In this document: positions 1-51,679 of the stretch, piece after piece
Layout of the letters: the number at the start of each line of letters is the position of its first letter
Position numbering within the stretch: the stretch's first letter is position 1
Source of the DNA: Phenylobacterium sp.
Lineage (GTDB): Bacteria > Pseudomonadota > Alphaproteobacteria > Caulobacterales > Caulobacteraceae
Direction of reading: 5' to 3'
DNA length: 51,679 bases
Assembly (NCBI RefSeq): GCF_030697305.1
Contig: NZ_JAUYQL010000063.1
Coordinates: 1-51,679 of the forward strand
The notes under the pieces: generated by a model
What the model saw: the letters and a program-made list of their open reading frames with translations, nothing else
Databases searched by the model: none
Told to the model about the DNA's origin: nothing
Program-made: the position numbers and the translations under genes

Positions 1-936
1 GAGGGCGTCATCGCCGGGGCGCCGGCCTTCGCCAACCGGCCCCTGGCCAGCATGACCATGGCCGGCCGCGCCTTCGCCGATCCCGCTTCGAAGCCCTCGA
101 AGGCGCAGATCTCGTTGATCAACGACTCGGTGCTGGCGGCGTGCGATGCGAACGACGGGCTGAAGGACGGCCTGGTCACCGAACCGCTGAAGTGCGCCTG
201 GGACCCCAAGGTGCTGGCCTGCAAGCCCGGCCGGTCCGGCGACGCCTGCCTGACCCCCGCCCAGGTGGCGGGCGTGCGGGCGGTCTATCAGGACCACCAT
301 GCGGCGGACGGGACCTTGGTGACCTTCGGGCTGCCCAAAGGGTCGGAGCTGAGTTCCTACGGCTTCTTCGTCACGCCGACGCGCGACATCCAGTATGTCT
401 GGGGCATGCACCACCAGGCGGCCGGCCTGGAGCGCGACGCCGACCTTGACCTCTCCAAGAACGATCCGGTGGCCAACTACGCCGGCGAGCGGAACGCTCT
501 CTCGAACGTGCTGATCTACAGCGAGAACCCGGACATCTCGCCGTTCATGCGCCGCGGCGGCAAGCTGCTGATGTGGACCGGGACCTACGACCAGCTGATT
601 CCGGCGCGTTCGACCTACGACTACTTCGAGGCGATGCGCAGGGTGACCGACGTGCAACTCAAGGCGGGCGCCAGCAAGATCGAGGTGACGGATCGCACGC
701 GGCTGTTCACCGCCGTGGGCGTCTCCCACTGCGGCGGCGGCGCGGGTCCGGGGCGGTTCGATGCGTTGTCGGCGCTGGAGGCCTGGGTCGAGAAGGGCGA
801 GGCGCCTTCTCAGCTCGTCGCCAGCGATCCGGAGGGCGCTACGCCACGCCGCTCGCGCCCGATGTGCCAGCACCCGACCCTGCCGCGCTACAAGGGCGGC
901 GACCCCAACAGCGCGGCGAGCTTCACGTGCGGCTAG
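1..936 (+). CDS. Tannase/feruloyl esterase family protein, 3' part only
   Basis: The open frame runs in from the left edge, so the start, signal peptide and nucleophile Ser are outside the window; about 311 residues are visible. Family marks seen: the EGVIAGAPA stretch at the left edge, the calcium-site-like loop CDANDGLKDG ending in a downstream Cys, the acid in GTYDQLIPA, and the catalytic His in VSHCGGG. The Cys after that His matches the family's CS-D-HC arrangement, in which a disulfide joins the regions next to Ser and His. Known members are exported serine esterases that release gallate or hydroxycinnamates from plant esters. The aromatic catabolic genes to the right are compatible with using such a product, but the link is inference. 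Exact substrate is unknown. Confidence 0.9.
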   Translation, partial: EGVIAGAPAFANRPLASMTMAGRAFADPASKPSKAQISLINDSVLAACDANDGLKDGLVTEPLKCAWDPKVLACKPGRSGDACLTPAQVAGVRAVYQDHHAADGTLVTFGLPKGSELSSYGFFVTPTRDIQYVWGMHHQAAGLERDADLDLSKNDPVANYAGERNALSNVLIYSENPDISPFMRRGGKLLMWTGTYDQLIPARSTYDYFEAMRRVTDVQLKAGASKIEVTDRTRLFTAVGVSHCGGGAGPGRFDALSALEAWVEKGEAPSQLVASDPEGATPRRSRPMCQHPTLPRYKGGDPNSAASFTCG

Positions 937-1202
937 TCGGCTCGCGCCGATGATCGCCGGGTTGCGGGCCGAAAGCGGCCAGGAAGGTCTCAACTGACTG
1001 GTCCACCTCGAGGCGGATCTCCGTGTCGTCGGGCTCGGGGACGGCGTTGCACATCCGGGCCTTCCACAGCCGGCTCTGGCAAAGGCCGATCAACTGCTGT
1101 GCGGCGACCATCGGATCGCAAGGGGGCCGGTGGCCGCCGACTAGGGTCTCGTTAACCATAAACTCGCATGCTCGCCGCTTACGGCTGTGCGAGGAGGCTC
1201 AG

Positions 1203-1907
1203 TTGACGGAAGACCACGCTCTCTGCGTCGCTAAGCGCCTGGCCGAGGCGATCGGCGCGGCCACGATCGAGTCCCGCCCGAGCGAGAACTTCTACATCGA
1301 GGACGCCTTCGCCCCTGAAGTGTTCCAGGAAATCCTCGCCCGCCTGCCGGCCGACGAGGCGCTGGACGACATTCGCCACCCCGACGCCGTCGCGCCGGAT
1401 GGCCGCGTCACCCGCAAGCTGCTGGACTTCACCGAACAGTCGTTGGAGCGGCTGGATGCGGCCGACCGCGAGTTCTGGCGAGGCCTGACCCAGGCGCTGA
1501 CCTCCCAGACGCTGCTGAACGCGCTGGCCGCCAAGTTCCGCGTCACCCTGGAGACGCAATACGGCGCCGACCGCCCTGCGATGACCGCGGTGCCGCTGCT
1601 CTACCGCGACCTGCCGGGCTACCGCATCGGCGTGCATCCGGACGCGGCGACCAAGATCGCGACTCTGCAGTTCTACCTGCCGGCCGACGATAGTCAGGTC
1701 CACCTGGGCACCACGTTCCACGAGCGTACGCCGGACGGCTTCCAGGAGCTGAAGACCAATCCGTTCAAGCCCAATTCGGCCTACGGATTCGTGCGCACCG
1801 ACGAGAGCTGGCACAGCGTCAAGGAGCTCGGGCCCGACGAGGCGATCCGCAACTCGCTGGCGCTGACCGTCTACCACCGCGGCCTTCAGTATAGCTCGGC
1901 GATGTAG
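1203..1907 (+). CDS. 2OG-Fe(II) oxygenase-like protein
   Basis: A 234-residue protein. The frame is open further upstream, but TTG at 1203 follows a GAGGAGG SD (1191-1197) with a 5-nt spacer, and residues before it look non-coding. The C-terminal half fits a double-stranded beta-helix oxygenase: H145-x-D147 in GVHPD, a distal H204 in ESWHSV, and R217 as the possible 2-oxoglutarate anchor. These residues predict iron- and 2OG-dependent hydroxylation of an unknown target. Its stop is only 2 bp before the FkbM methyltransferase start, so the two are almost certainly co-translated and may act on the same molecule. The family call rests on motif spacing, not on close similarity. Confidence 0.7.
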   Translation: MTEDHALCVAKRLAEAIGAATIESRPSENFYIEDAFAPEVFQEILARLPADEALDDIRHPDAVAPDGRVTRKLLDFTEQSLERLDAADREFWRGLTQALTSQTLLNALAAKFRVTLETQYGADRPAMTAVPLLYRDLPGYRIGVHPDAATKIATLQFYLPADDSQVHLGTTFHERTPDGFQELKTNPFKPNSAYGFVRTDESWHSVKELGPDEAIRNSLALTVYHRGLQYSSAM

Positions 1908-1909
1908 CC

Positions 1910-2671
1910 ATGATCGACGTCGACGTGGCGAGCGCCCTGGGCCTGGGCGATGTGGGCGTCACCTCGACCCCGGCGGGCCCAATCTTCTTCGCCCGCCAGG
2001 GCAGCGGCTGGCGCTACGACACCCTGCTCACCAAGGAGCCGGAGACTATCGAGTGGATCGACGGCTTTGAGCCCGGCGAGACGCTGTGGGACATCGGCGC
2101 CAACGTCGGCGTCTATTCGCTGTACGCGGCCAAGCGGGGATTACGGGTCCTGGCCTTCGAGCCGCATTTCGCCAACTACTTCCACCTGTGCGCCAACATC
2201 ATGCTCAACGGCCTGCAGGACCAGATCACCGCCTATTGCCTGGCCTTCGCGCAAGCGCCGGCGGCCAGCACCATCAACCTCGCCGACGTCAGCTTCGGCC
2301 ACTCCATGTCCAGCTTCGGCAGCGACCTGGATTTCCGCGGGCGCCCCTATGAGGTCGCCTTTCGGCAGGGGATGATCGGCTACGACATCGATGGTTTCTG
2401 CCGCGACCTCGGCGTCGCCGTCCCCGACCATGTGAAGATCGATGTCGACGGCATCGAACTCGACATCGTGCGCGGCGGCCGCTCCGTGCTGGCCGACGCG
2501 CGCGTCAAGTCGGTGTCCATCGAGCTGATCGAGACCGACGCGGCCCAGGTCGCCGGCGTCGACGAGGTGCTGGGCGCGGCGGGGCTGACCTTCATCCACA
2601 AGAAGCAGAATCCGGAGTTCCGCGACACGCCCACCGGCGATGTGCTGAACTTTCTGTACCGGCGCCCCTAG
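1910..2671 (+). CDS. FkbM family SAM-dependent methyltransferase
   Basis: A 253-residue class I methyltransferase of the FkbM type. The SAM-binding motif I is DIGANVGVYS at residues 61-70, followed by the acidic LAFEPH strand end (81-86). Late in the protein the family's KIDVDGIELDIVRGG signature is present. FkbM enzymes O-methylate sugars or polyketide-type metabolites; bacterial chromosomal copies are common in surface-polysaccharide loci. It starts 2 bp after the 2OG-oxygenase-like gene and overlaps the convergent methyltransferase gene by 4 bp at 2668-2671. Substrate is unknown. Confidence 0.9.
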   Translation: MIDVDVASALGLGDVGVTSTPAGPIFFARQGSGWRYDTLLTKEPETIEWIDGFEPGETLWDIGANVGVYSLYAAKRGLRVLAFEPHFANYFHLCANIMLNGLQDQITAYCLAFAQAPAASTINLADVSFGHSMSSFGSDLDFRGRPYEVAFRQGMIGYDIDGFCRDLGVAVPDHVKIDVDGIELDIVRGGRSVLADARVKSVSIELIETDAAQVAGVDEVLGAAGLTFIHKKQNPEFRDTPTGDVLNFLYRRP

Positions 2672-4575
2672 AATCCCACGCCGGCGAGGCGGCGGTTCTC
2701 CTGCTCCAGGTCCTTGGCCCAACTGGCGAGGCCGAAGCGTCGTGTGTCGATCTGGCGGGCGAACAGGCCCGGGCTGCGGCGCCACAGCGGCAGGTTGGCC
2801 AGCGCGCTGGCGCACTGCGAGCCCATGTCGATCACCTCGGCCAATTCCTGCAGCCCGAAGGGCAGGGGGCTGGCTGCGTCGCCGATGACCTCGGTTGTGG
2901 GGGCTCGGGCGGCCTCCAGGGCTTCGCGCACGCCAGCCTCGAAACAGGCGCGCGCCGCGCCTTCGTCTCCAGCGGTCAGGTGCAGTCGGCCTTCGAAGAA
3001 GCTGGCGGCCACGGTCTTCGTGGCCAGCAGCGGCGAGAACGCGCGCCAGTCGAGCTCGGCGGCCTTGCGGTACCAGGCGATGGCGCCGGCATGGTCGCCC
3101 GTGAGCTCCATCAGCTTGCCGGCCAGGAAGGCGTGGGAGATGCGCCAGCGCGCGGTGTGCGCGTCGCCGCCGTTGTCGCCTGCCGCCTCGTAACTCTCGA
3201 TCAGCCCGATGACGTTCGGCACGTCGTCCAGGCTGCGACCCTCGAGTACGCGATAGCCTAGCACGGTGATCGCGCCGCCGCGGTCCGGGGAATCGGCGCG
3301 GGCGTTCTCGGCGATCATCAGCGCCAGGCGGAAAAGCTTGTCGTCGTCGCGCAGCCGTTCGCCCATCTGAATCAGCGTGCGGTAGAGATATGGGTTGTCG
3401 TAGGAGCCGGCGAAATCCACCACGGTGGGCAGGCTCGCGCCGTCGGCGGCGGCGAACTGCGGATGCCGGAAGTCGGCGATCTGCGCCTCGTCCGCGGCGA
3501 AAGGGTTGGCCGAGACCACCGCCAGCAGCCACTCGGTGTCGTCGTTGGCTTCCATCGGCCACTGGCGCAGCAGGCGCGGAGATTCCGGCAGCTTGAAGCC
3601 GCCCGGCGCCGACTGCACGTACTTGGACTCCAGGATGAAGTGCTGGCCGAGGCCCTGTGCAAGCTTGTCCCAATCGAAGACGTGCAGGTGGTGGGGATTG
3701 GGGTCCTCGCCGGTCTCGTCCATCCAGCGGTCGGGCACCGAACAGACGACGCGGCCGTCAGGCTTCAGCACCCGGCGAAAGGCGGCGACCGCGGCCTCCC
3801 AGTCGGGCACGTGTTCGAGCGTCTCCATCGAGACGATCAGGTCGATGGAGCTGTCGGCCACACCCTCCAGAACGGCCACGTCGCCGGCGGCGTAGCGCAG
3901 GCCGGGCCCGCCGTAGTTGGCCTGCGCGTACTCGGCGGTCTCCGGGTCCAGGTCCATGCCCAGGAAGTCCGCGCCGCGCGACAAAGCCGCCAGCACGGCG
4001 GTGCCGTATCCCAGGCCGCAGGCGCAATCCAACACCCGGTCGCCGGGCCGCACGTACTCCGCCGCCAGCGAATAGCGCACGACATGGGCGTCGGCGCGCG
4101 AGCCGGACTCGCGCAGCATGTCCATGTGCAGGCCGCGGTCTTTCTGCAGGTCCTCCACCGACCAGCGCGCGGCGGCCGCCGCCGGGATCCGCTGGTAGAA
4201 GTTGACGATTCCATAGGCCGTGTCGTTCAGGCCCTCGTACTCGTGGGTCAGCAGGCCGGCGGGGTGGCGGCGCCAGCCGGCCGCGAACAGCACCTGGTCG
4301 CCCTCCCAGCGGTTCACCTCGAGGCAGCGCAGCACCAGGGTGTCGGCGCTCTTGAAGCCCGACAGGGCGCGCAGGATCGGCGCGATCGGGCTGACGCCAG
4401 CGAGGTCGAGGATGACCACGTCGAACGCCTCGCCCACCGCGTCCTCGGCGCGGCGCGCGCGGCAGCCGTTCAGCGCCAGTTCGCGGACCAAGGCGTCGTC
4501 CTCGGATGCGCCGACATGGACCATTGAGCCGGCGCCGACGCGCTCGACGATGGCCTTGGCGAATTGGATGCTCAT
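2668..4575 (-). CDS. Large class I methyltransferase with helical C-terminal extension
   Basis: A 635-residue protein in three parts. Residues 1-130 look like a degenerate Rossmann/FkbM-like fold lacking a recognisable SAM motif. Residues about 165-300 are a complete SAM methyltransferase: VLDCACGLGYG (181-191), acidic MDLD (207-210), and METLEHVPDW followed by FRRVLKPDGR. Residues about 385-600 are helical and include a TPR-like element (GDHAGAIAWYRKAAEL). ATG at 4575 has an upstream GGAG SD with a 6-nt spacer. It is divergent from the HAD-domain gene and convergent with FkbM, a grouping typical of glycan-decoration loci. Target is unknown. Confidence 0.82.
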   Translation of the reverse strand: MSIQFAKAIVERVGAGSMVHVGASEDDALVRELALNGCRARRAEDAVGEAFDVVILDLAGVSPIAPILRALSGFKSADTLVLRCLEVNRWEGDQVLFAAGWRRHPAGLLTHEYEGLNDTAYGIVNFYQRIPAAAAARWSVEDLQKDRGLHMDMLRESGSRADAHVVRYSLAAEYVRPGDRVLDCACGLGYGTAVLAALSRGADFLGMDLDPETAEYAQANYGGPGLRYAAGDVAVLEGVADSSIDLIVSMETLEHVPDWEAAVAAFRRVLKPDGRVVCSVPDRWMDETGEDPNPHHLHVFDWDKLAQGLGQHFILESKYVQSAPGGFKLPESPRLLRQWPMEANDDTEWLLAVVSANPFAADEAQIADFRHPQFAAADGASLPTVVDFAGSYDNPYLYRTLIQMGERLRDDDKLFRLALMIAENARADSPDRGGAITVLGYRVLEGRSLDDVPNVIGLIESYEAAGDNGGDAHTARWRISHAFLAGKLMELTGDHAGAIAWYRKAAELDWRAFSPLLATKTVAASFFEGRLHLTAGDEGAARACFEAGVREALEAARAPTTEVIGDAASPLPFGLQELAEVIDMGSQCASALANLPLWRRSPGLFARQIDTRRFGLASWAKDLEQENRRLAGVGF

Positions 4576-4710
4576 ACGCGGCTCCGCGAGGGGGGCTTCG
4601 GACCGTCGGACCCTCGCGCGCGTGGAGAAATTTAGCGTTAACGGAAACCAAATGCCCAGCGCCTAGGACCAGAGCCAAGGATCATCGCCCTGCTCGAAAG
4701 GCGCACCCTC

Positions 4711-7110
4711 ATGACCGAACGGTCGATCACCCCCGATCGCCTGGCCAGCGCCCTCGACGGCGCGCCCGCCGGCCTGAAGGTGCTGTCGCTGGACTGCTTC
4801 GACACCCTGATCTGGCGCAACACGCATGCGCCGCGCGACGTGTTCGCCGAGCTGTTCTCCGACACCGCGGGCGTCTACCACCGCATGTGGAGCGAGGAGG
4901 CGGCGCGCGAACGCGCCATGGTCCGCCACGAACGCTCCGAGATCACCATCGCCGAGATCTACGATGGGTTGCTGGAAGACGCCGACCCTGCCGAGCGCGC
5001 AGACGCGATCGCCCGTGAGCTGGCGGCCGAGACCCGGCACACCTTCGCCTTCGCCCCCACCGTGGCGCTGATGCGCGCGGCGAAAGCGCGCGGCATGAAG
5101 GTGGTGGTGGTCAGCGACATCTACCTCAGCCGCGACCACCTGGAAGCGCTGATCCGCTCGGCCGCCGGCGACGAGGTGCTGGGCCTGATCGACCGGATCT
5201 TCTGTTCCAGCGAGTACGGCGTGACAAAGTCGACGGGCCTGTTCCGTGATGTCCTGCGCGAGTTGGCCGTTCCCGCCGGCGCCGTTCTGCACCTGGGCGA
5301 CAACCGCGTCCCCGACTACGAAGCGCCGATCGCCATGGGTATCAAGGCGATCCACCTGGAGCAGTTCGACGAGGCGACCACCCAGCGCCTGCGGCTGGAG
5401 GCTGCGGTCAGCGCGATCATCGAGCCGGCCGGCATGGCCGCCCAGGCGATTCGCCAGCCGCACCGCGCCCAGATCGCCATGGTCGGCGCCGACGTCTCAC
5501 CGGCGCCACGCTTCGGCTACGCGACCCTGGGCCCCATCCTCCACGGCTTCGCCCGATGGGTGAAGGACGAGGCGAAGGCGCTTCGTCAGCATACGGACGG
5601 TCAGGTGCGCCTGGTGTTCCTGATGCGCGACGGCCACCTGCCGCGCAGGGTCTACGAGGCGATCGCCGACGCCGACGGTCCGCCCGTCTCGTCGCTGGAG
5701 CTCAGCCGGTTCACCGCCACGGCGGCGGCGATGACCGATGCGGAGAAGATCCGCCGCTTCGTCGAGAGCGAGCTGACCATCACCCGCCAGGACGTCATCG
5801 CCCGCCAACTCCTGTTCGATCGCGACGAGGTGAAGCGCCTGGTGCGCGACGCCGACGGATCGGCCGCCGCATTCGCCGAGGCCGTGCTCGCGCCCAAGTC
5901 GATCGAACGGATCATCGCCCGATCGACCGCCTTCGCCGCGCGGCTGATCAAGTACGTCGCCAAGGAAACCGGCGCGCGGGCCGGCGACACCCTGGCGCTG
6001 GTCGACCTGGGCTATAACGGCACCGCCCAAAACCAGATCGCGCCGCTGTTCGAGACCGCGCTCAAGGTCAAGGTCGCCGGCCTCTATCTGCTGTTGCGCG
6101 CCCAGGAGCGTACCCGCCACGACAAGCGCGGCTTCATCGGTCCGGACCACTACGACTTCACGACGCTGTCGGGCCTCAGCACCAACGTCTCGGTGTTGGA
6201 GCAACTCTGCACCGTGGCGCAAGGCTCGGTCGTCGACTACACGGCCGACGGCAAGTCGGTGCGGGCCAAGGTCAGCGTCAAGGGCCGCCAGAGCGCGGTG
6301 CGCGAGGCGATCGGCGAGGCCTGCGTCGACTATGCGCGAAGCTACGGTCAGGCGTTCGTCCGACCGCCGGCTTCCGACGACGCCGACGCCAGCCGCCAGG
6401 CCGCTGCGGCCGCCATGGCCCGTCTGATGTTCCTGCCGACCAAGGACGAGATCGATGTGCTCAAGGACTTCGAGCACGACGTGAACCTCGGCACCGAGGA
6501 CATGTTGAAGCTGTTCGACGCCGACCGCGGGGCCGAGGGCTTGCGCCAGAGCGGGCTCTACTACCTGAAGAACGCCGACCGGATGTACCTGCCGGCCGAG
6601 ATCCGCGACGAGGGCCTGCCGCTCAGCCTGGCGCTGCTCACCCAGCGGCGGTTCGGGCTTCAGCTCCGCTACGCCGATTTCCTGCACAAGCCGACGATGA
6701 TCCCGATCATGGTCGCCGGCGGCGGTTCGGTGGAGCTGACCCAGGTCGAGGCCTACGCCACCCACGACGGCTACTTCCGCGCCACCGCGCCGGTGGGCGA
6801 CTGCCGCTTCGCGATCGGACTGCAGTTCGGCAAGCTGTATGAGTTCGTGCAGATCGAGGCCGTGTCCTTCGCGCCGCTGCAGGACCTGGAAGTCAAGGTG
6901 GGTCATGCCCTGGCGGCGCCCATTCCCGCCCAGCGCCTGTACGAAGGCATGAGCGAGGCCGCGCCGGGCCTGTTCCGCTGCGACGACGAGAACGCCTTCA
7001 TGATGGTCCCGCCGCCAGCCCGCAACGACGACCGGCCGATGGTTCTGAACGTGATCTTCCGCCCGATCGCTGAACGGGCGCCCTCAGCCGGTCAGGTCGT
7101 CGCGGCCTGA
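4711..7110 (+). CDS. Large HAD-superfamily protein (COG5610-like)
   Basis: A 799-residue cytoplasmic protein. The first 230 residues form a HAD hydrolase domain: nucleophile D28 in SLDCFDTL, motif II in VVVSDIYLS, motif III Lys in YGVTKSTG, and the acidic motif LGDNRVPDYEAP. The remaining 570 residues form a large domain of unknown function, including LVDLGYNGTAQNQI, as in HAD proteins encoded beside glycosyltransferase and FkbM genes. Likely a phosphatase or phosphotransferase of surface-glycan metabolism (inference). ATG 4711 is preceded only by a weak GAAAGG. It is divergent from the methyltransferase gene, with a shared promoter region at 4576-4710. Confidence 0.8.
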   Translation: MTERSITPDRLASALDGAPAGLKVLSLDCFDTLIWRNTHAPRDVFAELFSDTAGVYHRMWSEEAARERAMVRHERSEITIAEIYDGLLEDADPAERADAIARELAAETRHTFAFAPTVALMRAAKARGMKVVVVSDIYLSRDHLEALIRSAAGDEVLGLIDRIFCSSEYGVTKSTGLFRDVLRELAVPAGAVLHLGDNRVPDYEAPIAMGIKAIHLEQFDEATTQRLRLEAAVSAIIEPAGMAAQAIRQPHRAQIAMVGADVSPAPRFGYATLGPILHGFARWVKDEAKALRQHTDGQVRLVFLMRDGHLPRRVYEAIADADGPPVSSLELSRFTATAAAMTDAEKIRRFVESELTITRQDVIARQLLFDRDEVKRLVRDADGSAAAFAEAVLAPKSIERIIARSTAFAARLIKYVAKETGARAGDTLALVDLGYNGTAQNQIAPLFETALKVKVAGLYLLLRAQERTRHDKRGFIGPDHYDFTTLSGLSTNVSVLEQLCTVAQGSVVDYTADGKSVRAKVSVKGRQSAVREAIGEACVDYARSYGQAFVRPPASDDADASRQAAAAAMARLMFLPTKDEIDVLKDFEHDVNLGTEDMLKLFDADRGAEGLRQSGLYYLKNADRMYLPAEIRDEGLPLSLALLTQRRFGLQLRYADFLHKPTMIPIMVAGGGSVELTQVEAYATHDGYFRATAPVGDCRFAIGLQFGKLYEFVQIEAVSFAPLQDLEVKVGHALAAPIPAQRLYEGMSEAAPGLFRCDDENAFMMVPPPARNDDRPMVLNVIFRPIAERAPSAGQVVAA

Positions 7111-7139
7111 ACCGGCCGACGGCAAAGCTGCGAGATTGC

Positions 7140-7153
7140 ATGCAGGCCTGCAT
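7140..7153. promoter_or_regulatory. 14-bp palindrome followed by T-run upstream of pyc
   Basis: ATGCAGGCCTGCAT is a perfect 14-bp palindrome, followed directly by a run of six T (7153-7158). It lies 30 bp after the HAD-protein stop and 137 bp before the pyc start. It could be a weak terminator (5-bp stem, 4-nt loop, T-run) or a dimeric regulator site for pyc. The sequence alone does not decide. Confidence 0.4.
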
Positions 7154-7290
7154 TTTTTGGGCGCGCGCCTGCCCGCCTCTCGTATAGAACGCAGCCGTGC
7201 CTGCCCTGGCGGCAGGCGGGACGTTCCGGGGGCGGGCGAAGGGCCGGTTCAAGGATTCCAGCGTCTTGACCTCAAGCCGAAGATCATCAC

Positions 7291-10200
7291 TTGCGCGCCA
7301 TCAAACGCCTGCTCGTCGCCAACCGGTCGGAAATCGCCATCCGCGTGTTCCGCGCCGCCGCGGAAATGGGGATCGCCACGATCGCGATCTATGCCGAGCA
7401 GGACAAGCTGTCGCTGCATCGGTTCAAGGCTGACGAGGCCTATCTGATCGGCGCCGGGATGGGGCCGATCGAGGCCTATCTGTCGATAGACGAGGTGATC
7501 CGCGTCGCGCTCGAGGCCAAGGCCGACGCGATCCATCCCGGTTACGGTTTCCTGTCGGAGAGCCCCGAATTCGCCGAGGCCTGCGCCGCTGCTGGCATAG
7601 CCTTCATCGGTCCCAGCCCCACCACCATGCGCGCCCTTGGCGACAAGGTGGCGGCGCGCAACCTGGCGATCTCCGCCGGCGCGCCGGTGATGCCAGCGAC
7701 CACACCGCTGCCGAACGACCCGTCGGAGATCAAGCGGATGGCCCAGGCCGTCGGCTATCCGGTGATGCTGAAGGCCTCGTGGGGCGGCGGCGGGCGCGGC
7801 ATGCGCCCGATCGAGTCCGAGGGCCAGTTGCTGGACGCCGTGGCCTCGGCCCGGCGCGAGGCCAAGGCGGCGTTCGGCAAGGACGAGGTCTATCTGGAGA
7901 AGCTGGTCCAGCGGGCGCGGCACGTCGAGGTGCAGTTGCTGGGCGACAACCACGGCAACCTGTTCCACCTGTTCGAGCGGGACTGCTCGATCCAGCGCCG
8001 CCACCAGAAGATCATCGAGCGCGCGCCGGCCCCCTATCTGGACGAGGCGCAGCGTGCGGAGCTTTGCGAGGCGGCCCTGAAGATCGGTCGCGCCGCCAAC
8101 TACGTGGGCGCGGGCACCGTCGAGTTCCTCATGGATGTGGACACCGGCGCGTTCTATTTCATCGAGGTCAATCCGCGCATCCAGGTGGAGCACACCGTCA
8201 CCGAGACGGTCACCGGCATCGACATCGTCAAGGCGCAGATCCGCATCACTGAAGGTGGACGCCTGGGCGTCGCCGAGGAGACCGGGGTGCCGCCGCAGGC
8301 CGAGCTGCGGCTCAGCGGCCACGCGCTCCAGTGCCGGATCACGACCGAGGACCCCGAGAACAACTTCATCCCCGACTACGGCCGGATCAGCGCCTATCGC
8401 GGCGCGTTCGGCTTCGGCATCCGCGTCGATGGCGGCACCGCCTATTCGGGCGCCGTGGTCACCCGCTTCTACGATCCGCTGCTGGAGAAGGTCACCGCCT
8501 GGGCGCCGACGCCGGCCGAGGTGATTGCGCGGATGGACCGGGCGCTGCGCGAGTACCGGATCCGCGGGGTGGCGACGAACCTCGCCTTCGTCGAGGCCGT
8601 GCTGGCGCATCCGAAGTTCCAGTCGAACGCCTACACCACCCGCTTCATCGACGAGACGCCGGAGCTGTTCCGCCGCAGCGCCCGGCGCGACCGGGCGACC
8701 AAGCTGCTGCGCTATGTCGCCGACGTCAGCGTCAACGGCCAGCCCGAGGTCCGCAACCGTCCCAGGCCCTCGCCCCAGGCCCGCAAGCCCGTGGCGCCGG
8801 TGTTCGCGCCGGCTGCGTCGGCCGACAGCGCGCGCAAGCGCCTGGAACGTCTCGGGCCCAAGGGTTTCGCCGACTGGATGTTGGCCCACGACCGGCCGCT
8901 GGTCACCGACACCACCATGCGCGACGCCCACCAGTCGCTGCTGGCCACCCGGTTCCGCACCATCGACATCGCCCGCGCCGCGCGCGCCTACGCCGACGGC
9001 CTGCCGGAGCTGATGTCGCTGGAGTGCTGGGGCGGGGCGACCTTCGACGTCGCCATGCGCTTCCTGCTGGAGGACCCGTGGGAGCGGCTGGCGATGCTGC
9101 GCGAACGCACGCCGCATGCCCTGATGCAGATGCTGCTGCGCGGCGCCAACGGCGTCGGCTACGCCAACTATCCCGACAACGTGGTGCGCTTCTTCATCCG
9201 CCAGGCGGCGGACGCCGGCGTCGACCTGTTCCGGGTGTTCGACTGCTTCAACTGGGTCGAGAACATGCGCGTCGCCATCGATGCGGTGGCCGAGGCCGGC
9301 AAGATCGCCGAGGGTGCGATCTGCTACACCGGCGACATCCTCGATCCCTCGCGGCCCAAGTACTCGCTGGCCTACTACGTGGGCGTGGCCAAGGAGCTGG
9401 AGGCCGCCGGCTGCCACGTGCTGGCGATCAAGGACATGGCCGGGTTGCTGAAGCCCGCGGCGGCCAAGGTGCTGATCACCGAGCTGAAGCAGCAGGTCGG
9501 CCTGCCGATCCACCTGCACACCCACGACACCTCCGGCATAGCCGGGGCGACGATCCTGGCCGCGGTCGACTCCGGCGTCGACGCCTTCGACGCGGCGATG
9601 GACGCGATGTCCGGCACCACCTCGCAGCCCTGCCTGGGCTCGATCGTCGAGGCGCTGCGCGGCACGCCCCGCGACACCGGCCTCGATCCCGAGGCGATCC
9701 GTTCGATCAGCTTTTACTGGGAGGCGGTGCGCGGCCAGTACGCGGCGTTCGAGAGCGATCTGAAGTCCGGCGCCTCGGAGGTCTATCTGCACGAACTGCC
9801 GGGCGGCCAGTTCACCAACCTGCGCGAACAGGCCCGCGGCCTCGGCCTGGACTCCCGCTGGCATGACGTGGCCCGCGCCTACCGTGCGGCCAACGACATG
9901 TTCGGCGACATCGTCAAGGTGACGCCGTCTTCGAAGGTCGTCGGCGACATGGCGCTGATGATGGTCTCGCAGGGGCTGACGCCCAGCGACGTGCTGGACC
10001 CCGCGCGCGACGTGGCCTTCCCGCAGTCGGTGGTGGAGATGCTGCGCGGCGACCTGGGGCAACCGCCTGGCGGCTGGCCCGCCGATCTGCAGAAGAAGGC
10101 GTTGAAGGGCGCCGAGGCCTATACCGCGCGCCCCGGCTCGCTGATCCCGCATGCCGACCTGGAGGCGGTGCGTACGGCCGTCAGCGCCCGCGTCGGCCGT

Positions 10201-10773
10201 CAGATCGACGACAAGGGCCTGGCCTCGTCGCTGATGTATCCGAAGGTGTTCGAGGACTTTTGCGCCAGCGACCGCGCCTATGGGCCGGTGTCGCGGCTGC
10301 CGACGCCGACCTTCTTCTACGGCATGAGCGTTGGCGAGGAGATCGCCGTCGAACTGGAACGCGGCAAGCGGCTGGTGGTCACCCTGCGCGCGATCGGCGA
10401 GGCGGACGACGACGACGGGCTGGTCTCGGTGTTCTTCGAGCTCAACGGCCAGCCGCGGGTGGTCAAGGTTCCCGACCGGTCCGTCACCGGCAAGACCGCC
10501 GTGCGGCCCAAGGCCGACGACGAGGACGAGGGCCATGTGGCGGCCCCGATGCCGGGCGTGGTCTCCTCGATCAGCGTGCAGGAGGGTCAGACGGTGGCGC
10601 GCGGCGATCCGCTGCTGTCGATCGAGGCGATGAAGATGGAGACCCAGCTCTACGCCCAGGTCTCCGGCATGGTCGCCAAGCTGCACGTGACCCCGGGCGC
10701 CGCGATCGACGCCAAGGACCTGCTGATCGAACTGGTCGTCGTCGACGAGCCGGTCCTCGAGACGTTGGACTAG
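7291..10773 (+). CDS. pyc: Pyruvate carboxylase
   Basis: A 1160-residue single-chain pyruvate carboxylase, full family length. It carboxylates pyruvate to oxaloacetate using ATP, bicarbonate and covalently bound biotin, feeding the TCA cycle and gluconeogenesis. Order: biotin carboxylase (about 1-455; IKRLLVANRSEIAIRVF at the N terminus and the glycine-rich KASWGGGGRGM loop), carboxyltransferase (about 545-815; TDTTMRDAHQSLLATR), tetramerisation region, and a C-terminal biotin carrier domain with EAMKMET, where K1115 is the biotinylated lysine. The start is TTG at 7291, chosen because it gives the canonical N terminus; its SD is weak. It is a single-gene unit with a 180-bp leader. Confidence 0.97.
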   Translation: MRAIKRLLVANRSEIAIRVFRAAAEMGIATIAIYAEQDKLSLHRFKADEAYLIGAGMGPIEAYLSIDEVIRVALEAKADAIHPGYGFLSESPEFAEACAAAGIAFIGPSPTTMRALGDKVAARNLAISAGAPVMPATTPLPNDPSEIKRMAQAVGYPVMLKASWGGGGRGMRPIESEGQLLDAVASARREAKAAFGKDEVYLEKLVQRARHVEVQLLGDNHGNLFHLFERDCSIQRRHQKIIERAPAPYLDEAQRAELCEAALKIGRAANYVGAGTVEFLMDVDTGAFYFIEVNPRIQVEHTVTETVTGIDIVKAQIRITEGGRLGVAEETGVPPQAELRLSGHALQCRITTEDPENNFIPDYGRISAYRGAFGFGIRVDGGTAYSGAVVTRFYDPLLEKVTAWAPTPAEVIARMDRALREYRIRGVATNLAFVEAVLAHPKFQSNAYTTRFIDETPELFRRSARRDRATKLLRYVADVSVNGQPEVRNRPRPSPQARKPVAPVFAPAASADSARKRLERLGPKGFADWMLAHDRPLVTDTTMRDAHQSLLATRFRTIDIARAARAYADGLPELMSLECWGGATFDVAMRFLLEDPWERLAMLRERTPHALMQMLLRGANGVGYANYPDNVVRFFIRQAADAGVDLFRVFDCFNWVENMRVAIDAVAEAGKIAEGAICYTGDILDPSRPKYSLAYYVGVAKELEAAGCHVLAIKDMAGLLKPAAAKVLITELKQQVGLPIHLHTHDTSGIAGATILAAVDSGVDAFDAAMDAMSGTTSQPCLGSIVEALRGTPRDTGLDPEAIRSISFYWEAVRGQYAAFESDLKSGASEVYLHELPGGQFTNLREQARGLGLDSRWHDVARAYRAANDMFGDIVKVTPSSKVVGDMALMMVSQGLTPSDVLDPARDVAFPQSVVEMLRGDLGQPPGGWPADLQKKALKGAEAYTARPGSLIPHADLEAVRTAVSARVGRQIDDKGLASSLMYPKVFEDFCASDRAYGPVSRLPTPTFFYGMSVGEEIAVELERGKRLVVTLRAIGEADDDDGLVSVFFELNGQPRVVKVPDRSVTGKTAVRPKADDEDEGHVAAPMPGVVSSISVQEGQTVARGDPLLSIEAMKMETQLYAQVSGMVAKLHVTPGAAIDAKDLLIELVVVDEPVLETLD

Positions 10774-10820
10774 ACCGGCTCCGAGCCCATAGGGTCCGCG
10801 CCGCCAATCAGGAGCTGCCT

Positions 10821-11735
10821 ATGAGCGATCTCGAACGACGTCAGCTGGGCCGGACCGGCCTTTCGGTCACCGTGCTGGGCTTCGGCGCCATGGACCTGGG
10901 CGGGCCGCCCGCCGCCAACGAGATCACCGACGACGAGGCGGGCGCGGTCCTGAACGCGGTGCTCGACGCGGGCATCAACTTCATCGACACGGCGGTCTGC
11001 TACGGCGTCAGCGAAGAGCGGATCGGCAAGGCGATCTCCGGGCGCCGCGACGAGTTCGTGCTGGCCACCAAGTGCGGCTGCACGCCGGGCGCTGGCATGG
11101 GCGGACCCCACGTCCATACCCAGGAAAACATCCGCGCCGGCGTCGAGCACAGCCTGCGCACCATGAAGACCGACCACCTGGACGTGGCGCAGTTCCACCG
11201 CAGCCTGACCCGCAAGGGTTGGGAGGAGGACGGAGCGCTAGAGGAACTGCTGAAGCTGAAGCAGGAGGGCAAGGTCCGCTACATCGGCGTCTCGGGCACG
11301 CTGCCGGAGCTCGCCGAGCAGGTTGATGCGGGTGTGTTCGACGTCTTCCAGATCCCGTATTCCGCATTGCAGCGCGAGCATGAGGCGATCATCGCCAAGG
11401 CCTCTGCGGCCGGAGCGGGCATCATCATCCGCGGCGCCGTGGCCCGTGGCGCACCCGATAACTGGGATAAGCGCTACTACATGCTGAGCCGCGACGAGAT
11501 GACCGGTCGCTGGGAACAGGCCAAGCTCGACGACCTGATGGATGGCATGGGCCGCATCGAGTTCATGACCCGCTTCGCGCTCGCCTCGCCCGATCTCGAC
11601 ACCACGATCATCGGCACCAAGAGCCTTGAACACCTGCGCAGCAACGTCGAGGCCGCGCGCAAGGGGCCGCTGCCCGCCGACGTCGTCGCCGAAGCCAAGC
11701 GACGGCTGGACGCCACGGCGTCGCGGCCGTCCTAG
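10821..11735 (+). CDS. Aldo/keto reductase
   Basis: A 304-residue NADPH-type oxidoreductase with an (alpha/beta)8 barrel. ATG 10821 has an AGGAG SD (10810-10814). The catalytic tetrad is complete: D56 and Y61 in FIDTAVCYG, K84 in LATKCG, and H126 in VAQFHRS. The C-terminal TTIIGTKSLEHLRSNVEAA matches the cofactor phosphate-binding segment of the family. It lies 47 bp after pyc, so read-through is possible. It probably reduces aldehydes or ketones; the natural substrate is unknown. Confidence 0.92.
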   Translation: MSDLERRQLGRTGLSVTVLGFGAMDLGGPPAANEITDDEAGAVLNAVLDAGINFIDTAVCYGVSEERIGKAISGRRDEFVLATKCGCTPGAGMGGPHVHTQENIRAGVEHSLRTMKTDHLDVAQFHRSLTRKGWEEDGALEELLKLKQEGKVRYIGVSGTLPELAEQVDAGVFDVFQIPYSALQREHEAIIAKASAAGAGIIIRGAVARGAPDNWDKRYYMLSRDEMTGRWEQAKLDDLMDGMGRIEFMTRFALASPDLDTTIIGTKSLEHLRSNVEAARKGPLPADVVAEAKRRLDATASRPS

Positions 11736-11869
11736 GAAGGGCGTTAGCTTCCCGCCCAAGGATCGTAGGCTGAGTTCACCACCACGCGCGCGGCGGAATC
11801 GCGATGACGCTACGCCGCCCGCATCGTAGAAGCGGATGACGCCTGGGCGGCGGGTATTGGGGAACCACG

Positions 11870-13210
11870 ATGGCTGAGACCGGCGCCACGTCCGATCTGT
11901 CTCCGGTCGGCGCCGTGGGGCTGACGCCCATGCAGCGTCTGCGCAACATCCTGGGTGGATCGGCAGGCAACTTCGTCGAGTGGTTCGACTGGTTCGCCTA
12001 TGTCTCCTTCGCCATCTACTTCTCGTCGGCGATCTTCCCGGACGACGACCAGACCACCCGGCTGCTGAAGACCTATCTGCCGTTCGCCCTCGGCTTCGTG
12101 GCGCGGCCGCTGGGCGCCTATCTGATGGGTGTCTACGCCGACAAGGCGGGGCGCAAGGCGGCGCTGACCTTGTCGGTGTCGCTGATGTGCGCGGGCTCGC
12201 TGATGATTGCGCTGATCCCAACCGGCGGCCAGATCGGCCTGCTCGCGCCGGTGCTGCTGACCATCGCGCGGATCGCCCAGGGCCTGTCGGTCGGCGGCGA
12301 GTACGGCGCCTCGGCCACCTACGTCAGCGAGATGTCCAGTCGCAAGCATCGCGGGTTCTGGTCGGGCTTCCTCTATGTGACGCTGATCGCAGGCCAGCTC
12401 GCCGCCGTGCTGCTCCTGGTGATCCTGCAGCAACTGCTCACCGAGGCGCAGCTCCAGGCCTGGGGCTGGCGCATCCCGTTCGTCATCGGCGCGATGTTCG
12501 CCGTGGTGGTGTTCTGGATCCGCATGCGCATGCACGAGACCCCGGCTTTCGCCACGGCCGGTGAACATGAGTCCCGCGGCAAGTCGATGATGCTGTTCAC
12601 CCACTATCCGCGAGAGACGGCGATGATCTTCGTGCTCACCGCCGGCGGCGGCGCGGCCTTCTACTTCTTCACGACCTACATGAAGGACTTCCTGGTCAAC
12701 AGCGCGGCAGGGCCGGGAGGCGACGGCTTCGGCAAGGAGGCCGCAGCCCTGATCACCACCGCCCTGCTGGTCTGCTTCATGGCCATGCAGCCGCTGGTCG
12801 GCTGGCTGTCAGACCAGGTGGGCCGCAGGCTGATCCTGATCGCCAGCTTCGGGCTCGGGGCGTTGATGACCTATCCGATCAGCATGGCGATCATGGCGGC
12901 GACCACTGCGAGCCAGGCGTTCCTGCTGTGCCTGCCGCCGCTGGTCGCGCTGACCGGCTACACCGCGATCAGCGCGATCATCAAGGCGGAGCTGTTCCCC
13001 GCGCATCTGCGCGCCTCAGGCGTCGCGGTGCCCTATGCGCTGGCTCAGGCGCTGTTCGGCGGCAACGTCGGCACGACGGCGCTGTCGCTGAAAAAGGCCG
13101 GGCACGAACCGGTGATGTTCTGGATCATCGCCGGCCTGCTGGCCGCTGGCCTGGTGGTCGCCGTGCTGATGCGCGACACCCGCCGCCACAGCCTCATCCT
13201 CGAAGATTGA
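11870..13210 (+). CDS. MFS metabolite:H+ symporter, alpha-ketoglutarate permease-like
   Basis: A 446-residue inner-membrane protein with about 12 hydrophobic segments. It has the MHS-subfamily signatures: GNFVEWFDWFAY in the first helix, YADKAGRKAAL in loop 2-3, RIAQGLSVGGEYGASATY in helix 4, and WGWRIPF after helix 5. The pattern is close to E. coli KgtP, so proton-coupled dicarboxylate or alpha-ketoglutarate uptake is the best guess; other carboxylates are possible. ATG follows a GGGGA SD. The gene ends 1 bp before the end of the convergent sensor kinase gene. Confidence 0.88.
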   Translation: MAETGATSDLSPVGAVGLTPMQRLRNILGGSAGNFVEWFDWFAYVSFAIYFSSAIFPDDDQTTRLLKTYLPFALGFVARPLGAYLMGVYADKAGRKAALTLSVSLMCAGSLMIALIPTGGQIGLLAPVLLTIARIAQGLSVGGEYGASATYVSEMSSRKHRGFWSGFLYVTLIAGQLAAVLLLVILQQLLTEAQLQAWGWRIPFVIGAMFAVVVFWIRMRMHETPAFATAGEHESRGKSMMLFTHYPRETAMIFVLTAGGGAAFYFFTTYMKDFLVNSAAGPGGDGFGKEAAALITTALLVCFMAMQPLVGWLSDQVGRRLILIASFGLGALMTYPISMAIMAATTASQAFLLCLPPLVALTGYTAISAIIKAELFPAHLRASGVAVPYALAQALFGGNVGTTALSLKKAGHEPVMFWIIAGLLAAGLVVAVLMRDTRRHSLILED

Positions 13211-13211
13211 G

Positions 13212-15344
13212 CTAGGCGATCAGCGCCTGCGGCTCGGCGTCATCGGGCCGCTCCAGCTCATCCAGCGCCGCACAGAGCTTCTTGATGTCCAGCGGTTTGG
13301 CAAGAAAGGCGTCGAGGCCGGCGGCGATATACTCGGCCACCTGGTGCTTCATGGCGTTGGCGGTCAGGGCGAGGATGGGCGTGTGGCCGCCACGTTCGGC
13401 TTCCAGTTCGCGGATACGCCGGGTGGCGGAGATGCCGTCCATCTCCGGCATCTGGATGTCCATCAGGATCAGATCGAAAGACCCCGTATCCCACGCCTCG
13501 ACCGCCTCGCGGCCGTTCTCGACGATCACCGCGGTGAGGCCCAGCGACTGCAGCACAGTCTTCAGCACCAGTTGATTTGTCGGATTATCCTCGGCCGCGA
13601 GAATGCGCAGCGACCCGACCGGCGTGGCGGCCGGCGTCTGGGTGTCGTCAACCTGCGGCTCAGGACCAATCCATTCCAGTGGTAGTTCCAACGTGAACCT
13701 GGAGCCCTCACCGACGACGCTGGAGAGGGTAATCTCGCCGCCCATCAGCCTGGCGAGGTCCTGGGCGATCGCCAGGCCCAGGCCTGCGCCGCCAAAGCGC
13801 CGAGTGTGGGCGTCGTCGGCCTGAACGAACTTGGCGAACAGCCCGGACTGCAGATCGGCCGAGATCCCCGGACCAGTGTCGGTGACGCACAGGATGAGGC
13901 GGTGTGCGCCGTCCGCTTCGCGCGCCTCGATGGTCACGCCGACCCGCCCACGCTCGGTGAACTTCACTGCGTTGGACGCCAAGTTGTAGAAGATCTGCCG
14001 CAGCCGCGAGCAGTCGCCGCGCCACACGCCGCGGGCGCTGTCAGCGGTCTCCACCTCGAAAGCCAGGCCCTTGGCTTCGGCGAGCGCGGCGAAGGCCGCG
14101 CACGCGCCGCGCGCCATGTCGGCAAGATTGAACGGCGCCACCTCGAGCTCCAGTTTCCCGGTCTCGATCTTGGAGAGGTCGAGCACATCGTCGAGGATCG
14201 CCAGCAGCGCTTCGCCCGATTGGCGGATCACCGCGACACGGTCCTGTTCCTCAGCGGCGAGGTCGCCGCGCTGCAGCACCTGGGCCATGCCGAGGATGCC
14301 GTTCAGCGGCGTACGGATCTCGTGGCTCATGTTGGCCAGGAACTGGGATTTTGCGTGGTTGGCGGCCTGGGCCGCGTTGCGCGCCTGGACCAGATCGACC
14401 ATCGCGTGACGCAGCGAACGCAGGTTCATGCGAAGGGCGCCCATGGCCAGCAACAGTCCAAGGCCCAGGACGGCGGTCGCCGCGGTGACCATCGGCAGCG
14501 CTGCCGACAGCAGTTGGCGCCCGGGGCGCTGCGGCGTCCAGACTATAGTGGCGACGGTCGCGCCAGAGGGCGTGCGAAGCGCGGCATGGGCGAGGTCGGG
14601 GCCAAGCGCGGTCGCGCCGACGATCAGCTGCGGCTGTTCCAACAGATAGTGGGCCGACAGCTTGGCGAATGGGGCGTCGAACCGCACCGCGGTCACCAGC
14701 ACCGGCGCTCGGGCGCCTCGGGGCAGCACGGTCCCGAAGTCCGGCTGGATCAGCGTCGCGGTGACCAGATAGGGCGCGCCCCCGATGATCTGCGGCGTGC
14801 TGGCGCGGATCGGCGTCGAGATGACCTTTGTTCCGGTCGGGTCGGGCTTCAGCGCGCCGCGCGCCGCTTCCTGCTCGCGCAAAGCCCGCACCAGCGGGAT
14901 GGCGGCGCTGGTCAACGCCGTGAGCGATCGGGTCGGGACCTCGCGTCCGCCGGACATCGCGTAGAGGGGATCTCCTGAACCGGCGAAAACCACGGCGTTC
15001 TGCATCTTCACCGACTGATCGATGAAGGCGCCGATATTGGTCGACACCCATTCATGGTCGAAAGCGCCGTCGATATGCGCGACGGCCTCGTCCCACTGGG
15101 TGACGGATGTCAGGGAGTCTTCGATCTCGCGGATCTGCGAGCGGACGCCGTTCTCGACCAGCCGGATTTCCCGACCCTCGCTGATCACGTCCACCCGCGC
15201 CGACCAGAAGAACAGCGCGGCGAAGAGCAGGGCGACGGTCAGCAACCCTGCGCCCAGCGCCAGGGCGAACACCCGATTGGTCGTCCCTTCGCCGGAGATC
15301 GTTCCGTATCCGCGCCGCTCGGCGCCCAAGTGCAGGCTCGGCAT
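13212..15344 (-). CDS. CHASE4-type hybrid sensor histidine kinase/response regulator (copy 1)
   Basis: About 710 residues from ATG 15344 (preceded by GGCAGGA); a TTG at 15395 would add 17 residues. Numbering here is from the TTG. A transmembrane helix (about 42-64), a periplasmic CHASE4-like sensor (about 70-295; TQWDEAVAHIDG is typical) and a second transmembrane helix (about 300-320) precede a HisKA domain with H358 in NMSHEIRTPLNG. HATPase_c follows (N475, DTGPGIS, GGAGLGL) and a C-terminal receiver with phosphoacceptor D646 in LILMDIQMPEMDG. It should pass phosphate internally to the receiver; no Hpt protein or output regulator lies nearby. Its ligand is unknown. Confidence 0.93.
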   Translation of the reverse strand: MPSLHLGAERRGYGTISGEGTTNRVFALALGAGLLTVALLFAALFFWSARVDVISEGREIRLVENGVRSQIREIEDSLTSVTQWDEAVAHIDGAFDHEWVSTNIGAFIDQSVKMQNAVVFAGSGDPLYAMSGGREVPTRSLTALTSAAIPLVRALREQEAARGALKPDPTGTKVISTPIRASTPQIIGGAPYLVTATLIQPDFGTVLPRGARAPVLVTAVRFDAPFAKLSAHYLLEQPQLIVGATALGPDLAHAALRTPSGATVATIVWTPQRPGRQLLSAALPMVTAATAVLGLGLLLAMGALRMNLRSLRHAMVDLVQARNAAQAANHAKSQFLANMSHEIRTPLNGILGMAQVLQRGDLAAEEQDRVAVIRQSGEALLAILDDVLDLSKIETGKLELEVAPFNLADMARGACAAFAALAEAKGLAFEVETADSARGVWRGDCSRLRQIFYNLASNAVKFTERGRVGVTIEAREADGAHRLILCVTDTGPGISADLQSGLFAKFVQADDAHTRRFGGAGLGLAIAQDLARLMGGEITLSSVVGEGSRFTLELPLEWIGPEPQVDDTQTPAATPVGSLRILAAEDNPTNQLVLKTVLQSLGLTAVIVENGREAVEAWDTGSFDLILMDIQMPEMDGISATRRIRELEAERGGHTPILALTANAMKHQVAEYIAAGLDAFLAKPLDIKKLCAALDELERPDDAEPQALIA

Positions 15345-15599
15345 CAATCCTGCCCGTCGCCGCGATGGCTCGCGCGCGGATCTGATCCAAAGCAACTCAT
15401 CTGAACTGTCCCCGCGGCCGGCATGGGGTCCGGCTGCGGCGAGCTTAAGCGCGTCAAGGTTATCAGACCGTGCGCGAGACCCAGCTCAAGGTGTCGCAGC
15501 ACCGCGGTCAGGTTGTGCGCGTCCAGCCGCGAGCGCTGCGCCGCCGCGATCGGCGAGGCGGTCAAGCCCCGCGAAAACGCGTGGCGCGTGCCGACAGGT

Positions 15600-17741
15600 T
15601 CAGGCGACGTGTTGGCTGGAATTTGGCTCAGTCGTCACCGCGTCGTCCGCGTTGATCGCGTCCTGTATCGCGGACAGCAGGAGAGCGGCGTTGATCGGCT
15701 TGGCGACGAAGCCGTTCATCCCTGCAGCGAGGTAGCCCTCGATCTGATGGGTCATGGCGTTGGCCGAGAGCGCCAGGATCGGTGTCTGTGGACCAGCGCG
15801 CGCCGCTTCGATCGCCCGCATCGCCTGGGCGGCCTCCACGCCGTCCATCTCCGGCATCTGGATGTCCATCAGCACCACATCGAAGGCGCCTGCTTTGAAC
15901 GCGGCGACGGCTTCACGCCCGTCGGCGGCGAGCGTCAATTTGACGCCCAATGGCTCCAGCAGAGCCTGGAGGAGCATCTGATTGGTGGTGTTGTCGTCGG
16001 CCGCGAGGATCCGCACTGCGAGGTGTTCCGGCTCGGCGGGTCCATCCTTGCGCGCCGCCGAAGCCACAGCCGCCGATCCGCGGACAAGCGGCAGGGTAAG
16101 GGTGAAGGTCGAGCCGACGCCCTCCGTGCTGCTCACCGCCAGCGCCCCGCCCATCATCTCCACGAGCTCGCGACAGATCGAGAGGCCCAGGCCGGTGCCG
16201 CCGAAACGGCGCGTCACCGAGGCGTCGGCCTGGACGAACTTGCTGAACAACCGCGGCATGGAGTCCTTAGTTATGCCGAGGCCGGTGTCGCTGATGGTCA
16301 ATTGCAGGCCGCCGGGCGCGCAGGCGACTTCCACGCGGACACAGCCATGGTCGGTGAACTTGACGGCGTTGGAGGCGAGATTGCCGACGACCTGGCGAAT
16401 GCGCACCGCGTCGCCACGCCAGATCCCCAGCGCCGAAGGCTCGATCGCGATGTCGAACGCGACGTCCTTGCGGGCGGCGAGGCCTGCGAACGGCCGACAG
16501 ACGGCGTTGATCGTCTCCTCGAGGTCGAAATCGCCGGTTTCCAGCTCCATGCGGCCGGCCTCGATCTTCGACAGGTCGAGGATGTCGTTGAGCACGGCCA
16601 GCAGCGTCTCGCCGGAATCGCGCACGATCTTCAGCCGCTCGGCGTGCGGCGAACCCAGGTCGCTGCGCTCCAGCACCTGGACCATTCCCAAGACGCCGTT
16701 CAGCGGCGTGCGGATCTCGTGGCTCATGTTGGCGAGGAATTCGCTCTTGGCGCGGTTGGCGTCCTGGGCCGCGTCGCGGGCGCGCACCAAATCGGCGATC
16801 GCCTGCGAGAGGCTGGCTTCGTTTGCGTCGAGGCGCATGACGATGGAGCGAACTCGGAACGCCAGCGCCGTAGCGGCGGCCAGCAGCGCCAGGAAGCCCA
16901 TGACGATCACCGGCGCCGCGGAGCGCAGCACCTCGAGGCCCGGTCGATGCGCCTGCCAGGTGATGCTGCCGACGGCATGGCCGTTGATGTCGACGATCGG
17001 CAGCATGTCCTTGCCGGCCTGCGCCTGCGGCTGGATTGAGGCTTCCTGGACGCGTAGTTCCTGCTTCAGCGCTGACAGGAACTGGCCGTCCATGCGTTGG
17101 GCCGAGACCACGATGACGGCGGGGCCTGGGCGGCGCGGCGCGCTCCAGACTTCAGGCGTCACGGTGGATGCGGCGACGAGGTAGTAGTGTCCGCCGGACT
17201 TCAGGACGCCCCGCGTGGTGGTGGCGAGGCCCGGGTCGGTGGGCCTGCGGTCCTGGCTGGGGTGGCGGCTCCTCCGCTCGACCGCACGCATGCCGGTGAG
17301 CATCGGCCGTACGTCGAGCTCGAACTGGCGCATCGCCGCGGGCGCCGTGCGCCGGCCTTGTTCAAAAGCGTAGAAGGGTCGGTCGGCGCTGTCGAACACC
17401 ATGGTGCGGTCATGACCGCGGTTGTTGGCGAAGTAGGTGCCGATCTCGGCGTCCGCCCACTCCAGATCGCCGCCCGGCGAGAGCTTGGCGTAGGCCTGGT
17501 CCCAGACGCTCGCCGTGGTGATGTCCCTCGCCAGCCGCTCTTCCAGGCGCTCGAGCGTGCGCTGGACGAGGAAGCGTTCTTCCTGGGACTGCAGACGGTC
17601 CACGGCCGTGGAGGCGAGCGCCAGCATGGCGGCGCTCCCCAACAGCACGATGATCACGACAATCGCGCCCAGGCCGAGCAGCCGTCGCACATCGCGACGG
17701 CTCGCGCTGGGGTTTTCACTTATAGAGGTCAAACTTTGCAC
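15600..17741 (-). CDS. CHASE4-type hybrid sensor histidine kinase/response regulator (copy 2)
   Basis: A 713-residue paralogue of the next gene downstream with the same layout. Transmembrane helices are at about 21-45 and 274-296 and flank a CHASE4-like periplasmic sensor (VWDQAYAKLSPGGD). HisKA has H341 in NMSHEIRTPLNG, HATPase_c has NLASNAVKF and GGTGLGL, and the receiver has D626 in VVLMDIQMPEMDG. GTG 17741 has an AGGG SD with a 7-nt spacer. The sensor halves of the two kinases are far less alike than their kinase cores, so they probably sense different signals into related outputs. No dedicated effector is encoded beside them. Confidence 0.93.
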   Translation of the reverse strand: MQSLTSISENPSASRRDVRRLLGLGAIVVIIVLLGSAAMLALASTAVDRLQSQEERFLVQRTLERLEERLARDITTASVWDQAYAKLSPGGDLEWADAEIGTYFANNRGHDRTMVFDSADRPFYAFEQGRRTAPAAMRQFELDVRPMLTGMRAVERRSRHPSQDRRPTDPGLATTTRGVLKSGGHYYLVAASTVTPEVWSAPRRPGPAVIVVSAQRMDGQFLSALKQELRVQEASIQPQAQAGKDMLPIVDINGHAVGSITWQAHRPGLEVLRSAAPVIVMGFLALLAAATALAFRVRSIVMRLDANEASLSQAIADLVRARDAAQDANRAKSEFLANMSHEIRTPLNGVLGMVQVLERSDLGSPHAERLKIVRDSGETLLAVLNDILDLSKIEAGRMELETGDFDLEETINAVCRPFAGLAARKDVAFDIAIEPSALGIWRGDAVRIRQVVGNLASNAVKFTDHGCVRVEVACAPGGLQLTISDTGLGITKDSMPRLFSKFVQADASVTRRFGGTGLGLSICRELVEMMGGALAVSSTEGVGSTFTLTLPLVRGSAAVASAARKDGPAEPEHLAVRILAADDNTTNQMLLQALLEPLGVKLTLAADGREAVAAFKAGAFDVVLMDIQMPEMDGVEAAQAMRAIEAARAGPQTPILALSANAMTHQIEGYLAAGMNGFVAKPINAALLLSAIQDAINADDAVTTEPNSSQHVA

Positions 17742-17848
17742 GTGACGACCCTAGGTGGATCGACGTTAAAAGTGCGCCAACAAGTGTGGACTGCGGGCGA
17801 TCTGTCGCAGGATGGAAAGCGGGGTAGCGTCGCACCGCGCTTGCGACC

Positions 17849-18589
17849 TCAAGAAGAGAGCGTGCGGCCCCCGTCGCTGACGATGGTCTGGCCAACCACA
17901 TAGCCCGACAGCGGAGAGGCCAGGAACAGGACGACGCCGGCGATCTCCCTGATCTCGCCCAGCCGCCCGATCGGGATGCCCTTGAGGCGTTCGGCCAGGC
18001 GCTCCGGATCGGCGACGGTCACCTCGGTCATCTTGGTCGCGACCAGGCCCGGCGCCACACCGTTCACGCGGATGCCCTGGCCGGCCCAGGCGTCGGCGAG
18101 GGTGGCGGTCAGGTGGATCACGCCGGCCTTCGACGCGGCGTAGGCCGGGTTGCCGCGGGTGGTGCGGATGCCGCCAGCGGACGACACGGTGATCAGGCTG
18201 CCCTTGGCTTTGGCCAGCATCGGCTGGAACTTCACCGCACAGGCCATGAGGCTGTTCAGGTTGACCTCGACCACACGCCGGAAGGTCTCCATCTGGAACT
18301 CCGCGCGGCGATACTCCACCACGCCCTGGCACAGCACGAGGATGTCGAGGCTATCGAACGTCGGCGTCCAGGATTCCACCGCCGAGGTGTCTGACACGTT
18401 GAGCTGGCTGTAGTTCAGGCCTGTCAGGTCGGATCCCGAGGCCGGGTCGTACTGGTCCGCCGAAGCGCGCGTGCCGGTGACGTGGACAACAGCGCCTCTG
18501 TCCAGGAAGGCGTGAGCGACGCCGTTGCCGATGCCGCTCGAACCGCCGACCACCAGAGCGCGCTTGCCGCTGAAATCCAGATCCTTCAC
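17849..18589 (-). CDS. SDR family oxidoreductase
   Basis: A 246-residue classical short-chain dehydrogenase. The nucleotide-binding GGSSGIG is at 15-21, N110 lies in VEVNLNS, the catalytic Ser in ITVSSAGG (136/137), and Y150-x3-K154 in AYAASK. The C terminus GYVVGQTIVSDGG is typical of FabG-like SDRs. GTG 18589 has an AGGGGA SD with a 5-nt spacer. It lies 107 bp upstream of the second hybrid kinase on the same strand and may share a transcript. Substrate is unknown. Confidence 0.92.
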   Translation of the reverse strand: MKDLDFSGKRALVVGGSSGIGNGVAHAFLDRGAVVHVTGTRASADQYDPASGSDLTGLNYSQLNVSDTSAVESWTPTFDSLDILVLCQGVVEYRRAEFQMETFRRVVEVNLNSLMACAVKFQPMLAKAKGSLITVSSAGGIRTTRGNPAYAASKAGVIHLTATLADAWAGQGIRVNGVAPGLVATKMTEVTVADPERLAERLKGIPIGRLGEIREIAGVVLFLASPLSGYVVGQTIVSDGGRTLSS

Positions 18590-18692
18590 CGAAATCCCCT
18601 TTTGACCGCGTGACGGTCGGGCCTTCGATCAGTCGGGGGAGGCGGTCAACTGCAAATGCAACAGCGCCACGCCGCGCGTGAGGGGAGGAGAT

Positions 18693-19520
18693 CTACAGGG
18701 ACGCACTCTGACGTTCCGGCAGTTCGTCGGTGATCACCATGAACCCGGCCAGGAAGGCCGTGCCGAAGGCGGTGGAGATCGCCGCATCCGTGGCGTCGCG
18801 CCCTCGGGCCATCAGCACGCGGCCGATGCGCGGCGTGTTGTGGCGTGCGTCGCAGGTACGCCAGGCGCCATCCAGGTAGACCTCGAACCAGGCGCTGAAA
18901 TCCATCGGCGCCGGCGAGATCGGCACCCCGATGTCGCCGAGATAGCCGGTGCAGTAGCGGGCGGGGATGTTCATGCACCGGCACAGGGTGATCGCCAGGT
19001 GGGCGAAGTCGCGGCAGACGCCGAATTGCTCCTCATGGGCCTCGAGGGCGGTCTTGGTCGCACGCGCGTGTTCGTAGCCGAAAGTGATGTGGCGGTGCAC
19101 ATAGTCAAGGATCGCCTGCACCCGGGCCGATCCTGGCGCGACGCCGCCGAACAGCGTCCAGGCGAGGTTCGAGAGCTGATCCGTCTCGCAGTAACGGCTG
19201 CCCAGAAGGTAGAGCACCACGTCGTCCGGCAGGTCTTCGACCGGCAATTGGCCGGCTTCGGGCAGCGGCGCATCGTGTGCGCCGCTGTCGCGGATCACGA
19301 AGCGGTTGCGCAGGACGATGCGTCCAGCCGGGGCCAGGATGCGGCTGACGAAATTGCCGAACAGGTCGTGGTACTGGCTCACCGACACCATGGGGTCGGT
19401 GACCATGACATCCGACGTCTCGAGGTCTCCGACGCGCGAAGGATGCACGCTGAGCTGCAGCAGCATCGGCGTGGGCGCCGGGCAGTCGAAGGTGATCTCG
19501 TATCCAGCGCTTATCCGCAT
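18693..19520 (-). CDS. Transglutaminase-like family protein (catalytic His position is Ser)
   Basis: A 275-residue protein; ATG 19520 is chosen over upstream codons because a GAAGGGGG SD precedes it. An N-terminal beta-rich domain is followed by a transglutaminase-like papain-fold core. The nucleophile C169 is in FGVCRDFAHLA, but the usual HAWxEV motif reads FSAWFEV, putting Ser at 209 where His is expected; the Asp is D224 in TCDARHN. The same strand carries two further transglutaminase-fold proteins and their ligase partners (20.5-27.2 kb), so it belongs functionally to that cluster. It could be a non-catalytic or altered peptidase. Some relatives may share the Ser; I could not check. Confidence 0.85.
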   Translation of the reverse strand: MRISAGYEITFDCPAPTPMLLQLSVHPSRVGDLETSDVMVTDPMVSVSQYHDLFGNFVSRILAPAGRIVLRNRFVIRDSGAHDAPLPEAGQLPVEDLPDDVVLYLLGSRYCETDQLSNLAWTLFGGVAPGSARVQAILDYVHRHITFGYEHARATKTALEAHEEQFGVCRDFAHLAITLCRCMNIPARYCTGYLGDIGVPISPAPMDFSAWFEVYLDGAWRTCDARHNTPRIGRVLMARGRDATDAAISTAFGTAFLAGFMVITDELPERQSASL

Positions 19521-19691
19521 GATGTTCCCCCTTCGCTGGTCATGCTGGGGCAAGGCGGAAATGCGAAACAGGTTGCACAGCGACCGCCACTCTGTAGTCG
19601 GAGGCGGCCAGCGCGCGTGCCGCTGCAGCGTTCACGGGCTGCGCTGGCCGGTTTCCAGGCGCCGGCGCGCCAGTCGGAGTTCACACCCTGA

Positions 19692-20474
19692 ATGTCTTCG
19701 AAGCCGCTCCTGACGCCGGACGAGCCCGCCCCCGCCCTGGTCTTGAACCCAGGCGCAGCATCTCCATTCCTGCTGGTCGGCGACCATGCAGGACGGGCGG
19801 TCCCGCGCAGTCTCAACGGGTTGGGCGTGTCGGCTGCGGATATGGAGCGGCACATCGCCTGGGACCTTGGCGTCGCCGAACTCGGCGTGCGTCTTTCGGC
19901 GGCGCTCGATGCTTGCTTCCTGAGCCAACGCTACTCACGGCTGGTCATCGATTCCAACCGGGACCCGGCGCGGGCCGACGCAATCCCGCCGGTCAGCGAC
20001 GAGACCGTGATCCCCGGCAACGTCGATCTGACGCCTGAGGCTGCGCGGGCGCGCGAGCGGGCGATCCATGCGCCTTACCAGGCCGCCATCGCCTATGAAC
20101 TTGATGATCGCGCGCGCAAGGGCCTGCCGACGGTGCTGGTTGCGCTGCACAGCTTCACGCCGCGGATGGCGGGGTTCGACCGCCCCTGGCGCTATGGCGT
20201 GCTGCACCGTGGAGACTCGGCGTTCTCCGCCGCGGTGCTCGCGCTGCTGGTCGAGGCGCACGGCGACGCGGTCGGCGACAACCTGCCTTACCGGATGGAC
20301 GAGGTGGACTACACCATCCCGTTTCACGCCGATGCGCGCGGGCTCGACTACCTGGAGCTGGAGGTCCGCCACGACCTGCTGGCGGACGCCGCGGGCCTCC
20401 AGTCGGTGACGGACATGGTCGCTGCGCTGTTGCCCAGGGCGCTGCAGCGGACGGGCGCCGCATCGCCCACCTGA
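19692..20474 (+). CDS. N-formylglutamate amidohydrolase family protein
   Basis: A 260-residue metal-dependent amidohydrolase of the N-formylglutamate deformylase/FGase family. Supporting segments are LVGDHAGRAVPRSL near the N terminus, HIAWDLGVAELG, YSRLVIDSNRDP, and LVALHSFTPRMAG. Classical members release glutamate from N-formylglutamate in histidine degradation, but no hut genes are present here. It sits, transcribed in the opposite direction, inside the transglutaminase/ATP-grasp cluster and ends 4 bp before the convergent neighbour. That suggests hydrolysis of an amide made or used by the cluster (inference). Confidence 0.88.
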   Translation: MSSKPLLTPDEPAPALVLNPGAASPFLLVGDHAGRAVPRSLNGLGVSAADMERHIAWDLGVAELGVRLSAALDACFLSQRYSRLVIDSNRDPARADAIPPVSDETVIPGNVDLTPEAARARERAIHAPYQAAIAYELDDRARKGLPTVLVALHSFTPRMAGFDRPWRYGVLHRGDSAFSAAVLALLVEAHGDAVGDNLPYRMDEVDYTIPFHADARGLDYLELEVRHDLLADAAGLQSVTDMVAALLPRALQRTGAASPT

Positions 20475-20478
20475 TCGG

Positions 20479-21420
20479 TCAGAGCAGGGTGCCCAACCCC
20501 ACCGGCGAACGCATGCCGCCGGCCCGCATGGCGGCGACCAGTTCGTCCTCCGGGATCACGTCGACCTCGACCTTCAGGGTCTGTTCGCCGGGCGCCAGGA
20601 TGATGCCGTCGATCGGCGCCACGTCCGAATAGTCGCGGCCGCGCGCCAGGACGATGTGGTCGTTCTGCGCGAGGATTCCGTTGGTGGGATCGAAGCCCAC
20701 CCAGCCCAGGCCTTCGCCGCACCAAACCGCCGTCCAGGCGTGCGTTGCGTCGGCGCCCTCCAGGCGGGCCTGTCCGGGCGGCGGGATCGTACGCAGGTAG
20801 CCGCTGACGTAAGCGGCCGGCAAGCCCAGACCCTTCAGGCCGCTGATCATGATGTGCGCGAAGTCCTGGCACACGCCGCGGCGGGCCTTGAACGCCTCCT
20901 GCGCCAGAGTGGAGACCGTCGTCGCCTTCGAATCATAGGTGAAGTCCGCGTACATCCGGGTCATCAGCTCGCCGGCGGCTTCCATGATCGGGCGGCCCTC
21001 GGCGAAACTCGGCCGCGCATATTCGGTGATCTCGGCGACGATCGGCGTGCGGCGCGTCGGATAGAGGTAGGCCGCCGGGCTGTCCGGACCGAGATCGGCG
21101 TTGCGCACGCTGCGCTTGCGCACCTCGTCCCACGACGGACTGGGGGTCGTGAGCTGCAGGCTGGGCGCATGAACGTCGACGCGGGACCTCGCCTCGATGA
21201 CCAGCGCCAGGTGAGGCTCCTCGATCACCGCCGTCAGCGTGTGCTCGCCGAACGCGCCGGTGCGCTCGATGACATTCGACGGCCTCGGCGTCACCGCCAG
21301 CGAGCTCTCCAGCACGGTCTGGGCCGGCGACGACTGGGGCGTCAGGCGAAGCACACAGCGCGCGAACGACACCGCGGATTCGTAGGTGTAGGTCGTGCGG
21401 TGGCGCAGGTTGTAGATCAC
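20479..21420 (-). CDS. Transglutaminase family protein with N-terminal beta domain
   Basis: A 313-residue protein. Residues 1-90 form the bacterial transglutaminase-like N-terminal beta domain (NLRHRTTYTYESAV). The papain-like core has a complete triad: C184 in RGVCQDFAHIM, H227 in ATHAWTAVW, and D244 in VGFDPTNG. It begins with GTG that overlaps the stop of the ATP-grasp/alpha-E gene by 4 bp (21417-21420), so the two are translationally coupled. In this gene family such proteins are thought to be peptidases acting with the neighbouring ligases rather than protein cross-linkers. Cytoplasmic; no signal peptide is seen. Confidence 0.92.
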   Translation of the reverse strand: MIYNLRHRTTYTYESAVSFARCVLRLTPQSSPAQTVLESSLAVTPRPSNVIERTGAFGEHTLTAVIEEPHLALVIEARSRVDVHAPSLQLTTPSPSWDEVRKRSVRNADLGPDSPAAYLYPTRRTPIVAEITEYARPSFAEGRPIMEAAGELMTRMYADFTYDSKATTVSTLAQEAFKARRGVCQDFAHIMISGLKGLGLPAAYVSGYLRTIPPPGQARLEGADATHAWTAVWCGEGLGWVGFDPTNGILAQNDHIVLARGRDYSDVAPIDGIILAPGEQTLKVEVDVIPEDELVAAMRAGGMRSPVGLGTLL

Positions 21421-23951
21421 GCCAGCCCGGCGAGCTTTGCGGTCGGCACCGCATTGGCGCCGCGCAGGAAGAAGCGCTCGCCGATGGCGTCGGAGAGCCG
21501 CATCAGCGCCAGCTCGAAGGCGATCATCTTCTCAGTGTTGATGCGGGCGGCGGTCTCGGTCTCCACCTGGGCGGCCAGGTTCAGCAACACGCGGTCCGGC
21601 TCCTCCAGCATGCCGTCGTCCTGCAACGCCGGCAGCACGTCGAGATGCTGCTTCAGGGTCTCCACCTGGAACGCGAGCGAACGGGTGTTGAACGGATCCA
21701 GCACCACCATGTCGCGCACCGGCGCCAGCGCCAGACCGACCAGATAGCGCGCCCGATAGGTGATCTGGCTGTCGGCCAGGTCGAGCAACAGGTCGAGGTC
21801 GTCGATGGTCGCCTCTTCATGCGCCAGGGCTCGGGTGAAACGACAGGTGTTCACCCCACGCTCGATGCGCCTGCCCATGTCGAGGAAGCGCCAGCCGGCG
21901 ACACGGTTCATGTTCTCCTGCGCGAGACCAGAAAGCGCGGCCAGGATCTGCAGGGCGTTTTCCACCTGCTGCAGCACCTCGGCCTCGGACAGCAGTTCGT
22001 GGGCGCCCTCGACCAGGCTGGCCTCGAGGTTGATCAGCAGGGTCCAGAAGTCGGCCGACAGCCGTTCGCGCATGCTGGCCGCGGTGCGCCGGGCGGAGCG
22101 CACGAGGCTGACCACCGAACCGTAGGCCTTGTCGTCGTGCAGGGTGTCGCGCCCGGCGTCGATCGCCCGGCGGCCCAGGGCCTTCTCATCCAGCGCGCCC
22201 CACTCGATCAGCAGCTTCTGCAGGATGGCCAGCGTCTCGCCGGCGCTGTGGGTGGCCGACTCCGAGTCCATCAGGCTGGTGCACAGGCTGCGGACCAGGC
22301 GCAGCGTCGCCTCGGCGCGCTCGATGTAGCGGCCCAGCCAGAACAGGTTGTCGGCCGCGCGGCTGGGCAGATGCCCCAGGATGCGGCGCACCTTCACGTC
22401 CTCGGTGCTGGCCATCAGGGTGACGCGCTCTACGGGACGATCGGAGATCACCCACACGTCGTTGGTCCGCGCGTCCTCGCCCATGGAGATGGCGCGCACG
22501 TCGGGGTGGTCGGAGGTTCGGCAGAAGCCGCCGGGCATCACCTTCATGCCATCCGGCGTCATCGCGGCGTAGACCCGCAGCACAAACGGCGCGGGCTCCA
22601 GCCTGCCGTCGCGCAGCACCGGCGTGGTCGACAGGCGCACCACCTCCTGGCCGACATAGTCGCCGGGGCGGTCGTTGAGTCGGGCCAGGAACTCGGCCTT
22701 CTCGGCGGCCGACATGCTGGCGACCAGCCTGGGCTTGGCCATGGCGGCCAACGTGCCCGGCACGTTGAAGGCCGGCGCGATCGCCAGGTTCTCGAGGTTG
22801 CGCTCGACCAGCGCGCGCTCCATCGGCTGACCGCACCACCACGTGGCGACATTGGGCATCTTCAGCTCTTCGCCCAGCAGGCGGCGGCAGAGCTTGGGCA
22901 GGAAGCCTAGCAGCGCCTTGGACTCCAGCACCCCGGAGCCCGGAATATTCAACACGGCCACGCCGCCCGAACGGATCGCCTCGAGCAGGCCGGGCACGCC
23001 CAGGTGCGAGGCGCTGTTCAACTCCAACGGGTCGATGAAGTCAGCGTCGACACGGCGCAGGATGACGTCCGCGCGCTTGAGGCCGGCGATGGTCCGCACG
23101 TACACGCGGCCGTCGCGCACCACCAGGTCGTCGCCCTCGACCAGCAGGAAACCGAGATAGCGGGCGAGGTGGGCCTGTTCGAAATAGGTTTCGCTGAACG
23201 GGCCAGGGGTCAGCAGGCAGATGCGCGGATCGTCGCGCTCGGCGGTGGCCGCCAGACCCTTGCGCAGTCCGTCGAAGAACGGCGCCAGACGCTGCACGTT
23301 CATCGCGTTGTAGAGATTCGGATAGGCGCGCGAGAGCACCAGCCGGCTCTCCAGCGCGTAGCCGGCGCCTGAAGGCGCCTGGGTGCGGTCGTCCAGCACC
23401 CACCAGCGTCCGTCAGGGCCGCGGCCAAGGTCGGCGGCGTAGAGCTGCAGGAAGCGACCGCCAGGCGGCTTCACCCCGCGCATGGCGCGCACGAAATCGG
23501 CGCTGCCGGTCAGGGCGGCGGCCGGCAGAGCCCCTTCCGCGACCAGCGCGCCCTCGCCGTAGAAGTCCTGCAACAGCGCCTCGATGAGGTTGGCCCGCTG
23601 CTCGACGCCCTCGGCGATCTGCGCCCACTCTCCCTGGCTGAGGATCAGCGGCATCGGGCTGAGCGGCCAACTGCGTTCGTTCTCCTCGCCGTAGATGCGA
23701 TAGGTCACGCCGGTGTCGCGGATATGCCGCGTCGCCAGGCTGAAGCGGTTCTCGAACTCGGCCTGCGGATACTCGGCGAACTCGCCCAGGAAGCTCAGCC
23801 AGTAGTCGCGCGGCCGCCCGGTGCGGTCGAACAGCTCGTCCGGTACGCCGGGCAGGGGTTTGTAGTTCCGCAGCCAACTCGACAATCGGTCGGCGGCGGC
23901 GGGCTTCAGGTCCTCCCGGCGGCGGACCGCGATGGGCGCGTCAGTGGCCAA
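21417..23951 (-). CDS. Circularly permuted ATP-grasp ligase fused to alpha-E domain
   Basis: An 844-residue fusion. Residues about 1-470 are the circularly permuted ATP-grasp domain (COG2308-like) and residues about 525-840 are the all-helical alpha-E domain (COG2307/DUF403), beginning at [18 protein letters not shown]. In many genomes these are separate genes. The ATP-grasp part predicts an amide/peptide-bond-forming ligase. TTG 23951 has a GAGG SD with a 7-nt spacer and overlaps the upstream gene by 11 bp. The product also overlaps the transglutaminase gene downstream, so the three are one operon. The chemical product of the system is not established. Confidence 0.93.
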
Positions 23952-26900
23952 GGGGCATCCTCAAATCGAGCGTCATTGGAAACTCCACGGTCGGCTCCGG
24001 ACGCGGCGGCGACACCACGCCAGGACTATGCCCCTGCTCCTCGAAGCGGGCCTTGCGACGGGCCTGGGCTTCATAGGAGTTCACCGGGAAGGTCTCGTAG
24101 TTGCGCCCGCCCGGATGGCTGACGTGGTAGACGCAACCGCCGATCGAGCGGTTGTTCCCGCGGTCGATGATATCGAAGGTGAGCGGCGCGTCGACCGGCA
24201 AGGTGGGGTGCAGGCCATTGGCGAGCTTCCAGGCCTTGTAGCGGACGCCGGCCACCGCCTCCATCGAGATGCCGGTCGGCGTCATCGGCAGGGCCCGGCC
24301 GTTGCAGGTGATCGTGTAGCGGTCAGGGTTAAACCCGCGCGCGGTGATCTGCAGCCGCTCGACCGACGAATCGGCGAACCGCACCGTGGCCGAGTTCGAG
24401 CTTTCCTGACCTAGCACGTACCAGGGCTCCAGCGCATGGCGCACCTCCAGCGTCACGCCGCCATATTGCACCTGGCCGTGGATCGGGAAGCGGAACGCCC
24501 GCTGGGCCTCATACCACTGCGAATCGAACGCGTAGCCGGCGCGGTTCAGGTCAGCGAGGACGTCCATGAAGTCGCCCCACACGAAGTGCGGCAGCATGAA
24601 CCGGTCGTGCAGAGCGGTGCCCCAGCGGACCAGCGAGCCGGTCTGCGGCTCGCGCCAGAACCAGGCGACGAGCGCGCGGATCAGCAGTTGCTGGGCCAGG
24701 CTCATGCGCGCGTCCGGCGGCATCTCGAAGCCGCGGAATTCCAGCAGGCCCAGGCGGCCGGCAGGGCCATCGGGCGAGTAGAGCTTGTCGACGCAGATCT
24801 CGGTGCGATGGGTGTTGCCGCTGACATCGACCAACAAGTTGCGAAGCAACCGGTCCACCAGCCACGGGGCAGGCGGCTTCTCGTCCGGCCCGGGGATCAT
24901 CGAGAGCGCGATGTCGAGTTCATACAGCGCGTCGTGGCGCGCCTCGTCGATGCGGGGCGCCTGGCTGGTCGGGCCGACGAACAGGCCGGAGAACAGGTAA
25001 GACAGCGAGGGATGGCGCTGCCAGTAGAGCAGCAGGCTCTTCAATACATCCGGCCGGCGCAGGAACGGCGAGTTCTCGGGACTGGAGCCGCCAACCACCA
25101 CATGCGCGCCGCCGCCGGTGCCGGCGTGGCGACCGTCGGTCATGAACTTGTCGGCGCCCAGCCGGCAAGCGACCGCGTCCTCATAGACGCCGGTGGTTAT
25201 CTCGACGGCCTCGCGCCAGGTGGCGGCCGGGTGGACGTTGACCTCGATGACCCCGGGGTCGGGCGTGACCTTCAACACCGCCATGCGCAGGTCGTCGGGC
25301 GGGGGGTAACCTTCGATGCGGATCGGCAAGCCGTCGGCGGCGACGTCCAGGTGAGCGACGAGCTCCAGATAGTCCTCCAAGCGCGCCACCGGCGGCATGA
25401 ACACATAGAGCCAGCCGTCACGCGGCTCGATCGACAGCGCGGTGCGCACGATCGGCGTCTTGCGCGGCTTGGGCTGACGCACCGCCGGCCCGAATGTCTG
25501 GTAGATCAAGTCCAGATTCGGCAAGGGCCCGCGCACCTCGTAGGGGTCCACCGGCGTGATGTGCGGATAGTCCTTGGGCTTCACCTCCGGCAGGGAGTCC
25601 AGCGGCAGGCGCAGGCCGACCGGGGAATCGCCCGCGATCAGGAACAGCCGCTCGCGCTTGAACCGCCAGGCCTCGCTGACCCAGCCTTCGCCCTCCGACT
25701 TGGTCATGGCGCGCCGTAGCGGCAGCACATAGCCCACGGCCTTGGACAGTCCGCCTTCCATCGCCTTGCGCAGCCGCAAACGGGCCGCGGCGTCGTCGAG
25801 CGCCGCATCGTCCAGCACGACGTCCTCGGGAAGGTCGGCTTCGGCCTTAATGGCGTTCAACGGGTCTTCACGGGCTGGCAGCACGTTGGCGGGATCCAGA
25901 CCCAGCCTCCCGGCCAAACGCTGGATCAGGGTGGAGGCGTCGGCGATGTTGGCCAGCGGCGTCGGCGGCGCGTCGGCCGGCGCGATCTCGCCCCGCCACA
26001 CGGGCTGACCGTCGCGCCGCCAGAACAGGCCAAGCGCCCAGCGTGGCAGGGGCTCGCCCGGATACCACTTGCCCTGGCCGTAGTGCAGCATGCCGCCCTT
26101 GCCGAAGCGGGTCTTCAGCCGTTGCAGCAGTTGGGCTGCGATCACCGGCTTGGTCGGGCCGGACGCATCGGTGTTCCACTCGGCGGCTTCGAAGTCGTCG
26201 ATCGACACGAAGGTCGGCTCGCCGCCCATGGTCAGGCGCACGTCCTGGTCCTGCAGGTCCTTTTCCACCCGCTCGCCCACAGCCTCGAGCTCGGCCCAGG
26301 CCGCATCCTCGAATGGCCGGGTGATGCGGATCGGATCCACCAGGCGCGTCAGCGTCATCTCGAAGTCGAAGGTGGTCTCGGCCGGCTCGACGCCGCCGGT
26401 GATCGCCGCCGCCGAGCGGTAATGCGGGGAGGCGGCGAGCGGCAGATGGCCCTCACCGCACAGCAGGCCGGAAGTGACGTCGAAGCCGATCCAGCCCGCG
26501 CCCGGCAGATAGATCTCGGCCCAGGCGTGCAGGTCGGTGAAGTCGGTCCGCGTGCCCAGCGGCCCCTCGATCGGGTCGATGTCGGCCTTGAGTTGGACCA
26601 GGTAGCCGGACACGAAACGCGCCGCGAGGCCCAGCTTGCGCGCCACCTGAACCAGCAGCCAGGCGCTGTCGCGGCATGACCCCGAGGCAAGCGCCAGGGT
26701 CTCGTCCGGGGTCTGCACGCCGGGCTCAAGGCGCACCAGGTAGCGCACTTCGCGGGCGAGCTGGGCGTTCAGGCCGACCAGGAAGTCCACGGTGCGCGCG
26801 CCGTCGATCGGCAGGCTGGCGACCAGCGTATCGACCCTGGGGCCATCCTCAGCCACCTCGCGATAGGGCGTCAGGTCGGCGGCGAGATCGTCGGTGTAGC

Positions 26901-27249
26901 GGAACGGCAGCACCTCGGCGTAGGGCTCGACGAAGAAGTCGAACGGATTGACCACTGTCATGTCGGCGGTCAGGTCGACGGTGACGCTGAACTCCCGCGT
27001 CCGCTCGGGGAACACGAGCCGGGCCAGCCAGTTGCCGTGGGGGTCCTGCTGCCAGTTGATGAAGTGGTTGGCGGGCGTGATCTTCAGCGAATAGCTGGCG
27101 ATCCGCGTGCGGCAGTGGGGAGCCGGACGCAGGCGCACGATGTGCGGGCCGAGCTCCACCGGACGATCGTAGCGGTAGCGGGTGGCGTGGTGCAGGCCGA
27201 TGAGCGCCGACAGGACGATCTCCTTCTGGGAAGCTGCGAGTGCGCCCAC
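23941..27249 (-). CDS. Transglutaminase / DUF2126 fusion protein
   Basis: A 1102-residue first gene of the operon. The N-terminal third is a transglutaminase-like peptidase with beta domain ([18 protein letters not shown]) and triad C192 ([10 protein letters not shown]), H241 (DLHAWAEIY) and D257 (WIGFDVTSG). The rest is DUF2126 (COG4196), which comparative genomics relates to a circularly permuted glutamine-synthetase-like ligase. The GTG at 27249 lacks an obvious SD; an AAGGAG inside the frame sits 6 nt before a CTG codon at 27213, which would give a more typical N terminus. With the downstream ATP-grasp/alpha-E and transglutaminase genes it forms a predicted peptide ligation and cleavage system. 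Confidence 0.92.
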
Positions 27250-27541
27250 CGTAACGCGGACCGCACGGATAGGGGCCGCAAAACAGGTCCTTGGCCGAAC
27301 TTGCCCATCTTAAGGGCGGGTCTGACGCGCGCAGGGCGTGACGGCGCCGCTTCCCATCTCGTTCCAGGCTTTCCAGCGCCGTAGCTCATCGGCCTGTTCC
27401 GGGTGGCCCCGGAGAGTTTCGAAGGCTATGGGAGGCGACCTTGGGTAAGGGACGGCACATGATCGTCGGACACTGCGGAGCAGGACGCTGAAGCGTCCCT
27501 TTGGTTCCGGGCTGAGCGGCAACACGCGCGGGGCCCTGTGG

Positions 27542-28411
27542 ATGCTGGGCGCGTCGCTGACGTTCACCATCATGACGTCGCTGATCAAGTTACTGGGCGA
27601 TGACTACCCGGCCCCGCTGCAGGCCTTCTATCGGCAGGCGTCCATGCTGCTGATCCTCGTGCCGTTCATCCTGCGGCGCGGCGTCAGCGTGTTCTACACC
27701 ACCCGGCCATTGATGGTGCTGTCACGCTCGGTGATGACCGTTTCCGGCCTCACGCTCACGTTCTACGCCTTCCAGAAGATGCCGCTGGCGGAGGCCAATG
27801 CGCTGTCCTTCACCCGCAGCCTTTGGGTGACGATCCTGGCCGCGGTGGTGATGCGCGAATACGTCGGTCCGCTGCGCATCGGCGCGGTGACCGTGGGCTT
27901 CGTCGGCGTTCTGGTGATGCTGGGGCACAGCATGGGGGGCGGGAATTCGGTCGGCTTGCCGGCGCTGGCGATGCTGGCGGCCTCGTTTCTGTTGGCGTTC
28001 AGCGTGGCGGGCATGAAGATCCTCACCCAGGACCACAGCCCGATGGTGGTGATGGTCTGGGCGGCTTTTCTGGGCGCGGTGTTAGCCATCCCAGGCGCGG
28101 TGCTGACCTGGCGCTGGCCGACCTGGCCCGACCTTGCGCTGCTGTCGCTGATGGGCGTGTTTGGGACGATCAACCAGGCGCTGTTCATCCGCGGCCTGCA
28201 GGTTGGCGACGCGGCCGCCATGGCCCCCATCGACTACACGCGGCTGGTGTTCGCCGCCCTCGTGGGTTTCGTGTTTTTCAACGAGCTGCCGGACGCCTGG
28301 ACAATCGTCGGTGCGGCGATCATCGTCGCCTCAACCCTGTTCATCACGCTGTGGGAACACCACGTCTCGAAGCGGGCGGCGGCGGCGCAAGTCGCTCAGG
28401 GAACGGAATAA
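27542..28411 (+). CDS. DMT superfamily (EamA-type) transporter
   Basis: A 289-residue inner-membrane protein with about ten hydrophobic helices in two EamA repeats. Typical segments are FYAFQKMPLAEANALSFT in the first repeat and GDAAAMAPIDYTRLVFAAL in the second. Such proteins export metabolites or small solutes. The ATG at 27542 starts inside the first helix; an in-frame CTG at 27488, 7 nt after a GGAG, would add 18 residues (LKRPFGSGLSGNTRGALW) and give a more complete first helix. It is 54 bp upstream of the ferredoxin reductase start, so the two are probably one transcript. Confidence 0.88.
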   Translation: MLGASLTFTIMTSLIKLLGDDYPAPLQAFYRQASMLLILVPFILRRGVSVFYTTRPLMVLSRSVMTVSGLTLTFYAFQKMPLAEANALSFTRSLWVTILAAVVMREYVGPLRIGAVTVGFVGVLVMLGHSMGGGNSVGLPALAMLAASFLLAFSVAGMKILTQDHSPMVVMVWAAFLGAVLAIPGAVLTWRWPTWPDLALLSLMGVFGTINQALFIRGLQVGDAAAMAPIDYTRLVFAALVGFVFFNELPDAWTIVGAAIIVASTLFITLWEHHVSKRAAAAQVAQGTE

Positions 28412-28419
28412 TATGCGTT

Positions 28420-28426
28420 GGAGGAG
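28420..28426 (+). promoter_or_regulatory. Strong ribosome binding site of the leader ORF
   Basis: GGAGGAG lies 7 nt before ATG 28434, which opens a 10-codon frame rather than the reductase frame. It is much stronger than anything directly ahead of the reductase ATG at 28466, so it should drive coupled translation of the reductase. Confidence 0.7.
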
Positions 28427-28433
28427 AACGAAC

Positions 28434-28466
28434 ATGCAGGTTTCCAAGCCTGAACAGGGGTGGTGA
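28434..28466 (+). CDS. Ten-codon leader ORF coupled to ferredoxin reductase
   Basis: ATG 28434 begins the frame MQVSKPEQGW, ending in TGA at 28464-28466. The last A of that stop is the first base of the reductase ATG (a TGATG overlap). Together with the near-ideal SD upstream, this arrangement predicts termination-reinitiation coupling. The peptide has no recognised function. An alternative is that the first ten codons are the original reductase N terminus, separated by a small indel; the reductase already has a normal N terminus without them, which argues against this. Confidence 0.5.
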   Translation: MQVSKPEQGW

Positions 28467-29692
28467 TGCGCGACGTGAAATACCTGTTGATCGGGGGCGG
28501 CCTTGCCTCGATCCGAGCCGCGCAACAGATCCGCACCGTCGATACCGACGGCTCGATCCTGATCGCCTGCGACGAGCCGGTGCCCCCGTATGACCGGCCG
28601 CCGCTGTCGAAGGAATATCTGCAGGGCGTCAAGACGATCGATGAGATCTCGCTGGGCGACACAGAGCAGCTAGTGGGCCTGAAGGTTGAGTGCGCCCTGT
28701 CCCAGGAGGTCACCGCGATCGATCCCAAGGCCAAGACCGCGACCTTGGCCGGCGGTGAGCAGATCCACTACGAGAAGGCGATGATCGCCACAGGCGGTCG
28801 CCCAGTGCAGCTCGACCTGCCGGGCTCGAGCCTGACGGGCATCCATTATCTGCGCACCGCGGCGGACGCCGACGCCATCGCGGCGGCGGCTCAGCCCGGC
28901 CGTAAGGCGATCATCATCGGCGGCGGCTTCATCGGCCTGGAAGTGGCCGCGACCCTGCGCAAGCGCGACGTCGACGTGACGGTGATCGAGGCCCTGCCGC
29001 GCATCTGGGAACGGCTCGGCAACGCCGACCTCGCCGACTACGTCTCGGGCTACTGCACGGCCAAGGGCGTTAAGTTCCGCTACTCCACCCTGGTCAGCGA
29101 GTTCCGGGGCGAGGGGCGCGTCGACGCGGTGATCACCAATACCGGCGACGTTCTGGAATGCGATCTGGTCTGCATCGGCGTCGGCATCCGTCCAAACGTC
29201 GAATTGGCGTTGGCCGCGGGGCTGGAGGTCAACGACGGGATCATCGTCGACGAGAACATGCGCACCTCCGACCCGCACATCTACGCCGCCGGAGACGTGA
29301 CAAACTACTTCGACGCCCTGTTCCATCGCCGCCGTCGCGCGGAGCATTGGGGCCACGCCGAGCAGAGCGGCCGGGTCGCGGGCCTCAACATGGCCGGGGG
29401 CGCGGAGGTCTACGAGCTGTTGGCCTATGTGTGGTCGGACATCTTCGACATCCACCTGGAGTTCGCCGGCGACGAGCACGATCACGACGCCCAGGTGCGT
29501 CGTGGCGAGCTCGCCGACAACTCGTTCATGATCATGTACCTGAAGGAGGGTCGGGTGACCGCGTTCTTTGCGATCAACACCCCTGCACGCGAATATTCGA
29601 TCGTGCGGCGGATGATCATGAAGAAGACCGATCTGTCAGGGCGCGAGGCGCAACTCGCCGATCCCGCGGTCGGACTGCGCAGCCTGCTCTAG
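28466..29692 (+). CDS. FAD-dependent ferredoxin reductase-type oxidoreductase
   Basis: A 408-residue NAD(P)H:ferredoxin reductase of the oxygenase-partner type. FAD site GGGLAS near the N terminus, the family motif PPYDRPPLSKEYL, NAD site IIIGGGFIGLEVAATLRK, and the second FAD segment HIYAAGDV are all present; length is normal for the class. GTG-GTG-ATG lie in a row at 28460-28466; the ATG is preferred because AGGGG precedes it and it overlaps the leader stop. It faces the Rieske ferredoxin and ring-hydroxylating oxygenase genes across a terminator, so it most likely feeds electrons from NADH to that Rieske protein. Confidence 0.92.
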   Translation: MRDVKYLLIGGGLASIRAAQQIRTVDTDGSILIACDEPVPPYDRPPLSKEYLQGVKTIDEISLGDTEQLVGLKVECALSQEVTAIDPKAKTATLAGGEQIHYEKAMIATGGRPVQLDLPGSSLTGIHYLRTAADADAIAAAAQPGRKAIIIGGGFIGLEVAATLRKRDVDVTVIEALPRIWERLGNADLADYVSGYCTAKGVKFRYSTLVSEFRGEGRVDAVITNTGDVLECDLVCIGVGIRPNVELALAAGLEVNDGIIVDENMRTSDPHIYAAGDVTNYFDALFHRRRRAEHWGHAEQSGRVAGLNMAGGAEVYELLAYVWSDIFDIHLEFAGDEHDHDAQVRRGELADNSFMIMYLKEGRVTAFFAINTPAREYSIVRRMIMKKTDLSGREAQLADPAVGLRSLL

Positions 29693-29712
29693 CGGGCTGT
29701 CCGACCCAGACA

Positions 29713-29742
29713 AAAGGCGCCCCTGGTGACAGGGGCGCCTTT
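29713..29742. terminator. Bidirectional rho-independent terminator
   Basis: A perfect 13-bp stem (AAAGGCGCCCCTG with its complement) with a GTGA loop, A-rich on its left and T-rich on its right. It lies between the convergent reductase (ends 29692) and Rieske gene (ends 29768) and should end both transcripts. Confidence 0.92.
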
Positions 29743-29767
29743 CTTCATTCCAGCGATGCGGCGCCTG

Positions 29768-30361
29768 TCAGGCGGGATCGGGGCCGGCGGCGGAGACCAC
29801 GCCCTGTTTGAGGGCGGCTTCGCTGACCTTGATCTCGATATCGTCGCCGACGATCCGCAGATCGAACATCGGGATGTCGGCGGTGGCCAGCAAGGTCAGG
29901 GCCTTGCCGGTGCGCACGTCCCAGCGGCCGGCGTGCCACGGGCATTCGACGATGCAGCCTTCCAGGAAGCCTTCGCCGATCGGGCCGGCGGCGTGCGGGC
30001 AGACATTGCCGAACGCATAGAAATTGCCTTCCGCATTGGCGATCACCACCAGGTCGTGGAAGACGATCTTCATATCCTCCTCGGCGATCTCCGAGGTCTT
30101 GGCGACCTTGATGAAGTCGGTCGGCAGACTGGAAATGGTCACTTTGCCGTCGTCGCGCTTGTCGACGTTGTCGATCCACTCCTGGGGGTCCTCGCCGAAG
30201 TACTTGGCGAGCCGCTTGGAGGTGTTCTCGTTCGGAATGGCCGTGCCGGCGATGAAGGTGTTCAGACGCGAACGCTCCAGGGCGAGCTGGCGCGCGACGG
30301 TGTCGACGTTCACGCCCTTCTCAGCCATGGCTTTCGTCAGTCTGTCAGTTAGCCAAGTCAT
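29768..30361 (-). CDS. HTH (XRE-like) - Rieske [2Fe-2S] ferredoxin fusion
   Basis: A 197-residue protein. Residues about 75-180 are a Rieske ferredoxin domain with all four ligands: C121 and H123 (NVCPHAAGP), C140 and H143 (ECPWHAGRWD). This is the electron carrier expected for the neighbouring ring-hydroxylating oxygenase and FAD reductase. Unlike ordinary ferredoxins of about 105 residues, it has an N-terminal helical domain (1-65) resembling an XRE/HigA-type helix-turn-helix: VDTVARQLALERSRLNTFIAG, then SKRLAKYFGEDPQEW. ATG 30361 has a GGGGAGG SD, so the fusion is translated as one chain. It may be a redox-sensing regulator, or the HTH may be a docking module. Confidence 0.85.
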   Translation of the reverse strand: MTWLTDRLTKAMAEKGVNVDTVARQLALERSRLNTFIAGTAIPNENTSKRLAKYFGEDPQEWIDNVDKRDDGKVTISSLPTDFIKVAKTSEIAEEDMKIVFHDLVVIANAEGNFYAFGNVCPHAAGPIGEGFLEGCIVECPWHAGRWDVRTGKALTLLATADIPMFDLRIVGDDIEIKVSEAALKQGVVSAAGPDPA

Positions 30362-30472
30362 AGGCCTCCCCTGGTGGATTGAGGTTACTCAGGTCGCGCG
30401 GACCCTACTGTCGTTGATGGTGTCTAGGATACCGATCAGCCTGCACTTAACAGAAGCGCACGAGCCTGTCGC

Positions 30473-30492
30473 CCCGCCTTGCTCCAGGCGGG
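30473..30492 (-). terminator. Weak stem-loop between SDR and Rieske genes
   Basis: A 7-bp stem (CCCGCCT with AGGCGGG) and a 6-nt loop, 22 bp after the SDR stop on the minus strand. No T-run follows, so it is more likely an attenuator or mRNA 3'-end element than a full terminator. Confidence 0.4.
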
Positions 30493-30513
30493 AACACTCA
30501 GGCTTTCAGCGTT

Positions 30514-31347
30514 TCAGCGCGCGCCCGCCGGCTGCAGCGAGGCGCTCCAGGCCGGCGGATTGATCTCCGCGTAGCGCTGCAGGGTGGCGGCGTCCGAGAG
30601 CTCACGGATGATTTCGGCGTCGGTCTTGACGTTGCCGGTGTAGGTGTCGGCGGTCTGCATGGCGAGCAGCACGGCCGCGTCCAGGTAGCTGTAGGCCGGC
30701 GTCAGGTCGCTGGGCTTTACTTCGCTGTTCAGCAACACGCCCGGGGTGTCGACGAAACCGAAGGGGCGCAGGCTGTTCACCGCCACGCCGTCCACCTTCA
30801 GCTCGTCGGCCAGTCCGATGGTCAGCGTCTCCATCGCCGCCTTGGTCGCCTCCAGCGGTGAGCCGCGGGTGCGGGAGCGTCCCGAGACGTTGATGATGTT
30901 GCCGAAGCGCTTGGCCTGCATGGCCGGCAGGACGGCGCGGATCACGTGGAAGGCCGCCAGCACGTTGACCTGCAGCATCTGGTCGAAAAGGCGCAGCGGT
31001 ATGCCGGCGACGCCTTCACCTTCCGGCATCACATAGGCGGCGTTGTTGAGCAGCACGTCGATGCGGCCCCAACGGTCGAGCACCTGGTCGACCATGCTCT
31101 CCACGGCCGCTTCGTCGGTCACGTCGCAGACGATCGCCAAGGCCTGGCCGCCGGTGAACTCCTCGATCGCCTCGGCCGTCTGGAAGACGGTGCCGGGCAG
31201 GCGCATCGGATTCTCTTTGGCGTTACGCCCCACCACGACGACCTTGGCCCCCTCGGCGGCGTACATCATGGCGCAGTGCTGACCGAGCCCTCGGCTGGCT
31301 CCGGTGACGATAGCGACCTTGCCGGCCAGTCTTGGCGCGCGCTGCAT
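30514..31347 (-). CDS. SDR family protein lacking the catalytic Tyr
   Basis: A 277-residue short-chain dehydrogenase-like protein. The cofactor motif TGASRGLG (15-22), NNAAYV (101-106), N128 and S155 in INVSGRS are intact, but the YxxxK motif reads LEATK: Leu165 replaces the catalytic Tyr while K169 is kept. The codon is CTG, read directly at about 30853. It is positioned where a cis-dihydrodiol dehydrogenase is expected, between oxygenase beta subunit and ferredoxin. Either it uses another acid or it has lost dehydrogenase activity and has another role. ATG 31347 has a weak AGGA SD. An unusual 40-residue C-terminal extension follows the fold. Confidence 0.85.
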   Translation of the reverse strand: MQRAPRLAGKVAIVTGASRGLGQHCAMMYAAEGAKVVVVGRNAKENPMRLPGTVFQTAEAIEEFTGGQALAIVCDVTDEAAVESMVDQVLDRWGRIDVLLNNAAYVMPEGEGVAGIPLRLFDQMLQVNVLAAFHVIRAVLPAMQAKRFGNIINVSGRSRTRGSPLEATKAAMETLTIGLADELKVDGVAVNSLRPFGFVDTPGVLLNSEVKPSDLTPAYSYLDAAVLLAMQTADTYTGNVKTDAEIIRELSDAATLQRYAEINPPAWSASLQPAGAR

Positions 31348-31393
31348 CCGATGGAAATCCTGACGTGGGTCTGAACTGGGTTTCGCTCACGTC

Positions 31394-31424
31394 TGCGCCG
31401 GCGCGTGCAGGACGCGCCGGCGCA
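31394..31424 (-). terminator. Strong stem-loop between oxygenase beta subunit and SDR genes
   Basis: A perfect 13-bp GC-rich stem (TGCGCCGGCGCGT with its complement) and a 5-nt loop, 16 bp after the beta-subunit stop. No clear T-run follows on the minus strand. It probably attenuates transcription or protects the alpha-beta mRNA, lowering SDR and ferredoxin expression relative to the oxygenase. Confidence 0.6.
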
Positions 31425-31440
31425 TCGCGATCGGGGTGTC

Positions 31441-31953
31441 TTAGACGATGAAGCTGACCTTGCCGTGCGGGCGCAGGGCCTCGAGGTCCAGGATGGCGCG
31501 ACGTTCGGCGATCTTGAACGAGCCGTTCCGCGGCAGCAGCTTGTAGGTGTACTCGCCGATGTACGGGTCGATGTTCTGGAAGCGCATGCGGTAGACCACG
31601 AAGTTGGCCTTGACGATCAGCATGTCGTCTTCCCAGCCCTTGATCCGCACGTTGCTGATCATGTGGCGGGTGCGCGACTGCGGGTTCTCGGCCCAGGTCA
31701 CGCCGCTCAGCAGCTGCGCGACGCGCGACTTCAGCTTCGGCATGTCGTCGGCGATCAGGAACAGCGCGGTGTTGTGGTCGCTGTAGGGCGCGTCGGTGGC
31801 CGGGATGTAGAAGCTGCCGCGTTCCTCATCGAACAGCGCCAGCCATTCGTTGAGGTTCCAGGTGTCCAGCATCTCCGCCTCGGCGTAGAGCCATTCTTCG
31901 ATTTCCTGCCGTGTGACAGTGACTTGTTCTCGGTTCAGTGTGGCCGTCGCCAA
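31441..31953 (-). CDS. Aromatic-ring-hydroxylating dioxygenase beta subunit
   Basis: A 170-residue small subunit of the NTF2-like ring-hydroxylating dioxygenase beta family. Characteristic stretches are EWLYAEAEMLDTWNLNEWLALF, then SRTRHMISNVRI in the middle and FKIAERRAILD at the end. It has no cofactor and shapes the alpha3-beta3 hexamer. TTG 31953 has a GGGGAGG SD with about 8-nt spacing. It lies 85 bp after the oxygenase alpha gene, with a stem-loop between them. It is the only beta subunit in the window although there are two alpha genes, so both may use it. Confidence 0.93.
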   Translation of the reverse strand: MATATLNREQVTVTRQEIEEWLYAEAEMLDTWNLNEWLALFDEERGSFYIPATDAPYSDHNTALFLIADDMPKLKSRVAQLLSGVTWAENPQSRTRHMISNVRIKGWEDDMLIVKANFVVYRMRFQNIDPYIGEYTYKLLPRNGSFKIAERRAILDLEALRPHGKVSFIV

Positions 31954-31995
31954 GGCTAGATCCTCCCCAATCAGGTTTGTTGCGTGGTTCGCCGC

Positions 31996-32025
31996 CCCGG
32001 GGCCGCGGCTGATCCTAGCCCCGGG
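31996..32025 (-). other. Stem-loop between oxygenase alpha and beta genes
   Basis: An 8-bp GC stem (CCCGGGGC with its complement) enclosing a 14-nt loop in the 85-bp alpha-beta spacer. It may be an RNA stability or attenuation element; there is no T-run, so it is not a simple terminator. Confidence 0.35.
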
Positions 32026-32038
32026 TCGGCATGCTTTT

Positions 32039-33358
32039 CTAGTCGCCAGTGTACTCGGCGTGTTGTCCGGTGGTGAGGCGGGCCTCCCATTCGCGCCAGA
32101 AGACGCGCATCTGCAACTCGGTGGGACCGCCTTTGGTGTTGCCCTTCATGCCGCGCGAGATGTCCGACCACTCGACTTCCTTGTGGGTCGCAAACCCCAT
32201 CTGGCAGCCTTCGAGGCCTTCGACGTCGTCCGGGGTGGCGAAGCCGCCCGGACCCTGGAAGCCCAGGTACCAGTCGAGGCGCGCCTTGCGCAGTCCAGGC
32301 GAGTCCTCCTTCGGCATGGCCGCCCAACCGCTGATCTCCATGTAGTCCGGGCTGGTCGGATAGAAGGTGCGGAATACGCACCAGCCGTCGATGATCAGCA
32401 GGTTCGGGAAGATCAGGTAGTTGCCGGCCCGCCCTTCGATCATCCGGGCGTTCTCATCGCCGTGTTTCTTCACCAGCCCCTCGCGGAACTGCTCAAGCTC
32501 GGCCCCGGCGAACTTCTCCAGATACGAGGCCTGCCCGCTGATAGGCCGGTCGCTGGTCGGCCATGCGGTCGTCACATGGCCGTTGCCCATCGGTTGCGCG
32601 CCGCGCCGCTTGCCGTCATTCGGCGGCGTCGGTTGAGGGGTCATCGGCCCACCACCGCCACCCAGGCCCATGCTGGGCAGCCAATGGGTGAAGAAGCGCT
32701 CGTGGGTGAAGGCGGCGTGGTAGCCGTCCATGCTGTTCTCGACGAGTAGCTTCCAGTTGGCCCGCATCGAATATTTGAAGTGGCCTTCGACGAACTCCAT
32801 GTCGCCGAGGTTCAGCGTGTTGTCGATGACCATGAGCGCGTCGGGCCCCATGTAGGACTCGAAGTCCTCCATGTCGGGATCGAAGCTGATGAAGATACAG
32901 CCGCGGTGGTTGTGCATCTTGGGCGCCGGCTCAAGGCCCAGGGATTCACGGTCGAACGCTTCGCTATAGGCCTCTTCGCCCGGGATGCCTTTCAGCTCGC
33001 CGCGCGTGTTGTAGATCCAGCCATGGTAGAAGCAGCGGAACACCTCGGCGTTCGAGCCCTTGTGCTCGCGGCACACCAGATTCCCCCGGTGACGGCAGGT
33101 GTTCATCAGCGCGCGGATCTCGCCGTCATCGCTGGTCACCAGGATGATCGGCCGGCCGCCGACGTTACGGGTGATGAAGTCGCCGGGCTTGGGGAACTCC
33201 GAGATGTGGCCGGCGAACAGCCAGGACTTGTCGAAGATCCGCTCGCGTTCGAGTTTCAGGATGTCGTCGTCGATGAATGCGCTGCGATGAACCCGGAAGA
33301 TCCCGGATTCCCGGTCATCGATGATCAGACCCGCTGCATTGCCACCAAAATCCGGCAT
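32039..33358 (-). CDS. Aromatic-ring-hydroxylating oxygenase alpha subunit (copy A)
   Basis: A 439-residue catalytic subunit. Rieske ligands C88, H90, C109 and H112; the mononuclear iron site is ENSMDGYHAAFTHE with D211, H214 and H219, and the third ligand is expected at D377 or D378 in ATPDDVEG. It should dioxygenate an aromatic ring using electrons from the ferredoxin/reductase pair at 28.5-30.4 kb. The ORF is open further upstream, but ATG 33358 has a GGAGGAGG SD with a 5-nt spacer and matches the start of copy B at 42559. First gene of the operon alpha-beta-SDR-ferredoxin. Substrate is unknown; likely a benzoate- or p-cumate-like acid. Confidence 0.94.
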   Translation of the reverse strand: MPDFGGNAAGLIIDDRESGIFRVHRSAFIDDDILKLERERIFDKSWLFAGHISEFPKPGDFITRNVGGRPIILVTSDDGEIRALMNTCRHRGNLVCREHKGSNAEVFRCFYHGWIYNTRGELKGIPGEEAYSEAFDRESLGLEPAPKMHNHRGCIFISFDPDMEDFESYMGPDALMVIDNTLNLGDMEFVEGHFKYSMRANWKLLVENSMDGYHAAFTHERFFTHWLPSMGLGGGGGPMTPQPTPPNDGKRRGAQPMGNGHVTTAWPTSDRPISGQASYLEKFAGAELEQFREGLVKKHGDENARMIEGRAGNYLIFPNLLIIDGWCVFRTFYPTSPDYMEISGWAAMPKEDSPGLRKARLDWYLGFQGPGGFATPDDVEGLEGCQMGFATHKEVEWSDISRGMKGNTKGGPTELQMRVFWREWEARLTTGQHAEYTGD

Positions 33359-33808
33359 TGACGCCTCCTCCATCGCTGCGCACGCGCCAGCGTTGATCTC
33401 GCTTTGGTCACACTCCTTGCGGAGCGGCCATATCATTGGCGACGGAGACATGAGCCCGGCTAGTGAAAAGGGGTGTCCAGCGCTGCGCGCCGACCCACGA
33501 TCCTGCGCCTTGCGCCGTTCGACGCCGGAACAGTCATGGGATGCGGAGTGCGCGCCGGCCAACGTCTCCTCCTGGCCGGTCATGACTCGTCGACGCTCTG
33601 CGGCGTCGTTCGCCTCACCGGAGCATAGCTTTCGACAATGGTTGGACCATTGTCAATAACCTTCGCGTTCACGTAGCGTCAAAGGAGCGCGAACGTATGG
33701 GGCAAAGACCGCAGGCAGGATCACCCCTGCGGCTCAGCCAGGCACTTGCCGGCGGGTCGCCGCCGCATCACAGTCAGCGCACGACTGTGCAAATTGGAGC
33801 CCGAGGGA
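33359..33808. other. Divergent intergenic region between oxygenase A and crotonase genes
   Basis: A 450-bp stretch with no supported gene. It holds the SD of oxygenase A and, at 33634-33654, a perfect inverted repeat that could control both directions. The in-frame open extension of the oxygenase gene upstream of 33358 is not supported by an SD and is absent from copy B. Confidence 0.7.
33634..33654. promoter_or_regulatory. Operator candidate: 9-bp inverted repeat (AATGG-N5-CCATT type)
   Basis: GACAATGGT and its exact complement ACCATTGTC are separated by TGG. Reduced to its core it is AATGG-N5-CCATT. It lies between the divergent oxygenase A and crotonase genes. Related cores occur at 35734-35748 and 42729-42743. 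The layout TGGTnnnACCA resembles sites of FadR-subfamily GntR regulators such as PdhR and LldR; no GntR gene is in the window. Confidence 0.6.
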
Positions 33809-34582
33809 ATGAGTCAGACGCTGTTGATCGAACGTGACGGAGCCGTCGCGATCCTGACGTTGAACCGACCGGAGAAGCTGAACGCGCTGTCGGGCGAGCT
33901 GCGCAGGGCGCTGCATCATGCTCTGCACGATCTGGATGCCGACGAGAGCTGCGGGGCGATCATCCTCACTGGCGCAGGCGATCGCGCGTTCACCGCCGGC
34001 ATGGACCTGAAGGAGGCCGCCGAGCGGCGCGGCCAGCTTGCCGCGCCGGACGAGAACCCCGCCGCCGCCATCGACCAGTGCCGCAAGCCGATCATCGTGG
34101 CGGTCAATGGCCTGTGCATCACCGGCGGCATGGAGATCATGCTGGCCTGCGACATCATAATCGCCTCGACCAACGCCAAGTTCGCCGACACCCATGTGCG
34201 GGTCGGGCTGCTGCCAGGTTGGGGCATCTCCCAGCGCCTGTCGCGCCAGGTTGGGCCGCAACGGGCCAAGGAGATTTCTCTGTCCGGCAACTTCTTCGAG
34301 GCGCAGCGGGCTTTCGACCTCGGCCTGATCAACCGGGTTGTGGAGCCTCATGAACTGATGCCGGCGGCGCTGGCGCTGGCGCATGACTTCGCCAGCGCCA
34401 ACCGCAAGGTGATGCTGGAGTACAAGCGCCTGATCGACGACGGCTTCGAAATGGAGCTGAAGGACGCCCTGGCGCTGGAGCTCGAGCGGAGCCGCGCGTT
34501 CACCCAGTCGCTGACGCCGGAGGACTTCACCCGCGGCAAGGAAGCGGCCAGCCTGCGCAATCGCACGCAGGCCGGCCTCTAG
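33809..34582 (+). CDS. Enoyl-CoA hydratase/isomerase family protein (copy 1)
   Basis: A 257-residue crotonase-fold protein. ATG 33809 is chosen over the longer frame because GGAG/GAGGG lie just upstream and the fold begins there. The oxyanion-hole loop FTAGMDLKE and the GLCITGGMEI segment with E109 are present. The second catalytic Glu (PE in classical hydratases) is replaced by TH (128-129), so simple hydration may not be its reaction; isomerase, hydrolase or aldolase activity is possible. It is divergent from oxygenase A and ends 5 bp before the convergent hydrolase gene. Probably a ring-cleavage or side-chain CoA step. Confidence 0.88.
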   Translation: MSQTLLIERDGAVAILTLNRPEKLNALSGELRRALHHALHDLDADESCGAIILTGAGDRAFTAGMDLKEAAERRGQLAAPDENPAAAIDQCRKPIIVAVNGLCITGGMEIMLACDIIIASTNAKFADTHVRVGLLPGWGISQRLSRQVGPQRAKEISLSGNFFEAQRAFDLGLINRVVEPHELMPAALALAHDFASANRKVMLEYKRLIDDGFEMELKDALALELERSRAFTQSLTPEDFTRGKEAASLRNRTQAGL

Positions 34583-34586
34583 GGGA

Positions 34587-35693
34587 TCAGGCGGGGACGG
34601 CGTCGAGGGCCTTGAGGCCCGTCTTTAGCGTCTCCGGGTTGGCGTACATGGCGGGGTTCGGCTTCGGGAAGCCGCCCTTGGGCTCTTGAATATAGCGGGG
34701 GTCGATCGGACGGCGCAGCGACACGCCGGCCTCGACTGCGAGCGGCCAGCTCACCTTGCCGGTCTTGAAGAATTCCAGCGCGACCTTGTTGAAGGTGTCG
34801 GGCCGGTCGGTCTGGCCTTGGTGGCCGGTTTCGGTGGGATAGAAGAACTGGATGTTGGGAACGGCGTCTTCCTGATGGAAGCCGTTCTCCACCGGCAGCA
34901 GCACGTCCTGCATGCCATACAGGTAGATCATCGGAATCGTCAGCTTGTCCAACCGGCCCTTCGTCGAGAAGATCTGCTTCTCGTTGGGTTCCGTCGCGCG
35001 CAGGGGCTGGCGTTCGACGCCGAAACGCGCACGGACCTCGCGCTGGGCGTTGCCGGCCAGCGTGCGCATCTGCACCAGCGCCGGCCACACCGCGCCCTTG
35101 GCGTAGATGATGCCGTCCATCAGGTGCTGCATGCCTTCCGGCGTGCCATCCCAGGGCTTCATCACATAGGACGGGTTGGGCGTGAACTTGCCGTCCTTGG
35201 GCGGCACGTTGGGCACGTCGCAGATGTCGCCCAGGAAGCCGGCGATGAACATCACGCTGAGCACCCGCTCAGGATTGCTGACCACGTAGTCGCACGAGAC
35301 CATGCAGCCGGCCGAGTTGCCGCTGAGGTGGAACTTGTCGAGGCACAGGGCGTCGGCGAACATGTTGAGGAAGTCGACGTTGGCCTTCGGGCCTGTGTCG
35401 AGATACTCGAGCTTGCTGATGTCGGAGAGGCCGAAACCCGGGCGGTCCGGACAGTAGACACGGAAACCCGCCGCCGCGAGCACGGGAGCCATGAACCGCC
35501 ATCCGGCGGTGCCCGACGATCCTTCGATGCCGCCGTGCAGCAACACCACTGCGGGACCCTTGTCGCCGGCGGTCACGTAGTGGGCCTTGCGGCCGTCCGC
35601 CAGGCGGACCCAGCGGCTGGCGATGCCCGGAAGGTCGATGATGTTCTCGTCAGTGAGTTTCAGGGTGTCCGGCGTTATCGCTTCGTTCGCCAT
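34587..35693 (-). CDS. Alpha/beta hydrolase (copy A)
   Basis: A 368-residue alpha/beta-hydrolase-fold enzyme. ATG 35693 has a GGAGGA SD with a 6-nt spacer and aligns with the start of copy B. Oxyanion region LLHGGIEGSSG, nucleophile S127 in GNSAG, acid Asp in YGMQDVLLP and His in TGHQGQTDRP complete the triad. It is strongly similar to copy B throughout, including the shared tail LRRPIDPR, which is about 90 residues longer than typical meta-cleavage-product hydrolases. It probably cleaves a C-C or ester bond in the aromatic pathway (inference). A TGG-N5-CCA repeat lies 41 bp upstream of the start. Confidence 0.9.
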   Translation of the reverse strand: MANEAITPDTLKLTDENIIDLPGIASRWVRLADGRKAHYVTAGDKGPAVVLLHGGIEGSSGTAGWRFMAPVLAAAGFRVYCPDRPGFGLSDISKLEYLDTGPKANVDFLNMFADALCLDKFHLSGNSAGCMVSCDYVVSNPERVLSVMFIAGFLGDICDVPNVPPKDGKFTPNPSYVMKPWDGTPEGMQHLMDGIIYAKGAVWPALVQMRTLAGNAQREVRARFGVERQPLRATEPNEKQIFSTKGRLDKLTIPMIYLYGMQDVLLPVENGFHQEDAVPNIQFFYPTETGHQGQTDRPDTFNKVALEFFKTGKVSWPLAVEAGVSLRRPIDPRYIQEPKGGFPKPNPAMYANPETLKTGLKALDAVPA

Positions 35694-35733
35694 GCGTGTT
35701 CCTCCGCGGCCGGTGCTGGATGCACGGCTCTCT

Positions 35734-35750
35734 ATTGGTTTGACCATTGG
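35734..35750. promoter_or_regulatory. Operator candidate upstream of hydrolase A
   Basis: ATTGG-TTTGA-CCATT, flanked by GG, matches 15 of 17 positions of the core of the inverted repeat at 33637-33653. It lies 41 bp upstream of the hydrolase A start. The left arm has one mismatch to a perfect inverted repeat. Confidence 0.5.
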
Positions 35751-35911
35751 GTTAACGGTGGTGTCAATGACGTAGCGGAACCGCGATGGAACCCCTCACG
35801 TTCGCGAGGCGAGCTCGGCGTCTCCGCGCGCTTCCGCCCGCCAGGTCGGCAACCAATGCGCAGGCGACTGAGACCCGTCACCGCTGACGAGCGACGACTT
35901 GCGAGCTTGAT

Positions 35912-35927
35912 TATCGATATATCGATA
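35912..35927. promoter_or_regulatory. 16-bp perfect palindrome upstream of SIP gene
   Basis: Two tandem TATCGATA units make a perfect 16-bp palindrome, 85 bp upstream of the siderophore-interacting protein ATG. Such an AT-rich palindrome in GC-rich DNA is a good operator candidate. In E. coli the PadR-family YqjI controls the SIP-family gene yqjH; no PadR gene is present here, so the regulator would be encoded elsewhere. Confidence 0.6.
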
Positions 35928-36012
35928 TTATATCAAACTCACAATCGATGCGATGGGCCCGTCGCGGTCCGCGCAAGCTGTTTTCGGCGCCGCATGGCGC
36001 AGGGGAGACCAG

Positions 36013-36805
36013 ATGACTGACACCACCAACGCTTCGCTGCGACCGGCCCCGACGCTCTCGGTTGAGACGATCGACGCCATGAAGCGGCGCGGCATGGCCG
36101 CCTTTTCGCTGACGCTCGCCGACGCCCGGCAACTCACCCCGCACATGCGCCGTCTCAGCCTGGCCGTGCACGGTGATGATGCGTTTGAGCCCAAGCCCGG
36201 CCAGGACATGGTGTTCATGCTGCCGGACGATACGGGCGAGTTGAACCGTCGGCATTACAGCGTGCGCGGTTTCGATCGCGCGGCGCATCGACGTCGATGT
36301 GGTGCTGCACGGCGGTTCGACGCCCGGCACACGCTGGGCGCTGGATTCCAAGGCCGGCGACGCCGTGACAGCGTTCGGGCCGCGTGGCCGTAACGTCATC
36401 CAGCAAGGCGCCGACTGGCGACTGTTCATCGGCGACGAGACAACGTTGCCGCCGATCTTCGCCATGCTCGAGACGCTGCAGGCCGGCGAGAAGGCGCACG
36501 TGATCCTGGAGGTGGGAGACGAGGGCGAACGTCAGAGCGTCACCACCGCCGGCGACGTCACATTCCAGTGGATTTTCCGCGGCGGGCGGCACGCCGAGGC
36601 CTCCAGCCCGGCGCTGATCGAGGCGCTCGCCGGCTACGAGTTTCCGGCCGGCCGGGGCCACATCTACCTGCTCGGCGAGACCAGCACGATCCGTCGTCAG
36701 CGGCACGACCTGCTGGCCCGCGGGATCGCCAAGGAACAGATCTTCGGCGAAGGCTACTGGCGTCCGGGCCGGTTAGGCGGCCACGACCACCTCGAAGAGC
36801 ACTAG
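36013..36805 (+). pseudogene. Siderophore-interacting protein (SIP family), frameshifted
   Basis: ATG 36013 has an AGGGGAGA SD. The first frame reads through HMRRLSLAVHG and the flavin-binding RRHYSVRGFDRA, then turns to nonsense after about 36280. The second frame (from about 36284) continues the family with RIDVDVVLHGGSTPGTRWA, IGDETTLPPIFAMLE and a GYWRPG end. Removing one G in the GCGCGGCGC stretch (36277-36286) restores a full 263-residue ferric-chelate reductase. It is either a true pseudogene or a sequencing error in a GC repeat. The working protein would use flavin to release iron from siderophores. It overlaps the convergent gene by 3 bp. Confidence 0.85.
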
Positions 36806-37803
36806 ACGGCTCTGGACGAGCCCCGCCGGCGCGGCGCCGCACTTGAGCGCTCGAGCAACCGCGCCAGGGCTGCAGCAAGCAGCTCAGTGGAGCGCAGCTT
36901 GTCGCGCCACGAGAGCGCAATGATCGGGCCGACGTCGGTCTTGTTCACGTCGACGATGTAGATTCGTCCGCTCAGGCGATCGCGCAGGATGTCGAGGCCG
37001 CCCCAATCTAGGTTCATCGCTGCGCAGAAGCGCTCGATCGAGGCGAGCTCGTCGACGCTGAACACCGCCTCGGGCCGATGCAGGGTCACCGCGAGGTTGT
37101 GGATGGAGAACCGCGCCCGCGCCGGTTTGCGCTTGATCCAGACCGCTGCGGGGCGCCCGCCGATGCAGGGCGTGCGCAGGTCGTAGGTGAACGTCCCGTC
37201 GCTGGTGTCGACGAGCCGCTGGTAGCAGCGGCCCGGCTCGGCGGGCGTAGGGCAGGCGACTATGCGCCCGTCGTGGGCGCCGTTCAGCTCGCCCTTCTCG
37301 ACGGCCGGCCCGGTCCACAGCGCAGGATCGACGGTCAGGGGATAGCCGAACACCTGCTCGAACACCTCCGCCACCCGCGACTTGGAGATGTCGGGGCACT
37401 GGCCGTTCAGCGCCGGTGTGGAGGGCGGCGCGGCCCAAGTGGCGTCCTCGAAGGCGAAGTGCGCGTCGGCCTCCTGCGGGCTGGTCGCGACCCGCCCGCC
37501 CAGCCAGGCCAGCGCCGACCAAACCAGGTACCAGGGCCGCGGCCGGTTGGGCGTGAACCAGATGCGCGGACCTTCGCGGCCGCTCAGCATCAGCAACCAG
37601 GAGCGCGCCCGCACGACTAGATGATAGCCCAGCCATATGGCCGCCTCGCGGACCAGCGTGCGGTCAAGCGCGAGATCGGCGCCGGTGTCGAACACCCGCA
37701 CGCGGCCGCGCCGGATGCGGAAGTCCCTGAACCAGAAGCCGCGACGCCCGGCGCTGCCCGCGCCGCGCGCAGAGGAACCTGAAGCCGCGACGGGTTGGGA
37801 CAT
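36802..37803 (-). CDS. Conserved hypothetical protein with ATP-grasp-like C terminus
   Basis: A 333-residue protein with no confident family. Residues near the C terminus (LDWGGLDILRDR, then IYIVDVNKTDVGP) have the acidic-then-Asn spacing of an ATP-grasp metal site, and IGGRPAAVWIKRKPARARF earlier fits an ATP-grasp beta-hairpin. A possible role is ligation or sugar/peptide modification, but this is weak inference. A hydrophobic stretch (WYLVWSALAWLGG) is not clearly a membrane helix. ATG 37803 is preceded by GGAG at 8 nt; an upstream start at 37857 is possible. It is separated by 79 bp from the methyltransferase operon on the same strand. Confidence 0.6.
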   Translation of the reverse strand: MSQPVAASGSSARGAGSAGRRGFWFRDFRIRRGRVRVFDTGADLALDRTLVREAAIWLGYHLVVRARSWLLMLSGREGPRIWFTPNRPRPWYLVWSALAWLGGRVATSPQEADAHFAFEDATWAAPPSTPALNGQCPDISKSRVAEVFEQVFGYPLTVDPALWTGPAVEKGELNGAHDGRIVACPTPAEPGRCYQRLVDTSDGTFTYDLRTPCIGGRPAAVWIKRKPARARFSIHNLAVTLHRPEAVFSVDELASIERFCAAMNLDWGGLDILRDRLSGRIYIVDVNKTDVGPIIALSWRDKLRSTELLAAALARLLERSSAAPRRRGSSRAV

Positions 37804-37882
37804 GGGAAAGGCTCCGACGCGGGCGCCTGTCGTGAGGGCGGCGCGCATCCCACGCACTACGCTTGAGCTTGGCCGAGGTTCC

Positions 37883-38821
37883 TCAGGCGTCCTTGACCAT
37901 CACCGCGCCGACCGCCGCGATGCGCTCCACCCCCCAGTAGGCGCGACGCAGCAGAGTCGAGGGAAAGACGTCGGGATCGATCTCGCGGTAGTCGAGGCTG
38001 CAGCCCACATCACGACAGGTCGCCTCAAGTCGCGGGCGAAGGCTGTCGCCGTCCCGGGTTATCGCCGCGCCGCTGTAGAGCAGCATGCGCCCGCCTGGAG
38101 CGAGCCGCGCGAGGCCCGCCTGCGCCCAGGCCACCGACAGCTCGGACCCGAGCGCGCCGCCACCGCGGCTGTAGATCCTTCCGGTCTCTCCGCCGAGATA
38201 AGGGGGGTTGGCGAGCACGACGTCGAATGCGGCGCCGTCAGGCGGCAGGCCGTCCGAGTGGGACAGTTCGGCGTCGACGCCCGCGAATACGGCGTTGATG
38301 CGCGCCAGGGCGAGCGCGCGGGGATTGATGTCAGAGAGGCTCAGTTGTGCCCCCGCATTCAGGCTGGCGGCGACGATCCCGCCGACGCCTGCGCCCGCGC
38401 CGATGTCGACGATCCGCGCGCCCGCGCTCAAAGGCGGCGTTTCCATGCGGACGAAGTCGGCGAAGCGATAGCTGTCGGGCCCGAAGAATACGCTGTCGGC
38501 GCCACGCAATGGGAAGGCTGAGTGCAAGAACAGCAGCGAGCCCACGCTGGCGACGCGAAGCCCGCTGACGACCTTGCCGCCCAGGCTTTCGAGGATATCG
38601 CCTTCCCGCATCAGTCGGATCATCTGCGGATCGAAGGCGGCCGCATCGAACGGTAGATTCCAACCGAATATGTCATCGAGGTCGCGCGCATCCACCCGCC
38701 CGCGGCGCAGCAGGATACGCCGATGGGTGGCCGGCGCGGGCGTCGTGAACCGGTAGCCTGCGTCGGCCAGCCAGTTCAGCAGGGCGAGCCGCGCTGCCTC
38801 GACTCCAGCCGAAGGCTTCAC
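37883..38821 (-). CDS. Methyltransferase with NPPY motif
   Basis: A 312-residue SAM methyltransferase. SAM site VDIGAGAGVGG, acidic LSDINPRAL, then VVLANPPYLGG; the NPPY motif marks N-methyltransferases that act on amide or base nitrogens (HemK/PrmC, RlmG-like). The longer open frame is not real: GTG 38821 overlaps the stop of the upstream SRPBCC gene as GTGA and begins the conserved sequence. It is the third gene of a tightly overlapping operon (DUF3313 lipoprotein, SRPBCC protein, methyltransferase). Target is unknown. Confidence 0.85.
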   Translation of the reverse strand: MKPSAGVEAARLALLNWLADAGYRFTTPAPATHRRILLRRGRVDARDLDDIFGWNLPFDAAAFDPQMIRLMREGDILESLGGKVVSGLRVASVGSLLFLHSAFPLRGADSVFFGPDSYRFADFVRMETPPLSAGARIVDIGAGAGVGGIVAASLNAGAQLSLSDINPRALALARINAVFAGVDAELSHSDGLPPDGAAFDVVLANPPYLGGETGRIYSRGGGALGSELSVAWAQAGLARLAPGGRMLLYSGAAITRDGDSLRPRLEATCRDVGCSLDYREIDPDVFPSTLLRRAYWGVERIAAVGAVMVKDA

Positions 38822-39378
38822 CGATGCGCCCGCGCGACGGCTTCGCGCCGCAGCGCCAACATCGCCTGCGGCATGCCCTTGGCGACGGCCTGCCGGACGA
38901 GCGCCACGGGGACCGGGCCGTTGACCGCGACCTCGGTGCGGTAGTCCACATGCGTCCCGACGCCGCCGGCGATGGGCGAGAGGTTCCATTCGCCTTCCGA
39001 ACGCTTCCAGTCGCCGGCCACCCTGTGGAACGACAGCCTGCGAGGCGCCGTGAAGTCGGCGCGGAAAACGTTGCGCATTTCGGCCTTGAGCAGACCCCCG
39101 CGCAGTCTGTGCTCGCGGAGCTCCCATCGCCCGGCGGGGTCCTTCTGCAGGACCTTGCAGCTGATCAGCTTGGGCATGAACCGCGTCGCATGTTCGCAGT
39201 CGATCAGGGTGGCCCAAACCACCGCCGGCGGCGCGGCCACGTCCATCGTTGCGTGGATGCTGGCGGCCGATCCAGCCGAGGAGGCCGCGGTGACGACGGG
39301 AGGCGCATCATAGGCCTGGGCCAGGCTCGCCGTCGCCGCCGACCATGCCAGGGCGGCGAGCAGGATCGCGCGGCTCAT
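38818..39378 (-). CDS. Exported SRPBCC (START-like) protein
   Basis: A 186-residue protein with an N-terminal signal peptide (MSRAILLAALAWSAATASLAQA, cleavage after AQA likely). The remainder fits the SRPBCC/polyketide-cyclase fold: TMDVAAPPAVVWATLIDCEH, FMPKLISCKVLQ, and WNLSPIAGGVGTHVDYRT. The fold binds hydrophobic ligands in a cavity. It overlaps both neighbours by 4 bp, so all three are translationally coupled. Probably periplasmic; ligand is unknown. Confidence 0.85.
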   Translation of the reverse strand: MSRAILLAALAWSAATASLAQAYDAPPVVTAASSAGSAASIHATMDVAAPPAVVWATLIDCEHATRFMPKLISCKVLQKDPAGRWELREHRLRGGLLKAEMRNVFRADFTAPRRLSFHRVAGDWKRSEGEWNLSPIAGGVGTHVDYRTEVAVNGPVPVALVRQAVAKGMPQAMLALRREAVARAHR

Positions 39379-40157
39379 GGCGTCGCCACGCCGACCGGTT
39401 GCGGCTCAGCGGCGCGGGCTCCGCTCATGCCGGGCACATATAGGCCGGTGGCGACCTTGGCGAGGAAGCCTTCAGGACGGAAACGCGCGCCGTAGACGGC
39501 GCACGGGTCCGGTTTGTCGACATTGCGATGTTCGGCCTCTGGCGCTGTCATCGCTTTGGCGGCGGCGTCTGCGAACGGCTCGGCGAATTGCAAGGCGTCG
39601 CCGATGCGGCTGAGCGAGGGTCCGTCCGTGCCCACGGGGGTGGCGGCGCGGTTCCAGCTGATCGCGGCGAGCTGGCGGCCGTCGGGATGCATCAACTCGG
39701 CCTCGGCTCCCAACGCGCCAAGCGTGCCGGGCGCGCGCAGTTTGATCGGTCCAGGAATGAAGAAGCCGGCCGCCGCTGCGGCGGCCGATGCGGCGCGGCC
39801 GGTCGGCTGCACATTGGTCACCGCCGCACGCACGCGCGCGTCGGCCGCGTCGTCAGCGGCGATGGCGTAGCGCTCGGACAGTTCAAAGCAGAGCTGCGCG
39901 TCGACCTCGCGCAACAGCAGTTGACGTTCGGCGGGCGTCATCCATGCCGGATCAGCGCCGTCGGCGAAGCGGGTGGGCGCGATAAAGACCCGCTTCAGCC
40001 CCGCGAGCTCGTCGCCGCCCGCACGGGCGCTGACCTTGGCGCGCACGCCGCGCTTGTCGGGTTGAAGGCCGTCATAACCGCTGAGGAATCCGGACTGCGT
40101 CGCAGGGCTCGCACACGCGCCCAGCGTCAGCGCGATCAAAGCGAGAAGCATCCGCAT
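39375..40157 (-). CDS. DUF3313 family lipoprotein
   Basis: A 260-residue protein with a lipoprotein signal: MRMLLALIALTLGAC, lipobox LGAC with C15 as the lipidated Cys. The body matches DUF3313-type lipoproteins (SGYDGLQPD near the start, RVFIAPTRF, TPAERQLLLREVDAQL). Function is unknown for the family. ATG 40157 has an AAGGGAT SD. First gene of the three-gene overlapping operon. Confidence 0.82.
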   Translation of the reverse strand: MRMLLALIALTLGACASPATQSGFLSGYDGLQPDKRGVRAKVSARAGGDELAGLKRVFIAPTRFADGADPAWMTPAERQLLLREVDAQLCFELSERYAIAADDAADARVRAAVTNVQPTGRAASAAAAAAGFFIPGPIKLRAPGTLGALGAEAELMHPDGRQLAAISWNRAATPVGTDGPSLSRIGDALQFAEPFADAAAKAMTAPEAEHRNVDKPDPCAVYGARFRPEGFLAKVATGLYVPGMSGARAAEPQPVGVATP

Positions 40158-40297
40158 GGCGTTATCCCTTCAAGAAGACCTTGGTTTACGCGTCAGGCCC
40201 GCGTTCGTTGCGCCAGGCACGCCGTGCCTTGCGCGCGACAGCCCTTGGGATATCAGTCAGCCGACGCCTTTCGCGGCGCGCGGGCAGGAAGCCGGAC

Positions 40298-40465
40298 ATG
40301 ACTGAAGCGCCACCCCCAGAGGAAACGCCGATCCAGCGCGCCCTGCGGCTGAAGAAGGAAGCATTGGACGCCAAGCCCAAGCCGCCGCGCGGCGGGCGCT
40401 TCCAGCGCGAGCAGGCGGCCGCGGCGCACTCGACCTCGAAGTCCAAACCCTGGATGAGCCGTTAG
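40298..40465 (+). CDS. Small basic conserved protein (55 aa)
   Basis: 55 residues, Pro- and Lys-rich, starting at ATG 40298 with an AGGAA SD at 7 nt. It ends with SKSKPWMSR. Central segment ALRLKKEALDAKPKPP is a charged helix. The KPWM(K/S)R ending is familiar from short alphaproteobacterial hypothetical proteins, but function is unknown. It is 7 bp upstream of the next gene and heads a three-gene set of unknown small proteins. Confidence 0.7.
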   Translation: MTEAPPPEETPIQRALRLKKEALDAKPKPPRGGRFQREQAAAAHSTSKSKPWMSR

Positions 40466-40472
40466 GTAACTG

Positions 40473-40901
40473 ATGAACAGCAAGCCCGTCCTCCGCCGTC
40501 TCATCGACCTTCCCGGCGTCGCCGACCTGGAGCTGAAGGCGCTGATGAAGCGCGACTTCGCCGAGCCGCAGGCGCGAAGCGAATTCCCTGAGATCGACGC
40601 CTGCTCGCTGGCCATTTTCGGTCTGACGGCCGATCAGGCTGAGGATATCGCGCGTCCCGCCGGCTGGGACCGCGTCGAGCATCAGCCGATCCCGCGTCAG
40701 GTGGAGGCGTTCGAGGCGGCAGGCTGGGATGTCACCGACGACAAGCGTCGGCCCTTGCGCACCTTCGGCCATTTTAATCAGCAGCTCTGGCTGGCCCTGC
40801 GCGGCGTGGCCGGCGAACTGCCGTTCCAGGCCGAGGTCGAACAGGCCGATGCCTGGAGCACATCGCTGGCCGCCGATGCGGCCCGCTTCCGCAAGCGCTA
40901 A
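40473..40901 (+). CDS. Hypothetical protein (142 aa)
   Basis: A 142-residue soluble protein of unknown family (VLRRLIDLPGVADLELKALM at the N terminus). No signal peptide or membrane helix is visible. It sits 7 bp after the 55-residue gene and 72 bp before a 56-residue gene, and is probably co-transcribed with them. Codon use matches neighbouring real genes. Confidence 0.68.
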   Translation: MNSKPVLRRLIDLPGVADLELKALMKRDFAEPQARSEFPEIDACSLAIFGLTADQAEDIARPAGWDRVEHQPIPRQVEAFEAAGWDVTDDKRRPLRTFGHFNQQLWLALRGVAGELPFQAEVEQADAWSTSLAADAARFRKR

Positions 40902-40973
40902 GCCGTCATCGTGCGGCGTTGAACACAGATTAGCGGATCGCCCGATCGGGCGCTCGCCAGCCTCGGGGCAGAG

Positions 40974-41144
40974 ATGAAACCACCGATCAAGCGGCTCTCC
41001 GACCTGAAGGGAACGCCTCAGCGAACCGAGACCTACGCCCCGCCGACGCCGAAGGTGTCGCGCCAGAAGCCCGCCAAGGTGCTGACCGCCGCCGAACGAG
41101 CGGCGTTCCTGGCCTCCCGCCCTGACCTCAAGCCAAAAGGCTAG
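40974..41144 (+). CDS. Small basic protein (56 aa)
   Basis: 56 residues from ATG 40974 to TAG 41142-41144, with GGGGCAGAG upstream. Sequence is Lys/Pro-rich (MKPPIKRLSDLKG at the start) and ends in SRPDLKPKG. The short gene is directly followed by a strong terminator at 41160-41187, which supports its being the last gene of the transcript. Function is unknown. Confidence 0.6.
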   Translation: MKPPIKRLSDLKGTPQRTETYAPPTPKVSRQKPAKVLTAAERAAFLASRPDLKPKG

Positions 41145-41159
41145 GCGTCCGGATACGCA

Positions 41160-41187
41160 GAAGGCCCGCCATCGCTGGCGGGCCTTC
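41160..41187. terminator. Bidirectional terminator
   Basis: A perfect 12-bp stem (GAAGGCCCGCCA with its complement) and a TCGC loop between the plus-strand small-gene set and the convergent oxygenase B gene. No long T-run follows, but position and stem are typical. Confidence 0.85.
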
Positions 41188-41206
41188 CGATCATGTGCTG
41201 CGTTGC

Positions 41207-41230
41207 CCCTGAGCCATGGCGGGCTCAGGG
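41207..41230 (-). terminator. Second stem-loop downstream of oxygenase B
   Basis: A 9-bp stem (CCCTGAGCC with its complement) and a 6-nt loop, 15 bp after the oxygenase B stop on the minus strand. It forms a tandem pair with the hairpin at 41160-41187. Confidence 0.5.
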
Positions 41231-41245
41231 AAACGCTATCGGCCC

Positions 41246-42559
41246 CTAGTCGTCGGTGGTTTCCGCGTGCTGACCGGTGGTCAGTCGCGCGTTCCATTCA
41301 CGCCAGAACACGCGCATCTGCAGCTCGCCCGGGCCGCCTTTGACGTTGCCGTTCATCCCGCGCGAGATGTCCGACCACTCGACTTCCTTGTGGGTCGCGA
41401 AACCCATCTGGCAGCCTTCGAGGCCTTCCACGTCGTCGGGCGTCGCGAAGCCGCCCGGACCCTGGAAACCCAGGTACCATTCGAGACGCGCCTTACGCAG
41501 GGCGGGGGTGTCTTCCTTGGGCATGGCCGCCCAGCCGTTGATCTCCATGTAGTCCGTGCTCGTGGGGTAGAAGGTGCGGAACACGAACCAGCCGTCGATG
41601 ATGATCAGGTTGGGGAAGATCAGGTAGTTGCCGGCGCCGCCTTCGATCATGCGGGCCTTTTCCGGTCCATGACCGTCGACCAGGAACTTGCGGTACGCCG
41701 CGAATTCCTCAGGCGCGTACTTCTCAAGGTACGGCGTGGCCACGCCGCCGAGGCGCGCTGCCGTCGGCAGGCTGCCGGTCACGTGGCCGTTGCCAAGCGG
41801 AACCGCGCCGATGCGCGCGTTGCCCACCTGAACCGACTCATCCATCGGCTGGGGACCGCCGCCCAGGCCGACGCTGGGCATCCATTGGGCGAAGAAGCGC
41901 TCGTGCGTGAAGGCGGCGTGGTAGCCGTCCATGCTGTTCTCGACGAGCAGCTTCCAGTTGGCCCGCATCGAATATTTGAAGTGGCCTTCGACGAACTCCA
42001 TGTCGCCCTTGTCCATCGTGTTGGCGATGACGCCTAGCGCGGCTTCGCCCATGTACGACTCGAACTCTTCAATGTCGGGGTCGAAGCTGATGAAGATCAG
42101 ACCACGGAAGTTATGCATCCGCGGGGCCGGCTCCAGGCCCAGGGATTCACGGTCGAAGGCTTCGCTGTAGGCTTCTTCGCCCGGAATGCCCTTGAGCTCG
42201 CCGCGGGTGTTGTAGATCCACCCATGGTAGAAACAGCGGAAGACCTCTGCGCCCGATCCCTTGTGCTCGCGACAGACCAGATTGCCGCGGTGGCGGCAGG
42301 TGTTCATCAGCGCGCGGATCTCTCCGTCGTCGCTGGTCACGAGGATGATCGGACGTCCAGCCACCGTGCGAGTGATGAAGTCGCCGGGCTTGGGGAATTC
42401 CGACACGTGGCCGGCGAACAGCCAGGCCTTGTCGAAGATCCGCTCACGCTCCAGCTTCAGGATGTCGTCGTCCACGAACGCCGAACGGTGCACCCGGAAG
42501 ATGCCGGATTCCTTGTCATCGATAATGAGACCGGCGGTGTTTTCACCAAAATCTGGCAT
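41246..42559 (-). CDS. Aromatic-ring-hydroxylating oxygenase alpha subunit (copy B)
   Basis: A 437-residue paralogue of the oxygenase alpha at 32039-33358, with identical key residues: Rieske C88/H90/C109/H112 and iron-site D211, H214, H219. ATG 42559 has a GAGGAGGAAT SD. The two differ most at about 225-290, after the His ligands, where the substrate pocket is expected, suggesting different substrate ranges. No beta subunit, ferredoxin or reductase is encoded beside it, so it probably borrows those of copy A. It lies near a second hydrolase and an MFS transporter. Confidence 0.93.
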   Translation of the reverse strand: MPDFGENTAGLIIDDKESGIFRVHRSAFVDDDILKLERERIFDKAWLFAGHVSEFPKPGDFITRTVAGRPIILVTSDDGEIRALMNTCRHRGNLVCREHKGSGAEVFRCFYHGWIYNTRGELKGIPGEEAYSEAFDRESLGLEPAPRMHNFRGLIFISFDPDIEEFESYMGEAALGVIANTMDKGDMEFVEGHFKYSMRANWKLLVENSMDGYHAAFTHERFFAQWMPSVGLGGGPQPMDESVQVGNARIGAVPLGNGHVTGSLPTAARLGGVATPYLEKYAPEEFAAYRKFLVDGHGPEKARMIEGGAGNYLIFPNLIIIDGWFVFRTFYPTSTDYMEINGWAAMPKEDTPALRKARLEWYLGFQGPGGFATPDDVEGLEGCQMGFATHKEVEWSDISRGMNGNVKGGPGELQMRVFWREWNARLTTGQHAETTDD

Positions 42560-42727
42560 CTGAATTCCTCCTCATTCGATAGCGGCGGTCGCGTGAATCC
42601 GACCTTTATCCAATTCCTGTGGCCGGTTCGCGTCGGCCGCGCGCCCGCTTAGCGCAGGCGACGGATCGTGTCGCCTGCCGCCGTCCTGACGATGCTGTCG
42701 CCCGCGGAAGCGTCAGCATCATGCCCT

Positions 42728-42744
42728 GAATGGCCTTACCATTC
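42728..42744. promoter_or_regulatory. Operator candidate upstream of oxygenase B
   Basis: GAATGG and CCATTC form a perfect 6-bp inverted repeat around CCTTA. The AATGG-N5-CCATT core equals that of the repeat at 33634-33654. It lies about 170 bp upstream of the oxygenase B start and close to the end of the MFS gene. Confidence 0.45.
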
Positions 42745-42837
42745 CATACATGATTTGCGCCGATCGGTCAGCGAAAACCTGCCCGGAGCTTCAGCAGCCC
42801 CTGAGACGTCTCGATCAGCTCGAGTTGAGCCCGAGAG

Positions 42838-44151
42838 CTACTCCGCCGGCGCGGTCTGCGGCGTCGGCGGAGCCGCGCGCTTGTCGGTCATCGGCCGGAC
42901 CAGGAAGGTCAGCGCCGCGCAGATCAGCCAGGTGCCGATCAGCACACGGTAGGCCCATGTATAGGCGCCGGTCGCGTCGAACATCGCCCCGGCGAAGAAC
43001 GGGCCGGACGCCATCGCGAAAGTGGTCAGGAACTGGGTCATGCCGGTGATCGAGCCCAGGTGCTTGCGCCCGAAGTAGGCCGGCCAGATCAGCGGCTGCA
43101 GCACCAGGAAACCGCCCAGCGCCAGGCCCTGGAACGCGGCCGCTGCGAACATCATCGTCTCGGTGTGCGCCATCAGATTGATGCCCACGCCCAGCGACGT
43201 GCAGATCGCCTGGATGACCACCGCATGCTGGACGCTCAGCCGATCGGCGACCGCGCCCCAGACGAACCGCGACAGGAATGAGAACACGCCATAGACCGCC
43301 AGCCCCCAGGCCGCGACCTCGGCGCTGAAGCCGAGGCTCCTGTAGAACGGCACCATGCTGGAGGCGTTTGTCGACATCGAGAACAGGCCGATGCTCATGG
43401 CCAGCGTCAGCAGCCAGAGCGTCGGCGAGCGCATCGCCTCGCTCAGCGTGTAACTCCGCTCGCTCGCCGCCGAGACCTGGACGCGTCCGGCGGCCGCGGG
43501 CTTGGGGGCGGCGCCGTCGTCGGGGAGCAGTCCCATGTCCTCTGGCGCGCGGCGCACGAACGGCAGGAACGGGATCAGCAGGGCGATGGTGAGCGCGCCC
43601 ATCCATACCCACCCTTCTCGCCAGCCCGCGGTGTCGTTGATGGCGTTGGCGATGGGACTCATGATGAGGGCGGAGACGCCGCTGCCGGACACCGCGATGC
43701 TCATCGCCAGGCCGCGCTTGGCGACGAACCACTTGGGGATCAGCACGGCCGACAGCAGCCTTCCGGTGCCGATGCTGCCGACCCCGCCCAGGACGCCGAA
43801 CAGCAGGATGAACACCCACGGGTCCTTGACCCAATAGAGCGCGATCATCGAGCCGCCGTCGAGCAGCACGCCGACGAGGGTGATGATCCACGGACCATGC
43901 TTGCGGTCGAAGTACTTGCCGACCAGCAGGCCGCCGAACCCGCCCACCAGCCAGCGCACGGTCAACGCGCCCATGATCTCGGCGCGCGGCCAGCCAGTAT
44001 CGGCCTGCATGGGCCCGACGAACACCTGCAGCGCCCAGAACGCCATGCCGTTGCTGACGAACATCGACATGAAGCCGGCGGCGACGATGGTCCAGCCGAA
44101 GTAAAACGGCAGGCCGAACGGGCGGCGCTTCGCGGTGGTGTCGAGGGTCAT
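42838..44151 (-). CDS. MFS transporter (OFA/monocarboxylate-type)
   Basis: A 437-residue inner-membrane protein with about 12 helices, split by a cytoplasmic loop near 215-240. MFS signs are GLLVGKYFDRKHGPW after helix 2 and VWGAVADRLSVQHAV in the second half. It lies between oxygenase B and hydrolase B on the same strand, so uptake of the aromatic acid or efflux of an intermediate is the likely role (inference). ATG 44151 has only a modest AGG SD at 9 nt. Confidence 0.87.
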   Translation of the reverse strand: MTLDTTAKRRPFGLPFYFGWTIVAAGFMSMFVSNGMAFWALQVFVGPMQADTGWPRAEIMGALTVRWLVGGFGGLLVGKYFDRKHGPWIITLVGVLLDGGSMIALYWVKDPWVFILLFGVLGGVGSIGTGRLLSAVLIPKWFVAKRGLAMSIAVSGSGVSALIMSPIANAINDTAGWREGWVWMGALTIALLIPFLPFVRRAPEDMGLLPDDGAAPKPAAAGRVQVSAASERSYTLSEAMRSPTLWLLTLAMSIGLFSMSTNASSMVPFYRSLGFSAEVAAWGLAVYGVFSFLSRFVWGAVADRLSVQHAVVIQAICTSLGVGINLMAHTETMMFAAAAFQGLALGGFLVLQPLIWPAYFGRKHLGSITGMTQFLTTFAMASGPFFAGAMFDATGAYTWAYRVLIGTWLICAALTFLVRPMTDKRAAPPTPQTAPAE

Positions 44152-44244
44152 GGGAATCGCCTGATCGCGGTTTTTGGCTATCGCATCAGGTTAGCGGCCA
44201 GGCCGGCGGTGTCTGGCCATTTTCGGACCTTATGGGGGCAATCG

Positions 44245-44271
44245 TCCCGGCGCCGCGTGGCGACGCCGGGA
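44245..44271 (-). terminator. Stem-loop downstream of hydrolase B
   Basis: An 8-bp stem (TCCCGGCG with its complement) and an 11-nt loop, 12 bp after the hydrolase B stop and before the MFS gene. No T-run is seen; it is a partial terminator at best. Confidence 0.4.
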
Positions 44272-44283
44272 GCGTCGCGCCGC

Positions 44284-45414
44284 CTAGGCCGGTACGGCGT
44301 CGAACGCCTTCAGGCCGATCTTGAGGCTTTCCGGGTCGGCATACATGCCGGGGTTCGGCTTGGGGAAGCCGCCCTTGGGCTCCTGCACGACGCGCGGGTC
44401 GATCGGGCGGCGCAGCGAAACGTTGGCCTTCACAGCGGTGGGCCAGCTGACCTTGCCGTCGCGGAAGAACTCCAGCGCCGCGGCGTTGAAAATCTCCGGC
44501 TGATCGGTCTGGCCCTGGTGGCCGCATTCCTGCGGGTAGAAGAACTGGATGTTCGGGGCGTAGTCCTCCTGAACGTAGCCGTTCTCCACCGGCAGGATCA
44601 CATCCTGCATCCCGTACATGTAGATCATCGGGATGGTCAGCTTCTGGATCCGGCCCGCGGTCTGGAAGATCTGCTGCATGTTCGGATCGGGGCCGTCGGC
44701 GACGTCGGCTGGCGTGCCGTAGGCCTTGCCGGCCTTGATGCGCGCCTCGCGCTGGCGGGTCGCGGCCAGATAGCGCATCCGCACCAGCTCTGGCCACACG
44801 GCCTTGGGCTCGTAGATGATCCCGTCCATCAGGCGCTGCATGCCGGCCTCAGTGCCGTCCCACTGCACAGCCTCGCGCATCTCCTGAGAATAGCGCTTCG
44901 GATTGAACTTGCCGTCTGACGGCTTCACCAGGGTGGTCAGGTTGATGTTGTCGAGGAAGCCCGCGATGAACATCACGCTCAGCACCCGTTCCGGGTTGCT
45001 GACCACGAAGTTACAGCAGGTGATGCAGCCCATGGAGTTGCCGGCGATGTGCGCCTTGTCGATGCACAAGGCGTCCATGAACATCTTGGCGAAGTCGTTG
45101 CGGGCCTTGATGCTGTTGTCGAGGTAGGCCGGGTTGCTGACGTCGGACAGACCGTAGCCCGGCTGGTCGGGGCAATAGACGCGGAAGCCCGCGGCGGCCA
45201 GCACCGGGGCCATGAAGCGCCAGCCGGCGGTGCCCGATGAGCCTTCGATGCCGCCGTGGAACAGTACGACGGCAGGGCCCTTGTCGCCGGCGGTGATGTA
45301 GTGGGCGCGGCGCCCGTCGGCCAGGCGCACCCAGCGGCTCGCCAAGCCCGGAATGTCGATGATGTCTTCGTCGGTGAGGCCGCGGCCCGGCGCGGAGTGC
45401 TGATCGTTCGCCAT
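44284..45414 (-). CDS. Alpha/beta hydrolase (copy B)
   Basis: A 376-residue paralogue of the hydrolase at 34587-35693. ATG 45414 has an AGGGAG SD with a 6-nt spacer. Nucleophile S127 is in GNSMG, oxyanion region LFHGGIEGSSG, acid in YGMQDVILP, His in CGHQGQTDQP, and the tail LRRPIDPR is shared with copy A. The central insert (about 160-260), which forms the lid of this fold, is the most divergent part and probably sets substrate choice. A likely IclR site lies 108 bp upstream. Confidence 0.9.
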   Translation of the reverse strand: MANDQHSAPGRGLTDEDIIDIPGLASRWVRLADGRRAHYITAGDKGPAVVLFHGGIEGSSGTAGWRFMAPVLAAAGFRVYCPDQPGYGLSDVSNPAYLDNSIKARNDFAKMFMDALCIDKAHIAGNSMGCITCCNFVVSNPERVLSVMFIAGFLDNINLTTLVKPSDGKFNPKRYSQEMREAVQWDGTEAGMQRLMDGIIYEPKAVWPELVRMRYLAATRQREARIKAGKAYGTPADVADGPDPNMQQIFQTAGRIQKLTIPMIYMYGMQDVILPVENGYVQEDYAPNIQFFYPQECGHQGQTDQPEIFNAAALEFFRDGKVSWPTAVKANVSLRRPIDPRVVQEPKGGFPKPNPGMYADPESLKIGLKAFDAVPA

Positions 45415-45521
45415 TGTCTGCTCCCTTGGCGTGCAGGCGCGGGTCGTGTGCCGCCCGGCCTTCGCATCGTCTGCATGCTTCATAGGGGGTTTGGGGAACG
45501 CCTCACAGTATACGGCTGCTT

Positions 45522-45537
45522 TTTCACACACGTGAAA
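45522..45537. promoter_or_regulatory. IclR operator candidate upstream of hydrolase B
   Basis: TTTCAC-ACAC-GTGAAA is a perfect 6-bp inverted repeat with 4-nt centre, lying in the iclR-hydrolase B spacer. The same TTTCA-N6-TGAAA pattern recurs at 46348-46363 on the other side of the iclR gene. Confidence 0.65.
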
Positions 45538-45563
45538 TCGGCGACCACAGTATTGGGCGGGCC

Positions 45564-46316
45564 TCAGTGCGGCGGGGTCGCTTCGAGCGCCGCGATCCGC
45601 CCGCGCATTTCCGACAGGATGCTGTCGCGCTGCTCTTCGAGCTGGTGGGCGTGGATCGCCACGCCGAGCGCAAAGGTGCGTCCGTAGCGGCTTCCGGGCA
45701 GCAGCATCGACAGCACGGCGCTGTCGGGTATCGGCATGTTGACGGTGATCATGTAGCCCTCGCGCCGCGCGAATTCGATCTGTTCGATAATCTTGCAGTA
45801 GTCGACCGGCTCGGCCGCAGCCTTGGCGTAGTTGATGTGATGGCAGATGCGCTTGATCTCCTTGTCGGAGTGCTCGCTGAGCAGCATCAGGCCGACGCCG
45901 GACGCCGCCAGCGGGCGCAGCGTCCCGGGCGCCGCCTCAAAGTGCAGCAGCGGTTGCTCGGCCACGGTGTGGATGTATTGCGCCGAAAGCCCGCTCTGGG
46001 TCGCCAGGATCACCACCTGACCGGTCGCCGCGTGCAGGTCCTTCATCAGCCGCAGGATCTCGCCGTCGCCGAACAGTGCCGCCTCCACCCACAGGCCGAG
46101 ATGGGCGATCCGCATGGTCGGCAGGTAGGTGCGGGACTTGACGTTGAAGTCGAGGTAGCCGAGCGAGACCAGGCTCTTAAGCAGGGCCGAACCGCTGGAC
46201 GGCGCGTATCCGAACTCCTCGCAGATCGACTTCAGCGACAGCGGCCGGCGCTCGCGATCGAACATCTCGAAGATGGCGAAGGCGCGCTGGGTCGACTTGA
46301 CGACCGCCCCGGCCAT
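45564..46316 (-). CDS. IclR family transcriptional regulator
   Basis: About 250 residues. The N-terminal winged HTH (AFAIFEMFDRERRPLSLKSI, then APSSGSALLKSLVSLGYL) is followed by the IclR ligand domain (about 80-245; LAASGVGLMLLSEHSD, YMITVNMPIPDSAVLSMLLPG). IclR proteins commonly sense aromatic acids or their catabolites and control degradation operons. ATG 46316 is preferred to the adjacent TTG at 46319. Matching inverted repeats occur 31 bp upstream of its start and in the spacer after its stop. It probably controls itself, the VOC dioxygenase gene and hydrolase B. Confidence 0.93.
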   Translation of the reverse strand: MAGAVVKSTQRAFAIFEMFDRERRPLSLKSICEEFGYAPSSGSALLKSLVSLGYLDFNVKSRTYLPTMRIAHLGLWVEAALFGDGEILRLMKDLHAATGQVVILATQSGLSAQYIHTVAEQPLLHFEAAPGTLRPLAASGVGLMLLSEHSDKEIKRICHHINYAKAAAEPVDYCKIIEQIEFARREGYMITVNMPIPDSAVLSMLLPGSRYGRTFALGVAIHAHQLEEQRDSILSEMRGRIAALEATPPH

Positions 46317-46347
46317 CAACCCACCATCCCAGGCGTACGCGCCGCGA

Positions 46348-46363
46348 TTTCACGCATATGAAA
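46348..46363. promoter_or_regulatory. IclR operator candidate in iclR-VOC divergent region
   Basis: TTTCA-CGCATA-TGAAA inverted repeat, 31 bp upstream of iclR and about 180 bp upstream of the divergent extradiol-type gene. It shares arms and spacing with 45522-45537. The flanking 46360-46430 stretch is AT-rich, as expected for a promoter. Confidence 0.65.
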
Positions 46364-46546
46364 ATGTGGCGGCTGACGAAAAAGCAAAATGGATTTTCCG
46401 CGGGGCTGTTACAAATGAGACCATAGCTCTTGATGAACCATCCCGAAACGGGAGGCGGGGGCGACTGGCTGCGGCCACCCGGCTGCGACTGACGATCCTC
46501 GGCGGCGCGTGGACGCGTAACCGCGGTGAAGGGAGAGGAAACGTCG

Positions 46547-47410
46547 ATGGCGATTGTTGACCGGCTTGGCTACGTGGCGCTGGGCGTCAGGAACCTGGAA
46601 GAGGCGGTGACGCTGTACTCCCGGGTCGGCAGGCTCGAGGAATCGGAGCGGCGCGGCCGCACGGCGTTCATGAGCGCCGGCATCGACCACCACTGGCTGC
46701 GCCTGGAAGAAGGCGACACCGACGGCGTCAACCGCGTCGGCTACGAGGTGGCGGGCCCCGAGGCGCTGGAGGCCGCGCGAGACGTGCTGGGCCAGTGGAA
46801 CATCGACTACGACGAGGCGAAGGATCCGGCGAACGAGCGGGTGGCGCACCGCCTGCGCTTCGTCGATCCGGGCGGCATGCCGGTGGAGCTGTTCTACGGC
46901 ATGCAACAGCGCGCCAACGAGTGGTCGGGGCAGGGCATCAAGATCAAGAAGCTGCTGCACGCCGGCTGGGCCACCCCGAACATCGACGAGGTCGCGCGCT
47001 TCTATCAGGAAGGCCTGGGCTTCAAGCTCTCGGACCAGATCGAGGATCTGGCGTTATTCATGCGCGCCAACGATCGTTACCACCACTCGCTGGTGCTGCT
47101 GGGCCTGAAGGTGGACAAGGCCAGCTTCGGGCACTTCTGCTTCCTGGTGGATTCCCTGGACGATGTGATGCGCATCCGCACCAACGCGCTGCGCAACGAC
47201 GCCAAGATCAGCATGGACCTGATGCGCCACGCGCCGTCGGGGTCGGCGGCGGTCTACTTCCGCGACACCGCGCGAATGTTGGACTTCGAATACTGCTTCG
47301 ACCACGCCCAGATCGACGACGCGACGCACAAGCCGCGTATCCTGCAGAACACCCCGGAAGCCGGCAACGTCTGGGAAAAGCAGCTCTCCGACCCGATCAC
47401 CTTCAACTGA
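46547..47410 (+). CDS. Two-domain VOC-family extradiol dioxygenase-like protein
   Basis: A 287-residue protein with two VOC modules; the N-terminal one lacks metal ligands. In the C-terminal module H138 (LLHAGWATPN), H196 (SFGHFCFLVDS) and E248 (LDFEYCF) sit where the iron ligands of BphC-type extradiol dioxygenases lie, and YHHSLVLL (178-185) matches the catalytic His region. Predicted to cleave a catechol-like ring. ATG 46547 has a GGGAGAGGA SD, preferred over an earlier ATG at 46526. Divergent from iclR, suggesting control by it. Confidence 0.86.
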   Translation: MAIVDRLGYVALGVRNLEEAVTLYSRVGRLEESERRGRTAFMSAGIDHHWLRLEEGDTDGVNRVGYEVAGPEALEAARDVLGQWNIDYDEAKDPANERVAHRLRFVDPGGMPVELFYGMQQRANEWSGQGIKIKKLLHAGWATPNIDEVARFYQEGLGFKLSDQIEDLALFMRANDRYHHSLVLLGLKVDKASFGHFCFLVDSLDDVMRIRTNALRNDAKISMDLMRHAPSGSAAVYFRDTARMLDFEYCFDHAQIDDATHKPRILQNTPEAGNVWEKQLSDPITFN

Positions 47411-47416
47411 GGCGTT

Positions 47417-47445
47417 CCGCGCACCCGTTCCCGACGGGTGCGCGG
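47417..47445. terminator. Bidirectional terminator between VOC and crotonase 2 genes
   Basis: A perfect 12-bp GC stem (CCGCGCACCCGT with its complement) and a TCCCG loop in the 42-bp gap between convergent genes. No T-run, but position and stem strength support termination. Confidence 0.75.
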
Positions 47446-47452
47446 GCCTTGG

Positions 47453-48259
47453 CTATCTGGCCGACCAGACGGGTTTGCGCTTCTCGGCGAACGCCAGCAC
47501 GCCTTCGCGCCCGTCCGCCGACGCCATCACGCCCGGCATCTCGGCATAGGTCTGGGCCCAGCCGCTGGTCTCACGCTCGACATGACCGTTGATCGAACCG
47601 CGGGCGATGCGCTTCGACGCCTGGACCGCCAAGGGCGCATTGGCGGTGATCCGGGCGGCGAGCGCCAGCGCGGTCTCCAGCACCTGCTTCTGCGGGGCCA
47701 CCGCGTTCACCAGCCCGAGCTCCAGCGCCCGCGCCGCGCTGATCGGATCGCCGGTCAGCAACATCTCCATGGCGATCTTGGGCGGAAGCTGCGAGGTCAG
47801 GCGGAAGGCTCCGCCGGCCCCGGCGATGATCCCGCGCTTGACCTCGGGCAGGCCGAAACTCGCCGTATCGGCCGCCACCGCCAGATCGCTGGCCAGGGTC
47901 AGTTCGGTGCCGCCGCCCAGCGCGAAGCCGTTCACCGCGGCGATGGTCGGCTTGCTGATGTGGTGGGTGGCGTAGCCCGCGAAGCCCCAGGCCGCCTGGG
48001 CAGGATCGTCCGGCCCCAGCTTCTCGCCGCGGGAGATGGCCTTCAGGTCGGCGCCGGCGCAGAACGCCTGGTCGCCGGCGCCGGTGATGATCACCGCCCA
48101 GATCCCCGGGTCCTTGTCGGCTTCCTCCATCGCCAGGCCGACGCCCATATGGACCCCCAGGTTCACCGCATTGCGCGCCTCTGGCCGGTTGATGGTGACG
48201 ATCATCACGTGTCCGTCCCGGTCGACGAGGACAGGCTGGGATGACTGCGGTTGGCTCAT
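47453..48259 (-). CDS. Enoyl-CoA hydratase/isomerase family protein (copy 2)
   Basis: A 268-residue crotonase with both catalytic glutamates: E119 in GGGTELTLASD and E139 in FGLPEVKRG, and an oxyanion loop FCAGADLKA. It should be a true hydratase, unlike copy 1. The frame is open upstream, but ATG 48259 has a GGAGGA SD with a short spacer. It is convergent with the VOC gene and divergent from the flavin monooxygenase gene. Likely acts on a CoA thioester of the aromatic side chain or ring-cleavage product. Confidence 0.92.
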   Translation of the reverse strand: MSQPQSSQPVLVDRDGHVMIVTINRPEARNAVNLGVHMGVGLAMEEADKDPGIWAVIITGAGDQAFCAGADLKAISRGEKLGPDDPAQAAWGFAGYATHHISKPTIAAVNGFALGGGTELTLASDLAVAADTASFGLPEVKRGIIAGAGGAFRLTSQLPPKIAMEMLLTGDPISAARALELGLVNAVAPQKQVLETALALAARITANAPLAVQASKRIARGSINGHVERETSGWAQTYAEMPGVMASADGREGVLAFAEKRKPVWSAR

Positions 48260-48618
48260 GCGATTCCTCCTGATGCGGTCTTGTGCGCCGCGCCGTGCAA
48301 TACGGGGCGGATCAATCGAACAGATCGTTTGGGCTGCGGCAACAATCAGAAGAGAGGAAACGCCACGGCCGACCCGCAACTTCACGTCGGCCGGCGCTGG
48401 CTGAATTCGTGCGGCTCGCCCTGGCGCGACCACATCTGGCCGGCCGCGAACGCCAGGTCGGTTGACGCCCTGACGGCTTGCGCGAGCTTTCAGGTTTTAT
48501 CAATTCGCCAGTTGAGGCGAATGTCTGGTCCCATCGCGCGTGGTCCTCGCTATGGATGCGGGAACGACGTTCGTGCGGGGACCCTAGAAACCCGGCGAGA
48601 GAGATTAGGGAGCCCTAG
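48260..48618. other. Divergent intergenic region with an inverted repeat
   Basis: A 359-bp region without a gene, between crotonase 2 and the flavin monooxygenase. It contains the inverted repeat at 48503-48522 and a short direct repeat of CCCTAGA near the monooxygenase SD. I see no convincing short ORF. Confidence 0.6.
48503..48522. promoter_or_regulatory. Inverted repeat upstream of flavin monooxygenase
   Basis: ATTCGCC and GGCGAAT flank AGTTGA: 7-bp perfect arms, 6-nt spacer, about 97 bp upstream of the monooxygenase start. A dimeric regulator site is likely; it differs from the IclR-type and TGG-N5-CCA patterns. Confidence 0.5.
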
Positions 48619-50274
48619 ATGACTCAGGCGGCCGCGCTAGACTTCGACGTGATTGTTGTGGGGGCCGGGCCGGTCGGCCTGACGGCGACGATCGACATGG
48701 GCCGGCGCGGCGTCAAGGTGTTGATCATCGAGCGTGATCCCGACACCGCGCCCTGGCCGAAGATGGACCGTTCCAACCAGCGGACCATGGAGATGTATCG
48801 CCGACTCGGAATCGTCGACCGGGTCCGGGAGCTGGGCTACCCGGCCGACAATCCGATGGACGTGATCATCGCGGAGCGGGGCTCCGGGCCGCTGGTCGCG
48901 GTGCAGAAATACCCCTCGGTGGCCGAGCGCCGCGCGATGATCGCGGAATCGGAAGACGGCTACTGGCCGCTCGAGCCCTATCAGCTAGTCGCGCAGAACG
49001 CGATCGAACCGCTGCTGCGCCAGGTCGCCGAGCATGAGACGCCGAACACCACCGTGCGCTACGGCCTGGCGTTCACTGGCCTCGAGCAGGACGAGACCGG
49101 GGTGACCGTCCACGCCCGGCGCATCGACGGCGGCGAGGAGACCTTCCGCTGCGCCTACCTCCTGGGGTCCGACGGTGGCGCGAGCGCGGTGCGCAAGGCG
49201 GCCGGCATCAACCTCGAGGGTCGCGCGGCTCTGCGCGAAACCCGGCAGGTGATCTTCTGGTCCGAGAAGCTCTACGAGAAGCTGGGCGAGACCATCGGCA
49301 AGGGCCGCCACTACATGTTCATGCGCGGCAAAGGCGTGAGTAGCCTGATCGCCCAAGGCAACCGCAAGGAGTTCTCCACGGGCACCTTCCTGCCCGCTGA
49401 CACCGACTTCGAACCGCTGATCCGCGACATGCTGGGCTTCGGCGACGAGGTGGACATCGAGATCCGACATGTCACCAACTGGCGTCTGCACCTGTTGCTG
49501 GCCGACAAATATCGGGTTGGCCGGGTCTTCCTGGCCGGAGACGCGGCCCACCTGGTCATCCCCACGGGCGGCCTGGGCATGAATTCCGGCATCGGCGACG
49601 CCATCGACCTGAGCTGGAAACTGGCCGCCATCGTCAAGGGCTGGGCCGGACCGCAGATGGCCGACAGCTACGAACAGGAACGCAGGCCGGTCGCGCAGCG
49701 CAACATCCAGGCTTCCGCCTGGGCTTCGGACGGCGCCGATATCTTCGGCCTTGGACACTTCCGGGTCGAAAATCTGGCGGATACGCCGGAGGCCCGCGAC
49801 GCCCGCAAGAAGATGATCGACACCCACTTCCTGGAGATGGGTCGGATGCACAACATGATCGGCGCGGAGACCTGCTACACCTACGCCGGCTCGCCCATGG
49901 TGGCCCACGAACCCGGCAACGTGCCGATCTGGGATATCAACAAGATCGTGCCGCACGGTCGGCCGGGCATCCGTATCCCGCACATGTGGCTGAAGGACGG
50001 TAGTCCGCTGCAGGACAGCCTGGGCTACGACTACAACCTCCTGGATCTGCGCGGCGACCAGGACACCAGCGGGTTCGAGGCGGCGTTCAAGGAGATCGGC
50101 GCCCGGCTCGAGGTGAAGCGCATGGACGAGCCGAAGCTGCGGAAGGTCTACAACGGCGCGCTGTTCCTTCTCCGCCCTGATCTGCACATCGCCTGGCGTG
50201 GCGATGGCCCGCCGGCGGATGCGCGGGCGATCGCGCTGATGGCGACCGGGCACGGTCCGGCCTTCAAACCCTAG
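48619..50274 (+). CDS. FAD-dependent aromatic monooxygenase (MhpA-like)
   Basis: A 551-residue class A flavoprotein hydroxylase. FAD site VVGAGPVGLTATIDMGRRG, the DG segment LLGSDGGASAVRK, and the second FAD motif FLAGDAAHLVIPTGGLGMNSGIGDA are complete, followed by a thioredoxin-like C-terminal region (about 400-551). It resembles 3-(3-hydroxyphenyl)propionate and phenol-type hydroxylases, which add one oxygen to a phenol to make a catechol for extradiol cleavage. ATG 48619 has an AGGGAG SD at 6 nt. It would supply the VOC dioxygenase with substrate, parallel to the Rieske route. Confidence 0.92.
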   Translation: MTQAAALDFDVIVVGAGPVGLTATIDMGRRGVKVLIIERDPDTAPWPKMDRSNQRTMEMYRRLGIVDRVRELGYPADNPMDVIIAERGSGPLVAVQKYPSVAERRAMIAESEDGYWPLEPYQLVAQNAIEPLLRQVAEHETPNTTVRYGLAFTGLEQDETGVTVHARRIDGGEETFRCAYLLGSDGGASAVRKAAGINLEGRAALRETRQVIFWSEKLYEKLGETIGKGRHYMFMRGKGVSSLIAQGNRKEFSTGTFLPADTDFEPLIRDMLGFGDEVDIEIRHVTNWRLHLLLADKYRVGRVFLAGDAAHLVIPTGGLGMNSGIGDAIDLSWKLAAIVKGWAGPQMADSYEQERRPVAQRNIQASAWASDGADIFGLGHFRVENLADTPEARDARKKMIDTHFLEMGRMHNMIGAETCYTYAGSPMVAHEPGNVPIWDINKIVPHGRPGIRIPHMWLKDGSPLQDSLGYDYNLLDLRGDQDTSGFEAAFKEIGARLEVKRMDEPKLRKVYNGALFLLRPDLHIAWRGDGPPADARAIALMATGHGPAFKP

Positions 50275-50334
50275 GCGCCGACGCGATCCGGCTTTTGCCG
50301 CCCCCCAGCGCCAGACCATATCAAGGAGACAGAC

Positions 50335-50664
50335 TTGAGCGAGGACGAGACGAAATCCGAGAACTACGGCGGCGGCGACACGCCGCGGACCCGGGGCTTC
50401 GGCGAGGTCATGACCGTCACCGGCGAGACGGTGATCTACAGCGGAACCGAACTGACGATTTTCTCGATCCAGAACCTCGAGCCGCTTGAGGGCGGCGCCA
50501 CGGGGCTGTTCAGCTACCGGTTAACCCGCGCCGAAACGCCGATGACGACCGTCGACGTGGCGCCCGGCGTTGGCATTCGCCACAATGTGACCGGCCTGGT
50601 GCTGAATGTGAAGCCAGGCGGCAAGCCGTGGAAGTGCGTGATCCAGCAACTCGTGCCTGGCTGA
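50335..50664 (+). CDS. Hypothetical protein (109 aa)
   Basis: A 109-residue protein of unknown function, rich in beta strands (VMTVTGETVIYSGTELTIFS). The start TTG 50335 follows AAGGAG with a 6-nt spacer, a clear signal. Located 60 bp after the flavin monooxygenase on the same strand and followed by a stem-loop, it is probably co-transcribed with it and may serve the same pathway. No signal peptide or metal motif is recognised. Confidence 0.7.
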   Translation: MSEDETKSENYGGGDTPRTRGFGEVMTVTGETVIYSGTELTIFSIQNLEPLEGGATGLFSYRLTRAETPMTTVDVAPGVGIRHNVTGLVLNVKPGGKPWKCVIQQLVPG

Positions 50665-51042
50665 CCCCGTCGTAGCCAGACGCTCAGGTCGCTGAGCGTC
50701 CGGGTGACACAGTCGCGAGGCCTCCGGTCAGGAACGCCACGGCCGAGCAATCTTGACTGATAGGGCTGCCCCTACCTTATGTCAGTGGCCCTTATGTACC
50801 GTCAGCGACAGGCCAAACGAGCAGAAAGCGCCAAATTCGCAACAGGTTAGACGCGAGATCCCACGTGGGGTTTTATGGCGTTACAGCGTAACATTTTGCC
50901 GCCGCCCGTCGCGCAAGCGCATCGGCGTAGGGCAAACGCTCAGCACCGGCCGCTTTTAAGATCCAGGTTCGCAATTGGGTGGCGCGCCTTACTGCGAGCT
51001 CATCAGCATCTTGGTGGCGGCTTGAGGCGAGTGACGGAGATG
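50665..51042. other. Intergenic region, no supported gene
   Basis: 378 bp, less GC-rich than its surroundings. It holds a stem-loop at 50679-50700, a CCCACGTGGG palindrome (50860-50869) followed by G and four T, and a GTTAC-AGC-GTAAC repeat (50880-50892). Short open frames here lack SD sequences and recognisable content. Confidence 0.55.
50679..50700 (+). terminator. Stem-loop downstream of the 109-aa gene
   Basis: A 9-bp stem (GACGCTCAG with its complement) with a GTCG loop, 15 bp after the stop codon. No T-run, so it is a probable but not certain terminator. Confidence 0.5.
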
Positions 51043-51642
51043 CTAGCGAAACGGCAATCCGCTGCGCTGTCGCACAACGGTTAGCGACGCAGCCAAGATC
51101 TGTCCGGATTCTAGGGGGTCGGGTTCGGCGCGTGCCTGGCAGAGGGCGCCGACCATCTCTGCCAGCAACGACGTCGCCGTCGCGTCTACCTGCTGACCAC
51201 CTCTCGCCCTCAGTGGAACGGCTATAAACTCGCGCACCGATTTAGCTTCCGCGGCGTAGTGCTGGCGTGCGCCGTCCGGCATGCGCAGCGCCTCGCTGGC
51301 AAGGAGTGGGAGTACACACCCTGCAATGCTATCGTCGCGATGTTCCGGCGACAGATAGTGATCGATGAATGTCATCAACGCCTGCGCCGGAGAATCTTCT
51401 GCCGCGGCCCTCTCAACGCGCCTGCTGCGGTTCGACTCGATCATGCGTTCGACGGCAGCATCGACCATGGCGTCGCGCGAGGAGAAATGTCCGTAGAACC
51501 CGCCGTGGGTTTTTCCGATCCGCCTGACGACGCCGTTGAGTGTGCAAGCGTGTACGCCCGCTGCACGGATCGTGCGAATTGCCTCCTCAAGAAGCAGCTC
51601 GCGGGTCTTGGGGGCCTGGGTGGATTTGGGTCTCACGGTCAA
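51043..51642 (-). CDS. TetR family transcriptional regulator
   Basis: A 199-residue regulator. The N-terminal HTH is typical (IRAAGVHACTLNGVVRRIG, then THGGFYGHFSSRDAMVDAA), followed by a helical ligand domain. TTG 51642 has a GAGGT SD with a 4-nt spacer; a GTG at 51636 is an alternative. It is transcribed away from whatever lies beyond the right edge, and an ATGAT-A-ATCAT repeat just upstream may be its operator. Target and ligand are unknown. Confidence 0.9.
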   Translation of the reverse strand: MTVRPKSTQAPKTRELLLEEAIRTIRAAGVHACTLNGVVRRIGKTHGGFYGHFSSRDAMVDAAVERMIESNRSRRVERAAAEDSPAQALMTFIDHYLSPEHRDDSIAGCVLPLLASEALRMPDGARQHYAAEAKSVREFIAVPLRARGGQQVDATATSLLAEMVGALCQARAEPDPLESGQILAASLTVVRQRSGLPFR

Positions 51643-51653
51643 ACGACCTCAAT

Positions 51654-51664
51654 ATGATAATCAT
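51654..51664. promoter_or_regulatory. Possible TetR operator
   Basis: ATGAT-A-ATCAT, an 11-bp near-palindrome, lies 12 bp upstream of the TetR start at the right edge. The site is short and could be chance. Confidence 0.3.
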
Positions 51665-51679
51665 CATGGCGAAGGCGCG

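Follow-up and report, generated by a model that had tools for sequence, protein, structure and literature searches.

A helix-turn-helix domain fused to an oxygenase-type Rieske ferredoxin in Phenylobacterium: an electron carrier that may also regulate its own gene

A gene in the 51,679-nucleotide stretch of Phenylobacterium sp. DNA analyzed here (the window) joins an XRE/HigA-like helix-turn-helix (HTH) domain to a complete Rieske ferredoxin of the type that serves ring-hydroxylating oxygenases. Sequence comparisons indicate that this fusion is genuine, under selection and apparently very rare. We favor the reading that its product is a bifunctional ferredoxin, at once an electron carrier and a negative autoregulator, and give this a probability of about 0.45.

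The fusion ORF lies on the minus strand, with its ATG at 30361 and a stop codon ending at 29768, and a well-placed Shine-Dalgarno-like run (GGGGAGG) stands immediately 5' of the ATG. The encoded protein has a mass of 21.4 kDa. Its Rieske part extends over about residues 82–180 and matches the Pfam Rieske profile at residues 84–165 (E 1.9e-14; 53.8 bits against a cut-off of 20.3). A reading of this DNA from its sequence alone had described a complete Rieske domain with ligands C121, H123, C140 and H143, and all four are present in the expected CxH...CxxH arrangement. The HTH extends over about residues 3–69. When the whole chain was scanned, the HTH_19 match (residues 7–67, E 2.4e-6, 27.8 bits) and the HTH_26 match (20.3 bits) fell below their cut-offs of 30.2 and 22; with residues 1–80 alone both came narrowly above them, at 30.5 and 23.1 bits. 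The chain is thus unlike stand-alone oxygenase ferredoxins, which have about 105 residues (103–109 among the PDB entries matched) and no HTH: it has 197 residues, with an N-terminal extension of about 80 that contains the HTH, in both of the genomes in which it was found. The unusual architecture claimed by the sequence-only reading is therefore upheld.

That reading had assigned the HTH by pattern, and profile, structure model and a stand-alone homologue in the same genome now all back the assignment. As modeled by AlphaFold2 from the domain alone, the N-terminal region is a five-helix XRE bundle (helices 3–15, 19–25, 30–37, 45–54 and 59–69; mean pLDDT 80.6); 11 of the 13 rows in the underlying alignment are known-type HTH proteins, which may favor an HTH fold. 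The full-length model gives the HTH at low confidence, and just two of its eight alignment rows cover it. In Foldseek and VIA-align searches the domain model comes closest to structures of HigA antitoxins and repressors, several of which were determined in complex with operator DNA, and HigA proteins are the top VIA-align neighbors. The VIA-align neighbors also include cyanase (6xgt), RodZ (2wus) and methylphosphonate synthase (MPnS; 6b9s), whose XRE domains have roles other than gene regulation. An earlier PDB profile search was set aside because its alignment contained a HigA row and was biased; with an alignment free of HigA rows, the HTH matched 3trb (E 6.8e-5) and nothing else under E 0.4. 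The Rieske half matches the PDB ferredoxins 5bok, 3dqy and 2qpz by sequence, and resembles the ferredoxins of 3-nitrotoluene, toluene, naphthalene and biphenyl dioxygenases in both sequence and fold (Foldseek); the first strand of its fold comprises residues 84–88 in the full-length model.

The same 197-residue fusion, with 97% amino acid identity, is encoded by a separately assembled genome, Phenylobacterium sp. MAG C18 (L031 in our locus numbering, G467 in our genome numbering). The neighbors match too, with the SDR gene before the fusion gene and the reductase gene after it, and the region is 95.3% identical to the window over 7.9 kb. Between the two genomes, the 12 changes in HTH codons 1–72 divide into about 9.5 synonymous and 2.5 non-synonymous (dS 0.217, dN 0.015), a departure from neutrality with a binomial P of 2e-5 if two changes are counted as non-synonymous and 2e-4 if three are. 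Rieske codons 83–182 carry 11 synonymous and two non-synonymous changes (dS 0.178, dN 0.009). The ten linker codons, 73–82, have four synonymous and two non-synonymous changes (P 0.05, on six changes). As far as one genome pair can tell, both the HTH and the Rieske domain are maintained as protein by purifying selection.

The two halves have separate relatives. The window genome (G000) also encodes a stand-alone HTH protein of 108 residues (L039:188-514, contig C44) that is 56% identical to fusion residues 1–72, and the similarity stops at R69-D70-D71. The closest stand-alone ferredoxin found (L084, 103 residues) is 52% identical to the Rieske part, and its third residue aligns with fusion residue 82, which places its start at residue 80. 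With the HTH homologue ending at about R69–D71 and the ferredoxin starting at residue 80, the comparison indicates a complete HTH module joined cleanly in front of a complete ferredoxin module. Residues 22–32, which run from the last part of helix 2 through the turn into helix 3, are identical to the stand-alone HTH at 11 of 11 positions against 29 of 61 elsewhere (P 8e-4, for a stretch picked after viewing the alignment). Only three of the eight residues of modeled helix 3 are identical, so that DNA specificity would differ between the two proteins. R30, S31 and N34 of the fusion align with what we take to be DNA-facing positions in 434 Cro. As a separate observation, the stand-alone HTH gene lies at the edge of contig C44 directly 3' of an rpoD-like 3' end, while a complete rpoD-like ORF is found on C104 (names assigned by eye); C44 perhaps holds a second sigma factor copy, accompanied by a small regulator of its own. 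Further in, C44 is 95–96% identical to the MAG C18 genome over 7.4 kb and so belongs to the lineage; the MAG contig begins later than the position of the HTH gene.

The sequence-only reading had placed the fusion beside oxygenase and reductase genes, and Pfam matches agree (Table 1). The alpha, beta and SDR genes are on the same strand as the fusion gene, and the reductase gene is convergent to it. The alpha ORF continues to 33583, and part of this extension (33362–33583) differs by 11% and a 2-bp indel between the genomes; the start is probably at 33361 rather than 33583. The symmetric hairpin between the convergent genes, which has undergone a paired T-A to C-G change between the two genomes, is likely to be a bidirectional terminator. 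Up to 50.7 kb the cluster also holds an extradiol dioxygenase, two C-C hydrolase-like genes, a flavin monooxygenase and the second alpha gene, gene content that points to aromatic catabolism as the setting. On a Pseudosulfitobacter plasmid the gene order is reductase, alpha, beta, SDR, a 108-residue stand-alone ferredoxin and a TetR regulator, and by comparison the fusion gene occupies the ferredoxin slot of the operon. The plasmid ferredoxin is just 37% identical to the fusion over 78 residues, which suggests that the fused gene may have replaced a native ferredoxin gene.

Table 1. Features of the window in and around the fusion gene
Feature	Coordinates	Strand	Basis or properties
HTH-Rieske ferredoxin fusion gene	29768..30361	-	197 aa; ORF, Pfam, same fusion in L031
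XRE/HigA-like HTH domain (codons 1-72)	30146..30361	-	Pfam HTH_19/HTH_26, stand-alone homologue L039:188-514, AF2 domain model, Foldseek, VIA-align
Linker (codons 73-82)	30116..30145	-	Changes vs L031; pLDDT <50 at 71-79 in domain model
Complete Rieske [2Fe-2S] ferredoxin domain (codons 83-182)	29816..30115	-	Pfam, PDB sequence matches, Foldseek, L084 ferredoxin
Conserved region before fusion gene (candidate promoter/operator/leader)	30362..30459	-	98 bp
GC-rich hairpin after SDR gene, no T run	30457..30513	-	Fold -29.6 kcal/mol, z -2.4; 6/200 shuffles fold as well
SDR dehydrogenase (likely cis-diol dehydrogenase; role inferred from position)	30514..31347	-	Pfam adh_short
Oxygenase beta subunit, sole one found in window genome	31441..31953	-	Pfam Ring_hydroxyl_B; single match in G000
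Oxygenase alpha subunit	32039..33361	-	Pfam Rieske + Ring_hydroxyl_A
Perfect 9+9 palindrome GACAATGGT-N3-ACCATTGTC upstream of alpha	33634..33654	.	One window match vs 0.01 expected
Second, paralogous oxygenase alpha subunit	41246..42559	-	Pfam; 82% identity
Ferredoxin reductase	28460..29692	+	Pfam; top NCBIfam scores AndAa/HcaD, below their cut-offs
Hairpin between convergent reductase and fusion genes	29712..29743	.	Fold -27.2 kcal/mol, z -6.5; symmetric

Of ten Rieske matches in the window genome, only the fusion is an oxygenase-type ferredoxin; the count covers Rieske-type matches in an assembly that is 93% complete. Four of the others are the paralogous alpha subunits, the three outside this operon being 82, 78 and 72% identical to its alpha (41246–42559 and contigs C93 and C100). 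Judged by eye, two more are N-terminal parts of single-chain-oxygenase-like proteins of 363 and 439 residues (C80, C131), and the remainder are a NirD-like protein (C57, next to a NirB-like frame), a Rieske protein of the cytochrome bc1 type (C112, next to a cytochrome-b-like frame) and a Rieske protein of 160 residues (C29, next to a gpsA-like frame). As the sole oxygenase-type ferredoxin alongside four alpha subunits and one beta subunit, the fusion very likely carries electrons between the adjacent reductase and the oxygenase(s). Its Rieske domain would thus be a working carrier, passing electrons from reductase to ring-hydroxylating oxygenase, and probably common to all four alpha paralogues.

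The DNA before the fusion gene has features of its own. The SDR and fusion genes are 152 bp apart here, whereas the SDR and ferredoxin genes on the Pseudosulfitobacter plasmid overlap by 4 bp. The 98 bp next to the fusion start show three differences between the two genomes against 11 in the adjoining 54 bp (Fisher P 7e-4, with the boundary set after viewing the alignment), a pattern of conservation that fits a promoter or operator. Within these 98 bp there are no palindromes beyond chance (two with 4-bp arms against 2.6 expected, none with 5-bp arms), the promoter scan found nothing close to the fusion start, and Rfam gave no match at gathering scores. The hairpin after the SDR gene has a counterpart in MAG C18 (z −2.5; two of 200 shuffles as good) and is not among the calls of the terminator scan. 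The second DNA target proposed in the sequence-only reading, 33359–33808, does contain a conserved perfect palindrome, identical in MAG C18 and with no second match within three mismatches in the window genome. Its TGGT-N3-ACCA core is similar to GntR/FadR-family sites. The palindrome is therefore a candidate operator of another regulator, at least as likely as a site for the fusion, and the oxygenase promoter may well be under that regulator's control.

How, then, might the HTH act? We infer that the XRE domain most likely binds DNA before its own gene, giving negative autoregulation. Among 21 ORFs of at least 90 residues between 17.8 and 45.5 kb, selected by length and composition and scanned with Pfam, none but the fusion has a DNA-binding domain (two had no match; regulators shorter than 90 residues or outside the selection escape such a scan). 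The next regulators along the window are an IclR-type gene at 45564–46319 and two hybrid histidine kinases at 13212–17741. The autoregulator reading is favored by the presence of the fusion in two separately assembled genomes, purifying selection on its HTH, HigA and repressor structures as nearest neighbors, the strong conservation of helix 2, turn and helix 3 start relative to the stand-alone HTH, and the gene's own conserved upstream stretch. Coupling to catalysis could occur by titration, as in a trigger enzyme of the PutA type: ferredoxin docked to oxygenase or reductase in turnover would be unavailable to DNA, idle ferredoxin would repress, and the redox state of the Rieske cluster might tune docking. 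The linker is short, poorly ordered and changeable, which speaks against tight allosteric wiring between the cluster and the HTH.

A close rival, and a serious one, is that the HTH has a structural or docking role, as an add-on for dimerization, stability or protein binding, the protein being simply an oxygenase ferredoxin. The XRE domains of cyanase, RodZ and MPnS show what such an add-on could be, and purifying selection cannot separate DNA binding from a structural role. The lack of a clear operator, with no palindrome beyond chance before the fusion gene, likewise favors an add-on and counts against autoregulation. A further point against autoregulation is that the palindrome before the oxygenase is possibly another regulator's. 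Charge also counts against autoregulation: the HTH is slightly acidic (residues 1–72, pI 5.3 and charge −1.5; residues 1–70, charge −0.5) and the Rieske part strongly so (−8.8), but five of 11 phage repressor and HigA HTHs taken as yardsticks are negatively charged too. The acidic HTH likewise favors an add-on. An add-on is harder to reconcile with a best-conserved stretch that falls on helix 2, turn and helix 3 start, with HigA proteins as top structural neighbors, and with a conserved region upstream of the fusion gene itself.

More doubtful is the fuller proposal that the ferredoxin is a transcription factor reporting electron flow to DNA, one that would repress when idle or reduced, leave DNA during turnover, and so form the control point of a ferredoxin common to several oxygenases. 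The sequence-only reading had likewise suggested that the protein could report flux or redox state to DNA. Improbable, in our view, is a dedicated Rieske-based transcription factor whose cluster would serve only as redox sensor, with the oxygenases fed by another, for example plant-type, ferredoxin. A precedent for such feeding is the Phenylobacterium immobile oxygenase PpoC11, which accepted either of two pairs of redox partners in E. coli, one containing a plant-type ferredoxin (PMC7907043); against a sensor-only role, the fusion's Rieske domain retains all ligands, the ferredoxin fold and purifying selection, and its gene sits in the ferredoxin slot of the operon.

It is very improbable that translation begins internally and yields an ordinary ferredoxin, leaving the HTH part untranslated or as a separate product. 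Potential internal starts do exist in both genomes, GTG at codon 74 and ATG at codon 97, with a GAGGAGGA run directly before the ATG; but no Shine-Dalgarno-like run precedes codon 74, the GAGGAGGA run is too near its ATG, and a start at codon 97 would remove the first Rieske strand. The first ATG has a well-placed run instead, and the HTH codons are under purifying selection in frame with the ferredoxin. An assembly chimera or frameshift, including a sequencing error that masks a separate upstream gene, can be all but dismissed: MAG C18 is itself a MAG and the window genome is fragmented (136 contigs), but the same junction with the same neighbors in two genomes about 95% identical here contradicts it.

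With the HTH part alone as query, the fusion was found in two of 101 genomes of the genus, the window genome and MAG C18. It was confirmed in no further genome or record among the samples searched: 60 relatives, 398 genomes of the order (E ≤1e-9), 385 of the class (E ≤1e-12), 72,556 plasmid records and 50,697 phage records. Matches to the fusion were obtained in 34 of the 385 class genomes; leaving aside the window genome itself, none of the other 33 has a match that starts before query residue 71. A peptide-pattern scan of one genome per species across 84,980 species, which reaches close relatives only, yielded 37 stretches and eight relatives, one of them with the HTH. HTH-Rieske fusions built on an unrelated HTH could be overlooked by all of these searches. 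Three order-level matches start at query residues 40–49, two of them with two internal stop codons each (G120, G185) and one in a 705-residue frame (G281). The plasmid search matched 179 records; among the 25 listed, some appeared to extend into the HTH half and were rejected as fusions. In H1, H2 and H17 the annotated gene starts at or slightly before the Rieske part; in H1, H2, H6 and H9 the frames before that part hold nothing HTH-like by eye; and H3, H4, H5, H12 and H13 span two annotated genes. Separately, a Thermoflexales MAG encodes a 545-residue protein (L035:2767-4404) with, by eye, a seemingly protoglobin-like N-terminus and three Rieske-like segments. No HTH-Rieske fusion was found in the titles and abstract openings of papers listed from the open-licence PMC literature, and searches there on enzymes with HTH domains gave no papers.

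Each half of the protein thus has familiar counterparts. The Rieske ferredoxins of three-component oxygenases (BphA3 and those for toluene, naphthalene and 3-nitrotoluene) are alike in fold, ligands and gene neighbors. HigA/VapI-type XRE proteins (3trb, 2icp, 6chv) have the HTH fold in common with the fusion; unlike HigA, the fusion scores just 18.2 bits with NCBIfam TIGR02607 (cut-off 47.7), and its gene adjoins SDR and reductase genes rather than one for a HigB-like toxin. The Phenylobacterium immobile pyrazon oxygenase system has 19 alpha subunits, one beta subunit and two small ferredoxins, according to PMC7907043 and PMC4432328. Many alphas, a single beta and ferredoxins common to the oxygenases (PMC7907043) recall the four alphas and one beta of the window genome; the two P. 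immobile ferredoxins, of 11.6 and 12.7 kDa, are too small to be the 21.4-kDa fusion. In G435, putatively P. immobile, long alpha-like matches are 33–36% identical and shorter ones 29–45%.

The best functional analogue is PutA, a trifunctional redox protein of catabolism that carries a DNA-binding domain at its N-terminus and whose regulatory action is reported in PMC5293562. Like PutA, the fusion would switch between DNA and its place of work. PutA combines a ribbon-helix-helix domain with a flavoenzyme, whereas the fusion, as seen in sequence and models, combines an HTH with an iron-sulfur electron carrier. In SoxR, IscR, NsrR and RirA, a redox-active Fe-S cluster and an HTH also share one chain. 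Their HTH families and cluster ligation are different, however, the fusion being a ferredoxin with two histidine ligands, and it has no MerR or Rrf2 Pfam match up to E 0.1. We know of no electron-carrier job for any of these four proteins; to our knowledge, DNA-binding Fe-S proteins are dedicated sensors and oxygenase ferredoxins dedicated carriers. Nor do we know of an earlier regulator built on a Rieske cluster, and none was met in our searches.

If the ferredoxin is a transcription factor, it would be, as far as we know, the first Rieske-cluster regulator. If one chain does both jobs, expression could follow the actual electron flux through the catabolic enzyme instead of its substrate. Being a plain pair of modules, the design is easy to test and could be borrowed as a genetically encoded flux sensor. 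Should the HTH turn out to be structural, the fusion would still be an unusual way to organize a single ferredoxin serving several oxygenases.
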